Shown here: positions 1 to 64,000 of the stretch, in pieces
Numbering within the stretch: position 1 is the stretch's first letter
How the letters are laid out: the number at the start of each line of letters is the position of its first letter
Assembly: GCA_001644045.1 (NCBI GenBank)
Contig: LUUF01000083.1
Location: forward strand, 62,001 to 126,000
Source of the DNA: Methylomonas methanica
Lineage (GTDB): Bacteria > Pseudomonadota > Gammaproteobacteria > Methylococcales > Methylomonadaceae
DNA length: 64,000 nucleotides
Direction: 5' to 3'
Made by a program: the position numbers and the translations under genes
Notes under the pieces: model-generated
The model's database searches: none
Told to the model about the DNA's origin: nothing
Seen by the model: only the letters and a program-made list of their open reading frames with translations

Positions 1-28
1 AGCGTGCTCGTATTCCCGCCTGCGGGCA

Positions 29-86
29 ATACCGCTCCCTCTCCTTTATGCCCTGCGGGTACGCGAGGAGCGGGAGCTTTTACGAC
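29..86. repeat. GC-rich palindromic repeat, left copy
   Basis: A palindromic GC-rich stretch. Its core at 46-63 (TTATGCCCTGCGGGTACG) occurs as an exact 18-bp inverted copy at 908-925, so the two copies bracket the gene at 225-845. It belongs to the family of CTCCCTCTCC/GGGAGAGGG elements found several more times in this window. Positions 87-224 hold nothing else I recognise. Confidence 0.6.
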
Positions 87-224
87 AACCTTCGGGGGGA
101 GAAGTAGTAATCAGCCAGCGGTTGGAAAAAGATGCTGGATGGTTGAACAACCGAGGCCCCCTTGCTTCATCGTTCCCGCAAAAGCGGGAACCCAGACAAT
201 CAAGCTCTCCAAAAACCAACGCAG

Positions 225-845
225 TCAAGGCGCACAATTTACCACCAGCTCGTCGCTATATTGACCAACCTCGGCGTCTTTCAAGATATAAACCGCCGTA
301 TACCGACGTAATTCCGGCTTGCCGGCAACCAGCAAAGGCCTATTATCGACATAAGGCGGTATCGTATCTCTTGCCAAAAATACAAACTCCGACTCGCCCT
401 CGCGCTGGCAATAAATATTGATCCCATCGCTCCTGGATTTAACAAAATTCAGCACCACCACGCCGCCCGTTTGATCTACACCGGTTAAAACCGGTTTGGC
501 TTCGGCAAGCTTGGTCGTGTCTTCCGAACCGATGATGCCCAATAAATTACCCAATGCATCGGAATAAGCCGGATGCGCCTTGATTCGCCTGACTAAAGCC
601 CTGGTCTTGCCTTGTATATTATTGACGCTGGCCGTCTTGGCGGCCGTGGCATGTCTGGCTGCCGCAGAAGCGGCATTGCCTTCGCTGATCTTGTCGTGCA
701 ATTCCTGGTTATCGCTTTCGACACCGGTAATATCTTCCGCGGATAAGCCTAATTCCGCCAGTCGGGTGGCGAGATTTGCCTTAAAACGATCATGCCAAAC
801 CAATAAATCGTTATCGGAATGCGGAAAGTAGTCGGATTTAGCCAT
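225..845 (-). CDS. Hypothetical protein, 206 aa
   Basis: I do not recognise a named family with certainty. There is no signal peptide or membrane segment, so the protein is probably cytoplasmic. The N-terminal half (residues about 10-110) is rich in Ala and charged residues and likely helical. The C-terminal part (about 125-206) has alternating hydrophobic residues resembling a fibronectin-III-like beta domain (VVVLNFVKSRSDGINIY, then RYTAVYILKDAEVGQYSD). The ATG is preceded on the minus strand by a good ribosome-binding site (AAGGAGAATTC), which supports this start. The gene stands alone between inverted copies of an 18-bp repeat, which suggests it may have moved as a unit. Function unknown. 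Confidence 0.75.
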   Translation of the reverse strand: MAKSDYFPHSDNDLLVWHDRFKANLATRLAELGLSAEDITGVESDNQELHDKISEGNAASAAARHATAAKTASVNNIQGKTRALVRRIKAHPAYSDALGNLLGIIGSEDTTKLAEAKPVLTGVDQTGGVVVLNFVKSRSDGINIYCQREGESEFVFLARDTIPPYVDNRPLLVAGKPELRRYTAVYILKDAEVGQYSDELVVNCAP

Positions 846-897
846 ATTGAATTCTCCTTGCTGTTAAAAGAGGGAACCTTAAAAAATAAAAATGCTT

Positions 898-1003
898 CTT
901 CTCCCTCCGTACCCGCAGGGCATAACGGAGAAGGTTGGGGTGAGGGAATTAAAATCAATAAGTTACATTCTTCACCCTAACCCTCTTCAGGAGGGAGAGA
1001 GGA
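898..1003. repeat. Pair of oppositely oriented palindromic repeats
   Basis: Two elements face each other: 898-948 (a stem ending in GGTTGGGGTGAGGG) and 970-1003 (TTCACCCTAACCCTC followed by GGAGGGAGAG). The first contains, at 908-925, the exact inverse of the 18-bp core at 46-63. Head-to-head pairs of this kind are typical of intergenic REP/MITE-like elements. Confidence 0.6.
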
Positions 1004-1144
1004 TTTTTAGAGGTTTCCAAAATGCAATACCGCACAGTTATCGGCGCGGCAGACTCCACCGTAGAACCGACCGAAGCAATCGGCAAAATACTAACGGCTT
1101 AAATAATTCTATATACATTTTAAGACGCCCTACAAGTCTTTGGC

Positions 1145-1312
1145 GGTGCGGCTAAATGTCGCGTCGGTACCCACGATACGTTCATGGGCACCGATAAAAC
1201 ACCTGGTGGCGTCCACGGAAGACTCAGCGGTACCGACAAAAGGCCTGGCGGTAACCACAGAAGATTCAGCGGTACCGACCAAGTGTCCGGCGGTGCCAAC
1301 TGAGGCTTATGG
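1145..1312. repeat. 42-bp tandem repeat, about four diverged units
   Basis: Units of 42 bp can be laid out at 1145-1186 (most diverged), 1187-1228, 1229-1270 and 1271-1312. The middle two start GG(C/T)ACCGA(T/C)A and end GA(C/T)TCAGC. As 42 is 14 codons, the array stays open on the plus strand (1140-1334) and would read as a repeated Thr/Val/Pro-rich peptide (EDSAVPTKGLAV, EDSAVPTKCPAV). There is no convincing ribosome-binding site or protein context, so it may be a gene remnant. Confidence 0.55.
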
Positions 1313-1974
1313 CGTACCCAAAATTCCTCTGTGAATGCCCATGAATGGTCCAGGAACGTCAGAAAACAGGCTTGGGTGCACCATTAAGATTTAATTAAAA
1401 TAAAAAAATGGTTTGGTTATCAAGCCATTATGTTTTAGGCTGTACCTAGCCTCTAATATCATCCGCTTATAATTCGACACGCTAGGCCCGGCCAGACAGC
1501 TTGATATACACGTCAACCGTACTGGACTCGCCAAACCGAACGAACTGTAAACATTGAAGGCGCATAGCAATAAAACCTGGATGGGTACATTAACTGCCAT
1601 TGTCGACGTGTGTCATCGAGATAGGCTGTAACCAACACATTTCAACAGCATGTCAGAGCGGCGCGCTTTAGTTCAAATGCTAGACCAACGCACCAAATTG
1701 GCTCGTCAAAATTAACTACAACCTGACTGCGGTTGAAAAAGCGTTATTGGAGAGGTTCCGTATTTCGTTATTCAAAAGAGCTGCTAGTATTGTTTACGTA
1801 TTGGCGACACAGACTTTATGGAATAGCCCGCTGTTGACCCAATCCTGAAATAATTTCTACGTATCTTCGTAACCAAGGACCGGAACACTACCCCTCAAAT
1901 ATTAACTGAATTAGCTGACTGTATTCCGTGGTCTGTCAGGCTATTGGAGCATGAGTTAATAAAAGGAGAAAAAA
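1313..1974. other. Intergenic region without a recognisable gene
   Basis: About 660 bp with no reading frame I can support. It lies upstream of the first beta-helix gene and must hold its promoter, but I cannot point to clear -35/-10 boxes. The only firm signal is the AAGGAGA ribosome-binding site just before the ATG at 1975. The region is AT-richer than the housekeeping part of the window. Confidence 0.5.
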
Positions 1975-4083
1975 ATGTTATCTAAACTCGTCATCACACT
2001 AACATTCGTGACGTTCTGCTCCACAGCAATGGCACAAGATTTTTACGTATCGCCCTCGGGCAGCGACAGTCTTAATGGCCTGTCCCCCAGAGCCAACTTC
2101 TGGACCAAAACCGGCCCTTTCAAAACCCTGGCTCGTGCCCAGAAAGCTATCCGACAAATAAAAGCAGCTGGTAAATTTAATGAAGCTATTACTATTCATG
2201 TGGGTAAGGGAGAATACCAATTACAATCCGCACTGGAGCTTAATAGCAACGATTCTGGATTACCTGGCCAAGAAATTCTTTGGGAAGGAGAAAAAGATGC
2301 CAGTATAATTTCCGGCGGTATCATTCTAAAATATTGCGATCCATATGATGCGGCAAATCCCAATAAAATCTTAAGCTGCCCTGTCAACAATGGGATTCTG
2401 GCTAATATTAAAAATGAAGATATTGATCGTATTGCCGGCAATGTACTTAAGTTCGAGCTTTTTATAGATAACCAACGTATGCATTTAGCTCGATGGCCAG
2501 ATTATGATTGGGCTCATATCAAAGCGCCGCTAAATACCAATACTAAATTTAGTGTTTTCGAAGACATTCCAAATTTTCAAGGCAGTCTAAACGATGTTCA
2601 GGCTCATATTTTTGCGGGTAACGACACATTCGACCAATATTTGGGCGTGGCATCGACAGATATTATCAATAACAAGATTACGCTATCCTCTGAAACAAAA
2701 GACAACTTAGCCAGCGGAAGACGTTTTTATTTGCAAAATATTATGTCAGCACTAAACTCTCATGGAGAATGGTTTTATGACAAAACAAGAAGTAGAATTT
2801 TATACATTCCTCCACTTAACGAGGAACCGAAAGAAATTACAGTTTCTTCAGCTTTAAATCTAATAAGCATGAGGGATGCTAGCCACATAAAATTCAACAA
2901 CTTGATATTTCGATACAGCACCGGGCACGCAATACGAATTGACCAATCAGACGCAATTTCTCTGAATAACTTGGAAATTAATAATATAGGCGGCGTAGCG
3001 ATACGTGCACCCAATAGTAGCAATGTAATTATTTCTAATAATCATATTTACGACACCGGGCAAGGTGGCATTTTAGTCTCTGGAGGCGATAGACCAACGC
3101 TACAAGAGTCAGGAAATTTAATTGAGAATAACTATATTCACAATTACGATACCATTTTGTTCAACAATTCACCTGCTATCGATATTGGTGGGGTGGGGGC
3201 ATTAGTATCTAAAAACCTGATTAAAAATAGTTTTGGTAACGCTATTGTTCTTACAGGAAACGATCATCTAATCGAAAAAAATGAAATTTCGCAAATATGC
3301 CAGCAGTCTGCCGATTGTGGTGCCATACATTCTGGAAAAGACTGGACCTATCGAGGCAATATTATTCAATACAATTACCTTCATAATTTTAGCGGATATG
3401 AATTGGATAAAGCAACTCTTAACATTGCCAAAAATACTATCAATTATATACGTTCAGGTGCTCGAGGCATTTATTTAGACGACGGAGTTAGTGGCTTTAC
3501 GGTGTTTGGAAATATTTTAGACAGTGCCGACTCAATGTCGATTCAAATTGGCGGCGGCCGTGATAATCGTATAGAAAACAATTTCATTAGAACTAATGCA
3601 CATGCAATAACGGTCGATCATCGCTGGTCCAGCTTTAATTGGAATGACCTTAGAAATACCTTAAAAACAATGCCCATTAATAGTCCGCTCTGGAAAAACA
3701 AATATCCCGAACTTGGCCGACCAATGAACAATGACACTTGGCCAGAAGGAAACCGAATTCAACGGAACGTGATTATTTCAACCGCAACAAAAAGCCATAC
3801 ACTTCAATACCTTATACCCACAAAAGGAAATGTTATTTCTGATAATATTCTATGGCATACCAACTTTGACATACGGGTAGATTACAAGATCTTAGACAAT
3901 CTAATCCCTAATAAGAGTCTGCCACTATGGACAGACTGGGTTAATGAGGGCATAGAGGTTAACAGCCTTTATACTGACCCTTGTCTTAACAATTCAGCTG
4001 GCATATTAAGCTTAACTTGCGCAAACTCACCAATAACTAAAATAGGCTTCCAAGCCATCCCAAGCGACATCGGACTTAATTAA
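1975..4083 (+). CDS. Secreted right-handed beta-helix protein, GH141-like
   Basis: A 702-aa exported protein. Residues 1-20 are a signal peptide (LVITLTFVTFCSTAMA, cleavage near AQD). The mature start FYVSPSGSD, the following KTLARAQKAI, the segment LFIDNQRMHLARWPD near 165 and GEWFYD near 265 are hallmarks of the parallel beta-helix group that includes GH141 glycoside hydrolases. Repeated short N-rich rungs follow (NNHIYDTG, NNYIHNY, LIEKNEI). It sits beside an exopolysaccharide locus, so a role in trimming or modifying that polymer in the periplasm or outside the cell is inferred. AAGGAGA precedes the ATG. A close paralogue follows at 4395. Confidence 0.8.
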   Translation: MLSKLVITLTFVTFCSTAMAQDFYVSPSGSDSLNGLSPRANFWTKTGPFKTLARAQKAIRQIKAAGKFNEAITIHVGKGEYQLQSALELNSNDSGLPGQEILWEGEKDASIISGGIILKYCDPYDAANPNKILSCPVNNGILANIKNEDIDRIAGNVLKFELFIDNQRMHLARWPDYDWAHIKAPLNTNTKFSVFEDIPNFQGSLNDVQAHIFAGNDTFDQYLGVASTDIINNKITLSSETKDNLASGRRFYLQNIMSALNSHGEWFYDKTRSRILYIPPLNEEPKEITVSSALNLISMRDASHIKFNNLIFRYSTGHAIRIDQSDAISLNNLEINNIGGVAIRAPNSSNVIISNNHIYDTGQGGILVSGGDRPTLQESGNLIENNYIHNYDTILFNNSPAIDIGGVGALVSKNLIKNSFGNAIVLTGNDHLIEKNEISQICQQSADCGAIHSGKDWTYRGNIIQYNYLHNFSGYELDKATLNIAKNTINYIRSGARGIYLDDGVSGFTVFGNILDSADSMSIQIGGGRDNRIENNFIRTNAHAITVDHRWSSFNWNDLRNTLKTMPINSPLWKNKYPELGRPMNNDTWPEGNRIQRNVIISTATKSHTLQYLIPTKGNVISDNILWHTNFDIRVDYKILDNLIPNKSLPLWTDWVNEGIEVNSLYTDPCLNNSAGILSLTCANSPITKIGFQAIPSDIGLN

Positions 4084-4104
4084 CCCAATTTTCAGATTTT
4101 TCTT

Positions 4105-4140
4105 TATCTCCTCGCTGTAACACGGCGTAGCGAGGAGATA
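4105..4140 (+). terminator. Hairpin after first beta-helix gene
   Basis: A perfect 12-bp inverted repeat (TATCTCCTCGCT at 4105-4116, AGCGAGGAGATA at 4129-4140) with a 12-nt loop lies 22 bp after the stop codon. No strong T run follows, so it may be a weak terminator or an mRNA-stabilising structure. The rest of the gap up to 4394 shows nothing else I can name. Confidence 0.5.
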
Positions 4141-4394
4141 TATTACCATATACGATTCTTAATTTTATAAGCACATACTTTTTACTCAGCTTATAAAACT
4201 CTAACTTTTCGTAGAATCTGATATGCAGACTATTGAAATATATTTATGAATAAAATTGCATAGATAATCCTCATTACTTAAGCGATGCTTTAGTTGAAAA
4301 AATTCATGCGACTCTGCCCAACCTACTTTGAACCAGCATAGGCATCGCACATATCCTCAGACTTCTTGACGTATTCTCATATCCGGAGAGAGCC

Positions 4395-6476
4395 ATGTTA
4401 ATTAAATTAATTATAACTTTAGCACTGCTGTGTTTTTCCCACACAGCGACGTCCTTAGATTTATACGTTGCTCCCTCAGGAAACGATCACGCTGACGGGT
4501 TATCTTTAAAGCAAACCATAAACGGATTGAATGGTCCATTTCAAACTCTTGCTAGGGCACAACAAGCCATCAGGGAATTAAAAAAAACCAATACGTTTTC
4601 AGAGCCCGTAACAGTTCATGTTCAAGGCGGGATATATCCACTGCAAAAAACTTTGGTATTTGACATCAGGGACTCAGGTTTTGATGGAAGAGAAATCCTC
4701 TGGCAATCCGAAAATGGGCCTGCAATCATTAGTGGCGGATTGATTTTACAAGACTGTGCTAAAGGTGACGATAACATCTGGGCATGCCCCGGTTCTGGCT
4801 TTGAATTGGCCAGTATTAAATATACTAATACGGACCGAAAAAAAGGCAATATCCCAGGCTTTGAGTTATTTATAGATCAACAACCCATGCATCTCGCTCG
4901 TTGGCCAAACTCAGACTGGGCGCATATAAAACTTCCGCTCGACGAAAATACTAAATTCAGCAGCATAGAAAAACTACCTTCACTAGAATCCGATCAGATT
5001 AATACACAAGTGCATATTATGTCTGGTAATGATTGGTACGATCAGTATATAGGTTTAGAATCAGCGGATCAAAGTCAAAACAAAATAACACTATCAGGAA
5101 AAACGAAATATCCATTTAGTAGTGGTCGCAGATTTTATCTACAGAACATCAAATCCGAGCTCGATGCGCCTGGTGAATGGTTTTACGACCTAAAAACTAA
5201 TAGAATACTTTTCATCCCCCCAAACAACACCAAGCCAAATGAAATAATTATATCGACTCTACATAGCCTAATAGCCATTAAGGGCGCAAATCATATTAGC
5301 TTTAGAGGTTTGACATTTAGATACTGCACTGGAATAGCGATTAATGCCGATAAATCTAGCAACTTATTATTTGACCACATAGAAATTAGCAACGTCGGCG
5401 GCAGAGCGATAGAAACGAAAAACAGCAGTTATATCAATATATCAAACAGCCATATATACAATACAGGCGAGGGGGGAATACTAGTAACCGGTGGAGATAG
5501 AAACACATTACAATCGGGAAAAAATCTTATATTTAATAACCATATTCATGATTTTGGCAGAGTATTACTCACTTTTACAGCGGCAATTGAAGTGTTCGGG
5601 GTCGGTAGCAATATTTCACACAACCTAGTTGAACAAGGCCCTGGAACAGGAGTATTCATAAACGGAAACGATCACCTATTTGAAAAAAACGAAGTTCATC
5701 ATGTTTGTGAACAAGAGTCTGACTGTGGAGCAATATATTCTGGTAGAGACTGGACATATCGGGGTAACGTCGTTCGATACAATAGTATTCATGATTTGTT
5801 TGGATACGGCTTAAAAAACGTAAATATCGCTAATGATACAGTCGTCTATGCAAGGCCAGATGGTGTACGTGGCGTTTATCTGGATGATTCGGTCAGCGGG
5901 TTTAGCGTGATAGGCAATTTGTTTAATAACGCTGGCGTCATGGCAATCCAGCTTGGAAGTGGGCGCGACAATATCATTGAAAACAACTTAATTAGCACTG
6001 ACTCCTATGCAATATGGGTAGACAATCGCATCGCTGGTGATGAGCTTAAAAAGCATCTTTCTCAAGTTCCTTACCAGAGCCACATCTGGCTTACAAAGTA
6101 CCCCCAACTGGGCCTGCCAATGTTGAACCAAAACTGGCCAGAAGGTAACGTAATAAAACGAAATATTATTCTGTCTACAAAGCCTGGCGGCTTCGCCCTG
6201 CGCTATTTCATGCCTAAACAAAGTAACATCCTGGCTAACAATCTGGTATGGAGCACAACAGGCCAACTCAACGTCGATTACCACGTTTTGGATAGCCTAC
6301 CTAAACGCAGCGGCACCAGTTGGCAGGAATGGGTTGCAGAAGACGTTGAGCAGGACAGTGTCTATGCAGACCCTTGCGTTAATATTACAGGTAATCAGGT
6401 TACATTTTGCGCACAATCGGCCGCAAAAAAGATTGGCTTTGAGAGCATACCTTCGGATATCGGTCTAATGAAATAG
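4395..6476 (+). CDS. Secreted right-handed beta-helix protein, GH141-like (paralogue)
   Basis: A 693-aa paralogue of the preceding gene, similar along its full length. It has a signal peptide (LIITLALLCFSHTATS), then LYVAPSGND, FQTLARAQQAI, the LFIDQQPMHLARWPN segment, GEWFYD, and the beta-helix rungs. The pair shares the short conserved stretch SDCGAI(H/Y)SG(K/R)DWTYRGN, so this is probably part of the substrate-binding face. Tandem duplication followed by divergence is likely; the copies could act on different linkages of the polymer made by the genes to the right. GGAGAG lies just upstream of the ATG. Substrate unknown. Confidence 0.8.
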   Translation: MLIKLIITLALLCFSHTATSLDLYVAPSGNDHADGLSLKQTINGLNGPFQTLARAQQAIRELKKTNTFSEPVTVHVQGGIYPLQKTLVFDIRDSGFDGREILWQSENGPAIISGGLILQDCAKGDDNIWACPGSGFELASIKYTNTDRKKGNIPGFELFIDQQPMHLARWPNSDWAHIKLPLDENTKFSSIEKLPSLESDQINTQVHIMSGNDWYDQYIGLESADQSQNKITLSGKTKYPFSSGRRFYLQNIKSELDAPGEWFYDLKTNRILFIPPNNTKPNEIIISTLHSLIAIKGANHISFRGLTFRYCTGIAINADKSSNLLFDHIEISNVGGRAIETKNSSYINISNSHIYNTGEGGILVTGGDRNTLQSGKNLIFNNHIHDFGRVLLTFTAAIEVFGVGSNISHNLVEQGPGTGVFINGNDHLFEKNEVHHVCEQESDCGAIYSGRDWTYRGNVVRYNSIHDLFGYGLKNVNIANDTVVYARPDGVRGVYLDDSVSGFSVIGNLFNNAGVMAIQLGSGRDNIIENNLISTDSYAIWVDNRIAGDELKKHLSQVPYQSHIWLTKYPQLGLPMLNQNWPEGNVIKRNIILSTKPGGFALRYFMPKQSNILANNLVWSTTGQLNVDYHVLDSLPKRSGTSWQEWVAEDVEQDSVYADPCVNITGNQVTFCAQSAAKKIGFESIPSDIGLMK

Positions 6477-6656
6477 TTGGGATAAAACAACTTGCCAATG
6501 GCCGATAGAGTGACAGATTTTAAAGCTGCTCCCGTGATAAATCGGAAAGATGGTTATCAATCTGGCATATATGCCAAAATCAATATAACATAGCGATCTA
6601 TTTGATCGGATTACCCAACAATCACTGATATTTTTTATAACATTAAGGACTAACTA

Positions 6657-7271
6657 ATGAAATTAAATCTTGGATGCGGACCTCAAGTGCCTGACGGATG
6701 GATCAATGTGGACTATGCGTTGGGAGCCCGATTCATGAAGATTCCTTTTTTTCAAACATTTAATAAAAAGATAAAACTATTTGATCTGGACTGGAACGAT
6801 AAGATATATCTTTATGACTTAACCAAGAAATTTCCTTGGACTGACTCAAGTGTCGATATAGTATATAGCTCTCATACATTAGAACACTTTTCTAGGGATG
6901 ATGGCCGAAGATTTTTGACAGAATGCCATAGAGTTCTTCGCAAAAATGGGATTATTCGTATTGTTGTCCCAGATCTTAAACATTTTGTAGGCGAGTATAT
7001 TGAGGGGCGAATTCTAGCTGATGACTTTGTAGAAAAACTCGATGTGCTATATAGAAACAGTAATAATGCACTTAAGAGTCGATTATCTCCATTCATTCAA
7101 TTCCCGCACAAATGCATGTACGACAATCAGAGATTATTGGAAATTCTTACTGAAATAGGTTTTGACGCAAGAATTCGAGCTGGATTCGATAGTGACATTA
7201 GCGATATTCGCTTAGTCGAATTGGAAGGACGCACTGAAAATGCAGCAATTGTAGAAGGAGTTAAACGTTGA
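6657..7271 (+). CDS. Class I SAM-dependent methyltransferase
   Basis: A 204-aa cytoplasmic protein with the Methyltransf_11-type core. KLNLGCGPQ at residues 2-10 is the SAM-binding motif I, followed by GWINVDY; VDIVYSSHTLEHF is the motif around the post-II strand; HRVLRKNGIIRIVVPDL is the motif III region. AAGGA lies 8 bp before the ATG. It follows the beta-helix genes on the same strand and faces a run of glycosyltransferases. A role in methylating a sugar of the local polysaccharide is therefore likely but unproven. Such enzymes are common in O-antigen and capsule clusters. Confidence 0.8.
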   Translation: MKLNLGCGPQVPDGWINVDYALGARFMKIPFFQTFNKKIKLFDLDWNDKIYLYDLTKKFPWTDSSVDIVYSSHTLEHFSRDDGRRFLTECHRVLRKNGIIRIVVPDLKHFVGEYIEGRILADDFVEKLDVLYRNSNNALKSRLSPFIQFPHKCMYDNQRLLEILTEIGFDARIRAGFDSDISDIRLVELEGRTENAAIVEGVKR

Positions 7272-7444
7272 TTCAGTGCCTGCGAATAAACACAGTGAAA
7301 TATGGAGAGTGTAGTGAATATTCAGCGGGCAATAAAACTCATATGAGCTTTCTTCTCAGAAATGCGAGCTTAGTTGCACTTCCAGTGGATATTTTCACAA
7401 AGCCCTGTGAGCATTGAAACCCATATCACGAGTACTACAACATT

Positions 7445-8614
7445 CTAACGAGCGGCATTTTCATAAATAGTTATTAGATCGGAATAGTTTCGTTCTGCCG
7501 TATATTTTTCAAGGAAAGTGCGTCTGGCGTTTATACCTAGCTTTTGCGTTTGCAGCGGATTCTCCAGCAGCCATTTCGCCTTGCTAGCTAAATCATCCGC
7601 GTCGCCTGGCGTGAACAGCAAGCCGGTTTCCCCATCCTTGATAATATCCGCCATGCTGCCTAATCTGGATGCTAAAACCGGCAAGCCATGCGCGAAGGCC
7701 TCGACCAACACCAATGGAAAACCTTCATACCATTCGGAAGGCAATACCAGAAATTTAGCCTGCCGCATCAATCGGCTGATATCGTCAGCATTTAGCCTAC
7801 CTAAGGGGGCAATGTTGCGAATATCTATTAGCAAATTCTGCAATGGACCAACGCCTGCCATCTTTAACAAAGACTGGTCATTTACTAACCGCCAGGCACG
7901 AATCAAGGTTTTGATACCCTTCTCTTCGCTAATACGTCCAACAAACAAGGCAAAGCCAGGATTCGTGGCGTCAGGGCCAGTTGATTCTAACTGCAAAGGA
8001 TCATGCAAGAAATTGGCTTTTACCGCGATTTTATCGGCCGGGAACCCAGCTTCGATAAACTTGTTTTTAGCAAAATCCGTCAAAGCTATAAAGCGGTCGA
8101 CCTTGTGCAGCCAAGTACCCAGATGACGATGTTGCGACACCATATGCGCAACTACAAGACTTCCCAGCTTTGAGCCCCGATAACAGCCATACCACGCCGC
8201 TTGATAGGGGGAGCCTGAAATACATAGTTCGCAAACTTTACCGTCCCGCATCAGCATTGAACCGGGACATATCGGTCTGTAATTGTGCAGGGTCTGAACC
8301 ACTGGTATGCCTTCGTCCAAGCAAGCGTCATAAATCGAAGGGCTGATTTGCGGAAAAATGTTATGCACATGGACTATATCGGGCTGGAAATTGTGCAAGA
8401 TATTCTGTGCAACCGACCGATTAAGAGACGAATAGTTGGTAGACAATGCCGTCTTAAGCTTCCCTGACAACCCGGCGGGCAAGTCTTTATTGTCAACACT
8501 CCATAATTGCACGTCGTGCCCTCGTTGGCGCAACAGCATGATTTCCGCAGCGACAACATTATCTTCCCCCCCGGCTTGTTGATAATAATTATGGACAAAT
8601 AGGATTTTTAGCAT
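7445..8614 (-). CDS. Glycosyltransferase family 4
   Basis: A 389-aa GT-B-fold enzyme. The N-terminal domain begins KILFVHNYYQQAGGEDN, typical of GT4 acceptor domains, and PDIVHVHNIFPQISPSIYD follows. The C-terminal donor domain has FVGRISEEKGIKTLI and the nucleotide-sugar motif LPSEWYEGFPLVLVEAFAHGLPV, with the EX7E glutamates. I take the ATG at 8614 rather than a TTG 18 bp upstream, because MLKILFVHNY matches the usual family start; neither has a strong ribosome-binding site. It is the most distal gene of the minus-strand polysaccharide run and should add one sugar to the lipid-linked repeat unit. Donor unknown. Confidence 0.85.
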   Translation of the reverse strand: MLKILFVHNYYQQAGGEDNVVAAEIMLLRQRGHDVQLWSVDNKDLPAGLSGKLKTALSTNYSSLNRSVAQNILHNFQPDIVHVHNIFPQISPSIYDACLDEGIPVVQTLHNYRPICPGSMLMRDGKVCELCISGSPYQAAWYGCYRGSKLGSLVVAHMVSQHRHLGTWLHKVDRFIALTDFAKNKFIEAGFPADKIAVKANFLHDPLQLESTGPDATNPGFALFVGRISEEKGIKTLIRAWRLVNDQSLLKMAGVGPLQNLLIDIRNIAPLGRLNADDISRLMRQAKFLVLPSEWYEGFPLVLVEAFAHGLPVLASRLGSMADIIKDGETGLLFTPGDADDLASKAKWLLENPLQTQKLGINARRTFLEKYTAERNYSDLITIYENAAR

Positions 8615-8777
8615 GGCTATTCGTGAAAACAAACTTGATTAAATAAAGTTGCCCAAATTGGCGCTCAGATAATTTCAAAATACCTATTATATTGAACTCA
8701 AACAAGTTTGCTCAGGCAAATAAAAGTAAATTGGTTATTTTAGAGTGTGTATAGAAAAAAGCATCGAAGAATTGTTG

Positions 8778-9689
8778 TTAAAGAAACTTTCTTTTTACGT
8801 GCTTGATAACTCTGGGCAAATAATACCTTCTCAAGTGTCCAAAGTTGGGTATGAAAGAGCTATAACAGATCAAACTACTTTTGAAGCCCTCCGACAAGTT
8901 AAAAAAACCGAATTGATTGATAAGAATATCGATCTGATTATCTGGGAAGGAGAAGCACTGATTATTCATTTGTCTTTTTTGCAAGTGAATATAGAGAAAC
9001 TCTTTCATTTCACCGCCTTGACTCACGCATTTTATTTTACCGTTTGACCACAGGAAATACTGTCCCCAACGGTTATCATGAGAAGTCATCGATAAAAATG
9101 CCGATTTCGGCGTGATATCGGCTACCAGTTCCTCACGGAATACTGGAAGGTTCAACATAGTAAAGATTTTATCAATTCCGCTCGTTTCATCGAAAAGGAA
9201 AAACTTATCATTCGAAAAAACCTCCCTATAATTTAGTGGGCCAAGAATACTTTTATAAATGCCATTCACTTCGGATAAGTTCTGGTAGAGACTTAGGTGG
9301 CCGCGTCGAAAAATCTTAACGTAATTGGCTTGCCGTGCAACATCAATTATCGGGGTTAAATCTCCGAACACCATGTCGAAATCGCAGTGTCCCCACCATT
9401 GGTATTCAGCAAAATAATCGGCAAACAGCACGCCAAACGCTGGGCGAAAATCGCATAGTTTGTAAGCGGACTTAAGGGCTATTGGAAATTCGAATTCGGC
9501 CTGAAAGCGAGCGTGAACTTCATGGAGAGTAGTTCGCACAAACCGGACATTTTGGGGAAGCTCATAGGGTACCTCAAAATCCACAAAGAATAGAAAATCC
9601 ACCGAAGGATTATTGCCGCAAGACTTCAAAAACAGGTCAAAGTACTTTGGGAGCATCCCAAAATAGATGTTCACTATGATAATTTTCAT
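8778..9689 (-). CDS. DUF6625-type glycosyltransferase
   Basis: A 303-aa protein that starts MKIIIVNIYFGMLPKYFDLF and carries HCDFDMVFGDL near residues 97-107, a DxD-like metal/nucleotide-sugar site in a GT-A type fold. The family (DUF6625) is common in O-antigen and capsule clusters. No signal peptide or membrane segment is seen. It lies between two GT4 genes in the same orientation. The plus-strand open frame inside its 3' end is a shadow. Predicted to transfer one sugar during repeat-unit assembly; the assignment comes from motif and context. Confidence 0.75.
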   Translation of the reverse strand: MKIIIVNIYFGMLPKYFDLFLKSCGNNPSVDFLFFVDFEVPYELPQNVRFVRTTLHEVHARFQAEFEFPIALKSAYKLCDFRPAFGVLFADYFAEYQWWGHCDFDMVFGDLTPIIDVARQANYVKIFRRGHLSLYQNLSEVNGIYKSILGPLNYREVFSNDKFFLFDETSGIDKIFTMLNLPVFREELVADITPKSAFLSMTSHDNRWGQYFLWSNGKIKCVSQGGEMKEFLYIHLQKRQMNNQCFSFPDNQIDILINQFGFFNLSEGFKSSLICYSSFIPNFGHLRRYYLPRVIKHVKRKFL

Positions 9690-9772
9690 TCTAGCCGCTC
9701 AATAATTAATTCCATAGGTGAAAAGTTTGGGGACTTGGAATACATCCGCATCCTATGTGATCATGATATTGG

Positions 9773-10921
9773 CTAATGCAACCTCGAAGCATCTTGTAGG
9801 AAATTCTCAAGACGTTTAGCGACTACATTGCTTGCATATTCATTGAGAAATCTAGCCCTCGCCGCTTTTCCAGCGGCATTCATCCACTCCTGGCTATAGA
9901 TTGAATCTGCCACGATACGGGCAGCAACATGGGCACTGGTTAATGGCAACGACAAGCCGGCAGTCCCATCGCCCAGCACTTCAGCAACGCCTCCTGCTGG
10001 AACAGCAAGGACTGGACGTCCCCTAGCCATTGCTTCAATAAGAGTAATACCGAAGCTTTCAAGCTTAGCGACATGAATGTAGGCCTTGTGGAAGCTAATC
10101 TGCTCTGCGGCATTATCAACAAACCCAGAAAAACTAACTAGATCATCAATTTTCAATAATCGCGCATTATTTTCCAGCATTATTCTGTCTGGGCCGTCGC
10201 CCACAATAGTCAACGTCAATGGCGATCCCTGTTCACGTAGTGCGGCGATAATCTCTAATAAGTATTGCTGATTCTTCCGCGCCTCAAGCGTCCCAATATT
10301 AATTAGGTCGGCAATCGGTTCCGTTGGTTCTGGCAAGCCTGGATCAGTTAGAAAATTAGGCACTATAGTAGAAGCTATATTCGCTATCTCAGGGATACGA
10401 GTTATCAGCTCTTGCTGCATAAATTTAGAAACAAAGACCAAACCGTTCAGTCTAGGCAATATATTTTCCTCAAAGCACCGCATAGACCGGTAAAGCCAGT
10501 CACTATCACTAATTAGCCCTTTGCCAACCCACTCATCCGCTTGCGAAACATTAAAGTGCGCCACCATTACTACAAGTTGTTTTTCTGAGACTCTGGCGTT
10601 GAGCGCAGCGGCTGCCGATAGCGGGCACTGGGCATAAATGACGCAATTTGAGTCAATTTTCAATTGTTGTCTCAATGCTAATTTCAAGAAATAAGCATGC
10701 CAATAACGATACCACCAAACACTCAAAGGACCAGATAACTTACCAAACACCTTTCTGAGTGCAAATACTGGGTAAACAATGAACTTGTAATAAGAAAAAG
10801 GGGTTATCAGTTGATGATCGACATTTTGTATGGACAGATAATGTATAAAACTATTAAAATGCGTCTGCACCCCGGTTTCCCCGTGTGGCCGCATAATAGT
10901 GGCGATAATAATTTTATTCAT
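9773..10921 (-). CDS. Glycosyltransferase family 4
   Basis: A 382-aa GT-B glycosyltransferase. The start NKIIIATIMRPHGETGVQTHF has the glycine-rich acceptor-side loop; the C-terminal domain has NIGTLEARKNQQYLLEII, LTIVGDGPD and the donor motif AKLESFGITLIEAMARGRPVL. Its start codon overlaps the stop of the gene at 10918 (ATGA), so the two are translationally coupled. It acts on the cytoplasmic face of the inner membrane in building the repeat unit, by analogy with the family. Specific sugar unknown. Confidence 0.85.
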   Translation of the reverse strand: MNKIIIATIMRPHGETGVQTHFNSFIHYLSIQNVDHQLITPFSYYKFIVYPVFALRKVFGKLSGPLSVWWYRYWHAYFLKLALRQQLKIDSNCVIYAQCPLSAAAALNARVSEKQLVVMVAHFNVSQADEWVGKGLISDSDWLYRSMRCFEENILPRLNGLVFVSKFMQQELITRIPEIANIASTIVPNFLTDPGLPEPTEPIADLINIGTLEARKNQQYLLEIIAALREQGSPLTLTIVGDGPDRIMLENNARLLKIDDLVSFSGFVDNAAEQISFHKAYIHVAKLESFGITLIEAMARGRPVLAVPAGGVAEVLGDGTAGLSLPLTSAHVAARIVADSIYSQEWMNAAGKAARARFLNEYASNVVAKRLENFLQDASRLH

Positions 10922-12066
10922 GGCTTTTTATTGCGATGGAGATTAGATATAAATGACTTTATGCCATCAACAAAATTAGTTGCCATATTTTCAATTGAAT
11001 ATTTTTCACTACTTTCCATGGCATTTTTTTTGAGCGTCGAAATCATTGACTCTGACGCCAAAGCCGAAATCACAAGATTTGAATAGTCTCTAGTGCTTAG
11101 GTCAGACATCATGCCGTTATAACCACAGCGCAAATAGTCGATTTCAGGACTATGGTCTGCTTGTTTCGTTGTAAAAACAGGTAATCCCGCGGAAAACGCA
11201 TCCAGAATCGCCAACCCAACCATACCAGGATTTAAAAAAATATCGGCACTTTTGAACGCTAAGTTCTTATGCTGTCCATGAAGAGAACCCAAATATTTAA
11301 TAAAATCGTATTGCATGGCGTATTCTTCAACTCGTTTCACCTCTTGCCCTGCCCCTCCAATTAACAGGACAAACTTAGGATTATGTTGATTGATAATTTT
11401 TGCAGCTTCTAGCAAAAAACCAATTTTTTTATCTTGGTGCAGACTCCCACAAAATAAACCTACTTGTGCATCTGTAGCAATGTTATGTTGCTGTTTAAAC
11501 GTTACAATCTCTTCAACAGAGATATTATTTAATCCCTTTTTAAAATAGCTAGTATCAACGCTATTGTTCAACACCGTTATATACGATTTATTAAATCCTA
11601 ATGATTGCAAATAATCGGCAACACTGCCTGTATAAGCAAACCACCAGTCTGTTTGTAGCGCAAGAGCTTTTTTAAGCCGCTCTCTTAACGAGTTTTGATC
11701 TCCTTGCCTATTGGTGCCATGCCCCCAGTAAGCAAATGACTTCACATTCAATAAGCTCAAAAAAATCAAAAGATAATTATGAGCATGACGGTTTGCTTGC
11801 TCGGTAATAATGATGTCTGCCCAAAGAATATGCCCTATAGAGCCTTCAAGAAAGTGTAGTTTATTATTAAAAAACCAATGGCTTTTTTCAAAGAAACAAT
11901 AATCATTTTCTAGCACAACATTATCGTTACGCTCTAATTCTTGTTTCCATGGAGTACCAAAAACCAAGCGTAACTCATGCTCTTCCGTAACAAGCAACTT
12001 GTACATTTGCTCAAACAATGGTACTCGATAGAATTTCAGCATAGGTTGAAAAATAACGATTTTCAT
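10918..12066 (-). CDS. Glycosyltransferase, GT4-like
   Basis: A 382-aa protein beginning MKIVIFQPMLKFYRVPLFEQ, the typical start of GT4 enzymes of capsule loci. The donor half contains VGLFCGSLHQDKKIGFLLEAA, FVLLIGGAGQEV, and FLNPGMVGLAILDAFSAGLPV in the place of the EX7E region, where the first Glu is replaced by Gly-Met-Val-Gly. That departure from the usual motif occurs in some subfamilies. It overlaps the next gene by 4 bp. Base composition is clearly AT-rich. Confidence 0.8.
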   Translation of the reverse strand: MKIVIFQPMLKFYRVPLFEQMYKLLVTEEHELRLVFGTPWKQELERNDNVVLENDYCFFEKSHWFFNNKLHFLEGSIGHILWADIIITEQANRHAHNYLLIFLSLLNVKSFAYWGHGTNRQGDQNSLRERLKKALALQTDWWFAYTGSVADYLQSLGFNKSYITVLNNSVDTSYFKKGLNNISVEEIVTFKQQHNIATDAQVGLFCGSLHQDKKIGFLLEAAKIINQHNPKFVLLIGGAGQEVKRVEEYAMQYDFIKYLGSLHGQHKNLAFKSADIFLNPGMVGLAILDAFSAGLPVFTTKQADHSPEIDYLRCGYNGMMSDLSTRDYSNLVISALASESMISTLKKNAMESSEKYSIENMATNFVDGIKSFISNLHRNKKP

Positions 12067-12212
12067 ATTTATTGTGACAAATCAAAATCAACCATTAAAG
12101 GAATTTCGCGAATCACCCGACGGTTAATACTGAGCATTTAGGCAACTTAACTAATATGCAAAACGAATAAAGAATATGCCTTATTGGAGCAATATTAGGA
12201 CCTTTGAAAGCC

Positions 12213-13490
12213 TTAGCCACTGGCATTATTTTCCAATCTATTCTGCGAAATATTTATTAAAATACTATAAAAATAAACCAATAAAAACATAAACCATATA
12301 ATATTGGTTCCGCCAACCAAACTACCTTCAGTCATATTATGCAAAAGAACAGCCACCAACAAGATAGCGACATAGGCATAATCTTTATTATCCTTTTTCC
12401 GCTGCTTTAACAATAAATAAACTATCTGACCGAGTAATATAAAAAAGAGAAAAATAGACACCAACCCGCCACGAACAAGTAAATCAAGATATCCATTATG
12501 TAGTTGCCCATAACCCAAATTGAAATTCTTGAGGAAAGACATTAAGCTATCGTAGCTCCAGCCCAAAAAAGGCTTGGCTGCAAACCCTCTCAAGCCTATA
12601 TCCCATAGACTGGTACGCCCAGAGAATGATGCATCCCTGCCGATAGCCCGAAAAAAGTATTTTTCAGAAAAAAACTCGGGATGAATGATATATAACAACA
12701 TTAATCCGATAAATATACTTATAGCTCCCAATGTGATCTTGATAAATTTTACCCCGCCCTTAGAACTACCAATAAAGGCCAGCCATAACATACCAAATAT
12801 TAGAGAAGCAGAGAGTATGGTTGACGTCATGCTGTTGGCTTTGTACATACAGTAAAAGGCCGCCAGTAACAAGCCAATCGCAAACAGAGAAGTTGCCATG
12901 CTTTTTTTTGTATAAAAAAAAGTACTTAAAGAAATCCACGTGGCAAATAAGCAAATGGCACCCAGAGAATTGGGGTGGTTAGTTAAGCCTCGCCACCGCC
13001 CGATTAAGCTAACCGCGTAGATATTTGTTGATGTCATTACCCCGATATCCGGTCTAATCATAGTGACGACAACTGTCGCCGCAATATAAATAGATAGCGC
13101 CAGCAATAATATTTTAAAAAAATTATCCTTTTTATTTATAAGAAATAGAACCATACAGAGTGCGATACAGGCCATACCAACATTATGCACAAAAAATATA
13201 ATTACTTTAACCGGAAATTCTGACCAAAAAATAGATACTATTATAAGAAAAAATAATGCATCCAATGGCCCTGATTTTATAATTACCGTTAATACCAAGC
13301 CTTTTTGCTTCAATAAAAGAACGAAGGCAAGAGAATATGCAAGAGAAAGCGTAACCTGATTGACCAAGCTACTTTCTTGTCTCATTAAACTTCCATAGTC
13401 AGGCTGCAATAAAGCAACACCTATCACAGTAAAAAAAATGAAAAACGGCAGGAGATATTGAGCACCAATACTTGATTTGTAAGTAATCAT
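12213..13490 (-). CDS. Wzy-like O-antigen polymerase / ligase
   Basis: A 425-aa polytopic membrane protein with roughly ten to twelve hydrophobic segments. The periplasmic motif near residues 300-350 (SGRTSLWDIGLRGFAAKPFLGWSYD, then QLHNGYLDLLVRGG) is the O-antigen ligase / Wzy (PF04932) signature, with the conserved HNGYLD. I chose the ATG at 13490 over a TTG 27 bp upstream. With the flippase at 15429 it gives a Wzx/Wzy-type export route, so polymerisation of the repeat unit is the likely role. WaaL ligase is the alternative. Confidence 0.8.
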   Translation of the reverse strand: MITYKSSIGAQYLLPFFIFFTVIGVALLQPDYGSLMRQESSLVNQVTLSLAYSLAFVLLLKQKGLVLTVIIKSGPLDALFFLIIVSIFWSEFPVKVIIFFVHNVGMACIALCMVLFLINKKDNFFKILLLALSIYIAATVVVTMIRPDIGVMTSTNIYAVSLIGRWRGLTNHPNSLGAICLFATWISLSTFFYTKKSMATSLFAIGLLLAAFYCMYKANSMTSTILSASLIFGMLWLAFIGSSKGGVKFIKITLGAISIFIGLMLLYIIHPEFFSEKYFFRAIGRDASFSGRTSLWDIGLRGFAAKPFLGWSYDSLMSFLKNFNLGYGQLHNGYLDLLVRGGLVSIFLFFILLGQIVYLLLKQRKKDNKDYAYVAILLVAVLLHNMTEGSLVGGTNIIWFMFLLVYFYSILINISQNRLENNASG

Positions 13491-13519
13491 TACTTTAGCC
13501 CTGCTAATATACTGCAAAT

Positions 13520-14434
13520 TTATTTATATTCTTGGTATGTTCTATCGGTAAATAACATGCTCAACTGTCCTGCATTCGTTGATATTTTACATAGCACCCA
13601 AACCCAACGAGCTTTACCCATAAAAAAGGCAAAAGGCAAAATAATACAAGCTGTAAACAAATAGCTGGTCCGCTTAATAAAATGAGCGAACTTCACCTGC
13701 CATGACTGATTTTCCAGAAATGATTGCGCGCAATTTTGACCTACTCTTAGCGCTCTTTTTAAATGCCATTTAATTCTAGTTCGCTCCGGTGGAATAACTT
13801 CATATACTAAGGCTTCGTTACACCAAATAAGTTTAGCATTATTAGAATACATTCGGCGAAACAGATCATGATCTTCACCGCCTGTCAACCCAAATTTTGG
13901 ATTAAAAAAAAGTATATCTTTAAATTTATCTGCTTTTCGAATTAATGTATTATTTGTTGCTCCATGCGTCATCACCATACCTGTCTTGTTGTTCCGGTCG
14001 AAAAAGCCAGTTTCTCGTGCCCACGCTGGCGCGTCTTTAGTGAATTGCGGCATTACCGAACCAAATACTACATCGGCATCATATTTTTGACTTGCTAATA
14101 ACAACTCATTTAGCCAGTTTTCTGCAGCCCATTCGTCATCGTCAATAAAAGCAAGATAATCTGCCGTAACATAACTTAAAGCTTTATTGCGTGTTAATGC
14201 TATGTTTTTTTCCGGCTGAACGTCATAAATGTAAGAAATGTTTTTGTCGGCAAAAAAACTTTCCACTATTTTTCTTGCCGCTTGCTCTGGATCATTATCA
14301 ATTATGATAATTCTTAGTTTTGAAAAGTCTATATCAATTTGATTTGATATAGACTTCAAAAGCTTATTCAATAATTGCGGTCTTTTGTAGGTTGCAATGC
14401 AAATATCAATACCGGGACATGTAGAATTTTTCAT
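13520..14434 (-). CDS. Glycosyltransferase family 2
   Basis: A 304-aa GT-A enzyme. The ATG at 14434 overlaps the TGA of the upstream gene (ATGA), and MKNSTCPGIDICIATYKRP is the family start, so I reject the longer frame. Motifs: ICIATYKRPQLLNKLLKS, IIIIDND near 45, LAFIDDDEWAAENWL (DxD), and GLTGGEDHDLFRRM, which contains the catalytic-base region. Hydrophobic residues near 260-285 may anchor it to the membrane. It adds a sugar in repeat-unit synthesis; donor unknown. Confidence 0.85.
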   Translation of the reverse strand: MKNSTCPGIDICIATYKRPQLLNKLLKSISNQIDIDFSKLRIIIIDNDPEQAARKIVESFFADKNISYIYDVQPEKNIALTRNKALSYVTADYLAFIDDDEWAAENWLNELLLASQKYDADVVFGSVMPQFTKDAPAWARETGFFDRNNKTGMVMTHGATNNTLIRKADKFKDILFFNPKFGLTGGEDHDLFRRMYSNNAKLIWCNEALVYEVIPPERTRIKWHLKRALRVGQNCAQSFLENQSWQVKFAHFIKRTSYLFTACIILPFAFFMGKARWVWVLCKISTNAGQLSMLFTDRTYQEYK

Positions 14435-15405
14435 TTTATTGCCGCTCTCATATATGCAGCAGTTATTTTTCGACTCATCATCACAATAAAGATTGGCCAT
14501 ACCTTTGGATTAAGCACCAAACTTTTTACTGCATCAATAATATGCCGGCCTTTAATAAGCTTAACAACATCGTTATAAAATATTAATTCATGATAATTCT
14601 GCTGCCTGGCTTCGAGCAGCAAGGCTGCATCATTTTTTTGTAGTGCGTTGGCTAGATTTATTAACAAGCTATTATTACTGATAAGTTCCATATACTTTGT
14701 GTTATCACCAGTACGACTTAATGATTTCTCAACATATCTATAATAATAGTAAGCATCACCCATCAACAGAAAAACCCCACCCTTCAATAAACACTCCATA
14801 TAAAGCATAAAATCCTCTCCAAGATGAACCCCTTCATTGTATTCAATATGCTTTGCCATTAAAAAAGAACGCCTAAAAACAGGCTTTAAATAACCATACT
14901 TAAACCCAGCGTTACTTGGAAAGTCGTTTTTAATAAAACTTTTCTCCGTCAACCTCATTAAAGGCTGTTGTGTTTTCTTTTGATGAATAGCAGCAACAGG
15001 GTTTTTACCTGCTTCATTTACATAAAAAACACTATCGGCAACAATGTCGGCAGAATGTTTCTCACCAATATCAATTAACTTGCTTAATCGATCTTTGTGA
15101 TAGAAATCATCCGCATCAAGCAAGGCCACCCAATCGCCTTTCGCTTTTGATATCGCTCTATTCCGAGAAAAAGATGGCCCACTATTAGAATTATTAACTA
15201 ATAATTCTATTCTAGAATCATCTTTCATCATTTGTTTAACAATGTTTACAGTATTATCACCAGAACAATCATCACACACAATAATTTCTAGAGAAATATT
15301 GACTTGACCTATAGCCGATAAAATGGATTCTCGAATATATTGACTCGCATTATAGGCGGGAATAATTACCGAAACTTTTACATGACCTTCTATTATTGGA
15401 GTCAT
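14431..15405 (-). CDS. Glycosyltransferase family 2
   Basis: A 324-aa GT2 enzyme: VSVIIPAYNASQYIRESI, EIIVCDDCSGDNT, SRNRAISKAKGDWVALLDADDF with the DAD metal-binding motif, and LGEDFMLYMECLLKGG for the acceptor/base region. The length and order are those of a complete family member. It is coupled to the downstream GT2 by a 4-bp overlap and follows the flippase gene by 23 bp, so the three are probably one transcript. Confidence 0.85.
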   Translation of the reverse strand: MTPIIEGHVKVSVIIPAYNASQYIRESILSAIGQVNISLEIIVCDDCSGDNTVNIVKQMMKDDSRIELLVNNSNSGPSFSRNRAISKAKGDWVALLDADDFYHKDRLSKLIDIGEKHSADIVADSVFYVNEAGKNPVAAIHQKKTQQPLMRLTEKSFIKNDFPSNAGFKYGYLKPVFRRSFLMAKHIEYNEGVHLGEDFMLYMECLLKGGVFLLMGDAYYYYRYVEKSLSRTGDNTKYMELISNNSLLINLANALQKNDAALLLEARQQNYHELIFYNDVVKLIKGRHIIDAVKSLVLNPKVWPIFIVMMSRKITAAYMRAAIK

Positions 15406-15428
15406 AACTTCACTCTAAGGCTTTCAAC

Positions 15429-16679
15429 TTAAACCCTTTCTATTTTATATGACCGAAAGGCTAACCATAGCATTATTGCCAATAAAGCTTCAGCAGAAGC
15501 AAGCGCGATAATGCTTCCGGGCATACCATATGTACGTATTAGAAAATAGCCTGATAATATTGTTAATATTGCAGTTACCGTATTGCATAACGTTATAACC
15601 CTGAATTTTTTATAGGCTATTAACACTATAGATGCATTAGATCGGATCGATTGGAGTATAAAAACCACACCCCACAACAATACTAATCCTCCAATATCGG
15701 AATATTCTTTTGAGAAGAATCTTTCTATAACTTCATCTTTAATAACGTATGAAATTAACGTAATTGACGCGGTTATTACTACAATGAGCGCAAGCATTTT
15801 ACGAGCCATCTGTATCAATTCATGATGCTCATTATCGCCTCTTAATATGGCAAGACGTGGGACAAACACACTGGAAAGCCCTGTGCTAATAAGATTGGCA
15901 GGCGCTAAAAATAACTTAGCCGCATTTGCCTCCGCAACACTTTCCGCTGTAGACAATATAGTCAACATTGCAACATAACCTTGGGATTGAAGCCAGGTTA
16001 CAACTACGCCGCCTAAAGCCCATTTTCCGTGAGCCCATGCTTCATGCAATGCCCCCCTCACTATAGAAAACCGAACTCTCTGTGAAATTCCGCTCAGCAT
16101 CAACCCACTCAAGCCGGCTATTAAGGCCCCAAATCCGTAAGCTCCTATCGCCCAAATATGCAAATGCTTTAAGCCCAATATAATAGCAGCAGCAAGGGCT
16201 GCAAAAATCACGATTGTATTAATAATATCTATTATCATCACTTTGAGTGAACTAAGAATAGTATAATAATAACTTCTAAAAAAAGCGTGAAAAACTGATG
16301 ACGCCAGGGAAAATCCCGTTACAGACATGAATATTGATAAGTCAAAAGGAATCATTGACAAATAATAAGCAGCCAAAACAAATGCCTGAAACAAAGCCCA
16401 AAATGGCAACAATATTAAATTTTGCACCAATAGCATACTATAACAGTATCTTTTTTTGTCATCCGGCTCCTTTTGTGGCAAATTCACTGTCATTTGACAT
16501 GTTACCAAAGCATTCATAACGCCTATCGCTAACAATATAGTGGAAAATCCAATACCATAATATCCATACTGCTCTTTGCTACTAAAATTAATTAACAAAA
16601 GACCTATTCCTAAATTGCTAGCACTTATTAATCCTTGATCAATTACACTGTATAACACATCCTTTCTAATTTTTGACAT
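15429..16679 (-). CDS. Wzx-type polysaccharide flippase
   Basis: A 416-aa protein with about twelve predicted membrane helices, of the MATE/MVF-like oligosaccharide flippase superfamily (start KIRKDVLYSVIDQGLISASNLGIGLLL shows the usual first helix region). It should flip the undecaprenyl-linked repeat unit to the periplasm for the Wzy-like polymerase at 12213. AAGGATATTGA precedes the ATG. Like its neighbours it is AT-rich, a common sign of transferred polysaccharide genes. Confidence 0.8.
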   Translation of the reverse strand: MSKIRKDVLYSVIDQGLISASNLGIGLLLINFSSKEQYGYYGIGFSTILLAIGVMNALVTCQMTVNLPQKEPDDKKRYCYSMLLVQNLILLPFWALFQAFVLAAYYLSMIPFDLSIFMSVTGFSLASSVFHAFFRSYYYTILSSLKVMIIDIINTIVIFAALAAAIILGLKHLHIWAIGAYGFGALIAGLSGLMLSGISQRVRFSIVRGALHEAWAHGKWALGGVVVTWLQSQGYVAMLTILSTAESVAEANAAKLFLAPANLISTGLSSVFVPRLAILRGDNEHHELIQMARKMLALIVVITASITLISYVIKDEVIERFFSKEYSDIGGLVLLWGVVFILQSIRSNASIVLIAYKKFRVITLCNTVTAILTILSGYFLIRTYGMPGSIIALASAEALLAIMLWLAFRSYKIERV

Positions 16680-16861
16680 TCAATATCCTTGGGTATAAAC
16701 GGCCATTTCTTATGCTCTTTTTAAAAACTGATTTACAAGCGTCCGCCTATTTTAATTTTTAATACCTCGTAATAATATTCTACAGGACCTCACCCCCCAC
16801 TGCACCCACAGAGCATGGTAGGGAAATGAAGTTTTTTAATTTTTACAGATCTCATATATAC

Positions 16862-17272
16862 TTAATCATCAACTGCAGTGTTGTAAATTTTTGTTATTGT
16901 CATCGTATATTTGGCCACAAAAACCGCAAATACTGAACCACAAATATCCGCCGCCATATCCGATAAGCTACCCAATCGGCCGGGTACGTACATCTGATAA
17001 CTCTCTTCAATAACGCCAAATAGCATCGAAATCAATGATGGCAACAGAAATAAAGATATAGCTTTCTTGCCGTTTAAATTAAATGATGTGGCAATTAGAA
17101 GCAAAGTCAATATCCCGAAAGCCACAAAGTGAGCCACTTTATCCAGGCCTGATACTTCACTGATAATTTTGGATGGTGGTTGAGACGATTCCACAAATAA
17201 GAAACTTATCCAAACAATACTTAGTAAGATAAAAATCACTGCATGCTTACGCTCGCCTTTATATTTAGCCAT
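16862..17272 (-). CDS. VanZ-like membrane protein
   Basis: A 136-aa protein from the ATG at 17272 (MAKYKGERKH). A longer open frame reaches 17341, but the chosen start gives the usual family beginning with basic residues before the first helix. It has three or four hydrophobic segments and the VanZ family signature DKVAHFVAFGILTLLL plus EESYQMYVPGRLGSLSDMAAD, where the Glu-Glu and the GRxGSLxDMxAD stretch are conserved. VanZ-like proteins are frequent in polysaccharide loci; the molecular role is unknown. Confidence 0.75.
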   Translation of the reverse strand: MAKYKGERKHAVIFILLSIVWISFLFVESSQPPSKIISEVSGLDKVAHFVAFGILTLLLIATSFNLNGKKAISLFLLPSLISMLFGVIEESYQMYVPGRLGSLSDMAADICGSVFAVFVAKYTMTITKIYNTAVDD

Positions 17273-17558
17273 TAGAAATATTGGTTTGGAAGGTAAAAAA
17301 GTATTCAGGCCGCACCCGTTTAATGTATAAAGCTTTGTCAAATATAGGTGTGTACATCACGAGACGCAGAATATTGACAAGCACAATTTCAGTACATACT
17401 CGGGATAATCGTGCGTCGTTTAACTCTTGTGTGGTTTGGTCTTTAATACCGCAGAAATTAGTGACTTCTTGGCTGGCTGCGTGCGATCGAGTCTGATGCA
17501 GCCAACATTCCCGTAGTGCTGGGCGAAGTTTAACTTCGCTGCCGTCTTGTTTATTCAT
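17265..17558 (-). CDS. Small ORF coupled to MNT gene, possible degraded HEPN partner
   Basis: A 97-aa frame whose ATG overlaps the stop of the nucleotidyltransferase gene at 17555 (ATGA). In MNT/HEPN pairs the second, overlapping gene encodes the HEPN partner, and the first residues here (MNKQD, then a region with LRECWLHQTR) sit where it would be. I cannot find the HEPN R-x4-6-H motif with confidence and the protein is short, so this may be a decayed or frameshifted copy. It also overlaps the VanZ start by 8 bp. Low certainty about a functional product. Confidence 0.35.
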   Translation of the reverse strand: MNKQDGSEVKLRPALRECWLHQTRSHAASQEVTNFCGIKDQTTQELNDARLSRVCTEIVLVNILRLVMYTPIFDKALYIKRVRPEYFFTFQTNISNG

Positions 17559-17860
17559 AACGGAATAGCTGTCTGTTCCGCGATGCGCCGAATGGGTTGC
17601 TGTTCCTGCTCCACATCCAAGGAAAACACTAAATCGATACGCTGGTCGCCTAATGGCAGTTTGGCTTTAACCAGAGAGCGCATGTTGACACCCAAGGTTT
17701 TTTCAAGGTTTTGATTAAATCCAGCGGCATACAAATCTATGTCGCCGCCAAGTTGCGTATCGTCAGTGCGGGAGCTAAATAATTGCAAACGTGCTTGCGT
17801 TCCAAACACGTCCGCGGCGATGTTTTTTAGGCTATCAGCTTGTTGTTGGGTTATTCGCAT
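17555..17860 (-). CDS. MNT-type nucleotidyltransferase domain protein
   Basis: A 101-aa minimal nucleotidyltransferase. VFGTQARLQLFSSRTDD near residues 18-34 is followed by GGDIDLYA, matching the GSx...DxD pattern of the Pol-beta fold, with the two Asp as metal ligands. A third carboxylate is in QRIDLVF near 73-79. Such proteins (MntA) AMPylate a HEPN toxin partner encoded just downstream. The downstream frame here looks atypical. It is embedded between polysaccharide genes, so it may be an insertion or remnant. Confidence 0.65.
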   Translation of the reverse strand: MRITQQQADSLKNIAADVFGTQARLQLFSSRTDDTQLGGDIDLYAAGFNQNLEKTLGVNMRSLVKAKLPLGDQRIDLVFSLDVEQEQQPIRRIAEQTAIPL

Positions 17861-17958
17861 GGTTTATGTCCTTATGTTGCAGCATCGTATATCCGCCTTG
17901 AGTGTCCCTGATTCATTTTTAGCCCCCACTCCCATTTTCGATTTCTACTGGGCGTTCC

Positions 17959-18062
17959 TAGAGGGAGCAGTTGCCGAGAGGATCGGGGTGAGGAGAATTA
18001 AATTAAGCAAAAGCTTTATTTGATCCCCTCACCCTAGCCCTCTCCCGGAGGGAGAGGGAATT
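17959..18062. repeat. Palindromic repeats, including a longer dispersed unit
   Basis: At 17959-18003 a unit runs from AGGGAGCAGTTGCCGAGAGG through GGGGTGAGGAGAATTAAAT; a near-identical unit occurs at 21434-21475. At 18024-18059 the inverse element CCCCTCACCCTAGCCC / TCTCCCGGAGGGAGAGGG follows. The two form a head-to-head pair in the gap between the MNT gene and wcaJ. The rest of 17861-18163 has nothing else I recognise. Confidence 0.65.
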
Positions 18063-18163
18063 TATAGAGGTCCCCATTGTTAAACCCTCTCCTCTCCTCT
18101 CCTGTCCTTCTGCTTTTGTGTCCGGTGCGAGAAGGGGCTGTTTTGGCTTTTACTACATCCTTC

Positions 18164-19585
18164 TTAATAAGCCTGCTGTCCCACAAAACCTTTGAAAATG
18201 GTCAATATCACAATCTTCAAATCCAAAATCACCGACCACTGGCGGATGTATTCCAGGTCGTGGTGAATCCGTCTTTCCATTTTGTCGATGGTTTCGGTTT
18301 CGCCGCGGCAACCGCTGATTTGCGCCAAACCGGTGATGCCGGGTTTCATCTTGTGCCGCAGCATGTAGCCTTGTATCTGTTTGCGGTAGTATTCGTTATG
18401 AGCCACCGCATGGGGCCGCGGCCCGACCACGGACATGGTGCCACTCAACACGTTTAGAAATTGCGGCAATTCGTCTAACGAAGTACGCCGCAAAAAGCTG
18501 CCTAACGGGGTCACCCGACTATCGTTGGCGGTGGCTTGTTTTATCGTGTCACCATTTTCACACACCGACATCGACCGAAACTTCCAAACCTCGATCTGCT
18601 CGCCCTTAACGCCGTAACGCATTTGTTTGAAAATGATCGGCCCCGGCGACGTGATCTTGATAGCCATGGCGATGACCAACATCGGGATAGCGATAATCGG
18701 CAAGATGATCGCGCATAACAACAGATCCTCAAGGCGTTTGGCCGCACCATCCAGCGACGAATTTAATGGCGTATCGAAGACGCTGACCACCGGAATGCCC
18801 TTTACGCTGCTGAGTTTGGACTGCATCAGGTTAAAGGTAAAAAAGTCGGGAACAATGTTTACCGACACGGTGCTATCGGCCAACTCGCGAATCAATTGGT
18901 TAATCCGCTTTTCGGCGCGCAATGGCAAGGTGATATAGATATGATCTATCTCGCCTTCCTGCGCTCTTTCCAATAAATTTTTAAAGTCGCCGACGATGAC
19001 GTCGACCATGTCTTCATCGAGCCGCCGCTGCTTGTTCTCGATGCGGTCGTCGAAAAACCCGACAAAGCTGTATCCCAACCAAGGCATTTCCGTCAGTGCG
19101 GCATTTAGGCGTTTGCCCAGCGAGTTGCCGCCCAAAATCGCGTAGTTTCGGGTGTTTAGGCCGTGCATCCGCAAATAAGACAGTGCGGAGCGGCGTAGCG
19201 AGTGCAGCATGATGATGCTGAGCGGCGCTAGCGGCAGCCACAATTCCAGAACTTGTCGGGAATATTCAAACCCGAGGTCGAATACGAAAAAGCTGCTGGC
19301 AATCAGTGCAAAGGCCACGATCCATGACAATAATATCCGTACGGCATCGTCAAATAAGGGATCGCCACGCCAGCCGTGATAGATCTCCTGGTGCTCGGCA
19401 AAAATACCGAACAGCACGGTGCAGACAATGAATAAGCCCAAATATTCCCGGCCGAACGGCTCTTCATAGATGTTGAGCGAAAGGTATAGCGTGATAAAAA
19501 TCAACGCGGTATCCATGGCCCGCTTAATGCTCTGCAATTCCGGCTGCAGCGGCCGGATAAATCCTTTTGGGCGAAACTGATTCAT
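18164..19585 (-). CDS. wcaJ: WcaJ-type undecaprenyl-phosphate glucose phosphotransferase
   Basis: A 473-aa polyisoprenyl-phosphate hexose-1-phosphate transferase. The N-terminal half holds four membrane helices and a Rossmann-like CoA-binding domain (NYAILGGNSLGKRL near 147-160). The C-terminal catalytic domain has one further hydrophobic segment (near 295-315), then KFRSM, LRRTSLDELPQF and SVVGPRPH, the conserved PHPT motifs; the Asp-Glu of DELP is catalytic. It should start repeat-unit synthesis by moving a sugar phosphate (often glucose-1-P) to undecaprenyl phosphate. It lies at the head of the minus-strand glycosyltransferase run. The exact sugar cannot be read from the sequence. Confidence 0.85.
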   Translation of the reverse strand: MNQFRPKGFIRPLQPELQSIKRAMDTALIFITLYLSLNIYEEPFGREYLGLFIVCTVLFGIFAEHQEIYHGWRGDPLFDDAVRILLSWIVAFALIASSFFVFDLGFEYSRQVLELWLPLAPLSIIMLHSLRRSALSYLRMHGLNTRNYAILGGNSLGKRLNAALTEMPWLGYSFVGFFDDRIENKQRRLDEDMVDVIVGDFKNLLERAQEGEIDHIYITLPLRAEKRINQLIRELADSTVSVNIVPDFFTFNLMQSKLSSVKGIPVVSVFDTPLNSSLDGAAKRLEDLLLCAIILPIIAIPMLVIAMAIKITSPGPIIFKQMRYGVKGEQIEVWKFRSMSVCENGDTIKQATANDSRVTPLGSFLRRTSLDELPQFLNVLSGTMSVVGPRPHAVAHNEYYRKQIQGYMLRHKMKPGITGLAQISGCRGETETIDKMERRIHHDLEYIRQWSVILDLKIVILTIFKGFVGQQAY

Positions 19586-19887
19586 ATCAAATATACTGGT
19601 TAGCCTAATGAGTAGATCATTTGCCTGCCTGATTATAGGACTTTAAACCGAAATTATTTCAGCTTAATGAAAGCTTAATGAAACGCCTGCGGCGGCATGT
19701 AAACCGCTCGGCACATACAAGATCATCTTGCGACATCAGTTTTTAGCGACATCGCAAGCGCGGCATTTGGTACTTAAAAACCGACTGAAAATTCAACGTT
19801 GCTTGCAAACCACTTTAGCAGGTCTTGCCAAGCTCACCAATAAAAACGCTACCCTTAATAGAGTAAACAAACTATTTCATAATTCTT
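19586..19887. other. Divergent promoter region between wcaJ and pyrF
   Basis: About 300 bp separating two divergently read genes, so it should hold promoters for both. No palindromic repeat or reading frame is supported here. I cannot assign specific promoter boxes. Confidence 0.4.
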
Positions 19888-20613
19888 ATGACAGATTCTT
19901 TCATATCAACTAAAGCCATTCCCGTCCGCGAACGCCTGATCATGGCCCTGGATGTTTCCAGCATTGCCGAAGCGCAAGCCTTGGTCGAAGAGTTGGGTGA
20001 TGCGGTGATTTTTTACAAAGTGGGCATGGAGCTGTTCATGTCCGGCGATTATTTTGGTTTTATCGAGTGGCTAAAGGCCCGTGATAAAAAAGTGTTTGTC
20101 GATCTTAAGTTCTTCGACATTCCCGCGACGGTGGGCCGCGCAATCAAAGCGCTGAGCAATAAAGGCGTGGACCTGGCAACTATCCACGGCAACGATTCCA
20201 TTATGGAAGCGGCTGCAGCGGCGAAAGGCGACCTAAAAGTATTGGCCGTCACCGCCTTAACCAGCCTGGATCGCGGCGACTTGGACGACTTGGGTTTTCA
20301 GTGCGATGTGCGCGAACTGGTGTTATCACGCGCCAAACGCGCGCTACAGATCGGCTGCGACGGTATTGTCTCGTCCGGCCTGGAAGTGGCGATGATCCGG
20401 GAACAGTTGGGTGAGAAACTACTGGTAATTACTCCCGGTATCCGGCCCGTCGATAACCGCGAAGACGACGATCAAAAACGCGCGGTTAGCGTCGAGCAAG
20501 CCATTCAAAACGGCGCGGATTATATAGTGGTGGGCAGACCCATTCGTGATGCGGCTGACCGTAAAGCGATGGCGGAAAAAATCCAGGGGCAGATTGCGGC
20601 GCAATTTGGTTGA
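19888..20613 (+). CDS. pyrF: Orotidine 5'-phosphate decarboxylase
   Basis: A 241-aa TIM-barrel enzyme that decarboxylates OMP to UMP, the last step of de novo pyrimidine synthesis. RLIMALDVSS near 15-24 starts the barrel; the catalytic motif DLKFFDIPATV (Asp-x-Lys-x-x-Asp) is near 70-80; VTPGIRPV and DYIVVGRPI supply the phosphate-binding loops. Length is normal for the bacterial type. It stands alone, followed by palindromic repeats. Confidence 0.95.
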   Translation: MTDSFISTKAIPVRERLIMALDVSSIAEAQALVEELGDAVIFYKVGMELFMSGDYFGFIEWLKARDKKVFVDLKFFDIPATVGRAIKALSNKGVDLATIHGNDSIMEAAAAAKGDLKVLAVTALTSLDRGDLDDLGFQCDVRELVLSRAKRALQIGCDGIVSSGLEVAMIREQLGEKLLVITPGIRPVDNREDDDQKRAVSVEQAIQNGADYIVVGRPIRDAADRKAMAEKIQGQIAAQFG

Positions 20614-20624
20614 GTTGTTTGAAT

Positions 20625-20671
20625 CCCCCTCCCCCCCTCTCCCAGAGGGAGAGGGGGGGAGGGGGGAATAC
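20625..20671. repeat. GC-rich palindromic repeat after pyrF
   Basis: Inverted repeat CCCCCTCTCCC / GGGAGAGGGGGG directly after the pyrF stop. It may act as a terminator but is a member of the dispersed family rather than a gene-specific hairpin, since no T run follows. Confidence 0.6.
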
Positions 20672-20847
20672 CCGTATTTGTTTGGCTAGCCTATTGATTC
20701 GGCTCTCTGAAGTTTGAATATTTTTGTTTTGGCAATGCTGGAAAGGCAGAAATTCTCTGGCTTTGAGCAATACCAACATGTAATAAGTTAAAATTTCATG
20801 TTGCCGAATCTATAAGATTGGGGCGCACCGTACAAACTGGAAAGATA

Positions 20848-20886
20848 ACTCCCTCTCCCTCTGGGAGAGGGCTGGGGTGAGGGAAT
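20848..20886. repeat. GC-rich palindromic repeat before DUF559 gene
   Basis: CTCCCTCTCCCTCTGGGAGAGG followed by GCTGGGGTGAGGGAATC, 20 bp before the DUF559 start codon. This is the clearest example of the consensus of the family in the window. Confidence 0.65.
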
Positions 20887-20904
20887 CAAAACAAGGCTTT
20901 TGCA

Positions 20905-21252
20905 ATGAAAGAATTGGCCCGTTCATTACGCAAAAATCAAACCGACGCCGAACGAGTGATGTGGCAACAGCTCAGGAATTGGCTATTGCTGGGCTGTAAA
21001 TTTCGCAGACAGCAGGTTATCGGCCAATTCATCGTTGATTTTGTCTGCCTGGAACCCAAGTTGGTGATTGAAATTGATGGCGGACAACACGCTGATCAAC
21101 AACAATACGATCAAAGCAGAAGCCATTATTTACAACAGCTGGGATATAGAGTACTTAGATTTTGGAATCATGAGGTTTTACAAGATACGCCTGCCGTAAT
21201 GGAAGCCATTCATCTGACTATGCTTGAGTTAAAAGAAGCGGTAAAAGCTTAG
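20905..21252 (+). CDS. DUF559 endonuclease-like protein
   Basis: A 115-aa protein of the DUF559 / very-short-patch-repair-like PD-(D/E)xK group. LRKNQTDAERVMWQQLRN near 8-25, then FRRQQVIGQFIVDFVCLEPKLVIEIDGGQH (read as FRRQQVIGQFIVDF with a downstream VIEIDGGQH) hold the conserved Asp, Glu and Asp of the nuclease core; GYRVLRFWNHEV closes the fold. Target and role are unknown for most members. It is bracketed by palindromic repeats at 20625-20886 and 21255-21545. This setting is typical of these genes and suggests spread with the repeats. Confidence 0.85.
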   Translation: MKELARSLRKNQTDAERVMWQQLRNWLLLGCKFRRQQVIGQFIVDFVCLEPKLVIEIDGGQHADQQQYDQSRSHYLQQLGYRVLRFWNHEVLQDTPAVMEAIHLTMLELKEAVKA

Positions 21253-21254
21253 GG

Positions 21255-21545
21255 AATCCCCTTCTCCCTAAGGGAGAAGGCTGGGATGAGGGAATTAAAA
21301 TAGTTTGATTACCCCCACCCTAGCCCACTCCCTGAGGGAGAGGGAATCTCCTACTTAACGGCATTGCCCAGCGGAAGGAAATAACTCCCTCTCCTGATGG
21401 ACGACTGCACGGATGCGGGAGATAGAGCAGTTCAGGGAGCAACTGCCGAGAGGGATGGGGTGAGGAGAATTAAATAATTAATAAGGTGAATTTCCTATTT
21501 TTATGTTCCTCACCCCCAGCTTCTCCCGATGATAGAAGCGAATTC
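21255..21545. repeat. Cluster of four palindromic repeats upstream of aroK
   Basis: Elements at 21258-21294 (CTTCTCCCTAAGGGAGAAGG), 21312-21347 (ACCCTAGCCCACTCCCTGAG...), 21384-21475 (containing the unit shared with 17959-18003) and 21506-21540 (CCTCACCCCCAGCTTCTCCC). They alternate in orientation and fill most of the 400-bp gap. No gene is supported in it; the aroK promoter probably lies at 21545-21655. Confidence 0.65.
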
Positions 21546-21655
21546 CCTTAATTTTTAGAACCCCTCAAAAGCTTACACCCGGCATCTAAAATTTAACTCC
21601 CTGCAAAAAGTGGGCATAATGCTCCGGTTTTTAATGCGCGTAATCAGCCAATGCA

Positions 21656-22210
21656 ATGAAACCAGCGGCAAATATCTATTTGATCGGCCTAATGGGTGTG
21701 GGTAAAACCACCATAGGCAAACAGCTTGCTAAAGCCTTGCAATGGCCGTTCTACGACAGCGACAGAGTCATCGAGGAATGCACGGGCGTCGATATTCCGA
21801 CTATCTTTTCCTACGAAGGCGAAGAAGGCTTCCGGATGCGCGAGCAGACCGTGATCCATCATTTATCCGCGCTACAAGGGATAGTGATGGCCACCGGCGG
21901 CGGCGCGGTGTTGATGCCGGAAAATCGGGCAGCAATCAAGGAAAACGGTTTTGTCGTCTATTTGCATTGCTCTATCGACAAAATTCTGCATCGCACCAAA
22001 CACGATACGCAACGCCCGCTGCTGCGAACCGACAACCCCAGACAACGCCTGCAAACCCTGCTGGCGCAACGCGACCCGCTGTATACGGAATGCGCCGACT
22101 TTAAAATCGACTCCGGCGTACTGCCCACTAAAACCGTGGTTAAAACCATTTTGCAGCAATATCAAGCTGCTTTAGAAGATCATGAAAGAATTGCAAGTTG
22201 CACTAAATAA
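21656..22210 (+). CDS. aroK: Shikimate kinase
   Basis: A 184-aa P-loop kinase that phosphorylates shikimate in chorismate synthesis. [17 protein letters not shown] at 9-25 is Walker [11 protein letters not shown] gives the shikimate-binding Asp, GEEGFRMRE the conserved Arg/Glu region, and MATGGGAV the Walker B-like segment; RPLL is the lid. It overlaps aroB by 29 bp, the common aroKB arrangement of gammaproteobacteria. Confidence 0.95.
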
Positions 22211-23264
22211 CGACAGAAGTTACCCAATTTACATAGGTTCCGGCTTGCTGGCCCAAGCAGACCTGTTGACTAGACATATTCGCTCCAAGCAGGTATTGGT
22301 CGTTACCAACGAGACTATCGCACCGCTTTATCTAGCCAAATTGCAGACAGCACTGGGCGACTATCAAGTCGAAACCGTCATCCTGCCGGACGGCGAGCAA
22401 TACAAAACGCTGCAGTATCTGGAAAAAGTCTTCGATCAATTACTCGCCAAAAAATTTAGCCGCAACGCCACGTTAATTGCCCTGGGCGGCGGGGTGATCG
22501 GCGACATGGGCGGCTTTGCGGCGGCCTGTTATCAACGCGGCATTGCCTTTATCCAGATTCCCACCACTTTATTGGCCCAAGTCGACTCCTCGGTCGGCGG
22601 CAAAACCGGCGTGAACCATCCGCTGGGTAAAAACATGATAGGCGCGTTTTATCAACCGCAATGCGTAATCGCCGACGCCGACGTGCTGGATACCCTGGAC
22701 GACAGGCAGCTGTCGGCAGGCTTGGCGGAAGTGATCAAATACGGCCTGATCCGCGACCCTGGCTTTTTAGAATGGCTGGAAACGAATATGCCGAAATTGC
22801 TGGCGCGCGATAAAGACGCGTTGGCTTATGCCATCGAGCGCTCCTGTGTCAATAAAGCCGAAGTGGTCGGCGAAGACGAATTCGAATCCGGCGTGCGCGC
22901 CACGTTAAATCTCGGCCACACCTTCGGCCACGCCATCGAAACCGGCAGCGGTTACGGCCATTATCTGCACGGCGAGGCGGTTGCCATCGGCACATGTTTT
23001 GCCGCCGATTTATCGCGTCGCTTGGGCTGGCTTAACGATGCCGATGTGAATCGGATTATCGCCGTTTTCAAGGCAGCCAACTTGCCCGTTACACCTCCCA
23101 AGGAAATGACGACCGAACACTATGTGGATTTGATGGCCGTGGATAAAAAAAATATCGACGGCAAAATTCGGGTGATTTTGCTGGAAGCGGTCGGCAAAGC
23201 CTCACTCCCCGTCAACGTCGATCTGGCGCAATTACAAGCAACCTTGAACGGCTATGCTGGATAA
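22182..23264 (+). CDS. aroB: 3-dehydroquinate synthase
   Basis: A 360-aa NAD- and zinc-dependent enzyme converting DAHP to 3-dehydroquinate, the second shikimate-pathway step. Visible signatures: [10 protein letters not shown] near 67-76, [16 protein letters not shown] near 99-114, [19 protein letters not shown] near 126-144, and the zinc ligands in [11 protein letters not shown] and HGEAVAIG. Full family length. It overlaps aroK at the start and the AAA/SPOR gene at the end, so the three are coupled. Confidence 0.95.
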
Positions 23265-24816
23265 CGACGACCTGACCTACAGCTACCAAAAACGCTCGGT
23301 GGGCAATAATGCCGAACGGGCCCTGATTACCCTGGAGCGCTCGCAAAAACTGGATTTGCTGCTGCACTTGCTGGCCAATTTGCAGCAATCCCTGATCGTC
23401 TGCGGTCCGGAAGGCATCGGTAAAACCATTTTATTGGAGACTGTCAGGCAAAATCGTAAGGATATGTGGGAGGTCGTGTTGCTGCCGGCCTCGTCCGCTT
23501 CCAGCTTCGAAAGCCTGATTAACGATTTATTACGCGGCCTGAACATCGCCAAAGGTTCGGCTTTCGATCTAAGCGCGTTGCGCGACAAATGCGCCAGGCA
23601 AAAAGTGGTGCTGCTGATCGACGATGCCGGCAATTTAGTACCGGGCCTGATCACGATGCTGATCGAGTTTGCCGATTCGCTGCCGGGTTTGCGGCTGGTG
23701 TTTGCGATGAATCACGATCAATTCCACATCAAAAGCGGCACCGACAAACTGGTGGAGGAATGCCATTTCATCGAACTGCCACCGCTTAGCAAAAAACAAT
23801 GCGGCGAATATTTGCAAAACCTGTCGGCGCAACCCGGCGCGGTGGTGTCTTTTAATGCCATCAGCGACAGCCTGATCGAGGATTTATACCGCGCCAGCAA
23901 CGGCATCCCCGGCAAGATTCTCGGGCAACTACCAAAGCTTGCCAATTACCAAAACAAAAAACGCAGCAAGGCCGGACTATGGTTGGCAATTGCCGGCGTG
24001 TTAGCCGGAGCCGGCTACGCGGTATACTCATTATTACCGCTGGGGCAGCTCATTGAGCAAACCGCCGTCAATGCGCCTATTAGCAGCCCAACCGACAGCA
24101 CCAACAAACTTGCGGTCGAAAGCCTACCAGTGCCGGCGATACCGGAATCAATAGAGCCATCGGTGTCGGTACCGACCAACGAGGTAGCAATCGCGCCAAC
24201 GCCAGCTCCAGCCTTGCCCGAACCTAAAGCTGCCGAGCCGGAACTAGCGCCAACCAATGTTGCCGTCGCCGTTGCCCCCGTTCCGGAAAAGCCAAAGCCG
24301 GTCAATCCCATTCCGGCTGACATCGAAAAACAGCCGGTGAGCCAAGCCGTTGCCAGCGAAGTTATCAGTACACCAGCCGTTGCCAGCCCTGTGCCGCCTA
24401 AACCCGAGCCGCAAATTGAAAAGCCCGCGACACCTGTCGCAGAATCAAACCCTGTAGCAGAGCCGACGCCCGTCCAAGCCGTTGCTAAGCCCATCGAACG
24501 CAAACCCGCCAAACCCGCCTTCGAAGGCAGCGATCAGGACTGGATAATGGCGCAACCTGCAGGCAACTTCACGTTACAAGTCATGGTTCTGTCCAGTAAA
24601 GATGCGGCGCTGCGTTTTCAAAAAAAATACGCCGATTACCGCGACGGTCTGAAGTTTTACCCCATCAAACAAGGCGAGCAGGAAAAATACGTGGTAATTT
24701 ACGGCTCTTTTCAAACCGCCGCCGAAGCGATACAGCTTAAAGCCGTGATGCCCGGCGAGTTTAAGCAGGCCATGGAAAAGCGCTTCCGGGCCGTACAAAA
24801 AGAAAGCCGCCGCTGA
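23254..24816 (+). CDS. AAA-ATPase with C-terminal SPOR domain (DamX-like)
   Basis: A 520-aa inner-membrane protein. Residues about 25-230 form an AAA domain with Walker A GPEGIGKT (51-58) and Walker B-like VVLLIDDAG near 116-124. One membrane helix follows (about 237-262), then a long Pro/Ala/Glu/Val linker, and a SPOR domain (about 425-510, [17 protein letters not shown]). SPOR binds denuded septal peptidoglycan. The position after aroB matches damX, a cell-division protein. The linker explains the open frame on the opposite strand at 24015-24512. Confidence 0.85.
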
Positions 24817-24838
24817 TTCTCACCCCCAATCAAAACGA

Positions 24839-25903
24839 ATGACCAACTTACAAAACGACTTATTCTTAAAAGCCCTGTTAAGACAGCCCGTCGAACGTAC
24901 TCCAGTCTGGATGATGCGCCAAGCCGGACGTTATTTACCCGAGTACCGGGAAGTACGGGCCAAGGCCGGCAGCTTCATGCAGCTCTGCACCAATCCGGAA
25001 CTGGCCTGCGAAGTGACCTTGCAACCGCTGGAACGTTTTAATTTCGACGCGGCGATCTTGTTTTCCGACATTCTGACCATTCCCGATGCGATGGGCTTAG
25101 GTCTCTCGTTTGCCGAAGGCGAAGGCCCGCAATTCGCAAACCCGATCAGAACCGCCGCCGACATCGCCAGACTGCCGATTCCCGATCCGGAAACCGAATT
25201 GCGTTACGTGATCGATGCGGTGCGCTTGATCAAAACCAATCTGCACGGCCGGGTACCCTTGATCGGCTTTTCCGGAAGTCCATGGACGCTGGCGACTTAC
25301 ATGGTGGAAGGCAAAAGCAGCAAAAGCTTTCAGAAAGTTAAAAGCCTGATGTTCGAACAGCCGCAACTCATGCATCAAATGCTGGATAAGCTGGCGCAAT
25401 CGGTTGCCTCGTATCTGAATGCACAAATCGCCGCCGGCGCCGATGCGGTGATGGTGTTCGACACCTGGGGCGGCATGCTCAGCCACGACGATTATCTGGA
25501 GTTTTCGTTGCGCTATGCCCGGCAGGTTCGCGAGTTGTTAAACACCCGCCATGATGGCAAGCAAATCCCCACCATTTTGTTTACCAAGGGCGGCGGTCTG
25601 TGGCTGGAAGCAATGGCCGATACCGGTTACGATGCGCTCGGTCTGGACTGGCAAACCGACATCGGTCAAGCCCGCGCCCGCGTCGGCGACCGGGTAGCTT
25701 TGCAGGGCAATATGGACCCCATTACGTTATACGCTCAACCCGACGTGATCCGCGAGAAAGTAGGGAAAGTGCTGCAAGGCTTCGGCAATGGCTCGGGGCA
25801 TGTATTCAATCTTGGCCATGGCATTTTGCCGGACATCAATCCGGAACACGTCAAAGCCATGGTTGATGCAGTGCAGGAATTGAGTCCGCAATATCATCAA
25901 TAA
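24839..25903 (+). CDS. hemE: Uroporphyrinogen decarboxylase
   Basis: A 354-aa TIM-barrel enzyme that decarboxylates uroporphyrinogen III to coproporphyrinogen III in haem synthesis. The start shows [17 protein letters not shown] with the signature Arg residues; [14 protein letters not shown] carries the essential Asp; [16 protein letters not shown] is the second signature; [10 protein letters not shown] lies near the C-terminus. Complete. It follows the SPOR gene by 22 bp, possibly in one operon. Confidence 0.95.
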
Positions 25904-25973
25904 ATGGAGGCGTTTATACTTGAGGGTAATCCCGTTAAGTTAAGCACCTCTTACCGGCGGGTCTTGTAAAAAG

Positions 25974-26015
25974 CCCCCTCTCCTCGCGGGAGAGGGTTGG
26001 GGTGAGGGGGAGAAG
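25974..26015. repeat. GC-rich palindromic repeat after hemE
   Basis: CCCCCTCTCCTCGCGGGAGAGGG followed by TTGGGGTGAGGGGG (given in two parts). It lies in the hemE-YjbQ gap and may help end hemE transcription. Same family as the elements near 20.6-21.5 kb. Confidence 0.6.
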
Positions 26016-26060
26016 GAACGGTCCTTCACCCTGAATAGTTACCAATTTTTAGTATTCCAT

Positions 26061-26480
26061 ATGTGGATTCAAAAACGCATCCAGCTTGCCGCCAAACCGC
26101 GCGGTTTTCATTTGATCACGCGGGAGATAGTCGGTCAGCTACCCGAACTGGACCGTATCGAGATCGGTCTGGCGCATGTGTTTTTACAACATACCTCGGC
26201 ATCGCTGGCAATCAACGAAAACGCGGATGCTGACGTACGCCGGGACCTGGAAAGTTATTTCTCCCGAGCAGTAGCGGAAAATGAACCATACTACCGCCAC
26301 ACGCTCGAAGGGCCGGACGATATGCCTGCTCATATTAAAACCGTTATATTGGGCAGCTCGCTAAGCATTCCAATCAGCGACGGCCAATTGGCCTTGGGGA
26401 TATGGCAAGGCATTTATCTATGCGAGCATCGCAATCATGCCGGCAATCGCAATATCATCGTTACACTACACGGCGAATAA
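26061..26480 (+). CDS. YjbQ / UPF0047 family protein
   Basis: A 139-aa protein of the YjbQ family (secondary thiamine-phosphate synthase YjbQ in some annotations). Conserved pieces: LAHVFLQHTSASLAINENAD near 52-71, YRHTLEGPDDMPAHIK near 93-108 and GTWQG-like LGIWQGIYLCEHR near 120-132, with the His/Asp cluster that forms a metal-binding active site. Cytoplasmic. The cellular role is not firmly known. Confidence 0.85.
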   Translation: MWIQKRIQLAAKPRGFHLITREIVGQLPELDRIEIGLAHVFLQHTSASLAINENADADVRRDLESYFSRAVAENEPYYRHTLEGPDDMPAHIKTVILGSSLSIPISDGQLALGIWQGIYLCEHRNHAGNRNIIVTLHGE

Positions 26481-26490
26481 AGAGGTATTT

Positions 26491-26949
26491 ATGAACGCAT
26501 CGAAACTAATCGTTTTATTACTGGCGGCTCTCAGCCAAAACCTGTCCGCCGAGGAAGCCGGCAAAGCCTTGGAAATGACGGTCTATCGCAGCCCCACCTG
26601 CGGCTGCTGCGGCAAATGGCTGGAACACGCCAAACAAAACGGCTTTAAAATCAACGATGTGATCAGCGAAGACATGGAGACCATCAAAGCCCGTTTCGGA
26701 GTGCCGGAGAAACTGGCATCCTGCCATACCGCTGTTGTGGACGGCCATGTTATCGAAGGCCATGTGCCGGCCGCCGACATTCGGAAGCTCTTGCAAAGCA
26801 AATCCAACGTCACCGGTATCGCCGCGCCGGGCATGCCTATGGGCAGTCCCGGTATGGAAATGGGTGGACAGCAAGATGCGTACAAAGTGGTTTCCTTCGA
26901 TAAGGAAGGTAAGTATGAAGTGTTTGCAGAACATGGCAGCAATCAATAG
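26491..26949 (+). CDS. DUF411 periplasmic metal-binding protein
   Basis: A 152-aa exported protein. The ATG at 26491 follows AAAGAGG and starts a signal peptide (KLIVLLLAALSQNLSA). The DUF411 core begins with VYRSPTCGCCGKW, a CxxC-type metal site, and contains ASCHTAVVDGHVIEGHVPA with a further Cys and His. A Met-rich tail (GMPMGSPGMEMGG) suits copper or silver. Members often occur with copper-resistance genes; this one stands between YjbQ and an epimerase gene. Confidence 0.85.
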   Translation: MNASKLIVLLLAALSQNLSAEEAGKALEMTVYRSPTCGCCGKWLEHAKQNGFKINDVISEDMETIKARFGVPEKLASCHTAVVDGHVIEGHVPAADIRKLLQSKSNVTGIAAPGMPMGSPGMEMGGQQDAYKVVSFDKEGKYEVFAEHGSNQ

Positions 26950-27067
26950 TTCTGTTTACCCGTTCTCGTCGCGCCTTCACGTCCAAGAACTGCGGACAAA
27001 TGCAGCGTCTTCCCCCATTGCCGCTTAGTTAGCAGCCGGTGCTTATGTATTTTTGGCAACACATCGC

Positions 27068-28021
27068 ATGACTAAGGCCCTCGTCACCGGCGCCAACGGG
27101 TTTATCGGCTCGCAACTATGCCGGGCCTTAATAACTCAAGGTTATGCGGTAAGGACTTGCAGTCGCGCAGGGCAAGGCCCGGATAATATGCTCGTTGATT
27201 TGGCTCAACCGGAAGCTTGCCCCCCGGAACTGTGCGCTGGCATAGACGTGGTGTTTCATCTGGCCGGTAAAGCCCACGCCTTGGCGGAAAACCATCAGGA
27301 TGCGGCCGAATACCGGCAAATTAATACCGAGGGCACCCGCAAACTGCTGGAAGCGGCGCAACAGGCCGGGGTAAAAAGCTTTGTATTCTTCAGCAGCGTC
27401 AAAGCGGTCGGCCATGGCAAGCAACAGCCCATGGACGAAACGGTTAATGACCCGGCCAGAGATCCCTACGGCTTATCCAAATACGCCGCCGAGCAGTTGG
27501 TGTTGCATGGCGGCTATGTCCCGCATCCCGTGGTGTTGCGACTCAGCATGGTCTATGGCGATACCGGGAAAGGCAATCTGCCGCGCATGATCCGCGCGAT
27601 CCGCCGAGGCATATTTCCGCCGCTACCGGAATCCGGCAACCACCGCTCCATGGTTCATGTAGAGGACGTGGTTGCATCCGCATTGTTGGCCGCCGAAAAA
27701 CCCGAGGCCGCCGGACAAATTTATATCGTCACCGATGAACAAAGCTATTCCACCCGGCAGATTTACGACGCGATCAGAGCCGCTCTCGGCAAACCGCCCG
27801 TTGCCTGGTCGATACCAATGCCGCTGCTGACCAGCTTGGCGAGATTGGGCGATGGCTTTGGTCGGCTAACGGGACGGCGCTTTCCCATCGACAGCGATAG
27901 CCTAGAAAAATTAACCGGTTCGGCTTGGTATTCGTCTGCTAAAATCGGCCGCGAATTGGGTTTTCAACCTCGACAGACACTCTGGAAAGCCCTACCCGAT
28001 ATTATCCGTCATCTAAGTTAA
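27068..28021 (+). CDS. NAD-dependent sugar epimerase/reductase, WbpK-like
   Basis: A 317-aa short-chain dehydrogenase/epimerase. The ATG at 27068 is preferred to an in-frame TTG at 27053. VTGANGFIGSQLC (5-17) is the NAD-binding loop; FFSSVKAVG and YGLSKYAAE give the catalytic Ser and YxxxK. With the next two genes (a WbpL-like transferase and a WbpM-like dehydratase) the set resembles the D-FucNAc / QuiNAc route: WbpM makes the 4-keto sugar, this enzyme reduces it, WbpL loads it on the lipid. Substrate inferred from that gene order. Confidence 0.8.
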   Translation: MTKALVTGANGFIGSQLCRALITQGYAVRTCSRAGQGPDNMLVDLAQPEACPPELCAGIDVVFHLAGKAHALAENHQDAAEYRQINTEGTRKLLEAAQQAGVKSFVFFSSVKAVGHGKQQPMDETVNDPARDPYGLSKYAAEQLVLHGGYVPHPVVLRLSMVYGDTGKGNLPRMIRAIRRGIFPPLPESGNHRSMVHVEDVVASALLAAEKPEAAGQIYIVTDEQSYSTRQIYDAIRAALGKPPVAWSIPMPLLTSLARLGDGFGRLTGRRFPIDSDSLEKLTGSAWYSSAKIGRELGFQPRQTLWKALPDIIRHLS

Positions 28022-28027
28022 TCTAGC

Positions 28028-29059
28028 GTGCTACTGCTTTTCACTGTTACTTTGCTGCTCGCCGTCATATTGACCGGCTTGATTCGCCGCTATGCCTTAA
28101 CTTACAAGGTGCTGGACATACCCAACCAACGCAGCTCACACAGTGTGCCAACCCCACGCGGTGGCGGATTAGCCATCGTGCTGGCATTCTCCGCAGCCTC
28201 TCTCTGGCTATTTTTTGATAGGCAATTAACAGGCGCTTCCCTTGCATTGCTGGGTTCCACGCTGTTGGTGGCCGTTATCGGCTTTTGCGACGATCACGGC
28301 GAAGTGGCTGCGCGCTGGCGGTTTTTGACGCATTTACTGGCGGCGATCATCGCCCTGGAATTAATGGGCGGTCTCCCGGCGTTATTGATCCCCGCGCCAT
28401 TCGACGCCATCTTCGAGCGCTTAACCTTAAATCCCTCCTGGCTGGGCTATCCGTTGGGAGCGCTGTTTTTGGTGTGGACTCTCAACCTGTTTAATTTTAT
28501 GGACGGTACCGACGGTATTGCCGGCTCGGAAGCGCTATTCGTATCCTCGGCATTGGCAGGCTATCTACATTTTATCGATCAAAGCTTGTGCGCTGTCGCG
28601 CTGAGCCTCGCGGCAGCGTGCGGCGGTTTTTTGCTGTGGAATTGGCCGAAAGCCAAGATATTTATGGGTGATGTCGGCAGCGGCTTTATCGGCCTGTTAC
28701 TGGGTCTATTCATTTTACTGGCCGCACAGAAGGCTTCGGTGTTGCTGTACTGTGGGCTGATTTTATTCGGCGCGTTTATCGTGGATGCCAGCTATACGTT
28801 GGGGGTTCGGATGTTTAGCGGCCAAAAATGGTACGCGGCGCATTGCTCGCACACGTATCAACACGCCGCCAAACGTTACGGGCATTTACCGGTTTTATTG
28901 GCAACCTGGGCTATCAATTGCGGCTGGCTATTGCCAATATCACTGTGGATATTTAAGCATCCCAGCCACGCTCTGGCCGGCATTGCCTTGGCTTATCTGC
29001 CGCTAATCTATCTGGCTTACCGTTTTAAGGCCGGCCAAACCAAGTTGCTTATTTCGTGA
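28028..29059 (+). CDS. WecA/WbpL-type undecaprenyl-phosphate sugar-1-phosphate transferase
   Basis: A 343-aa integral membrane protein of glycosyltransferase family 4 (MraY/WecA group), about ten helices. IPNQRSSHSVPTPRGGGLAI near 36-55 is the first cytoplasmic signature, NLFNFMDGTDGIAG near 154-167 carries the catalytic Asp residues, and FMGDVGSGFIG the third motif. The start codon is GTG, 7 bp after the epimerase stop. It transfers a HexNAc-phosphate to undecaprenyl phosphate to begin an O-antigen chain. It is coupled to the next gene by a GTGA overlap. Confidence 0.85.
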   Translation: MLLLFTVTLLLAVILTGLIRRYALTYKVLDIPNQRSSHSVPTPRGGGLAIVLAFSAASLWLFFDRQLTGASLALLGSTLLVAVIGFCDDHGEVAARWRFLTHLLAAIIALELMGGLPALLIPAPFDAIFERLTLNPSWLGYPLGALFLVWTLNLFNFMDGTDGIAGSEALFVSSALAGYLHFIDQSLCAVALSLAAACGGFLLWNWPKAKIFMGDVGSGFIGLLLGLFILLAAQKASVLLYCGLILFGAFIVDASYTLGVRMFSGQKWYAAHCSHTYQHAAKRYGHLPVLLATWAINCGWLLPISLWIFKHPSHALAGIALAYLPLIYLAYRFKAGQTKLLIS

Positions 29060-30885
29060 CCTTAAAATTTCGCTCCCGCACCACCATTTTTTTGCACGAC
29101 CTGGGCATGATTCCGCTGGCCTGGTTCGGCGCTTACTGGCTACGTTTTAATCTGCAGGAAATCCCCGACGAGTTCTTTTATTCGGCTTTCTTGTTCCTGC
29201 CTTGGGTCATGGCTATCCAGGTCAGTTTATTCTGGGTATTTGGTTTGTATCGCGGCGTCTGGCGGTTTTCCTCGCTGCCGGACCTGATCCGCATCGGCAA
29301 AGCCGTATTGACCGGCATTTTCTTTATTGCCTCCGCATTGTTTTTATACGACCGCCTGCAAGGCGTGCCGCGTTCCGTCGTGCCGCTTTACGTGCTGATC
29401 CTGTTTTCCTTGCTCAGCATTCCGCGTCTGGTTTATCGGTTTTGGAAAGAACAGACCTTCGCGGAGCGCGTTGGTCGGCGTGCGTTGATCGTCGGCGCCG
29501 GTTCCGCCGGCGATATGTTGGTCAGGGATTTATTAGCCAATGTCGATAGCGACTATGTGCCGGTGATTTTCGTCGACGACAATCATGGCAAATACAAACG
29601 CGAAATTCGCGGTATCCGCGTCGCCGGTACTGTCGAGCAAATACCCGAATTAATAGAGCGCTGGAATATCGAAACCGTGCTGATCGCGGTGCCGTCTGCC
29701 AGCGATCAGCAGATGCGCCGTATCGTGGAAATCTGCGAAAACTGCTCGGTGGACTTTCAGACCCTGCCATCGGTCAAGGAACTGCTGAGCAGCGCGGTCA
29801 CCACCGCCAATTTGCGTAGCGTGTCTATCGAAGATATTCTGGGGCGCACGCCGGTGAAACTGGATTGGCCCGGCATAAAAAACCATCTGCGCGACAAAGT
29901 CATTTTAGTCACGGGCGGCGGCGGTTCCATAGGCTCCGAACTTTGCAAGCAACTGGCCCGAGCGCAGCCGCGCAAACTGATTGTGTTCGATCAGTGCGAA
30001 TTTAATTTGTACAAGATTAATGCCGACTTGAGTCGGCTGTTTCCGGAGTTATCGCATCAAGCCGTGCTGGGTGATGTCGCCGATCCGGTTGCGGTGCAGC
30101 AATTAATCGCCGGTCAACAACCGGAAATCGTGTTTCATGCCGCCGCGTATAAACATGTGCCCTTGCTGGAAAATCAAATCCGCGAGGCGGTGCATAACAA
30201 TCTGATCGGCACCAAGATACTTGCGGAAGCGGCTATCGCCGCAGGCGTGGCGCGCTTTGTGTTAATTTCCACCGACAAGGCAGTCAATCCTACCAACGTG
30301 ATGGGAGCGACCAAACGAGCGGCGGAAATCCTCTGCCAAAACCTGAACCAGAGCGGTAATACCCGCTTTACCACGGTACGCTTCGGCAACGTGCTCGATT
30401 CGGCGGGCAGCGTGGTGCCCCTGTTCAGGGAGCAAATCAAGGCTGGCGGCCCCATCACGGTCACGCATCCGGACATTACCCGTTACTTCATGACGATTCC
30501 GGAAGCCTGCCAGCTGATCATGCAAGCGGAAACCATAGGCCAGGGCGGGGAAGTATTCGTGCTGGATATGGGCGAACCGGTCAAAATCACGTATTTGGCC
30601 GAGCAAATGATCCGGTTGAGCGGCAAAGTCCCGAATAAAGACATCGAGATTAAGATTGTCGGCTTGCGGCCCGGCGAAAAGCTATACGAAGAGTTATTCC
30701 ACGACCAGGAACAGTTGCTGGCAACCAGCCACGCGAAATTGCGCCTGGCCAAAGCCCGACTCTACGACTCCGTAGAATGGGCTAAACAGATAGAAGACTT
30801 GCAGCGTGTTTGCCGGAACTACGACAACCAGCAACTATTAGCCGGTTTGAAACAACTGGTACCGGAGTTTAATACCCCATCCTAA
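29056..30885 (+). CDS. WbpM/CapD-type nucleotide-sugar 4,6-dehydratase
   Basis: A 609-aa membrane-anchored protein. Four hydrophobic segments occupy residues about 10-120. A first Rossmann domain has LIVGAGSAGDML near 145; the catalytic SDR domain begins VILVTGGGGSIGSELCKQLA near 286. The catalytic segment contains LISTDKAVNPTNVMGATKR, where Thr and Met stand in place of the classical Tyr (as in PglF/WbpM), and GLRPGEKLYEELF. It converts UDP-GlcNAc to a 4-keto-6-deoxy sugar. Starts with GTG overlapping the previous stop. Confidence 0.9.
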   Translation: MTLKFRSRTTIFLHDLGMIPLAWFGAYWLRFNLQEIPDEFFYSAFLFLPWVMAIQVSLFWVFGLYRGVWRFSSLPDLIRIGKAVLTGIFFIASALFLYDRLQGVPRSVVPLYVLILFSLLSIPRLVYRFWKEQTFAERVGRRALIVGAGSAGDMLVRDLLANVDSDYVPVIFVDDNHGKYKREIRGIRVAGTVEQIPELIERWNIETVLIAVPSASDQQMRRIVEICENCSVDFQTLPSVKELLSSAVTTANLRSVSIEDILGRTPVKLDWPGIKNHLRDKVILVTGGGGSIGSELCKQLARAQPRKLIVFDQCEFNLYKINADLSRLFPELSHQAVLGDVADPVAVQQLIAGQQPEIVFHAAAYKHVPLLENQIREAVHNNLIGTKILAEAAIAAGVARFVLISTDKAVNPTNVMGATKRAAEILCQNLNQSGNTRFTTVRFGNVLDSAGSVVPLFREQIKAGGPITVTHPDITRYFMTIPEACQLIMQAETIGQGGEVFVLDMGEPVKITYLAEQMIRLSGKVPNKDIEIKIVGLRPGEKLYEELFHDQEQLLATSHAKLRLAKARLYDSVEWAKQIEDLQRVCRNYDNQQLLAGLKQLVPEFNTPS

Positions 30886-31622
30886 ACCCGGCCTATCCGA
30901 TAGCAATACAGCCTGGTTTTACGGCGATCATTCAGTTCGAGCACCGACTCGGGTTCGCTGTTCGGGATTGGAAAAGAGGACGAGACAAACAGGCTTCCGG
31001 GTCGCATCTCCCGCCGAATTTTCTCGCCTATTTTCGCCATCACCAGCGGCGACAGGAAGGCGAATACCACATCGAATTGCCGTAAATCCTCGTCCCAAAA
31101 ACTCGACAGCCCGACCCGGACGTTGGCTAGGTCGCGGCAGCGCCATGCCGCCAGCAGCCAGGGCAGCGGTGCCCGCTCCAAGGCCACGATAGAGATGTCC
31201 GGCCTGGCTTTCCCGAGCGGCACTACAACCGTTCCCACGCCAGCGCCAATATCGGCAAACGATTGCGCACCCTCGCTGTTTGCGATCTCGATCAGCGCAT
31301 CGCTGACGGCGGGGGACGATAAGAACAGCGGAACATCGCCTTTTACCGTTCCCCAAAATAATAGGGTTAACAGCAGTAATACCAGCAGATACAACCCGGC
31401 CGGCACTTGCCAAGTCAACCCCAGCAATACGGCCGGTACAAATAGTAAATGAATCGGCAGCCACCAGATAGGCTGGCGAAAACTACGGGAGAATAGCGCG
31501 GCCAGGCAGCCCTGTATGGCAACTGCTTGCCAAACGCTAATGGACGGGGGAAATGTAACGCGTATGCCCAACGCTGTGGCGCAGGCCAGTAGCTGGCTTA
31601 GCAGTGCCTTGAATAACTGCAT
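30882..31622 (-). CDS. Membrane-anchored class I SAM methyltransferase
   Basis: A 246-aa protein with three hydrophobic segments in residues about 5-95 and a methyltransferase domain after it (FADIGAGVGTVVVPLG near 122-137 is the SAM-binding loop; VALERAPLPWLLA follows; FDVVFAFLSPLVM is the motif II region). It converges on the wbpM-like gene with a 4-bp overlap of the ends. Substrate unknown; the anchored layout suits a lipid or membrane-associated acceptor. Confidence 0.7.
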   Translation of the reverse strand: MQLFKALLSQLLACATALGIRVTFPPSISVWQAVAIQGCLAALFSRSFRQPIWWLPIHLLFVPAVLLGLTWQVPAGLYLLVLLLLTLLFWGTVKGDVPLFLSSPAVSDALIEIANSEGAQSFADIGAGVGTVVVPLGKARPDISIVALERAPLPWLLAAWRCRDLANVRVGLSSFWDEDLRQFDVVFAFLSPLVMAKIGEKIRREMRPGSLFVSSSFPIPNSEPESVLELNDRRKTRLYCYRIGRV

Positions 31623-31669
31623 CGCCGGATCCTTACTGGGCTGTCAGCCGACTTATTGACCGCGCCGGA

Positions 31670-32641
31670 CTAATGCGCGGCGCCGTCCGCCCCGGTAATT
31701 TTGGTATTTTGCTGTATCGTCGGCGACATGGCCGGCAGACCGGGAACCGTGGTATCGCTGCTACCGGGTTTATCTTCGGCGCCATCGTGCAGCACCTGAT
31801 TTTCGGTCTTTTTGTTCATCACCACGATGGATATCCGCCGGTTCATCGGATCGTTGGGCACATCACCCTTGTAAGGGATACTGGACGCCAACCCGACCAC
31901 GCGCAGCACTTTCTCTTCGCTGAGACCGCCTTGGTTCAGCTCGCGGCGCGCCACGTTAGCGCGGTCGCTGGATAACTCCCAGTTGGAATAGCCGGTACGA
32001 TTGCTGGGAAACGGCAACGCGTCGGTATGGCCGTTGATGGTGACTTTATTCGGTAATTCGTTGATCACCGGCGCCAGTTCTCGGAGGATGGCTTGCGCAT
32101 AAGTTTCGATACCTGAGCTTGCCAGCTTGAACATCGGCCGGTTTTGCGCATCGATAATCTGGATTTTCAAACCTTCCGGAGTGGTTTCCAGTTTGATCTG
32201 ATCTTTATATTCCGCCAACTTGTCATTGGCTTTCAGCATTTCCTCGATTTTTTCCTGCAATTTTTCCAGCTTGAGCTTTTCCTGCTCTTCCGCCAGCTTT
32301 TCAATATCCTCTGGCGTCGGTTCGGCCGGGGTATTTTCCCCTTGATGCACTTGGCCTTCTTCTTGCGACTTCAAGTCCTGGCCGCCGGCCTGAATGATGC
32401 TGGCTCGGTCGCCCGTGCCCTCGCCGCTACTATTGGTAATCGCTACGCCGAACGGGTTCTGGAAATATTCGGAAATGCCCTTTTTGGTTTTCTCGTCGGT
32501 GGAACCGAGCAACCACATCAACAAAAAGAAGGCCATCATCGCCGTCACGAAGTCGGCATAGGCAATTTTCCAGGCGCCGCCGTGGTGACCGCCGTGACCG
32601 CCTTTCTTGATTTTCTTGATGATTATGGGTTGTTCGGCCAT
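31670..32641 (-). CDS. motB: Flagellar motor stator protein MotB
   Basis: A 323-aa stator subunit. A basic start (KKIKKGGHGGHHGG) is followed by a single membrane helix with the proton-binding Asp at about residue 30 (YADFVTAMMAFFLLMWLLG). A Glu/Lys-rich helical stretch (about 95-150) leads to the OmpA-like peptidoglycan-binding domain (TINGHTDALPF near 195, LSSDRANVARREL near 215). It lies 6 bp after motA on the minus strand. Confidence 0.92.
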   Translation of the reverse strand: MAEQPIIIKKIKKGGHGGHHGGAWKIAYADFVTAMMAFFLLMWLLGSTDEKTKKGISEYFQNPFGVAITNSSGEGTGDRASIIQAGGQDLKSQEEGQVHQGENTPAEPTPEDIEKLAEEQEKLKLEKLQEKIEEMLKANDKLAEYKDQIKLETTPEGLKIQIIDAQNRPMFKLASSGIETYAQAILRELAPVINELPNKVTINGHTDALPFPSNRTGYSNWELSSDRANVARRELNQGGLSEEKVLRVVGLASSIPYKGDVPNDPMNRRISIVVMNKKTENQVLHDGAEDKPGSSDTTVPGLPAMSPTIQQNTKITGADGAAH

Positions 32642-32647
32642 CTCTGC

Positions 32648-33496
32648 TTATCCTTTGCCGGCTTTCAATTGTTCTTCCAGCTCGGTAAAGGTCGGTCTGG
32701 CATGGTGCGGAATCGCGGTGCGCATGAATTCCACCGTCATCGCCGGCGAAGTCCCTTTTGCGCAGTTCAGCAGGCCTTTTTGGGTGCATTTATAGGCATT
32801 GCTTTCCTCTTCTAGCCGCGCTTCCATTACCGACGCCACCGGGCCGATAAAGCCGTAGGACACCAAAATACCCAAGAAGGTACCGACCAGCGCCGCGGCG
32901 ATCAGTTTGCCCAGTTCCGCCGGCGGTATCCCCACCGATTCCATCGTGTGCACCACCCCCATTACCGCCGCGACGATACCGAAAGCCGGCATGCCGTCAC
33001 CGACTTTTTGCACGGCCTTGATCGGCTCGTTACCTTCGGCATGGTGCACTTCAATTTCCGCATCCATGATGTCTTCGAGTTGGTTGACATCGACACCGGT
33101 CAGAATCAGCCTGAGCTTGTCGCAAATGAATTCCATCAGATGGTGGTCATGCACGATTTTCTCGCCGAAAATCGAGCTGCCCTCCGGATCGTCCACCACT
33201 TTTTCCAGGGACAACAGGCCTTCCTTACGGGCTTTCTGACTCAGCGCATTAAAGCTCATCAGTAGCTCCATGTAGTATTCCTTGGTGTAGGTACTACCTT
33301 TCAACGTGGCGGTACCGCCGGCCATGGCAGCCTTGCTGTTAGATAAGGAGTTACTGGCCAAGAAGGAACCAAAGGCGGCGCCGACGATAATCACCACCTC
33401 CACCGGCTGCCAAAGTACGCCCAAGTGGCCACCGGCCATCATGAAGCCGCCTAATACGCAGCCCAAAATGATCACATAACCAATGATTACAAACAT
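32648..33496 (-). CDS. motA: Flagellar motor stator protein MotA
   Basis: A 282-aa four-helix stator subunit. FVIIGYVIILGCVLGGFMM forms helix 1, GHLGVLWQPVEVVIIVGAAFG helix 2; the cytoplasmic loop has the conserved charged residues around SLEKVVDDPE; GMPAFGIVAAVMGVVHTM and LVGTFLGILVSYGFIGP form helices 3 and 4, including the conserved Pro. With MotB it makes the proton channel that drives flagellar rotation. No other flagellar genes are in the window. Confidence 0.92.
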   Translation of the reverse strand: MFVIIGYVIILGCVLGGFMMAGGHLGVLWQPVEVVIIVGAAFGSFLASNSLSNSKAAMAGGTATLKGSTYTKEYYMELLMSFNALSQKARKEGLLSLEKVVDDPEGSSIFGEKIVHDHHLMEFICDKLRLILTGVDVNQLEDIMDAEIEVHHAEGNEPIKAVQKVGDGMPAFGIVAAVMGVVHTMESVGIPPAELGKLIAAALVGTFLGILVSYGFIGPVASVMEARLEEESNAYKCTQKGLLNCAKGTSPAMTVEFMRTAIPHHARPTFTELEEQLKAGKG

Positions 33497-33560
33497 GGTT
33501 GCCTCTAAAAACTAAAAGTTAATTATAAAATTCAAACTTACTCTGGATTCACTCGATTTA

Positions 33561-33583
33561 CCGGCAGCCATGCAAGTTGCCGG
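33561..33583. terminator. Hairpin between hpnN-like gene and motA
   Basis: CCGGCA (33561-33566) and TGCCGG (33578-33583) with an 11-nt loop lie in the 115-bp gap between the two minus-strand genes. No clear T run follows on either strand, so this could be a weak terminator for hpnN or part of the motA leader. Confidence 0.35.
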
Positions 33584-33611
33584 ATAAGTCTAGGCTATGC
33601 TTTTCAATATC

Positions 33612-36278
33612 TCAGGCTAAATGCTCAGTTTTTTTCAAAACCAGCTTACTGATCGCCGGCAGCACCACAAAAGTACAGGTCATGATCCAGAAAATACCGA
33701 TAGTGATGACCAGTCCCATGCTGGAAATACCCTGGTGCGGCGAAAATGCCAAGCCGATAAAGCTGGAAATGGTAGTCAACGCGCCGTAGAACATGCCGCG
33801 CGCGGTACTGGATTGATAAATGTTCTGATCCTCCGACAGGGAATGATGCAGTTTTTCAACCATATGGATACCGTTATCGACACCCAGCCCCATCAATAAA
33901 GGCAAAGCGATGATATTGGCAAAATTGATCGGCGTACCGGTAAACACCGTGGTCGCCATCGTAAACAACCCGGCCAGTACCAAGGGCGTCATTACCAACA
34001 GAGTATCGACGACGCTGCGGCGTATGAACATCAACAGCAGGGCAATCGCCACCAAGGCGATGATGATGGCCTCCTGGAAGGCGCCAATCACCGCTTTCAT
34101 GGACTCCCAATACATCACCGGCAAATCGGTGGCATTCGGCGCCACGGCCTGCACGTCGGTAATGAAGGTCTGCAAATTACCGAGATCGTTCAAATCTTCC
34201 TTAGGAAAAATCTGGATCCGGTATAAACCGCCCTTGCTCAACCAGCGTTCCTTGATTTCCGCCGGGATGCTGGTCGGGACGATTTCCTCGGCGTGGAAAC
34301 CCGTCAGCAACTGATTCATCACGGTCGGCAAGGTACCGAGCAACGACGTTTGAATCTTCTCGATAAACACGCCGCGGTCCGGTTGCAGTCTGGCCTCCAA
34401 TTCCACCATCACGTCCTGCAACTCCTGTTTAAAGGTTTGCAGCGATTTAATGTCGGCGGGATTGGTTTTTTTCGGCAAATTAGCATCGATGGCCGCGATC
34501 ATGCGTTTGATCGCCGGTAACGGATCGGTGCCGGTTTTTAACTGCGGGAAAAACTGGCTTTGCGGACCTAATGTCAGCACCATGTCGTCGATGATGCCCA
34601 ACTTGCTTTCCTGATCGTCAGGCACAAAATCGAACAAGCTGACGGTTTTATCGACGGTTTTCAGGCTCTCCAGTTTTTTCTGCGTAGCCCTGGCTTCGTC
34701 TTCGTTTTTCACCAGAACGGTCAGGGTCATCGGCGACGTATCGCGTTCCTTCATCAAGTCCTTGAAGGCAATCACCGATTCAGTGTGCGGATCGCGCAGA
34801 TTCAACGGATTGAAATCGGTTTGCACCTGAAACACAAAGTACACCGCGACTACCGCGCCGATCAACGTCAGCAAGGAAATCGCTTTGGCATAGTGCAAGG
34901 TAAAATGAGCCAGTACGTGTGTAAATTTCGATTCGCCGGGTTGTTCGCCATGCAATTGATGCACGGGCGGATTCGGCAAGACCTTGAGCAACACCGGCAG
35001 CACAGTCAAGGTGATGAATAAACAAATAAACAAGCTGGTACCCGCCAGCAAACCCAGCTCGGAAATGCCTTGGTAATCGGTGGGAATAAAGGCATATAAA
35101 CCGATGGAGGTGGTACCGGCACACAGGATCAAGGACGGACTGGTCGCCAATAAAGCCGAACGAATCGCCTTGCCCTTGTCGCTGCCGTATAAATCCAGGT
35201 TATCGCGATAACGCAGGCAAAAATGGATCGCATACTCCACGCCCAAACCGATATTGGATACCGCGAAGGCCACCGAAATCAGATTCAGTTGTTTGACCGC
35301 CACTGACGCGAATAAACCGCAAAACACCATGCCCAAGGCCAGCGTCAACAAGGTCGCCAGCATCAACAGCCAAGAACGGTATGCAACCAGCAAAATGCCG
35401 CAGACCAACACGATGGAAAAGATGCTGGCGGTAAAGGTACCCTCGCTCATCCCGGCCATTTCGTCATGTTCCAAACCGACTTCGCCGGTAACCCAGACTT
35501 TCACTGCCGGTAGATTAGGATCTTGAATTTTGTCGGCCGCCTTACGGATAACCTTGATAGCAGGCTCCACCGGCAAAATCTGGCTGTAGTCGAATTTCGG
35601 CGTGACGAAAATAAAGGCTTTGTCGGATTGTTCTTCGCTGATCTTGTTTTCGGCGATCAGTTTTTGCCAGGACAGCAGATCGGTTTCGCCATTCAGGGTT
35701 TTATGCAGCGAGTTGCTGACTTTGTCGATCAGCGACATAAGATCGATGGGCACTTCTTCGGTCTTGGTTTCCGCGTTCAACGCGTCTTCGAAGATCGAGA
35801 AAAAACCGTTCAGGCTGGGATCTTGCGAAATACGACCGATAAACGGCTGGGCCTGCGCCAGTGTCACCGAAAAATCCTGCAACTTATCGGTATCCAGATA
35901 TAACAGGCCATTGCGTTGGAAAAAGGCGTTTTCATCCGGCCGATAGACCTTGGTAAAGTGCTCGGTATCGGCTCTGAGTTCGCGGCTCAAGCGTTGCGCG
36001 GCAGCCTTGGTCAATTCCGGACTGGAAGATTCGATCACCAGCAGCAGCGTATGCACTTCCTGACCAAATTGTTGTTCGAACTTACGCCGGTTTTGCTGAA
36101 ACGGCGCCTCCGGCGCGATCAGTTCCGCGGTATCGGTGTTGACGGTAAGATGATTGCCGGTGTATTGCGCGGCAAGATAAGCCAAGATTACCGAAGCAAG
36201 TAACACTAATCCAGGCGAATACAACAACCAGTTGCCCCAACGAAAGGCGATATTTCCCAAACGTTTTTCTAAGGACAT
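33612..36278 (-). CDS. HpnN-like hopanoid RND (MMPL) transporter
   Basis: An 888-aa RND-type transporter with about twelve membrane helices and two large periplasmic domains (about 45-265 and 465-700). The first periplasmic region (FEQQFGQEVHTLLLVIESS, later VYRPDENAFFQRNGLLYLD) matches the hopanoid transporter HpnN. The membrane half contains LISVAFAVSNIGLGVEYAIHF and ALPLLMGLGVDNGIHM, with the Asp of the proton relay region. HpnN moves hopanoids to the outer membrane; hopanoids are typical of methanotrophs. Other hpn genes are not in the window, so a different lipid substrate remains possible. Confidence 0.8.
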   Translation of the reverse strand: MSLEKRLGNIAFRWGNWLLYSPGLVLLASVILAYLAAQYTGNHLTVNTDTAELIAPEAPFQQNRRKFEQQFGQEVHTLLLVIESSSPELTKAAAQRLSRELRADTEHFTKVYRPDENAFFQRNGLLYLDTDKLQDFSVTLAQAQPFIGRISQDPSLNGFFSIFEDALNAETKTEEVPIDLMSLIDKVSNSLHKTLNGETDLLSWQKLIAENKISEEQSDKAFIFVTPKFDYSQILPVEPAIKVIRKAADKIQDPNLPAVKVWVTGEVGLEHDEMAGMSEGTFTASIFSIVLVCGILLVAYRSWLLMLATLLTLALGMVFCGLFASVAVKQLNLISVAFAVSNIGLGVEYAIHFCLRYRDNLDLYGSDKGKAIRSALLATSPSLILCAGTTSIGLYAFIPTDYQGISELGLLAGTSLFICLFITLTVLPVLLKVLPNPPVHQLHGEQPGESKFTHVLAHFTLHYAKAISLLTLIGAVVAVYFVFQVQTDFNPLNLRDPHTESVIAFKDLMKERDTSPMTLTVLVKNEDEARATQKKLESLKTVDKTVSLFDFVPDDQESKLGIIDDMVLTLGPQSQFFPQLKTGTDPLPAIKRMIAAIDANLPKKTNPADIKSLQTFKQELQDVMVELEARLQPDRGVFIEKIQTSLLGTLPTVMNQLLTGFHAEEIVPTSIPAEIKERWLSKGGLYRIQIFPKEDLNDLGNLQTFITDVQAVAPNATDLPVMYWESMKAVIGAFQEAIIIALVAIALLLMFIRRSVVDTLLVMTPLVLAGLFTMATTVFTGTPINFANIIALPLLMGLGVDNGIHMVEKLHHSLSEDQNIYQSSTARGMFYGALTTISSFIGLAFSPHQGISSMGLVITIGIFWIMTCTFVVLPAISKLVLKKTEHLA

Positions 36279-36280
36279 GC

Positions 36281-37264
36281 TTAAGCGCTCACTACGGTGT
36301 TAATCAAATAAACGGTATAACTGGCGTAAATAGCCAACAAGATGCCGCCTTCGACTCTATTGATCCGGCCCTGCTCGCCTTTCCTGGAATAGCCCAAAAA
36401 GAACAGCGAGATGGTCAACAGCGCCATCAACGGCCAATCGCGATTAACGATTTCCACTGGAATCGACATCGGCTGAATCACCCCGGCCAAACCGATCACC
36501 GCCAGCGTGTTAAATAAATTGGAACCGATGATATTACCCAAGGCCAGATCATGCTCGCCTTTGCGGGCGGCGGCAATCGACGACGCCAGCTCGGGCAACG
36601 AGGTACCGATGGCGACGATGGTCAAACCGATGACCAAATCGCTGACGCCCAAATCCTGGGCAATGGATACCGCGCCCCAAACCAATAACCTGGAGCTGAT
36701 CACCAACAACAGCAAACCGCCGATCAACCAAATGACAGACTGGGCGAAGGACATCGGATGTTCTTCCATCTCGTCGGCTACTTCTTCGCCTAACACGTCG
36801 CTTTTCTCGGCTTTTTTACTCAAGCCTTGACGGATCATCCAGGTCATCACGCCGACAAACACCGCTAGCTCCAGCACCGCATCCATCCGCGACAGATCGC
36901 CGTCGTATACCTGACCAAGCGCAAACACCGTCACCGCGAACAACACCGGCAGCTCTTTTTTCACAATTTGCGAATGCACCACAATTGGACTAATCAGCGC
37001 CACCGCACCGAGAATCAAGGCGATATTGGTAATATTCGACCCGTAAGCATTACCCAGCGCCAGCCCCGGATTGCCTTGCCAGGCCGACAGGGCCGACACC
37101 GTCAATTCCGGCGCGGAGGTGCCGAAACCGATCACCACCATGCCGATCAATAACGGCGACATCCCCAGAAAACGCGCTATCGCGGCAGCTCCTTCGACAA
37201 AAATATCGGCACTCCAAACCAACACAATCAGACCGATGACTATCATCAACAGTGGCAAAGCCAT
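36281..37264 (-). CDS. Calcium/sodium antiporter (YrbG type)
   Basis: A 327-aa inner-membrane exchanger with ten helices in two inverted halves. The alpha-repeats are GFGTSAPELTVSALSA near 45-60 and VAIGTSLPELASSIAAARKGEHDLALGNIIGSN (read as VAIGTSLPELASSI and LALGNIIGSN) near 217-250, carrying the acidic ion-binding Glu in each half. It exports Ca2+ in exchange for Na+ or H+. It lies 2 bp upstream of the hpnN-like gene on the same strand, so the two are probably one operon. Confidence 0.9.
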   Translation of the reverse strand: MALPLLMIVIGLIVLVWSADIFVEGAAAIARFLGMSPLLIGMVVIGFGTSAPELTVSALSAWQGNPGLALGNAYGSNITNIALILGAVALISPIVVHSQIVKKELPVLFAVTVFALGQVYDGDLSRMDAVLELAVFVGVMTWMIRQGLSKKAEKSDVLGEEVADEMEEHPMSFAQSVIWLIGGLLLLVISSRLLVWGAVSIAQDLGVSDLVIGLTIVAIGTSLPELASSIAAARKGEHDLALGNIIGSNLFNTLAVIGLAGVIQPMSIPVEIVNRDWPLMALLTISLFFLGYSRKGEQGRINRVEGGILLAIYASYTVYLINTVVSA

Positions 37265-37327
37265 AACCTACCCTTAAATTTTAAAGATCAAAAAAAATCG
37301 AAATACTGCCCTGCGTAACGCCGGATG

Positions 37328-38155
37328 TTAATCCACTGTCCACTGCACCAAGCCGCTATAAGCGCTGGCTATCACCACCACGCCAAACACAATCCGATAC
37401 CAGGCAAAAATAATAAAATCGTGATGACTGATGTAACGCAGTAAACCCTTAACCGCCAACAGGGCGCTGATGAAGGCTGCGATCAAACCGACCGCGAACG
37501 ACAGCGCGTCGCTCTCTACATGCAGCAAGTCGCGGTGTTTGTATAAATCATAAAGACTAGCGACCACCAAGGTCGGAATCGCTAAAAAGAAAGAAAATTC
37601 GGTGGAAGCCTTGCGCGACAGCCCGAACAACAAGCCGCCGATGATGGTGGCACCGGAACGGGAAGTGCCGGGAATCAATGCAAACGCTTGGGCAATACCC
37701 AATTTCAACGCATCCAACGGACTGAGATCGTCCACGCTTTCGACCCGAATTTTATGCTCGCGCTTTTCCGCCCAGATAATCACGAACGCCCCGATGATAA
37801 AAGCCAAGGCCACCGGCACCGGTTTGAACAGCGCGGCCTTGATATGTTTGCCAAACAACAATCCCAGCGTCGCCAGCGGCATAAACGCAATCAGCAGATT
37901 CAACACGAACTTTTGCGCCTGTTTGTCGCTGGTCAGTCCGCTCAATACCGATCCGATCTTGGCCCGATATTCCCAGCAAATCGCCAGTATCGCGCCGACC
38001 TGAATCACGATCGTAAACAGCTTGGCCTTGTCGTCGTTAAAATTCAGCAGGTCGCCGGCTAGAATCAAATGGCCGGTGCTGGAAATGGGGAGAAATTCGG
38101 TTAAACCTTCAACTACGCCGAGTATCAGGGATTTGATGATGAGGGTAATGTCCAT
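37328..38155 (-). CDS. uppP: Undecaprenyl-diphosphatase
   Basis: A 275-aa membrane phosphatase (BacA/UppP). The first catalytic motif [17 protein letters not shown] is at 17-33; the second, with the active-site Ser/Arg, is [18 protein letters not shown] near 160-177. It recycles undecaprenyl pyrophosphate to the carrier lipid used by peptidoglycan and by the polysaccharide routes encoded elsewhere in this window, and it confers bacitracin tolerance in other species. Confidence 0.95.
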
Positions 38156-38470
38156 TTTTTAATCAGGCTCCGTACCAGTCAGGTACCAGGGTCGAAATCA
38201 GCATATCGGTGAAGTGGATGTAAACCAGTCGAAATGGGTAAGCCTATGAAAAGCCATATAAGCGGGGCGGGATTATAGTCGAAATCTCAATGATTACGTA
38301 GCTTTACCCTGTAAGGCACGGCAAATCCTAGCATTTGTGACTTACTTTCCCTTCGACAATTTCGGCATAACACGGCTTTGCATAGCGGTTGCCGATCTGC
38401 CAGAATCGGCGGTAACACTGATATTGCCCTTTGGCTGCAGTCGCGCGTCGTCCTAGAAAGGTTGTTAATC
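38156..38470. other. Intergenic region between uppP and a plus-strand gene
   Basis: A 315-bp gap between divergently read genes. It must contain promoters for both, but no box is clear. Short open frames crossing it on both strands have no ribosome-binding site and match nothing I recognise. Confidence 0.4.
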
Positions 38471-40033
38471 ATGGCAAACGCATACCCACCACTGATCGCC
38501 GCACTTTGCGACCCGGCTTGTTACCCGCATCCGGTCAAACGGGTCACCGTTCTGGAGACCCATATCTCCTGGGTGCTACTGGCCGGCCGTTATGCCTACA
38601 AAATCAAGAAGCCGGTCAATCTGGGCTTTCTGGATTTCAGCCAACTCGGGCAAAGACATTTTTATTGCCAGGAAGAGATTCGCCTGAATCGGCGTCTGGC
38701 GCCCGGCATTTATTTGCAGGTGGCGACGATAGGCGGCAACCCTACCCAGCCCATAATCAGCGCGGAACCGGCATTTGAATATGCGGTAAAAATGCGGCGC
38801 TTTGCGGCCGGCAAGCTACTGGATACGCTGCTGACCCGAGGGGAAATCACGCCGGATCATATCGACAGCCTAGCCGAGACTATTGCCCGTTTTCATACGG
38901 ATTTACCGCCAGCGAACTCGGATTCAAACTACGGCACCCCGGCTGCCATCGACGCGCCGGCCCGGCAAAATTTCCAACAACTGCTTGAGCTGATGGCACC
39001 TGACGATGCAGCGCTGCTTAAACAATTGCAAGAGAGCTGCCAGCAAGCATTTTTTGCAACCGAAAATTTGTTCATCCAAAGACAGCAAACCGGCTTTATC
39101 CGCGAATGTCACGGCGACCTGCATCTAGGCAATATCGTGCTATTACGAGGCCGGCCGGTCGCGTTCGACGGTATCGAGTTCTCGCCAGAGTTACGCTGGA
39201 TCGATACGATCAGCGATGCGGCATTCTTGATCATGGACTTGATACATCGCGGCCGCGCCGATCTGGCATACCGGTTTTTGAACGCATATTTGCAAATCAG
39301 CGGCGACTATGCCGGTTTAGGGGTATTGCGCTTTTATCTCAGCTACCGCGCGGCGGTGCGCGCCAAAATCGCCGGATTCAGGTTCGCGCAAACTGGTGCG
39401 GAATCGGCCAGACAAGAATGCCGGACTTACTTAAACTTGGCAGCCGGCAGCTTAAGCCCGCGCAAACCGGCATTGATTTTGACCCACGGCCTGCCCGGAT
39501 GTGGCAAAAGCGCGGTTTCGCAAATACTCTTGGAAAAACACCAGTTGATCCGCTTGCGTTCGGATGTCGAGAGAAAACGGCTATTTGGTTTGAGCGCCCT
39601 GCAAAAAAGCGGCTCGGCAATCGATAGCGGCATTTACGATCCGCAAGCGAGCCAAAAAACCTACCAACATTTATTAAAACTGGCGCAAACTCAGCTTGAA
39701 TACGGCTTTCCGGTCGTTATCGACGCGGCTTTTTTGAAACGCGAGCAACGCCGTCCGTTTCAATTGCTGGCGCAGAATCTGGGGATTCCTTTCGTCATTC
39801 TGTCGATACAGACTGCGGAGAAAGTCTTACGGCAACGCATTGAAAGCAGACAAGAACAGGGCCGCGATGCTTCGGAAGCCGACCTGGCCGTGCTCGATAA
39901 GGCCATCGGCAGCGCGGAAGCGTTACAAGCCGAGGAGCAGCCGCATGCTTTGATATTATCCAATGACAGCAATGGCCTGGATAGAAACGACCGGCAGGCG
40001 GCCTGGTTAGCGCTGGAACGAATACTGGAATAA
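38471..40033 (+). CDS. Fused APH-like phosphotransferase and AAA/zeta-type ATPase
   Basis: A 520-aa two-domain protein. The ATG at 38471 is preceded by AAAGG and gives the family start MANAYPPLIAALC. Residues about 1-330 resemble an aminoglycoside-phosphotransferase-like kinase: ECHGDLHLGNIVL holds the catalytic HxDLHxxN and VAFDGIEFSPELRWID the metal-binding Asp. The C-terminal part starts with HGLPGCGKSAVSQILLEK (Walker A), as in P-loop polynucleotide kinases. This fusion is widespread but its substrate is unknown. Confidence 0.8.
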   Translation: MANAYPPLIAALCDPACYPHPVKRVTVLETHISWVLLAGRYAYKIKKPVNLGFLDFSQLGQRHFYCQEEIRLNRRLAPGIYLQVATIGGNPTQPIISAEPAFEYAVKMRRFAAGKLLDTLLTRGEITPDHIDSLAETIARFHTDLPPANSDSNYGTPAAIDAPARQNFQQLLELMAPDDAALLKQLQESCQQAFFATENLFIQRQQTGFIRECHGDLHLGNIVLLRGRPVAFDGIEFSPELRWIDTISDAAFLIMDLIHRGRADLAYRFLNAYLQISGDYAGLGVLRFYLSYRAAVRAKIAGFRFAQTGAESARQECRTYLNLAAGSLSPRKPALILTHGLPGCGKSAVSQILLEKHQLIRLRSDVERKRLFGLSALQKSGSAIDSGIYDPQASQKTYQHLLKLAQTQLEYGFPVVIDAAFLKREQRRPFQLLAQNLGIPFVILSIQTAEKVLRQRIESRQEQGRDASEADLAVLDKAIGSAEALQAEEQPHALILSNDSNGLDRNDRQAAWLALERILE

Positions 40034-40118
40034 GTTTTCGCGAAATGGCGTTTGCAATGTATCCCATCGGCTGCTCACTAAACCCTGGTTGAAGAGTCAC
40101 TAAATTAGAGGAACCGCT

Positions 40119-41105
40119 ATGAAAGCCATGCTGCTGGACAAACCCGGAAGCCCTTTACGACTGACAGACCTGGCGCTACCGAGTTACAACGACAATCAGG
40201 TTTTATTAAAAGTCCGCGCCTGCGGAGTTTGCCGCACCGATCTGCATATCCTGGACGGCGAACTCGATGCGCCAAAGTTGCCGCTGATCCCCGGCCATGA
40301 AATCGTCGGCGAGGTAGTCGGCAAAGGTCAAAACGTAAACCGCTATGCTATTGGACAACGTCTTGGCGTTCCCTGGCTCGGCCACACCTGCGGCAAGTGC
40401 CGTTATTGCCACAGCGACCGGGAGAACCTGTGCGATAACCCTGGATTTACCGGCTATACGTTGGATGGCGGTTATGCGGAATATGCGGTCGCCGATCAGC
40501 ATTATTGCTTCCCGCTACCCGAAGATTACTCCGACGCTGCAGCGCCGCCGCTGTTGTGCGCCGGACTGATAGGCTACCGAGCGTTGGTAGCCGCCGGCGA
40601 TGCCAAGATTATCGGTATATACGGCTTTGGCGCCGCCGCCCACATCATCGCCCAGGTCGCATGCTGGCAAGGCCGCACGGTATTTGCGTTTACCAAACCG
40701 GGCGATCGCATCGGCCAACAATTTGCATTACAACTGGGCGCAAACTGGGCCGGAGACTCTACCCAAGCGCCGCCGCAAGCCATGGATGCCGCTATCTTGT
40801 TCGCGCCGGTTGGCGCCTTGGTCCCGGAAGCATTGCGCCACACCGTCAAGGGCGGTACGGTGGTGTGTGCCGGGATTCATATGAGCGATATTCCAGCTTT
40901 TCCTTATTCCATTTTATGGGGCGAACGCGTGGTGCGTTCCATCGCCAATTTAACCAGGGAAGACGCCGATGCGTTCTTGGCAATAGCCGCACACACCCGA
41001 ATTGTTACTCATGTCCAGACTTTTTCTCTGGCTGACGCCAATCTGGCTTTAACCAACCTGAAAAGCGGATTGATCCAAGGCGCGGCGGTTTTATTGGTTG
41101 ACTGA
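40119..41105 (+). CDS. Zinc-dependent alcohol dehydrogenase family protein
   Basis: A 328-aa medium-chain dehydrogenase. RACGVCRTDLHILDG near 33-47 gives the catalytic zinc Cys, IPGHEIVGEV the catalytic His/Glu, and CGKCRYCHSDRENLC the four Cys of the structural zinc. The NAD(P)-binding loop is GIYGFGAAAHIIAQVA. It probably oxidises or reduces alcohols or aldehydes in the cytoplasm; AdhA/AdhP-like enzymes are the closest by motif. AGAGGAACC lies just before the ATG. Confidence 0.9.
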   Translation: MKAMLLDKPGSPLRLTDLALPSYNDNQVLLKVRACGVCRTDLHILDGELDAPKLPLIPGHEIVGEVVGKGQNVNRYAIGQRLGVPWLGHTCGKCRYCHSDRENLCDNPGFTGYTLDGGYAEYAVADQHYCFPLPEDYSDAAAPPLLCAGLIGYRALVAAGDAKIIGIYGFGAAAHIIAQVACWQGRTVFAFTKPGDRIGQQFALQLGANWAGDSTQAPPQAMDAAILFAPVGALVPEALRHTVKGGTVVCAGIHMSDIPAFPYSILWGERVVRSIANLTREDADAFLAIAAHTRIVTHVQTFSLADANLALTNLKSGLIQGAAVLLVD

Positions 41106-41113
41106 GCTCGGCC

Positions 41114-41142
41114 TTTACAGAAAAAGGCGCTGTAAAAGCGCC
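41114..41142. terminator. Overlapping hairpins after alcohol dehydrogenase gene
   Basis: Two alternative stems overlap: TTTACAG (41114-41120) with CTGTAAA (41130-41136), and GGCGCT (41126-41131) with AGCGCC (41137-41142). The second has a run of five A before it, so it would work as an intrinsic terminator only on the minus strand. On the plus strand it ends the dehydrogenase gene without a T run. Confidence 0.4.
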
Positions 41143-41270
41143 ATGTTGGACATTATTAAATTCACGGTAAATTAGCTTCCGAGGGTTGGCAGTTCCTACC
41201 GTCCATGATCTTTGTTAGAATCGCGGGTGATCGCTAGATAATTAAACCAATAAAAACCACCATTTGAGCC

Positions 41271-41705
41271 ATGAATAAAAAGAAAATTATAATATTTGCC
41301 GTCTGTCTGGCAGGCCTGCTTGCCATCCAGATTAAGTTTTTCCTGCCGTTTATGTACGACATCGCCGCTTCTGATTTATTTTTGGTGGAAAGCAAGGACG
41401 CGGCCAACCCTATGTCCATTAACACCGACATGACCGCTCTGGCATTTGCCCACTGCAACACCTACATCAAAAACGAAGCCGACGAAGACCAAAGCCTGTC
41501 ATTTGCCAGCCAGCCTACCAACGCCTGGACACTCGGCAATTACGAATATATCGTGAATGCCGACGTTGAAATCAGCGGTAAAGACAGCCCCAACGTGACA
41601 CGCCACTACGCTTGCCGTATCCAATACAGCAAAGGCGACGACACCTCCGGCGTAAACGATTTCGATAACTGGTCGATCGAAGGCGTTAGCGGATTAACCG
41701 ATTAA
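41271..41705 (+). CDS. Hypothetical exported or membrane-anchored protein
   Basis: A 144-aa protein with a basic start (MNKKK) and one hydrophobic segment (IIIFAVCLAGLLAIQIKFFL), either an uncleaved anchor or a signal peptide. The rest is polar and Asp-rich, with two Cys (in AFAHCNTYI and HYACRIQY) that could pair in the periplasm. No family is recognised. It stands alone, with a terminator-like hairpin after the stop. Confidence 0.65.
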   Translation: MNKKKIIIFAVCLAGLLAIQIKFFLPFMYDIAASDLFLVESKDAANPMSINTDMTALAFAHCNTYIKNEADEDQSLSFASQPTNAWTLGNYEYIVNADVEISGKDSPNVTRHYACRIQYSKGDDTSGVNDFDNWSIEGVSGLTD

Positions 41706-41727
41706 GCCCAGTTAACCGCACAAATAC

Positions 41728-41753
41728 GGCCCTCTGGCTACCGGGGGGCTTGT
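41728..41753 (+). terminator. Terminator-like hairpin
   Basis: GCCCTC (41729-41734) can pair with GGGGGC (41744-41749) with one G-T pair, followed by TTGTTTC. It lies 23 bp after the stop of the hypothetical gene at 41271. The region 41754-42096 after it holds no gene I can support. Confidence 0.5.
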
Positions 41754-42096
41754 TTCACGACACACTTCGATACCTGCCTCTCGATTGCAGATCTGTTTTT
41801 GGCAAAATCGTATTCGACGAGCGACAAATTCCGCCTAAACTCTTCGCTTAGCATCAGCCAATTTCCGAATTTAGCCGCTTCCTGATACTCCGGTAGTTTG
41901 CAGCACGACACCGTCATCGCTCAACTTAAAAAATATTCCGTTGCTCGCCGCGCAGAATATAAATTCGTAGCGAGAGTATTTATCGAGAATTGAGATAAGC
42001 TTATCTGCGTCAGCGAAACCATGCGCCCAAGCACGCGAAGTATCGTCGACTATTAGAAGCAACCCGCTCCAAATCAAGTCCTTCGGTAGATAAAAT

Positions 42097-42801
42097 ATGC
42101 AAAAAACTCACTTAGCCCTGCTGCTCGCCGGCTTTACGCTTACTCCATTAGCGACCAAGGCCGGCCCGGTGCAAGACGATTTCAGCACCTGGATCAGCAA
42201 TACCTATCAAACCGATTTTGGCGGCAGCCCCTATTTAGCTTTTCTGGAATTAGCGCCTCGCACCAAAACCGACAATACGCTGTTTAGCCAAATCATCGTC
42301 CGCCCGTTAATTGGCTATAAAGTCACCAAACAGCTGCAATTGTGGCTGGGCTATACCTGGCAGGGCGAATACAGCGAACAAACCGATTTTGAAATGGCCA
42401 CCAACGATGCGATGCAGCAGGTGCAATGGATAGACAACTGGACGCCACAACTGAATTTTCAATACCGGTTTCGTCTGGAGCAACGCTTCTTTGCCGATGA
42501 AGGCGATGTCGGCCATCGTATGCGGCACCGATTTCGCTTCGTCTACTCGATACCCGACAGCCAAGCCTATTTGATCGCGCTCGACGAACTATTTGTATAT
42601 TTCAACTCGATAGACGCGGGGCGCCTGGCGCGGTCCGTGCAAACCGGCATCAACCAAAATCGTAGTTATGTCGGGGTAGGTTACAAGGTGACGAAAAATT
42701 TGAATGTCGATACCGGCTATCAATTGCAATATATCCATAACTACGGCTCACCCGATGTGACCAATCACGTCTGGCTAACCAATATCAACGTCAACTTCTA
42801 A
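42097..42801 (+). CDS. DUF2490 outer-membrane beta-barrel protein
   Basis: A 234-aa protein with a signal peptide (HLALLLAGFTLTPLATKA) and a run of amphipathic strands (FLELAPRTKTDN, QLWLGYTWQGEYS, FQYRFRLEQRFF, MRHRFRFVYSI, YVGVGYKVTKNLNVDTGYQLQY), ending in Phe as outer-membrane barrels do. This matches DUF2490. Function unknown; the family is common in gammaproteobacteria. Confidence 0.8.
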   Translation: MQKTHLALLLAGFTLTPLATKAGPVQDDFSTWISNTYQTDFGGSPYLAFLELAPRTKTDNTLFSQIIVRPLIGYKVTKQLQLWLGYTWQGEYSEQTDFEMATNDAMQQVQWIDNWTPQLNFQYRFRLEQRFFADEGDVGHRMRHRFRFVYSIPDSQAYLIALDELFVYFNSIDAGRLARSVQTGINQNRSYVGVGYKVTKNLNVDTGYQLQYIHNYGSPDVTNHVWLTNINVNF

Positions 42802-42969
42802 AAAAGAGAAAATTCGGGGATTTTTGATGCGGGATTTGCAGCGGCTCAAGCTGTTTGATAGGTGCTCAGGAAAATCCGGTCCCTTCGCGGAAATACACTG
42901 GACCTTACTAGCAGCATACGACTGACTCTATATGCAGCCCGTGCGAGCTGCATATAGAATCCACGGCTC

Positions 42970-43275
42970 TCAGCTAAAAAAACTCAAACGGTTTTTCACT
43001 TCCACCGCCACCAATGCATCGTAATGACGCCGCAACACCGAATCGGTAGGACGCGGAAATAGCGTGGCCTCAATTTCGCTTTGCAGTTGCTCCAGGAAAC
43101 TGGATGGCGGCTCGGCGCGCTCAACAGCGAGAGTCTGGCTGCTCAAAGTCGCTGGCGTTTGGCCTTTAGCGGAACAGAATAATTTACCGAAAAAGGAAAG
43201 TCCGCAACCCTGAGACGAGTATGCGCACGCAGCGACCAGGCCGCTCAGAATGAACAATACAATGGCTTCGAACAT
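42970..43275 (-). CDS. Hypothetical small membrane protein
   Basis: A 101-aa protein with an N-terminal hydrophobic stretch (EAIVLFILSGLVAACAYS) that could be an anchor or a lipoprotein-like signal. Cys residues lie near 24-33. The C-terminal half is helical and polar (FLEQLQSEIEATLF, HYDALVAVEVKNRLSFF). I do not recognise it. It stands alone between plus- and minus-strand neighbours. Confidence 0.5.
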   Translation of the reverse strand: MFEAIVLFILSGLVAACAYSSQGCGLSFFGKLFCSAKGQTPATLSSQTLAVERAEPPSSFLEQLQSEIEATLFPRPTDSVLRRHYDALVAVEVKNRLSFFS

Positions 43276-43556
43276 ATCAACACCTCATGACTAGTAAAGA
43301 ATACCGGTCAAAGCGGATTGCCAAGTCAATCCGGCCTATACCGGCGATTCTTGCCAAGCAATTAAGATGCCATCAACAAATACAAATAAACAGATGATTT
43401 ATATAGAAAATATTATTTAACCTCATACAAACCCTGGTATCTTCCGAACAATTTGTCGTTTATGCATCACTTAAGGGCGTCTCAACACCCTTAAGATGTA
43501 CGTTTATGTCCACACTGGATTATCGGCAAAACATTACGGAGGACTTGCTCAGTATC

Positions 43557-44681
43557 TTACAAAACCGTCCGCTCCAACAGCCAATAAGCGCCCATCAAGG
43601 CCACCATTGCCGAGCAGCCTTTCAGGAATTTCTCGGCAAAAGCCGGTTTGTTATTCAGCCACCAGATGATCGGCAACACGACCGAGGCCACGGCGATTTG
43701 GCCGGTTTCTATACCTAAGTTAAACGACAGCAGGGGCAACAAAATACCGGTGTCACCACTGGTGATATCCATTTCCCGCAGCACGCTGGCAAAGCCGAAG
43801 CCGTGAATCAAACCAAAGCCAAAGGTCAGCCACTGCCGGCCTTTCGGATGATCGCCGCGAATGATGTTTTCCACGGCTACGTAAATAATAGTCAGCGCAA
43901 TTACCGGCTCGACGAAGCTGCTGGGTAATTCGACGATATTTAGCCCGGCAAACGCCAAGGTGATGGAATGAGCGATGGTGAAGAAGGTCACGATCTTGAT
44001 AGCCGGCCAGAAACTATGCGTAACTGCCAGCAAGGCAAACAAAAACAACAAATGATCGTAGCCGGTGAGGATGTGCTCAATGCCTAGCTTCAAAAAATCC
44101 GCAAACGCGGAAAACCTGGAATCGTTCTGCTCAATGGACTGATCAGCCGGAGACAATGCCAGTTGCAACTGGTCGTCGGCCCTGTGCAGCATTTTCTCGC
44201 TCAGCGTTTTACCGGCGGCATCGCGCACGGTGACGTATTGCTGATGGCCATCCTGCAACCAGGCCAGCAATTTGGATTGCAATACTAGGTGTTGGTGCGG
44301 AGCGGGCTTAAAACTGAACTCGACATGGGCATTATTCTGCTCGTCGTAATTCACCGTTCCCGGTGCCACTGCTTGCACATCAACACCGTCGATATTGACC
44401 CGCAACTGCTCAGCCAACATCTTCGCAATTTCCGGTTTGGCGGCTTCGCGCTCAGTGGCGCTGACTTCGGCATCCAGGTCACTGTCCATGGGCGCAAAGG
44501 CTTCGATGTCTTGCAAGGCAAAAGTCAGTTTGGCGACCACTTGATCCGTTTTGACGGTGACGTCTATCGAACTAAGGCCCGGGGCGTGCGCCGAGACCCA
44601 ACCCGACTGCATCAGCAAGCAGGCCAACAAAAAGTGTTTTCCCAAGCCAAACAGCCCAGGCCATTTCCTCACTCCAACCAT
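43557..44681 (-). CDS. HupE/UreJ-family membrane protein
   Basis: A 374-aa protein. After a signal-like segment (HFLLACLLMQSGWVSAHA) a soluble domain of about 180 residues precedes six or so helices of the HupE/UreJ family, including LKLGIEHILTGYDHLLFLFALL (His-rich signature, read as LGIEHILTGYDHLLF), FFTIAHSITLAFAG and FGFGLIHGFGFASVL. Those His/Asp residues are the proposed metal-transport path (Ni or other metal). Its ATG overlaps the stop of the lipoprotein gene (TAATG), and CopC lies further upstream, so a shared metal-related role is likely. Confidence 0.85.
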   Translation of the reverse strand: MVGVRKWPGLFGLGKHFLLACLLMQSGWVSAHAPGLSSIDVTVKTDQVVAKLTFALQDIEAFAPMDSDLDAEVSATEREAAKPEIAKMLAEQLRVNIDGVDVQAVAPGTVNYDEQNNAHVEFSFKPAPHQHLVLQSKLLAWLQDGHQQYVTVRDAAGKTLSEKMLHRADDQLQLALSPADQSIEQNDSRFSAFADFLKLGIEHILTGYDHLLFLFALLAVTHSFWPAIKIVTFFTIAHSITLAFAGLNIVELPSSFVEPVIALTIIYVAVENIIRGDHPKGRQWLTFGFGLIHGFGFASVLREMDITSGDTGILLPLLSFNLGIETGQIAVASVVLPIIWWLNNKPAFAEKFLKGCSAMVALMGAYWLLERTVL

Positions 44682-45349
44682 TAGGCTTGATCCTTGTCGC
44701 TATTGGCTTGCGCGGCTTTTTTGCGTTTGTGCAGATAGATCAAAAACCCCAGCACGACCAATAACAAGGCCACCAAGCCGCCAATAGCGACTATCGGCAA
44801 CTCCGCGCCGTTCGGATCGACGCCCACTTCCAGTGCGATACGGAATTTATCGTCGTCTTCCATCGCTTCACCGATCAATAGATACAGCACATAATCGCCG
44901 TTTTTATCCACATCGGCTTGCGCTTCCACCGCGCCTTTCGGATAGAGTTTGGAAGGAATTTCGGTGACGGTGCGAATTTCGCGCACGTCATCCGGGGCTT
45001 TCTGGCCGGTTTTTTCCACTTCTACCAACTTAATGCCAATCGGCGTGGCGCGAATGTCGCGGTCTATCAGGTCGGCGGTGAAAAACATTTTGCCGGCTCT
45101 GGGGATTTTCTGGCAGAACGGCACGAAAGCGGCTTTGGGATCGACATTCTTATCGTCCTTGGAGGGCTGCAAATAGGCGCTAAAATGCACCGCGTAAAAA
45201 TCGTTGGCGATGATGCAATCCAGGTCCGGGCGGTTACCCAGCGCATTGGATTGTTTGGTACCGAAGCCTAGTTTGTCGCAGCCGCTCAATAAAAAGACGC
45301 AGGCCAGAAGCCCGGCTATCAAAAAAGCGGGAAGTCGCTGAGTATTCAT
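44681..45349 (-). CDS. Lipoprotein with C-terminal membrane helix
   Basis: A 222-aa protein with a lipobox ending at Cys24 (VFLLSGC), so probably lipid-anchored on the periplasmic side. The middle (about 40-175) has no domain I recognise. A membrane helix (PIVAIGGLVALLLVVLGFLIYL) and a basic tail follow. It is coupled to the HupE-like gene. Two membrane attachments in one protein are unusual, so the N-terminal segment could also be a plain anchor. Confidence 0.65.
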   Translation of the reverse strand: MNTQRLPAFLIAGLLACVFLLSGCDKLGFGTKQSNALGNRPDLDCIIANDFYAVHFSAYLQPSKDDKNVDPKAAFVPFCQKIPRAGKMFFTADLIDRDIRATPIGIKLVEVEKTGQKAPDDVREIRTVTEIPSKLYPKGAVEAQADVDKNGDYVLYLLIGEAMEDDDKFRIALEVGVDPNGAELPIVAIGGLVALLLVVLGFLIYLHKRKKAAQANSDKDQA

Positions 45350-45376
45350 AGAATTAAGCCGATTGAAGAATGCAGA

Positions 45377-45754
45377 CTAAGGTTTAACGGTAAATTCGAA
45401 TTTACCGGTGACGATATGAGTATCCTCTGATACCACCCGGTAGCGGATGGTGTAGGTACCGGGCGCCAGCGTCGGCACCGTGGCGTAGATATTGGCGCCG
45501 TTAGTCAGGCTTTGCGCGACATCGTGGTTGTCCACACGCTTGCCGGTGCTGTCGATGACGGCCAAGGCCTTGTATTCGCTACGCACCGCGTCGTTGAACC
45601 AGAGATCGATCTGCTTGGGCGATTCAGTCACGGTTTCGTCCTTGGCCGGTTGCGATTTCACCAGAATAGCGTGCGCAAATGCCGAGACCGGGCTGAACAG
45701 CGCAATCGCCAACAAGCCGGGTTTTATTATTTTTGTTATGTCTAACTTGGGCAT
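45377..45754 (-). CDS. CopC-type copper-binding protein
   Basis: A 125-aa periplasmic protein. I take the ATG at 45754, which has AAGAGG at good spacing, over a GTG two codons upstream. Signal peptide LLAIALFSPVSAFA is predicted to be cut before HAILVKSQPA, leaving an N-terminal His. That His with the Asp and His of SEDTHIVTG forms the Cu(II) site of CopC. The rest is the beta-sandwich (IDLWFNDAVRSE, PGTYTIRYRVVS). It is followed by the lipoprotein and HupE-like genes. Confidence 0.9.
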   Translation of the reverse strand: MPKLDITKIIKPGLLAIALFSPVSAFAHAILVKSQPAKDETVTESPKQIDLWFNDAVRSEYKALAVIDSTGKRVDNHDVAQSLTNGANIYATVPTLAPGTYTIRYRVVSEDTHIVTGKFEFTVKP

Positions 45755-45881
45755 GACCACCTCTTAAAGTATAAAAATCATTGGCAACTATTCGCCTAAT
45801 CCAAATGTAGGATCGAAAATTCATTCGACCTTTGCTTTTGATCGACGGGGCGAAAAATTCACCCCTACAACAAGACCAAAG

Positions 45882-47108
45882 CTATTGCAAAACCGCCGCC
45901 GCCCATTGCTTGCCGGCGGCGGCTTGCTCCAGCCACATCGCCAGCAAGCCGGTAGGCGTCGCGACGATGCGCGGAAATGTCGCCGAACCGCCAGACCACG
46001 ACAATGGTTTAGCTACCGACCAATGCCCGCCATTATCGACGGATTCCGAGATGAATACTTTAGAACCTTCCGGCCCCAGCGCATCCCAAACCGCGACTAA
46101 GCGCCCGACACCGAAAGCAATGTCCGAATGAAACGCGCCGGCTTCGCCCAGGCGCTGCGGCGGCGTCCAGCTTTTGCCGTTGTCGGTGGATTGCATATGA
46201 TACAGCCCCACCTGATTTTCCGCGCCGGTCCAAACCAGGCTATGCAAGGAACCGTCGCCGGCAACCGTCAAGCCGCCGCCGTTATGCGGACAGCCGTCGA
46301 AAATCCAGTTGAACTCGCCAACCGTACTCAGGCGTTGCCAACTGGCGCCGCCATCGGCGGTTTGCGCCAGCGCCATGTCGCGCGGTTTCATATCCCGATA
46401 CAAGGCACTCAGTTTGCCATCGCCGCCCAGAGTCAAGCGGTTCCAGCAACACGAGCAACTGGAATCGTCGATAGTCTGCGCCAGCTCCCAGCTTTTACCG
46501 ACATCACTGCTGCGAGCATAGCGCACGCCTTGGTAACCGTTCTCGTCTCTATCATCCAGCCATACCGCATGAAAACGGCCTTCGCTGTCAGCCAATAATT
46601 CGTGATGCGACTGATCGGCATCGCTGCCGGTCGGCTTGGCCCCTTGCTGCCAAGTTTTACCGGCATCATTAGAATATACCGTCAACAACGGCCCCATGCC
46701 CGGCAATTCGCCGGTAGTTTGCCAGACCACCAGCAATTTGTCGCCGGCTGCGGCAATTTGTATATCGTTACCGATTTTCGCCTCGACAGACTGGTTAAAT
46801 TGCTGGCTTAAAGTGCGGGGCAGCGACCAATGCAAGCCGCCGTCTTCCGAATGCAGATAACCTATGTAGGGTTGTTTACTGCCGGTTGGCGTCGCGACGA
46901 AGACGGCGTGCACGGTCTGCCGGTCGACATAGACATCGAAACTGACTAGATTTTGTAAACCCAACGCTTTAGCGTCGATAGGGCTGAGGACATTCGCACG
47001 CAAGGCTTGGGCAGTGGAAACCGACTCGAAGGTTTGCTCGCCACAACCGAACAAAGCCAGAGCAACGGCCAAACAGCCGCCCAAAAAGCGAGCCTTGAAA
47101 TTAGGCAT
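45882..47108 (-). CDS. BNR-repeat (sialidase-like propeller) lipoprotein
   Basis: A 408-aa exported protein. The ATG at 47108 gives a lipobox-like end at Cys22 (ALALFGC). Several Asp-box repeats are visible: SEDGGLHWS, SNDAGKTWQ, SSDVGKSWE, TADGGASWQ, STDNGKSWT and SVDNGGHWS. These mark a six-bladed sialidase-type beta-propeller. No catalytic Arg triad was identified, so a binding or scaffold role is as likely as glycosidase activity. It lies upstream of copC on the same strand, and a CSCCWN segment near 225 could bind metal. Confidence 0.75.
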   Translation of the reverse strand: MPNFKARFLGGCLAVALALFGCGEQTFESVSTAQALRANVLSPIDAKALGLQNLVSFDVYVDRQTVHAVFVATPTGSKQPYIGYLHSEDGGLHWSLPRTLSQQFNQSVEAKIGNDIQIAAAGDKLLVVWQTTGELPGMGPLLTVYSNDAGKTWQQGAKPTGSDADQSHHELLADSEGRFHAVWLDDRDENGYQGVRYARSSDVGKSWELAQTIDDSSCSCCWNRLTLGGDGKLSALYRDMKPRDMALAQTADGGASWQRLSTVGEFNWIFDGCPHNGGGLTVAGDGSLHSLVWTGAENQVGLYHMQSTDNGKSWTPPQRLGEAGAFHSDIAFGVGRLVAVWDALGPEGSKVFISESVDNGGHWSVAKPLSWSGGSATFPRIVATPTGLLAMWLEQAAAGKQWAAAVLQ

Positions 47109-47300
47109 GGGATCGATCACTTGAAAATAAAACGGGGCGATGATTAGACCATATTGCGGCGCAAAGCAGAACTGCCGATTGCGGTTTAAAAAGCGCGTGG
47201 CGGTTTTGACCGATTAAACCTGAGATGCGTCAGAATCGGTGCAATTGCGTGTAATACCGATACTATTTCATTTTACCTAAAGTCCGTATCTTTGCCCGAC

Positions 47301-47855
47301 CTACAGCTGCCGCCGCACATGCAGCAAAATAGCCGCGTGGATGGCAATCGCCGTAATAAGACCTACCGCATGAAACGTCGGCGTTCCTCCTCCCGCGATT
47401 TGCACCTGCCGCAAGGCATGCGCGCCAAAGGGTATGAATAGCGCCAACGCAGTACCAAGGCCGGGATTGTAGCTGCGAAAGACGAAGGCATGGATAACGT
47501 GGACTAAAGCATTAACCAAAACCAAATACACCGCGATTAGCGCCCAGCCGACATCACCTGCTGCCGCCAAATACAACGACAAGGTGATGACGCCCCAAAC
47601 GCCAGGAACATTGGTGATGAATACCGCAGTTGGCGAGAGGACTTCTTTGCCTTTGCCAATCGTTGCATTGAAGAACAGACGGAAACGATCATGATCGTGC
47701 TCTTCATATTGGTGAAGCATATAAATCGGCAACAGGATAAACGTCGCCGTCAATGCTTCCGGCCAGGATGCTGTCAGCAAGGGCGTAAGCAACAGCAAAA
47801 ACAGCCCGGCCATGAAGCCCCCATAAACCCAGTTTACGATGATTCGATTAAGCAT
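47301..47855 (-). CDS. HXXEE-family membrane protein
   Basis: A 184-aa protein with about five membrane helices and the HxxEE signature (MLHQYEEHDHDRF) near residues 46-58, followed by FITNVPGVWGVITLSLYL and HVIHAFVFRSYNPG, all typical of the family. The frame is open further upstream, but the ATG at 47855 (MLNRIIVNWVYGG) matches the usual start better than a GTG at 47972. Function unknown. Confidence 0.65.
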   Translation of the reverse strand: MLNRIIVNWVYGGFMAGLFLLLLTPLLTASWPEALTATFILLPIYMLHQYEEHDHDRFRLFFNATIGKGKEVLSPTAVFITNVPGVWGVITLSLYLAAAGDVGWALIAVYLVLVNALVHVIHAFVFRSYNPGLGTALALFIPFGAHALRQVQIAGGGTPTFHAVGLITAIAIHAAILLHVRRQL

Positions 47856-47994
47856 GATTAAGATTGGAAGAGTGGTGACGGATAAACACAAGGCTGGCCG
47901 GTGACTGGAAAACTTCCAGACGCCCCGACAGTATAGTTGCAGTTTGGATGCGAATGATGGCGATGGCTCCACAGTAGCGCCATGCTAGAGCGGA

Positions 47995-49401
47995 CTACCG
48001 GTGCAGGTCGCTCAAATCCAGCTTCAATATTGCCTTCAATCCGCCCAAGCCCGACTTGGCAAAATCGATCTCCGCAGCATGCAAAGCCACAATGCGCTGC
48101 ACGATAGACAGTCCCAAGCCGCTCCCCTCGACGCTATTGGCGGTTTCCACGCAACGGTAAAAACGTTGGGTGATGCGCTGGTAATCGTCGTCGGCGACGC
48201 CGGGACCGCTGTCTTCCACAGTCAGATGTAACCGGTTTTTTTCGCGGCGGCAAACCACTTTGATACGGCCTTCAATAGGCGAATATTTGATCGCGTTATC
48301 AATCAAATTGCGCAGCAATACTTGAAACAACTGCGGATTGGCGTTGATCAGCAGACCCGGCTTGCCTTGTAATTCTATGTCGATACGCTTGTCACGGGCG
48401 GCGTGGTCCAGATCGGAAATGACTTCGATCAAGGCTTCATTCACATCAACAGACTGCTTGGCAATCCCGGCCTGTTGATGTTGCACCCGTGACAAGGTCA
48501 GCAATTGCTGCACCGTATGCGTCATCCGCGATACCGCTTGCTGGGCTTTTTGCAAGGCTTGGTCGCGCATCTGCGTATCGGTGGCTTTTTGCGCGACCTG
48601 AATCTGCGTCAGCAGGCCGGCCAGCGGGGTGCGCAGTTCGTGGGAGGCGTCGGAGGTAAAGTTACGTTCGTTGGCGAAAGCCTGTTCCAGCATCGCAAAC
48701 AAGCTGTTGATTTGCGTGACCACCGGCAGCACTTCGTCCGGCAAATTATCAACCGACAGCGGTTGCAGATAGCCGGCGGCACGGCTGGCCAGTTGTTCCT
48801 TGACCTGATTGACCGGCGACAAGGTGCGGCTGACGATCCACCAGATCATCACGCCCAAAATCGGCAACGCAATCAAAAAACCTATCACCTGTTGGCCGGC
48901 GATACCTTCCACCAATTGCCGGCGAATATCGTCGCGCTGGCCGACGTGAATCACATAATTACCGTTTTCGGTGCTCAAGCTGAATACATGCCACAGCTGA
49001 CCATCTAGCATCGTTTCGCTGTAGCCATTGCGGGTCAGGGATAACGCAAATTCCGGCGCACTTTCCGAGCGCAACACCAGTCCTTCCTTCACCGAGCGTA
49101 ACTGAAAGGCTATTTTGCGCTCGTATTTGTGGCCGAGGATAGGCGTGTCGAACAGTTCCGGAGTTTTGTCGTGTTCCCAGAGTTTGGTCAACGCGCGTTG
49201 CCGGACCATGTTTTCCACGAAAGCATGCACCACTCGCGCCGACTGGGCTAGTTCGGCATTAAACAGTTCGGCGATTTCGGCACGGGTTTGTTTGTAACTG
49301 ATATAGGCAGTGACGCCCCATACCAATAATAGCGAGGACAATAATGACAGCAGCAGCTGCTTTTTCAGCGAGCGCGGCGCCAGACGAAAGCGTTTGGTCA
49401 T
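47995..49401 (-). CDS. QseC-like sensor histidine kinase
   Basis: A 468-aa inner-membrane kinase. Two helices (about 13-33 and 168-190) flank a periplasmic sensor region, followed by a HAMP-like segment. The H-box is TSDASHELRTPLAGLL near 250, the N-box RNLIDNAIKYSP, and the ATP lid DSGPGVADDDY and GSGLGLSIVQRI. It overlaps the response-regulator stop/start region (49401), as in qseBC/pmrAB. The signal is unknown; nearby CopC and HupE genes make a metal or envelope signal plausible. Confidence 0.88.
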   Translation of the reverse strand: MTKRFRLAPRSLKKQLLLSLLSSLLLVWGVTAYISYKQTRAEIAELFNAELAQSARVVHAFVENMVRQRALTKLWEHDKTPELFDTPILGHKYERKIAFQLRSVKEGLVLRSESAPEFALSLTRNGYSETMLDGQLWHVFSLSTENGNYVIHVGQRDDIRRQLVEGIAGQQVIGFLIALPILGVMIWWIVSRTLSPVNQVKEQLASRAAGYLQPLSVDNLPDEVLPVVTQINSLFAMLEQAFANERNFTSDASHELRTPLAGLLTQIQVAQKATDTQMRDQALQKAQQAVSRMTHTVQQLLTLSRVQHQQAGIAKQSVDVNEALIEVISDLDHAARDKRIDIELQGKPGLLINANPQLFQVLLRNLIDNAIKYSPIEGRIKVVCRREKNRLHLTVEDSGPGVADDDYQRITQRFYRCVETANSVEGSGLGLSIVQRIVALHAAEIDFAKSGLGGLKAILKLDLSDLHR

Positions 49402-50060
49402 TAATTTTCGTCGATGATGTAACCGACCCCACGAATGGTGCGAATCAGGTTGCTATCCAGCTTTTTACGCAGATGATGAATGTGGACTTCCACCGCATTG
49501 CTCTCTACCTCGGAACCCCAAGCGTATAGAGATTCTTCCAGCCGAGCGCGGGAAATAACCTGGCCGATATGTCCCATTAAATAGCTGAGCACCTCGAATT
49601 CCTTTTGCGCCAGATCAACCGGTTTGCCGTTGAAATACACCTGATGCGCGGCCGGATCGATGGTAACGCCTTTGTGTTCGATCAAGGGTAGGTTATGACC
49701 ATCGTGACGGCGGGCCAATGCACGCAAGCGCGCGCAGATTTCCGCCAAATCGAAGGGTTTGGTGACAAAGTCGTCGGCGCCATTATCCAACCCCGCCACC
49801 CGTTCGGCGACGCCTTCGCGAGCCGTCAATACCAGAACCGGGGTACTGTCCTTGCGGCGGCGCAGGTTTTTCAACACGCTCATTCCGTCCATACGCGGCA
49901 AATTCAGGTCCAAAACAACCAAATCATAATGGTTCAATTTCAGCGCTTCGTCGGCCTGTGCGCCGTCGATTAACCAATCCACCGCATAACCTTCCAGCGT
50001 CAAGCCAGCCTTCAAACCATCACCGAGGATGGCATCGTCTTCTACCAATAATAAGCGCAT
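49401..50060 (-). CDS. OmpR/QseB-family response regulator
   Basis: A 219-aa regulator. The receiver domain starts MRLLLVEDDAILGDGL with acidic pocket ED and phosphorylation Asp in LVVLDLNLPRMDG near 51; Thr and Lys of TARE and FVTKPFDL complete it. The C-terminal winged helix (about 125-219) has VLSYLMGHIGQVISRARL and VEVHIHHLRKKL. It is the partner of the kinase that follows. Confidence 0.92.
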   Translation of the reverse strand: MRLLLVEDDAILGDGLKAGLTLEGYAVDWLIDGAQADEALKLNHYDLVVLDLNLPRMDGMSVLKNLRRRKDSTPVLVLTAREGVAERVAGLDNGADDFVTKPFDLAEICARLRALARRHDGHNLPLIEHKGVTIDPAAHQVYFNGKPVDLAQKEFEVLSYLMGHIGQVISRARLEESLYAWGSEVESNAVEVHIHHLRKKLDSNLIRTIRGVGYIIDEN

Positions 50061-50197
50061 GATGTGTGTATACCTATGGGCTGAGTAAATAACTTAGCCT
50101 GGATTGTAGCAATGATTTCGCAGTGTTCTGTGAGCGAGTAAGCAACTTAAAAGTTCGCTGGGTTTAGTGATAATCCCAGCGAATTGTAAAAGCCTCA

Positions 50198-51427
50198 TCA
50201 CGCTGAAAGGCTTCGTTCCAAATTGGCTCGCAGGGCTTCCAGAAAATCCTCTGTAGTCAAATAATGCGAGTCGTTTACATCGTCGCCGTAGATGCACAAG
50301 GCCAAATCCTTGGTCATTTGCCCGGCTTCGACGGTATCAACGCAGACTTTTTCCAAGGTTTCGCAGAAATTGATCAACTCGGCGTTACCGTCCAATTTGC
50401 CGCGAAACGCCAGGCCGCGCGTCCACGCAAAAATCGACGCAATCGGATTGGTCGAAGTTTGCTTGCCTTGCTGGTGCATGCGGTAATGGCGGGTGACGGT
50501 ACCGTGGGCGGCCTCGGCTTCCATGGTTTTGCCGTCGGGCGTCACCAGCGTGGAAGTCATCAAACCCAGCGAACCGAAGCCTTGCGCCACGGTATCGGAT
50601 TGCACGTCGCCGTCGTAGTTTTTACAGGCCCAGACGAAGGCGCCGTTCCATTTCAGAGCCGAGGCGACCATGTCGTCGATCAGTTTGTGTTCGTAGACGA
50701 TGCCTTTGGCTTTGTATAACTCTTTGTATTCGGCTTGGTAGATTTCTTCGAATATATCCTTGAAGCGGCCGTCGTATTTTTTCAGGATGGTGTTTTTGGT
50801 GGACAGATACAGCGGCCAGCCTCTATCCAGCGCCACGTTGAAACAACTGCGAGCAAAGCCGGCGATCGATTCGTCGGTGTTGTACATCGCCAAGGCCACA
50901 CCGTCGCCTTCGAAGTGATACACCTCGAAAGATTGCTCGGCGCTGCCGTCGTCCGGGGTAAAACTGATTTTTAATTTACCTTTGCCTTTGGTCACGAAGT
51001 CGGTGGCGCGGTATTGGTCACCGAAGGCATGCCGGCCGATGCAGATCGGCTGGGTCCAATTCGGCACCAAGCGCGGCACGTTATTGCAGATGATAGGTTC
51101 GCGGAATACGGTGCCATCCAAAATGTTACGAATGGTGCCGTTCGGCGACTTGTACATTTTTTTCAGGCCAAACTCTTCCACCCGAGCTTCGTCCGGGGTG
51201 ATGGTGGCGCATTTGATACCGACGCCATGTTTTTTAATCGCGTTGGCGGCGTCGATGGTGATTTGGTCGTCAGTGGCGTCGCGTTGTTCGATGCCCAAGT
51301 CGTAATAGTCGATCTGTAGGTCCAGGTAAGGCAGAATCAGTTTGTCCTTGATGAAATGCCAGATGATGCGGGTCATTTCGTCGCCGTCGATCTCCACCAC
51401 CGGATTTTTGACGGATATTTTCTTCAT
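50198..51427 (-). CDS. icd: NADP-dependent isocitrate dehydrogenase, dimeric type
   Basis: A 409-aa enzyme converting isocitrate to 2-oxoglutarate in the TCA cycle. The length and sequence ([36 protein letters not shown] as two adjacent pieces, [17 protein letters not shown]) are those of the eukaryote-like subfamily II, not the E. coli type. [18 protein letters not shown] and [14 protein letters not shown] hold the metal and NADP sites. It is a single-gene unit. Confidence 0.95.
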
Positions 51428-51719
51428 AACGGCTCCTCACCTATCGCTAAAAATGGCTTCAAGTATAGCCTGCCTCCCCCGGAAGCACGGAATGTTTAAC
51501 GCCTTACTCCCCACTGCCCAGGACTCTTTTCGCTTTAATCGAATCACGACACGAACTAGGCTATACTGCCGAAACAGCGTCGGCGCATGACGCTGCAAGG
51601 CATTGTTCTGTACAGGGTTTTAGCGATAAGCTTAGCTTGGCAACACCGCTTTTCTTTAACTTTTTGCCGGCAGCACAATGATCCAAAAATAATAAAAAAT
51701 CTTTCAAGAGGAGGTGTAC

Positions 51720-53477
51720 ATGGCTAATCCGATCTTCGACTACGAAGCGATAGTCATCGGTAGCGGCTTCGGCGGTTCCATCAGCTTTTGCCGACTGGCG
51801 CAAAAGTGGGGTTCCAAGGTTCTGTTACTAGAACGCGGCAGGCATTATCCGATGGGCTCTTTCGCCCGCTCACCCAAACAAATTTCCGACAGTTTTTGGA
51901 GCGTGGAAGGCGACGCGGTAGACCGGCCACGCCACATTCAAAACAAGAATCTGCGCGGCCTGTTCGACATCCGGAACTATAAGAAAATGGATGCGGTCAT
52001 TTCGGCGGGCCTGGGCGGCGGCTCGCTGATTTACGCCAACGTCTTCCTCGAACCGCCCGAGCAGGTCTTCGAGCAAGGCTGGCCGACCAGCCTGGATAAA
52101 GCCACCCTCGCCCCCTACTATCAAGTTGCCAAACAAGTCTTGGGCGCCCGCCCGGTACCCTCCTGGCAAAACGAAGAACGCCGAAAAATCGTCCGCACCG
52201 AACTGTTTCAAGAATTTGCCGCCCACGAAAACCGCAGCAGCAAGCTGGCCGACATCTGCGTATTCTTTGGCAACGATTACAACTACAAAGGTTCGGATTC
52301 ACCAATCCCCATTGGTTTGCAGGAGAAAAACCGCTACGGCGCCACGCAAACCTCCTGCACCTACTGTGGCGAATGCGATGTCGGCTGCAACACTCATTCC
52401 AAAAACACTCTCGATCTGAATTACATCCATGCCGGCGAACACCAACACGGCGGCCGGGTGCTCACCGACTGCCAAGCCGAAAAAATCGTCCCGCTCAACC
52501 AACACGGCGACGACGACAGCTCGGCCAGCGGCGAATTCGGTTATCGGATCGAATTTCAAAACTTCGCTTCGGGAAAATTGGAAAGCCTGAAAACCCGCCG
52601 GGTGGTGGTATCGGCGGGCACCTTCGGCAGCAACGAGCTATTGCTGCGCTGCCGCGATGTGCATCGCAGCCTGCCCAAACTCAGCGAGCAACTGGGGCGC
52701 TGGTTCTCCGGCAACGGCGACTTTTTATCGTTCGCGATCGAAGGCAAAAAAGACGCTGATCCTAACTATGGGCCGGTGATTACGCAATATACCGATTACA
52801 ACCTGTTCGACCGCTTCAACAGACAACAGGCTTTTGTATTGGAAGACGCCTCCTATCCGGCTTCGCTGGCCTGGTATATCGAAGGTATATTCCCGACCAG
52901 CACTTTGCGTAAGCTGATCCGCGCCCTGAAAGCCCTGATCGAGTGGCTGAAAAAATATCTGAGCAACGGCGTCTGGAACGGCACGTTGGGGTTCTCGCTA
53001 CACGAGATACTAAAGGACGATTTATCTTCCAAATCCGTGGTGATGTTGTGTATGGGCCTGGACCATGGCGACGGCACGTTGACATTGAATGCAGACAACC
53101 GCATCGATCTGGACTGGCCGCAAGATACCAGCATGAGCTTGTATCAAGCCATTCTCGCAGCCGGCGAACGCTTCAAAAAATTTGTCAAATCCAATTGGTT
53201 TTTCCCGCTGCCGACTTGGGACTTGCCGATTCGCCACAACGTGACCGTACATCCTTTGGGCGGCTGCATCCTAGCCGACTCGCCGGATAAGGGCGTCGTC
53301 AGCGGCCATCCGGAGCAGCGCGGCCAAGCCTTCGGCTACCAAGGCTTATATGTGGTGGACGGCTCGATCTTGCCGAGCGCGGTCGGTGCCAATCCGGTAG
53401 CGACTATTTCCGCGACCGCGGAATGGATTGCGGAAGGTATCACCGGCATCAAACCCGATGCCAGCCTGGGCGTATAA
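51720..53477 (+). CDS. GMC-type (cholesterol-oxidase-like) oxidoreductase
   Basis: A 585-aa flavoenzyme. The ATG at 51720 has AAGAGGAGG at good spacing; a GTG two codons upstream is less likely. The FAD-binding loop is IGSGFGGS (13-20); GLGGGSLIYANV and the C-terminal HPLGGC and DGSILPSAVGANPVATI are GMC signatures. Cys213, Cys216, Cys219 and Cys223 make CTYCGECDVGC, a CxxCxxCxxxC pattern that resembles an iron-sulphur or zinc site. The substrate is probably a hydrophobic alcohol (sterol or hopanoid), inferred from the hydrolase and phosphoesterase in the same operon. Confidence 0.85.
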   Translation: MANPIFDYEAIVIGSGFGGSISFCRLAQKWGSKVLLLERGRHYPMGSFARSPKQISDSFWSVEGDAVDRPRHIQNKNLRGLFDIRNYKKMDAVISAGLGGGSLIYANVFLEPPEQVFEQGWPTSLDKATLAPYYQVAKQVLGARPVPSWQNEERRKIVRTELFQEFAAHENRSSKLADICVFFGNDYNYKGSDSPIPIGLQEKNRYGATQTSCTYCGECDVGCNTHSKNTLDLNYIHAGEHQHGGRVLTDCQAEKIVPLNQHGDDDSSASGEFGYRIEFQNFASGKLESLKTRRVVVSAGTFGSNELLLRCRDVHRSLPKLSEQLGRWFSGNGDFLSFAIEGKKDADPNYGPVITQYTDYNLFDRFNRQQAFVLEDASYPASLAWYIEGIFPTSTLRKLIRALKALIEWLKKYLSNGVWNGTLGFSLHEILKDDLSSKSVVMLCMGLDHGDGTLTLNADNRIDLDWPQDTSMSLYQAILAAGERFKKFVKSNWFFPLPTWDLPIRHNVTVHPLGGCILADSPDKGVVSGHPEQRGQAFGYQGLYVVDGSILPSAVGANPVATISATAEWIAEGITGIKPDASLGV

Positions 53478-53500
53478 ACCCATTTCACAGGAATACTGAC

Positions 53501-55240
53501 ATGACAACTACCGACAAAACCTCATTCGAATTTACCGAAGAAATGAAAGGCTATCTCAGCCTGGGCCAAACCGCTTTCGAAGACGGCTATAAGCAAGGCA
53601 AGGAAGACAACCATTACTTCATGTTTCATCTGACCATCCAGAGCGACGATCTGGATACCTTTTTGGAATCCGAAGCTCACCAATCGGCGGCGATAGGCTA
53701 CGTAGAAGGCGATTTGATCGGCGGCCGCCGCAACGTCGATAAAGGCGTGTTCAATCTGTTCGTCGACAGCGCCGACGCCGACCGCAAACAAATGCTCTAC
53801 CGGCTGTTTTTTACCGATGCCAACGGCCAGGCCTTGACTCTGAGCGGCCGCAAGCAGATTCAAAACAACGTCGGTCCGGATTTATGGGCCGACACCACCA
53901 CCTTGTTCACCAACTTATTCAAGGGCCACGTGGAGGCTGATAAGGAAGCCAAAGCCAAGGTCTACGCCACCGGTCTGTTGTATATCGAGGTGATGGATTT
54001 CGCCAAACAGCTAACCACAATACGCGCCAGCGGCGAGACGTTAAAAGACCGCCTGCATGCGGTGGAACGCTTTGGCGGCTTCTTTTTGGGGGCGCTATGG
54101 GAGGTTTACAAACCGTCCATGACACCGAAGATGGGCAGCTTCGAGCGGGAAATTCCGCTGTATACCTTGGAAGGCGTGAAGGATGCGGAGGTCAGCACTC
54201 ATCCGTTCACCACCGCAGACCGGCTGGGCCTGAGTTTATTGCGCTTCAAGCGCGCGGTTAGCGACGATGTGGTGGTTTTGGTGCCTGGCCTGACCGCCGC
54301 CAGCGATATGTTCATCATGCCGGAGCATTACAATTTAACCAGTTATTTGCTGGACCACGGCTTCGGCGACGTCTGGACTTTGGACGGCCGGATCAGCAAC
54401 CGCTATTCCTATAATCTGCATCGGCATAATTTCAATGTCGACGATCTGGCCCTGTACGACATGCCGGCGGCCATCGCCACAGTGCGCGCGGCGGTCGGCC
54501 CTTCCGCCCGCATTCATGTCATCAGCCACTGCTTCGGAGCGCTGGCGTTTACGATGGGCTTATTCGGCAGAGCCGTGACCGGCGTCCGCAGCCTGATCGC
54601 TAACGGCGTGGCGTTGACGCCGTGCGTACCGTTGCCGGCCAAGATCAAGCTATATCTAGGGCCGTTGGCCGCCGATTATATTTTGGGTGTGGATTATTTG
54701 AACCCCTACTGGCGGCGGGAACCGGGCCTCGGTGCGGGTAAGCTGCTGGCAATGGCAATTTCGGCATTCCACCATGAGTGTGATTCGCCGGAATGCCATA
54801 TGCTCAGTTTCATGTGGGGCTGGGGCTTTCCGGTGCTGTACAAACACGAAAACCTGCATGACGTAACACACCGCCGTTGCGGCGATCTGTTCGGCGGCTG
54901 TAGCGTCAACTATTACCGGCATGTATTGAAGATGGTCAATGCCAATAATACCGCCGTGAAATATCAAACCAACGAGCCGCGCTACCGCAGCCTGCCGGAT
55001 AATTATTTCCAACATGCCGCCGAGATCAACACACCCTGCCTGTTCGTCGCCGGTCAGGACAATGCGTTGTTCCGCGATTCCAACATCGTTTGTCATCAAC
55101 GCCTGGAACAAATCGTCCCCGGCCGCCACGAACTGGCGGTGATTCCGGATTACGGCCACGCCGACGTGATCATGGGCAAGAATGCCGCACAAGACATATT
55201 CCCACGGTTCGTGGAATTCCTGAATAAACACCGGACTTGA
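53501..55240 (+). CDS. Alpha/beta hydrolase with Cys nucleophile
   Basis: A 579-aa protein starting at the ATG at 53501 (24 bp after the GMC gene). Residues about 1-240 form a cholesterol-oxidase-associated domain; the hydrolase domain starts VVLVPGLTAASDMF. The nucleophile elbow reads ISHCFGAL with Cys344 where Ser is usual, as in PHA synthases. The C-terminal PDYGHADVIMGKNA supplies the His, as in hydrolases found next to or fused with GMC oxidases. A role in moving or cleaving acyl groups on the GMC substrate is inferred. Confidence 0.8.
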   Translation: MTTTDKTSFEFTEEMKGYLSLGQTAFEDGYKQGKEDNHYFMFHLTIQSDDLDTFLESEAHQSAAIGYVEGDLIGGRRNVDKGVFNLFVDSADADRKQMLYRLFFTDANGQALTLSGRKQIQNNVGPDLWADTTTLFTNLFKGHVEADKEAKAKVYATGLLYIEVMDFAKQLTTIRASGETLKDRLHAVERFGGFFLGALWEVYKPSMTPKMGSFEREIPLYTLEGVKDAEVSTHPFTTADRLGLSLLRFKRAVSDDVVVLVPGLTAASDMFIMPEHYNLTSYLLDHGFGDVWTLDGRISNRYSYNLHRHNFNVDDLALYDMPAAIATVRAAVGPSARIHVISHCFGALAFTMGLFGRAVTGVRSLIANGVALTPCVPLPAKIKLYLGPLAADYILGVDYLNPYWRREPGLGAGKLLAMAISAFHHECDSPECHMLSFMWGWGFPVLYKHENLHDVTHRRCGDLFGGCSVNYYRHVLKMVNANNTAVKYQTNEPRYRSLPDNYFQHAAEINTPCLFVAGQDNALFRDSNIVCHQRLEQIVPGRHELAVIPDYGHADVIMGKNAAQDIFPRFVEFLNKHRT

Positions 55241-55251
55241 GGAGAGCGGTC

Positions 55252-56826
55252 ATGGCTAGTACAGAAGAAGATTTACGACTGACTTTAGAAACCTTGCAGC
55301 CGGTCAAAACTCGATCTGCGACCGGTTTAAACCGGCTGTGTATCAGCATCAGCGATCTGCATTTCACCGATAATTCGGTGGGTAATCAGAGCAGCGAGGA
55401 AATCGTCTGGGCGGAATTTTTCGCCGACATCGCCAATACCTGCGACACGCAGAAAATCGATGAAGTGACGCTGATTCTGGACGGCGACGTCGTGGACATG
55501 ATTCGCAGCGACGTGTGGGCTAAGGAGGGCGTGTACCCATGGGAGCGGGACAAGGATACGTTCAAGGACTGTTTACGTAGCATCATGCGTGAGATCGTTA
55601 GGTTACACGCAACCAGCGCCGACGGCTTTTTCAACCATCTGCAACAGCTTCCCGGAAAATTGAAAAATACCCGGCTGGAAGTGGTTACTTTGCTAGGTAA
55701 TCACGATAAGGAGATTTTCACCGATCCAGTAACACTGCGAATGTATTACGACGAGTGTTTGGGGCCGAAGGTGGCAAATTTGTCGGTCGAGTATCGGCAG
55801 TGGATCGGCAAGATGTATTTCGATGACGAACAACATTTTGCCGATCGAAACAGCGTGCCGTGGCTGCCGTTTTACTGGGGAGATGCCGAGCTGCGGGTGT
55901 TTATTACCCACGGCCAATGGCGCGATAGGGAAAACAGCTTGGCGTTTTGTCCGGGCAACAATTTACCGGGCTGGAACACCGGCGACGGCTGGCGGGCCAA
56001 AGTTTGGCAACAACTGAATTACGCGCCGTTTATCGAGGCCTGCTTTGGCGACACCGTCGCCGCAGGCGCATTGTCGACATTTATTTACCGCTGTAAACTC
56101 AAACTGAGCAGCCAGGACGACTCACAAGCCAACGTCAGCCGCATCAAGCGTGTTCTGGACGAACTGGATTTGTATCGGCCTACATCGGCGGCAATCGCCC
56201 GTATCCTGCAAGAAACCCGCAATAAAAAGACCGGCGAGGAGCTGCGGGACATTATCGAGCGCGAGCTCTACGAAACCCTGTGCCTGTGGCTGAGCTGGGA
56301 TTATACCTTGAGCAGTTCTCCGGCCTGGCGCCGAGTGGCGTTTCGCGTTGTCAGAGCCTGGCTGATGCTCACCGGCCCCTTGCATATGTTCCGGGTGCAA
56401 TTGCACCTGGTGCGCGGCGTGCTGTGGCTTTTTGACCAGATACAAAACTTGCTCGATGTGCTCGGGCCGAGTTCTGTGTATCGCGAAGATGGCGCTAGTT
56501 TCAAGAATTTGCAGGTGTTTCCGACCTTTCACGATTTATTCCTGGAACAAGGCTTTCGCTTGCACGGCGAAGGCCATACCCATGTTCCGTTGCAATCGGA
56601 AGCGGATATCGAACGAAGCGCCGAGAGTGCGCCAAGCCGGAACTTTACCTACGTCAACTTCGGCACGTGGCGCGACCAATTGGTGACCAAGGAGAAAAAA
56701 GGTTATCGGCGTCGGGGCGTGGGGCGCAGTCTGTATGTACTTAACTTGGTTAACGGCGAGCAACCGGGCTATCGTTTCTATGTGAACGATAATTTGTCTT
56801 GGAGTGATAGGATGGACCAGTTATAG
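55252..56826 (+). CDS. Metallophosphoesterase
   Basis: A 524-aa calcineurin-like phosphoesterase. The ATG at 55252 follows GAGGAGAG. Metal-site motifs are ISDLHF near 27-32, ILDGDVVDM near 77-85, LGNHDK near 145-150, THGQW near 213 and GEGHTHVPL near 445. The middle third (about 270-400) is an insertion with helical and aromatic content, larger than in small phosphodiesterases. Third gene of the GMC/hydrolase operon; substrate unknown. Confidence 0.8.
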   Translation: MASTEEDLRLTLETLQPVKTRSATGLNRLCISISDLHFTDNSVGNQSSEEIVWAEFFADIANTCDTQKIDEVTLILDGDVVDMIRSDVWAKEGVYPWERDKDTFKDCLRSIMREIVRLHATSADGFFNHLQQLPGKLKNTRLEVVTLLGNHDKEIFTDPVTLRMYYDECLGPKVANLSVEYRQWIGKMYFDDEQHFADRNSVPWLPFYWGDAELRVFITHGQWRDRENSLAFCPGNNLPGWNTGDGWRAKVWQQLNYAPFIEACFGDTVAAGALSTFIYRCKLKLSSQDDSQANVSRIKRVLDELDLYRPTSAAIARILQETRNKKTGEELRDIIERELYETLCLWLSWDYTLSSSPAWRRVAFRVVRAWLMLTGPLHMFRVQLHLVRGVLWLFDQIQNLLDVLGPSSVYREDGASFKNLQVFPTFHDLFLEQGFRLHGEGHTHVPLQSEADIERSAESAPSRNFTYVNFGTWRDQLVTKEKKGYRRRGVGRSLYVLNLVNGEQPGYRFYVNDNLSWSDRMDQL

Positions 56827-56905
56827 GATTGGCGGCGGTTACCGGAACCTTCCGTTAGGTAACCGCCACGCCAGGAATTGGCTGGCCTGTGTTAGAATCC
56901 GGCCA

Positions 56906-57490
56906 ATGCAGGATTTAGACACATTTAAGCTGATCGAACGGATCAGCGCCTTGTTGCGCTCGGAAGAACGCAAAAAATACGCAGCGATCGGCTTACAACC
57001 TGTACATGGCCAGGTGTTGGAATATCTGGCCAAATGCAACAAATACAGCAATACCCATGCTGCGGTGGCCGAGTATCTGGGCTTGACCAAGGGCACGGTG
57101 TCGCAGACTATTCAGATCTTGGAGCGTAAGCGTTATCTGGATAAAACCACGGACATTTTGGACGGCCGGGTGGTCCATCTGAGCCTGTCCGAAGCCGGCA
57201 AGCAATTGATCGACGAGTTAAAACCGTTGGATATTTTCAAGCAGGCCGAATCCAAGGTCAGCCGCCAGGAATTCGATACCATAGGCCAAGCACTGCAAAC
57301 CACGCTGGGCGTGCTGCAGAAAGTCAACCAATCCAAGAGCTTTGGTTTGTGCCGTTCCTGCCGTTATTTTTCGGTGGAGCAGCATCACTATCAATGCGGC
57401 TTAACCGAACAACCATTGGATCGCGAGGATACTGATAAAATATGTCGCGATCATTTACCCGTTCCCAATTCATTCATAGACCAAGAGTAG
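56906..57490 (+). CDS. MarR-family regulator with Cys-rich C-terminus
   Basis: A 194-aa winged-helix regulator. The start at 56906 (MQDLDTFKLIERI) is chosen over longer frames; TTAGAAT 15 bp upstream could be a -10 box. The DNA-binding part contains YSNTHAAVAEYLGLTKGTVSQTI near 50-72 and a wing around LDGRVVHLSLSEAG. A tail with Cys149, Cys152, Cys164 and Cys180 (CRSCRYF, HYQCGLT, KICRDH) is beyond the usual MarR length and could bind zinc or iron. It may sense metal or redox state. Confidence 0.8.
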   Translation: MQDLDTFKLIERISALLRSEERKKYAAIGLQPVHGQVLEYLAKCNKYSNTHAAVAEYLGLTKGTVSQTIQILERKRYLDKTTDILDGRVVHLSLSEAGKQLIDELKPLDIFKQAESKVSRQEFDTIGQALQTTLGVLQKVNQSKSFGLCRSCRYFSVEQHHYQCGLTEQPLDREDTDKICRDHLPVPNSFIDQE

Positions 57491-57495
57491 CCACC

Positions 57496-57747
57496 ATGTT
57501 CGATCCCAAAGCCATAGACAACCTTGCCGAACGTATCGCCGGCGCCATTCCCCCCGGTTTGACCAACCTGAAAGACGACGTGGAAAAAAACGTCCACGCC
57601 TTGCTGCAAAGCGGCCTGTCCAAACTGGATCTGGTCAGCCGCGAAGAATTTGAAGTGCAAAAAGCCGTATTGGCGAAAACCCGCGCCCGTTTGGAAGAAC
57701 TGGAAAAACGCGTCGCCGAACTGGAACAACGGATTCCGCAAGCCTAA
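57496..57747 (+). CDS. ubiK: Ubiquinone biosynthesis accessory factor UbiK
   Basis: An 83-aa BMFP-domain protein. It starts MFDPKAIDNLAERIAGAIPPG, typical of the family, and has a C-terminal coiled coil (ARLEELEKRVAELEQRI). UbiK assists the Ubi lipid-handling complex in aerobic ubiquinone synthesis. It begins 5 bp after the MarR gene and ends 6 bp before yifB, an order conserved in gammaproteobacteria (ubiK-yifB). Confidence 0.88.
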   Translation: MFDPKAIDNLAERIAGAIPPGLTNLKDDVEKNVHALLQSGLSKLDLVSREEFEVQKAVLAKTRARLEELEKRVAELEQRIPQA

Positions 57748-57753
57748 AACGCC

Positions 57754-58605
57754 ATGTCGCTGGCCGTCGTTTACAGCCGGGGCCGCTCCGGCATAGACGC
57801 CCCGCAAGTGACGGTGGAAGTGCATGTCAGTAGCGGGTTGCCGGCTCTAAACATCGTCGGTTTGCCCGAGACAGCCGTTAAAGAAAGCAAGGACCGGGTG
57901 CGTGGGGCGATCATCAATTCGCACTTCGAATTTCCGTTTCAGCGCATCACTATCAATCTGGCGCCCGCCGATTTACCCAAGGAAGGCGGCCGCTTCGACT
58001 TGGCGATTGCGCTGGGCATCCTGGCCGCTTCCGGGCAAATCCCCAAAGATGCGCTAGCAGAATATGAATGTATCGGCGAACTGTCGCTGGGCGGGGAATT
58101 GCGACCGATTCCCGGCGCGTTGCCGGTGGCGATTCATTGCCGTAACGCTTTCAGGCAACTGATACTGCCGGCTGGGTGCGTGGCGGAGGCTTCGTTAATC
58201 AAGGATTCGCAATTGCTACCGGCCAGAACACTACTGGAAGTCTGCGCCCATCTGGCGGGTCGGCAAGCCATCGCACCGCCCGACATCAAGCTCGGTTTCG
58301 AACAAGCGGTTTACACCGTGGATTTTGCCGACGTGCATGGTCAGTTTCACGTCAAGCGGGCAATGGAAATCGCCGCCGCCGGGAAACATAATTTACTCAT
58401 GCTCGGACCGCCCGGCACCGGCAAGTCGATGCTGGCGGCACGCTTACCGACTATCTTGCCGGAACTCAGCGAACAGCAAGCCCAGGAAACCGCCGCGCTG
58501 GCCTCGATCAGCGACCATGGCCTGGATGTCAGTCGTTGGCGGCAACCTCCCTATAGAGCGCCGCACCACACCGCCTCAGCTGCGGCGTTGGTTGGCGGCG
58601 TGTAA
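57754..58605 (+). pseudogene. yifB: yifB/comM truncated by insertion
   Basis: The first 283 of roughly 500 codons of YifB/ComM, a MoxR/Mg-chelatase-like ATPase for branch migration in natural transformation. The N-terminal Lon-like fold (LNIVGLPETAVKESKDRVR) and Walker A (GPPGTGKS, 218-225) are present, but the Walker B, sensor and C-terminal parts are missing. The protein ends APHHTASAAALVGGV; in intact homologues the next residues are GGxxPGEISLAH. The stop codon TAA at 58603-58605 comes from the inserted DNA (TGTAAACC). So the gene is interrupted at its Gly-Gly-Gly stretch and probably non-functional. Confidence 0.85.
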
Positions 58606-58616
58606 ACCGGAACGTA

Positions 58617-58707
58617 TTTTGCGACTGACCGATATTTGGGGCTAATAAATGCGACTATGGCAATTTCGCCATTACTACCCTATATTATGAGCGCTTTTTG
58701 CGACTGA
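58617..58707 (+). repeat. Direct repeats of transposon end, TnsB-site-like
   Basis: TTTTGCGACTGA occurs exactly at 58617-58628 and 58696-58707. A shorter copy, AATGCGACTA, is at 58648-58657. The three GCGACT cores start at 58621, 58651 and 58700. A hairpin ATGGC-aatttc-GCCAT lies at 58657-58672 between them. Several spaced direct repeats close to a TGT terminus are the layout of Tn7-like ends. The remainder up to 58864 has no supported gene. Confidence 0.6.
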
Positions 58708-58864
58708 GTGCGTGTAGGCGTGAAACTTCAATACAACTAATAGCTAATATGGCCACTTACTCTCGCCTCCAACATACGCAAAGCCAAGAAGCAGCCTGTA
58801 ACACCAAAGCATAAATCCAGATATACCAATTATTTACGAATTTAACCGATGAAGAGGACAATAA

Positions 58865-59194
58865 ATGTCAGGATCGAATGGAAGTAGTGGCGTTGGAAGT
58901 GGCTTTTGGGAAGGCGAAGAAAGTTGTGAAACGTTAGTAATTGACACGCAACTTAGTTCCCCCAAACCCGATGTTATTTCGGACATCTCAGTTGGTGATC
59001 AGCTGGATATTTCCACACAGCAAATTGGAACCACCACAGTAGTCGTTGCGTTATATAAGAGCAAGGTTGCAGGTGGGTTGGCATCTCCGAAAGCACGACG
59101 GCTTCTTGAATGCTTGGCGGGCGGCACTCGGTACGTTGCTAGAGTCACCGAAAAGAACGACGGTCAAATCCGTGTGCGTGTTAGTCCTCAATGA
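58865..59194 (+). CDS. Small protein with Gly/Ser-rich N-terminus, first gene of QueC-like operon
   Basis: A 109-aa protein beginning MSGSNGSSGVGSGFWEG, a flexible Gly/Ser leader, followed by a compact beta-rich domain (about 20-109): ETLVIDTQLSSPKP, SVGDQLDI, TTVVVALYKSKVAGGL, RRLLECLAGGTRYVARV. The VGD...VVVAL...VAG...G..Y.A.V pattern weakly resembles HIRAN-like DNA-end-binding domains, which is my guess only. AAGAGGA precedes the ATG, and the TGA overlaps the next ATG. Small size, free N-terminus and position before a QueC-like gene make it a candidate conjugation substrate or DNA sensor. Function unknown. Confidence 0.7.
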   Translation: MSGSNGSSGVGSGFWEGEESCETLVIDTQLSSPKPDVISDISVGDQLDISTQQIGTTTVVVALYKSKVAGGLASPKARRLLECLAGGTRYVARVTEKNDGQIRVRVSPQ

Positions 59195-60426
59195 ATTCAA
59201 CAACAGATAATGCTTACACTATCGCCGTTGTCGGCGGGGTGTATCGTGAACGCTGCATGCGACCAGCGTGGCAAGAGGTATATGGATCAGCAGGACGAGC
59301 CGCATCCGCTATGGCGGCAATGGGGATCTATGCTGAGCTATATACCTATTATGATTCCATAACTGAGCCGGTATTAATTTCTCGAGCAGCCATTGATGGG
59401 TTTAAGTTCTCAGGGGAAAGCATTCCAAAATCTACCCTTTTTGATTACGACCACGGTTTAGCCACTCCACGCATTTATAGTTTTGGTAGTCGTCAATCTT
59501 CGCTACGCCTAAAGGCTGAACAGATTTTACGCTTCGGTATGCTGGAAGGCTCTGCAGTTGTTCACAGCAAGAAAGTTGTTTACGACCCGCAGAGCCCAGC
59601 AAAGCCTGAGCCATTTCATCAAAACGGGTCCACAGCAGACGAACTTGCTCTGATTCTTAATTATAGCGAGGCCCGGATATTGAGTGGTGGCGTAAGTAGA
59701 TCAGCTGACTCAATTGCCAAATCATTGATTCTTGATGGCCATGCTCAAGTTGTAGTCATTAAATGTGGTCCACTGGGTGCTTTGGTTCATGATGGTAAGT
59801 CAACTGATCTTATTCCAGCCTATCGATCGCGAACCGTATGGAAAATAGGCTCCGGGGATAACTTTGCCGCACATTTTGCATTGCGATGGATGGAAGAAGG
59901 GAAATCGGCCTTCGAAAGTGCAGACCTTGCCTCACGAGCAACAGCATACTATTGCCAAAGCAAAGGTTTTGCCATACCAGAAATATTTGAATCATTCACA
60001 CCAGAAGCAATTGTTCCTTCTGAAGCATTCAGAAATGGGCGCCGTCCGGTTGTCTATCTGGCAGGTCCCTTCTTTACTTTGGCTCAGCTCTGGATCGTTG
60101 AGCAAGCGCGGAAAGACCTAACGGATATGGGGCTTGAAGTATTCTCTCCTTATCACGATGTGGGTTGCGGTAGTGCCGATGATGTAGTGATGCTTGACTT
60201 GGTGGGCATCGAGAAAGCGGACATTATTTTTGCCATTGGCGACGGCATGGATTCAGGAACAATTTATGAAATTGGATATTCGCGAGCCAAAGGTAAGCCT
60301 GTGATCGTTTATTGTGAGAACGAGTCGCAGGAAAACAAAAAAATGATGCAAGGTTCGTCATGCCTTATGTGCGATGACTATGTTAGTGCTATCTACCATG
60401 CGGTTTGGACTGCGTGTAGCTTATGA
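59191..60426 (+). CDS. PfkB-like kinase fused to nucleoside 2-deoxyribosyltransferase
   Basis: A 411-aa fusion. Residues about 8-280 have a PfkB/ribokinase layout: GSAGRAASAMAAMG near 32-45, VVYDPQSP near 129, and GSGDNFAAHF at 220-229, the anion hole with catalytic Asp223. Residues 286-411 are a nucleoside 2-deoxyribosyltransferase: VVYLAGPFF (287-295), DSGTIYEIGY (354-363) with catalytic Glu360, and GKPVIVYC. NDT enzymes swap or cleave deoxyribonucleoside bases; an NDT-like effector in retron Eco1 is toxic. Here kinase plus transferase could salvage or modify a nucleoside. The start overlaps the previous stop, the end overlaps the QueC-like start. Confidence 0.85.
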   Translation: MNSTTDNAYTIAVVGGVYRERCMRPAWQEVYGSAGRAASAMAAMGIYAELYTYYDSITEPVLISRAAIDGFKFSGESIPKSTLFDYDHGLATPRIYSFGSRQSSLRLKAEQILRFGMLEGSAVVHSKKVVYDPQSPAKPEPFHQNGSTADELALILNYSEARILSGGVSRSADSIAKSLILDGHAQVVVIKCGPLGALVHDGKSTDLIPAYRSRTVWKIGSGDNFAAHFALRWMEEGKSAFESADLASRATAYYCQSKGFAIPEIFESFTPEAIVPSEAFRNGRRPVVYLAGPFFTLAQLWIVEQARKDLTDMGLEVFSPYHDVGCGSADDVVMLDLVGIEKADIIFAIGDGMDSGTIYEIGYSRAKGKPVIVYCENESQENKKMMQGSSCLMCDDYVSAIYHAVWTACSL

Positions 60427-61028
60427 GGACTGCTTTATTATTATCGGGTGGAATGGATTCGTTGGCTGTTGCGTGGTGGAAACGTCCTGATCATTGCATT
60501 ACTATTGATTATGGACAGCTCGCCGCCGAGGCAGAGATAACTGCGTCAAAGGTTATCTGTGAGAAATTAGGCATTGAGCATCATGTCATCAGTGTCGATT
60601 GCAGGTCTATGGGCTCGGGAGATATGGCAGGTACACCTCCAGATGGATATGCTCCTGCAAGCGATTGGTGGCCCTATCGAAATCAAATGTTGCTAACCTT
60701 TGCCGCCATGAAAGCACTACCCTTGGGTGTCAAGGCGATTTGGATTGGTTCTGTAAAATCCGATAAGTCCCATCAAGATGGCACTATCCAATTTCTGGAG
60801 AGCATGAACGCCTTACTCTCTCTCCAAGAAGGAGGCATGACAGTAAGCGCCCCTGCTATTGACATGACTACTCCCCAATTGATTCGACACGCAGGCGTTC
60901 CTAAAAATATTCTAGGATGGGCACACAGCTGTCATAAAGCAAACGTTGCGTGTGCAAACTGTCGCGGATGTAATAAGTATTTTGAGGTGCTTTATGAGCT
61001 CGATGGCGGAATGGACAGACCTGGGTAA
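60423..61028 (+). CDS. QueC-like 7-cyano-7-deazaguanine synthase homologue
   Basis: A 201-aa PP-loop ATPase. SGGMDS (8-13) is the PP-loop, PYRNQML near 84-90 the QueC-type RN motif, and Cys170, Cys177, Cys180 and Cys183 (SCHKANVACANCRGC) the zinc site. QueC converts 7-carboxy-7-deazaguanine to preQ0. No queD, queE or folE partner is seen nearby, which suggests it is not for queuosine synthesis. QueC-like proteins of type IV CBASS (Cap9) are reported to act in protein deazaguanylation. Coupled on both sides in the operon. Confidence 0.9.
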   Translation: MRTALLLSGGMDSLAVAWWKRPDHCITIDYGQLAAEAEITASKVICEKLGIEHHVISVDCRSMGSGDMAGTPPDGYAPASDWWPYRNQMLLTFAAMKALPLGVKAIWIGSVKSDKSHQDGTIQFLESMNALLSLQEGGMTVSAPAIDMTTPQLIRHAGVPKNILGWAHSCHKANVACANCRGCNKYFEVLYELDGGMDRPG

Positions 61029-61689
61029 TCCTTTTCCGCGTCTAGTCCCGAATTGCTATACGCCTATCACTTGGCCCAAAGGAAACGTCATTCGATTTCC
61101 ACTCACAGTTACAACTGAGGAAAGACAAGAATCTGTAATCAATATACTGCTCCGTCGTCGCACCCGACGCCATTTTTCTAATATTGGAATGGATTCGCTC
61201 GGTTCTTTACTTTGGATATCTTGTCGTACTCAAGAATTAGGCAGTGGCCACTTAGGGTTTCCTTTGTCGCGGCGCCCATGTCCATCAGGCGGCGCGATTC
61301 ATCCCATCCACCTTCTTGTACTACTACCCCAAGAAAACTGTTGGTACCGTTACGATCCTATGGAGCATGGGCTGCACGAAACACCCAGTAACCTAGATGC
61401 AACAATAGTGAAGAGTTCGATGCAGAACATAGTAACTGCGCCATCAGCGACATTGCTCCTCCTTGCCGCAGAACCAGGCATGACGGCGGCAAAATATGAA
61501 GCCTCTGCAAGTTTGATATGGAGAGACGCCGGCGTAATGCTTGGGATATTAGCCATCGCTGCAGAAGCTCTTAATCTCAGTTTTTGTCCTTTGGGAGTGA
61601 CTGGCGAACCTTGGGTGAGTCAACTACTCGAACAACCGGGTTTGTTTGGTGTCGGTGGTGCCTTTGTTGGAACGACTCCGCCCCCTTGA
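60994..61689 (+). CDS. SagB/ThcOx-like nitroreductase-fold dehydrogenase
   Basis: A 231-aa FMN enzyme of the nitroreductase superfamily. I start it at 60994, where GAGG gives a good ribosome-binding site, inside the QueC-like gene (35-bp overlap). RRRTRRHFSN near 54-63 is the FMN-phosphate site; RRPCPSGGAIHP (93-104) is the SagB/ThcOx signature (PSGGAxxP); DAGVMLGILAIAAEALNLSFC is the nitroreductase helix. SagB enzymes oxidise azolines to azoles in thiazole/oxazole-modified peptides. No cyclodehydratase (YcaO) is visible, so another substrate is likely. Its end overlaps the converging OGG gene by 66 bp. Confidence 0.8.
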   Translation: MSSMAEWTDLGNPFPRLVPNCYTPITWPKGNVIRFPLTVTTEERQESVINILLRRRTRRHFSNIGMDSLGSLLWISCRTQELGSGHLGFPLSRRPCPSGGAIHPIHLLVLLPQENCWYRYDPMEHGLHETPSNLDATIVKSSMQNIVTAPSATLLLLAAEPGMTAAKYEASASLIWRDAGVMLGILAIAAEALNLSFCPLGVTGEPWVSQLLEQPGLFGVGGAFVGTTPPP

Positions 61690-62493
61690 TGAACCAGCCG
61701 CAAGAACCTCAGACGAGGAGCGGGGGCAAACACCAGCTAAACTCCCTCCCATCAATTGAGTAACGGTCCGAGGAGCTGACATCATTTCAAACCAAATAAT
61801 TGCATCCAACTCCGAAGGACGCGTGCCGATAGCGTCGGCAAAACGTATAAACTGTTCCTCTAGTTCTAAATAGTTTTTCTCTACCGTTAGATTTTCATCA
61901 AAGAACTTCGCAAGCGCACCCGCCCGCAAAACGTGGATATCCAATATGGCAACATCGTCAGCGTCTAACCAATTACGAGCCACCCATGAAGCTGTTTTTA
62001 GTCCAATGCCTGGCAATTGGATGAGCCATTGGCGTAATGCCTTTCCACTGTCTAGTGGTGGAGTTTCTGCAGACAAACGGGATAATGCTGTACTCAAATA
62101 GCGGGCTTTCTGTTTCGCAAAGCGGTATCGAATCTGACGTCCATCGATTTCAAGCGGATGGGAAAGTACATCAAATATCTCTGATTCGGTTGGCGTGTTA
62201 GCCAATATCCCAAGTGCTTGGAGTCTTTGAAACGCGGCAAGGCCGACACTAGCCGGAATTCCGTGTCCGCCCAAAAGACAGGCGCCCACCTCCTCGGCAA
62301 GTGTACTTCCTAATCGGTGTCGCGGAGATATTCCTATGATTCGGCGTGCCATGACCTGGTAAGTCCAATATGCTGGAGTAGGAAACGCTTCAATTGGTCC
62401 CCAAGGAATTCCAGGCAGCACAAAGGTGTCGGAAGACGGCAGTTCGATTTGCACTACGGCAGCACCTGTGAAAACTGCAGCGGACTGCCTCAT
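61624..62493 (-). CDS. OGG-like HhH-GPD DNA glycosylase/lyase
   Basis: A 289-aa protein of the HhH-GPD superfamily. LPGIGLKTASW (160-170) is the helix-hairpin-helix, and AILDIHVLRAG (182-192) the GPD segment. Lys166 and Asp185 are 19 residues apart, like Lys249 and Asp268 of human OGG1, so base excision plus lyase activity is plausible. The ATG overlaps the stop of the upstream methyltransferase (ATGA). The extra C-terminal stretch is Ser/Arg-rich. In type IV CBASS an OGG-like gene occurs with QueC-like genes. Substrate unknown. Confidence 0.85.
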   Translation of the reverse strand: MRQSAAVFTGAAVVQIELPSSDTFVLPGIPWGPIEAFPTPAYWTYQVMARRIIGISPRHRLGSTLAEEVGACLLGGHGIPASVGLAAFQRLQALGILANTPTESEIFDVLSHPLEIDGRQIRYRFAKQKARYLSTALSRLSAETPPLDSGKALRQWLIQLPGIGLKTASWVARNWLDADDVAILDIHVLRAGALAKFFDENLTVEKNYLELEEQFIRFADAIGTRPSELDAIIWFEMMSAPRTVTQLMGGSLAGVCPRSSSEVLAAGSSRGRSRSNKGTTDTKQTRLFE

Positions 62494-63173
62494 GAGTGTC
62501 TTGACTCAGTTAAGTACTGTGCATTGAGTGCACGCAAAACGTGTTCTCGCTCAACAGGTTCCATACGGTCAAACCGATCAAACAAACGCTGATGGCGGCG
62601 CTTGTTCGTCTGCCGATCTCGATATGTCTCTCCAAAATATGAAGCGTCATGAAGCATGGTTGGGGGAGGAAAATTCATCCAGACACACTCTGTACGAACA
62701 TCTACATGTGTCTTATACAAAAATGTCGCCTTTCGCCAATTCCTTAGACGCACCTCATACATCGGGTTGTCGTAACCCGAAAGCATTACCATGCAAGGCA
62801 AAGTGATCAGGACATCCAACAACCTGCAGTGATCTTTATACGAATATTCATGCCGATAAATTTTCGAATTTCTTCGGGATTCGGGTAAATATGGGGGATC
62901 GGCGTAAATTAATTCGCCCCCTTGGTAATCATACGTTTCAAGGAAAGAAACGGCGTCACCGTGTATCAGAGTGCAATAGTCCGGATATCGTTGTTGCCAA
63001 GTTGCAATGACCGCCTCATCTGCATCAATACCAAAATTGATTTGAGCGGCCCTTTTGTTTCTTAGCACAGCTCCACCACCTAGGTGAGATTCAATATAGG
63101 TTGTGTGAGCCGGCATTAGATTAATTAGCCGATGGTAGCATTTGCCTTTTCCGCCTGGATATATCATGCACAA
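62490..63173 (-). CDS. D12-class DNA adenine N6-methyltransferase
   Basis: A 227-aa Dam-type enzyme. YPGGKGK near 5-11 and YIESHLGGGAVL near 26-37 form the SAM-binding motif; ADPPYL with DPPY at 92-95 is the catalytic motif. The rest is shorter than Dam's usual 270 residues, so the target-recognition part is small. It is coupled to the OGG-like gene by ATGA and transcribed divergently from the small gene at 63224. No restriction endonuclease is visible. It may mark DNA for its partner or protect it from the glycosylase. Confidence 0.9.
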   Translation of the reverse strand: MCMIYPGGKGKCYHRLINLMPAHTTYIESHLGGGAVLRNKRAAQINFGIDADEAVIATWQQRYPDYCTLIHGDAVSFLETYDYQGGELIYADPPYLPESRRNSKIYRHEYSYKDHCRLLDVLITLPCMVMLSGYDNPMYEVRLRNWRKATFLYKTHVDVRTECVWMNFPPPTMLHDASYFGETYRDRQTNKRRHQRLFDRFDRMEPVEREHVLRALNAQYLTESRHS

Positions 63174-63223
63174 ATCATCGTCAATTTTGACGATGATGTC
63201 AAGTGGTTGTGGTACTGGAGATA

Positions 63224-63526
63224 ATGAGTATCGAAGAATGCGCTATCCATCCCTCCACCCGTGCTCAGCCTCATCTTTCTTTGGCTGAGCGGGCGCGGGC
63301 GGAGATGGCGCTAGCATGGTTACGACAACGTCTTTCGGAGACCGCAATTGGCGTTCATTTGGATGCCTATCAAGTGGCAATTGCCCCCAATAGAACAACG
63401 AAACACGCTGCCTGGGCAAAGCGTGTTAATGATGATGGGCTTACGCGGCGTCAGTTCATTCGGTTGTACGGCACTGGAACCGTTCGCCAACCAGGCAAAC
63501 ACTTTGTGACTTTACCGTTACTTTGA
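63224..63526 (+). CDS. Hypothetical small basic protein
   Basis: A 100-aa protein. The ATG at 63224 follows GGAG with usable spacing; an in-frame GTG is 21 bp upstream. It is rich in Arg/Ala and helical (LAERARAEMALAWLRQRLSE), with a C-terminal basic part (KHAAWAKRVNDDGLTRRQF). I recognise no family; DNA binding or regulation is possible from its charge and its divergent position against the methyltransferase gene. Certainty that it is translated is moderate. Confidence 0.5.
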   Translation: MSIEECAIHPSTRAQPHLSLAERARAEMALAWLRQRLSETAIGVHLDAYQVAIAPNRTTKHAAWAKRVNDDGLTRRQFIRLYGTGTVRQPGKHFVTLPLL

Positions 63527-63682
63527 TTTTCAGTAAGAGCTTTCTTGACTTACCACCTTCCATGGACCGGAGGGTGTAGTTTTCAGTATCTATAACTATA
63601 TTGTAAGTTTGGTCGCAGACATGAACACTGAAAACGCTCGGCCATCTCTCCAACCGAATTTTTTGGGGGCTCTTCTGAAAAA

Positions 63683-64000
63683 TTAGAAAACTTTAAACTG
63701 TGGTCCGCAATAAACACCAAGTGTCAATGCGTCATAAGAATTAAAAAAGGTTTCAAAATAAAAGCGATGTTGACCTCCATTGTCATCAGACAAAATTAGC
63801 TCAGCTTCGCCTAAAGAACCTCCTTTCTGACCGCCACAATAACTTGAAACCGCTTCAAATAACTCAACTTCGGGCAATTTCGAAAAGCGTGCAGCGAAAG
63901 CCGGGGATTGGATAAAGTATCGGCAGGGTCTATCAACATCGAAAACCGGACGTCGAGAAATATGGGGATGACAGGAAATCAGGCCAACTAGCGGCTGCTC
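63683..64000 (-). CDS. C-terminal part of an unknown protein, cut by window edge
   Basis: The frame is open from the stop (TAA at 63683-63685) back to the window edge, giving 105 residues with no stop. A TTG at 63877 is an unlikely start, since the frame continues above it with normal-looking residues. Visible pieces are HPHISRRPVFDVD, LPEVELFEAVSSYCGG, GSLGEAELILSDDNGGQHRFYF and LGVYCGPQFKVF. No family is recognised. It reads toward the methyltransferase but is separated by the gene at 63224 on the other strand. Confidence 0.55.
   Translation of the reverse strand, partial: EQPLVGLISCHPHISRRPVFDVDRPCRYFIQSPAFAARFSKLPEVELFEAVSSYCGGQKGGSLGEAELILSDDNGGQHRFYFETFFNSYDALTLGVYCGPQFKVF

Follow-up and report, generated by a model that had tools for sequence, protein, structure and literature searches.

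Taken as a whole, the operon at positions 58865-63173 of the analysed DNA (64,000 nucleotides in full, referred to here as the window) is best explained as a third QueC-family immune system, in which a QueC-like ligase would modify the N-terminus of a small partner protein. Judged from the sequences, this reading is given a probability of roughly 0.55. The operon is conserved across genomes and set among defence genes, its small protein has a conserved N-terminal motif and a HIRAN-like core, and the catalytic residues of its enzymes are retained; from these features we infer every chemical step as well as the anti-phage role itself.

Gene layout and recurrence of the operon

The locus comprises six entries in the ORF list of the window, each lying where the initial annotation had placed it and with the overlaps described there (Table 1). 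The plus-strand genes overlap by 4, 4 and 35 bp, the SagB-like and OGG-like genes converge with a 66 bp overlap of their 3' ends, and 4 bp are shared by the OGG-like and methyltransferase genes. The longest ORF for the SagB-like protein begins at TTG 60946.

Table 1 Features of the locus and of its upstream edge, in window coordinates
Feature	Position	Strand	Length and basis
YifB/ComM gene, N-terminal half, cut off	57754..58605	+	283 aa; just upstream of operon
Three TGCGACT repeats (58620, 58650, 58699)	58620..58720	+	edge of insertion
Small protein	58865..59194	+	109 aa; ORF list
PfkB - nucleoside 2-deoxyribosyltransferase (NDT) fusion	59191..60426	+	411 aa; Pfam
NDT domain of fusion	about 60031-60423	+	Pfam
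QueC-like ATP-dependent ligase (predicted)	60423..61028	+	201 aa; PF06508 'Cluster 4' type
SagB-like / nitroreductase-fold oxidoreductase	60994..61689	+	231 aa from ATG 60994
OGG-like HhH DNA glycosylase (predicted)	61624..62493	-	289 aa; Lys166/Asp185
D12-class DNA adenine methyltransferase, accessory	62490..63173	-	227 aa; Pfam, PADLOC

The order small protein, PfkB-NDT, QueC-like and SagB-like, with an adjoining OGG-like gene, recurs in bacteria and haloarchaea. The co-occurrence on which the initial annotation had staked its proposal was strong: across 86 QueC-like clusters, set at 90% identity, the partners were PfkB-NDT in 84, the small protein in 80, OGG in 76 and SagB in 70. Eleven loci (L001-L009, L025 and L026) had been removed before clustering as copies of others, and L074 counts three times among the 86, once intact and twice as a fragment of a disrupted copy. 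Since the genome scan retained the best 80 of 202 relatives, closer relatives are favoured in these counts. The SagB-like gene was not found in 16 of the 86 clusters, some of which are cut by contig ends. The D12 methyltransferase, listed in the system as initially proposed, occurs in only 34 of the 86 and was set aside as a core component, while a dGTPase gene lies inside the fetched stretch of 17/86 and overlaps the QueC-like gene in L017. Across 30-75 loci, the distances between partner genes, taken pairwise, track those of QueC with r 0.68-0.84 (no null model; eight loci left out).

The system is sparse: 398 genomes of its phylum include 7 carriers (its own genome counted). Relatives of the operon are naturally present in E. 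coli, where 18 of the 5426 genomes gave DNA matches and the full gene order is seen in all three loci that were opened; the operon of strain H6 spans L010:10802-14984. Relatives were found on plasmids and in islands rich in defence genes.

Defence-island setting and signs of insertion

Proteins flanking the loci matched 146 PADLOC models, compared to 3 for control proteins; these are numbers of models rather than of proteins, since one protein can match several. The flanks were represented by 133 of 182 ORFs (from the first 150, 17 were left out, mostly for length). The controls comprised 133 of 155 ORFs; these came from 40 regions, each in a different genome and roughly 20-30 kb away from a queC or queD match, a placement that may enrich them in housekeeping genes. 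Compared with an average region, they may also hold fewer defence genes. Beyond position 64000, where a continuation into queuosine, CBASS or RiPP genes had been named as a competing explanation, the contig instead carries a capP-like protease gene and an HTH gene, followed by two genes that PADLOC does not match and a complete BilABCD operon. The idea of a recurrent, mobile and defence-island-associated system that lacks a CD-NTase was supported.

The upstream edge of the operon adjoins a truncated ComM gene. A motif search for its remainder at the far end of the island, covering contig C84 between the window and the end of the contig, found nothing; the sole Mg_chelatase_C match of this genome sits on another contig, C14. 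The TGCGACT repeats possibly represent a transposon end, and a further copy is located 10.5 kb on, at L002:13166.

The QueC-like enzyme and the PfkB-NDT fusion

The QueC-like protein was matched by Pfam QueC (9.5e-24) and by PADLOC QueC (1.3e-16). Its family motifs are SGGMDS, YGQ, WWPYRN, HxDG and CH(x)5CxxCxGCxK, and the window protein, which carries SGGMDS and CHKANVACANCRGCNK, fits the PF06508 Cluster 4 signature (PMC13329287). Y30, G31, Q32 and E38 are invariant, giving a spacing of YGQ(x)5E, one residue off the YGQ(x)6E printed in PMC13329287. In a profile search of the PDB, Cap9 was the nearest solved relative (5.1e-15), with QueC close behind (3.4e-14). Asp119, which aligns with the guanine-edge reader Asp117 of Cap9, is invariant in 18/18 aligned sequences, as are Cys170, 177, 180 and 183. 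An invariant His117 stands at the base site in place of a Tyr, while the RN and SGGxDS motifs and the four Cys are retained. The Tyr in question stacks on 7-carboxy-7-deazaguanine (CDG), and its replacement was counted against a CDG-tagging reaction.

The fusion matched Pfam Nuc_deoxyrib_tr (7.6e-16) and PfkB (2.4e-08), and the closest solved NDT to its second domain is 6evs (1.3e-9). The catalytic residues named in the initial annotation proved to be conserved: PfkB Asp223 and NDT Glu360 are each present in 83 of 88 aligned fusions, gaps accounting for four of the five exceptions in the former case and three of five in the latter, and besides the four QueC-like Cys the OGG-like Lys166 is kept in 75/76 (in the one exception, a fragment of the split gene of L107, the position is a gap). 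Asp223, Glu360 and Lys166 correspond to 213, 350 and 164 in the numbering of one of the counts.

The SagB-like, OGG-like and methyltransferase proteins

The SagB-like protein matched Pfam Nitroreductase (4.3e-06) and the NCBIfam SagB model TIGR03605 (3.8e-17), the latter with 62.3 bits, short of the cut-off of 78.4. SagB works with YcaO, and no YcaO match was obtained among the six window proteins in Pfam and NCBIfam scans; with TIGR03605 below its cut-off, the operon was not filed as a RiPP cluster. The OGG-like protein (Pfam Ogg-HhH, 1.7e-14) combines the HhH with the catalytic Lys/Asp pair and is thus a predicted OGG-type DNA glycosylase; the window protein did not match the PADLOC OGG models, its best PADLOC match being DrmA (0.013). 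The methyltransferase was recognised by Pfam MethyltransfD12 (7.3e-09) and PADLOC MTase_II (2.7e-25). In the initial annotation the OGG-like protein and the methyltransferase were proposed to act on DNA as a pair, a role that stays putative.

The small protein has a conserved N-terminus and a HIRAN-like core

The small protein, the proposed acceptor of the QueC-like reaction, begins with MSGS in the window, has a Gly/Ser-rich tail (residues 1-20) and continues into a HIRAN-like core (about residues 21-108). Its family comprises 81 ORFs, and M1, C21, G70 and C83 are invariant in the alignment of small proteins. When starts are chosen for the motif, 80/81 can begin in frame with M[ST]G, MGG or MSSG, and start rules blind to it recover the motif in 74/81 (nearest ATG) and 75/80 (best Shine-Dalgarno), compared to 1/133 and 2/133 for other proteins. 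Tail length ranges between 16 and 44 residues (78 measured), while the motif is retained. MGG starts occur in 4/81, with MGGS among them in L115 and L117; overall the motif is MSGS-like, with MGGG in haloarchaea. This N-terminus parallels both the MGGS of type IV CBASS CD-NTases (PMC13279940) and the MGTS of QatB. The usual residue after Met is Ser, as opposed to the Gly modified in CBASS, a difference that counts against tagging of the small protein.

Single-sequence comparisons of the small protein with HIRAN were weak (E 0.0045 and 0.25), and a deeper HIRAN set was therefore built from 25 of the 26 HIRAN loci retrieved, L189 being left out. Aligned by hhalign, the HIRAN and small-protein profiles scored 37.9 (pairwise E 1.3e-6, 67 columns), while the best of 100 column shuffles reached 13.9, the reversed profile 13.1 and the best window from five unrelated families 16.8. 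A Pfam scan of 71 members at E 0.1 matched 13 families, HIRAN not among them; these matches were scattered and weak, none of them convincing (PUA_4 at most, in 3/71, best 0.022), and as there was no PDB match either, no Pfam or PDB identity was assigned. By eye, the Asn/Asp loop of HIRAN domains is not conserved in the aligned small proteins. Part of this loop, an Asn pair, is needed by HLTF for fork binding (PMC4666394), and DNA binding by the core therefore stays putative. The combination of conserved N-terminus, Gly/Ser-rich tail and HIRAN-like core is new here.

Comparison with known QueC-family systems

Type IV CBASS comprises the QueC-like Cap9, the TGT-like Cap10 and OGG, and the N-terminus of its CD-NTase carries an NDG modification; OGG is an ancillary of CBASS. 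The window operon shares with it an OGG-family gene, a partner bearing a Gly/Ser motif and a tail at its N-terminus, and a short QueC-like ligase for which Cap9 is the closest solved relative in profile searches. It differs in that the partner is HIRAN-like and reads MSGS where CBASS has MGGS with a modified Gly2, in having PfkB-NDT in place of the TGT, in the additional SagB-like gene and in the His at the base site. No CD-NTase was detected among the six window proteins by Pfam, PADLOC and NCBIfam scans, nor was a TGT-like Cap10, and the operon was accordingly not classed as CBASS. In the qatABCD system, too, a QueC-family enzyme is encoded beside a partner whose N-terminus is conserved and whose tail is disordered, but QatB is alpha-helical (PMC13279940), unlike the HIRAN-like partner. 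Furthermore, the window enzyme lacks the N- and C-terminal extensions of the approximately 400 aa QatC and keeps the base-reading Asp that QatC has lost. The QatA KAP ATPase and the QatD TatD nuclease were not found among the window genes (ORF list, Pfam), which together with the 201-aa length of the QueC-like protein excludes a Qat assignment; canonical queuosine synthesis was excluded by membership tests, where a score of 76.8 bits fell short of the cut-off of 150.3.

One close description in print is PF06508 Cluster 4, a QueC-like/PfkB-NDT pair assigned to purine salvage from about 89% pairing in section 8 of PMC13329287 (July 2026). The window protein and its fusion fit this cluster by motif and neighbour, and PfkB-NDT stands beside the QueC-like gene in the window as in 84/86 clusters. 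The novelty initially claimed for the system is consequently partial: the pair is already published, whereas the small protein, SagB, OGG and the island setting are not mentioned in section 8.

Five relatives (L022, L030 and L125-L127) have OGG, the QueC-like enzyme and a TGT-like gene alongside a TIR protein able to start MGGG; upstream in-frame ATGs precede this start in L030, L125 and L126. In four of the five, the TGT is fused to the TIR and accompanied by a PfkB-NDT-like gene. The nearest PDB relative of the L022 TIR-TGT protein is Cap10 (6e-08). For the L022 QueC-like protein, canonical QueC (3e-17) is a closer match than Cap9 (1.3e-13), a result that counts against the immune-system reading. 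These loci recall Thoeris through the TIR protein, which is ThsB-like in L022 and absent from the window, but differ from it in the MGGG tail and in the adjoining QueC-like, OGG and TGT-like genes. With their TIR proteins and Cap10-like domain, these relatives support the operon being a third QueC-family immune system.

Proposed mechanism and alternative explanations

In the proposed scheme, the QueC-like enzyme would spend ATP on activating the carboxylate of a guanine-like heterocycle (CDG or a relative), and the activated base would then be coupled to the small protein through its N-terminal amine, mostly that of Ser2 after Met removal and that of Gly2 in a few members. The PfkB-NDT fusion may fill the place of Cap10 by handling or binding the tagged base, or may draw on the deoxynucleoside pool to provide the base. 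The tagged HIRAN-like core could then sense, or be recruited to, infection-related DNA or another ligand, with swappable partners (the OGG-like glycosylase, SagB-like oxidoreductase, dGTPase and Mrr nuclease) as putative accessory or effector parts and the methyltransferase perhaps protecting self DNA in a subset. Five of 54 host genomes (G071, a single contig, and G194, G416, G433 and G444) gave no match to QueD, QueE or canonical QueC; the QueE search covered 17 of the 54, and its model failed as well to detect the Thermotoga control. Host-made CDG is therefore doubtful as a universal substrate and was not upheld as one. Of the altered base initially envisaged, attachment to the small protein is supported by an N-terminal motif like those of the two known QueC-family immune systems, while a deazaguanine made by the host is not needed.

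A more elaborate version, which is rather improbable, ends in a protein-deoxynucleotide conjugate: after addition of a deazaguanine-type base to the N-terminus, NDT would move deoxyribose onto it (with dG as donor, supplied by the dGTPase where present) and PfkB would phosphorylate the product, so that a DNA-like 'bait' or primer-like end on the HIRAN-like protein marks or blocks phage DNA, OGG being able to cut the same glycosidic bond. Immunity by nucleotide depletion, in which the fusion, aided by any dGTPase, would break down deoxyguanosine or other nucleotides upon infection while the QueC-like and small proteins only regulate, is unlikely. It would suit the conserved kinase and NDT residues, the dGTPase genes and the NDT-like proteins reported in retrons (PMC12548924), yet it leaves the N-terminal motif, SagB and OGG unexplained, and the operon persists in L022 and L030 despite altered NDT active-site motif residues.

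The published assignment of Cluster 4 and the intact active sites of the QueC-like enzyme and the fusion would agree with a purine or deoxynucleoside salvage pair amid mere neighbours. Such an explanation seems quite unlikely for five genes occurring together rather than two, sparsely distributed in the phylum and in E. coli, borne on plasmids and defence-rich islands, with a partner of no known enzyme family that has a conserved N-terminal motif, and with TIR-bearing relatives. The frequency of DNA-acting partners (OGG 76/86, D12 methyltransferase 34/86) could instead suggest DNA modification, NDT and kinase making an unusual deoxynucleotide that OGG exchanges or removes while the methyltransferase marks self; this is very unlikely, as no transglycosylase or polymerase match was obtained among the six proteins scanned, the small protein would have no role and the methyltransferase was not found in most clusters. 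Least credible is maturation of the small protein as a RiPP precursor by the SagB-like enzyme, followed by export. The SagB-like match and the Gly/Ser-rich tail would fit, but the conserved core of the protein belongs to a known fold type, scans of the six proteins gave no match to a YcaO, a protease or an exporter, and the SagB-like gene is not constant among the clusters.

Protein nucleobase tagging has been shown for type IV CBASS and proposed for Qat, although attempts to reconstitute the Qat reaction did not succeed. If the operon is indeed a third QueC-family immune system, a third widespread tagging system with another partner fold and another base-handling enzyme would suggest that such tagging is a general strategy of bacterial immunity, and a family in print as purine salvage would be reassigned. 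The TIR-type relatives, in turn, connect nucleobase-tagging chemistry to Thoeris-like proteins.

Genomic setting of the operon

ORF calling returned six ORFs whose positions and overlaps agree with the initial annotation, and searches against Pfam and NCBIfam confirmed a fusion of PfkB with NDT (PfkB-NDT), a member of the QueC family, a protein resembling SagB and nitroreductases, an HhH glycosylase of the OGG type and a methyltransferase of the D12 class, with no family match for the 109-aa first protein. TGCGACT repeats lie at the island edge beside a truncated ComM/YifB gene, and the Mg_chelatase_C domain of the genome is found on a separate contig. On the other side, capP-like and HTH genes are followed by two genes that match nothing in PADLOC and then by a complete BilABCD operon, approximately 3 kb past the methyltransferase gene. 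Because of these downstream genes, the operon is placed in a defence island. A queuosine, CBASS or RiPP operon continuing beyond position 64000, which would have offered another explanation for the gene set, was looked for, and none was seen in the stretch read downstream.

Coordinates of the operon, its surroundings and loci of related operons (L, fetched loci, L002 being a stretch of the operon's own contig; G000:C14, a contig of the same genome)
Feature	Coordinates	Location	Basis
Six-gene operon	58865-63173	window	ORF calling
YifB/ComM gene, cut off after 283 codons	57754-58605	upstream of operon	ORF and Pfam
Mg_chelatase_C domain	G000:C14:38716-38991	separate contig	
capP-like protease gene (7e-13) and HTH gene	L002:7683-9098 (window scale 63683-65098)	between operon and BilABCD	
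BilABCD (ISG15-like conjugation) defence operon	L002:10105-13039 (window scale 66105-69039)	beyond window	
Split PfkB-NDT gene	L065:5791-8004	Vreelandella genome	
Second small protein and second PfkB-NDT	L116:8591-10143	directly after QueC-like gene of first set	
VUT family protein	L015:10528-11067	Roseivivax plasmid, 0.7 kb downstream of operon	
Two-copy small proteins	L020:6363-6998; L021:5910-6998	haloarchaea	
TIR-type relatives	L022:6995-11357; L030:5772-10260; L125:4676-9097; L126:4189-8590; L127:7869-10686		

Distribution and gene content

Counting the genome that holds the window, 7 of the 398 genomes searched in the phylum carry the PfkB-NDT fusion, which also matched 73 of 72,556 plasmid records (at least 80% covered in 37 of these). 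Among 50,697 phage records the NDT part alone was matched in 13, none with 80% coverage. The operon DNA matched 18 of 5426 E. coli genomes, a lower bound since about one third of the query was covered, and the three E. coli loci opened contained all six genes and a downstream dGTPase gene.

Relatives were sought with a profile of 18 QueC-like proteins (alignment A1), which gave 202 in genome contigs, with 79 loci kept, and 8 loci in viral contigs; partner genes were scored with HMMs built from seed proteins, and the 110 QueC instances were grouped into 86 clusters at 90% identity. The recurrence of the gene order proposed in the initial annotation was borne out, with NDT in 84 clusters, the small protein in 80, OGG in 76 (downstream on the opposite strand in 56, upstream on the same strand in 20) and SagB in 70, while the D12 methyltransferase (34), dGTPase (17) and TIR-TGT (2) were less frequent. 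Under the distance rule NDT is missing from two clusters, L022 and L030, both of the TIR type, where it lies further away; the six clusters lacking the small protein comprise both fragments of a disrupted copy (L074), two contig-end loci (L076, L102) and these same TIR-type loci. The small protein, PfkB-NDT and QueC-like genes form the minimal unit. The usual SagB slot is taken by a dGTPase in L017 and by an Mrr-type nuclease in L018. Relatives occur, among other hosts, in haloarchaea (L020, L021), on a plasmid of Synechocystis (L016), in a Sphaerochaeta MAG (L069), in Coraliomargarita (L085), and in Hymenobacter, Neolewinella and Leeuwenhoekiella (L076, L102, L108). In the Vreelandella locus about 1 kb separates the two ORFs into which the PfkB-NDT gene is broken, and in L116 both catalytic residues of the second PfkB-NDT are altered (Asp to Asn, Glu to Ala).

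Among 133 proteins flanking the operons, 146 PADLOC models (models, not proteins) were matched at 1e-15, against 3 matches for 133 control proteins from 40 host-genome regions, which lie about 20-30 kb from queC/queD and are perhaps richer in housekeeping genes than average. The flank matches listed include CBASS cyclases, HamA, JetD, DruM, AbiLi, restriction-modification, TniQ and dGTPase. Annotated neighbours also comprise multiubiquitin/ThiF/DUF6527 genes on two plasmids, TIR proteins and, in one E. coli and one Citrobacter locus, an ATP-dependent nuclease and UvrD helicase pair, which we take to be Gabija-like. A role in defence is likely, and is the part of our reading held most firmly.

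The small protein

The small protein starts with M[ST]G, MGG or MSSG in 74 of 81 cases when the nearest ATG upstream of the core is taken and in 75 of 80 when the best Shine-Dalgarno is used, both rules being blind to the motif. With any in-frame start allowed, 80 of 81 carry it (72 MSG, 3 MTG, 4 MGG and 1 MSS), the sole exception being a short ORF with an undetermined residue (L084); its frequency in other proteins was 1/133 and 2/133. The motif is joined to the core by a tail that is 16-44 residues long and in which Gly averages 35% and Ser 18% (78 tails measured). In an alignment of 71 sequences M1, C21, G70 and C83 never vary, and S2 and G3 are conserved in at least 90%.

The core aligned with HIRAN domains (25 sequences) over 67 columns with a score of 37.9 (pairwise E 1.3e-6), compared to at most 13.9 for 100 column shuffles, 13.1 for the reversed control and at most 16.8 for windows of five unrelated families. 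HIRAN domains share an Asn/Asp loop whose Asn pair is required for fork binding by HLTF (PMC4666394), and this loop is absent from the core of the small protein. By eye, the haloarchaeal small proteins contain the core in two copies, and the one in L021 starts with MGGG followed by a long acidic linker.

The QueC-like enzyme

Among PDB entries, the profile of the QueC-like family was closest to Cap9 (5.1e-15), followed by QueC (3.4e-14 and 5.8e-11). Where the window enzyme has H117-x-D119-G, the alignments show Tyr115-x-Asp117-Cys in Cap9 and Tyr-Pro-Asp-Cys in QueC. As described in PMC13279940, Asp117 of Cap9 reads the guanine edge and Tyr115 stacks on the base, while QatC carries two Thr at these positions. 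Since D119 matches Asp117 and H117 replaces Tyr115, the window enzyme is, judging from this alignment, intermediate, with the Asp retained and the Tyr replaced. The same paper gives the N-terminus of the CBASS CD-NTase partner as MGGS, with Gly2 modified, and that of QatB as MGTS, where G2D abolishes defence; the small protein usually has MSGS, though L115 and L117 read MGGS and the two haloarchaeal loci MGGG. We consider it probable that the QueC-like enzyme modifies the N-terminus of the small protein.

The enzyme fits the Cluster 4 signature, as given in PMC13329287, except for one spacing. Within the portion of open-licence PMC main text covered, the operon is not described beyond Cluster 4 and no structure, chemistry or phage test of the system was found; it may have been described elsewhere. 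A term search of the DefensePredictor main text (PMC13092281) found QueC, PfkB and HIRAN all absent.

Supply of the proposed base

That the attached base would be of the deazaguanine type is a tentative prediction. Of 54 host genomes, 46 matched QueD and 41 a canonical-strength QueC (E <=1e-50); TGT is present in 16 of the 17 searched for QueE (the exception being G416), QueE itself being detected in 8 of these 17 with a model that was silent in the control genome Thermotoga, where QueD and QueC matched, so that a true QueE can be missed. Against a host-made deazaguanine, model searches of the host genomes G071, G194, G416, G433 and G444 gave no QueD, no QueE and no QueC except short QueC-like copies, with one extra QueC trace in G444 (7.8e-6); of these five, G071 (one 6.3-Mb contig) and G194 have a known completeness, 100% in both. 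Because of these five genomes, either the base is salvaged there, or the substrate is another one, or the system is idle. The VUT family protein near the Roseivivax operon, annotated as a queuosine-salvage transporter, is a possible base supply. The proposed acceptor would usually be Ser rather than Gly, which is also counted among the results against.

TIR-type relatives and the predicted immune system

Four TIR-type loci (L022, L030, L125 and L126) combine OGG and QueC-like genes with those for a TIR-TGT fusion, for a PfkB-NDT-like protein of divergent sequence and for a TIR protein that bears an MGGG tail, while L127 has an unfused TGT, OGG, QueC-like and TIR genes, and no NDT was detected there. 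The TIR protein gene or ORF opens with MGGG in L022 and L127; further in-frame ATGs lie upstream of it in L030, L125 and L126. The TGT part of L022 matched the PADLOC TGT model (1.8e-22), its nearest PDB entry being Cap10 (9ntn, 6e-08), and the QueC-like protein of this locus resembles canonical QueC more closely than Cap9. Residues of the NDT active-site motif are changed in L022 and L030. A TIR-TGT query matched 4 of 385 genomes of the searched class, one of them without the TIR part. These loci bring the PfkB-NDT/QueC pairing together with an N-terminal glycine and with genes of the Cap10-like and OGG kinds, and are possibly a separate NDG-like immune system. For the operon itself, we predict, with a probability of roughly 0.55, a third QueC-family immune system in which the small protein would be tagged.
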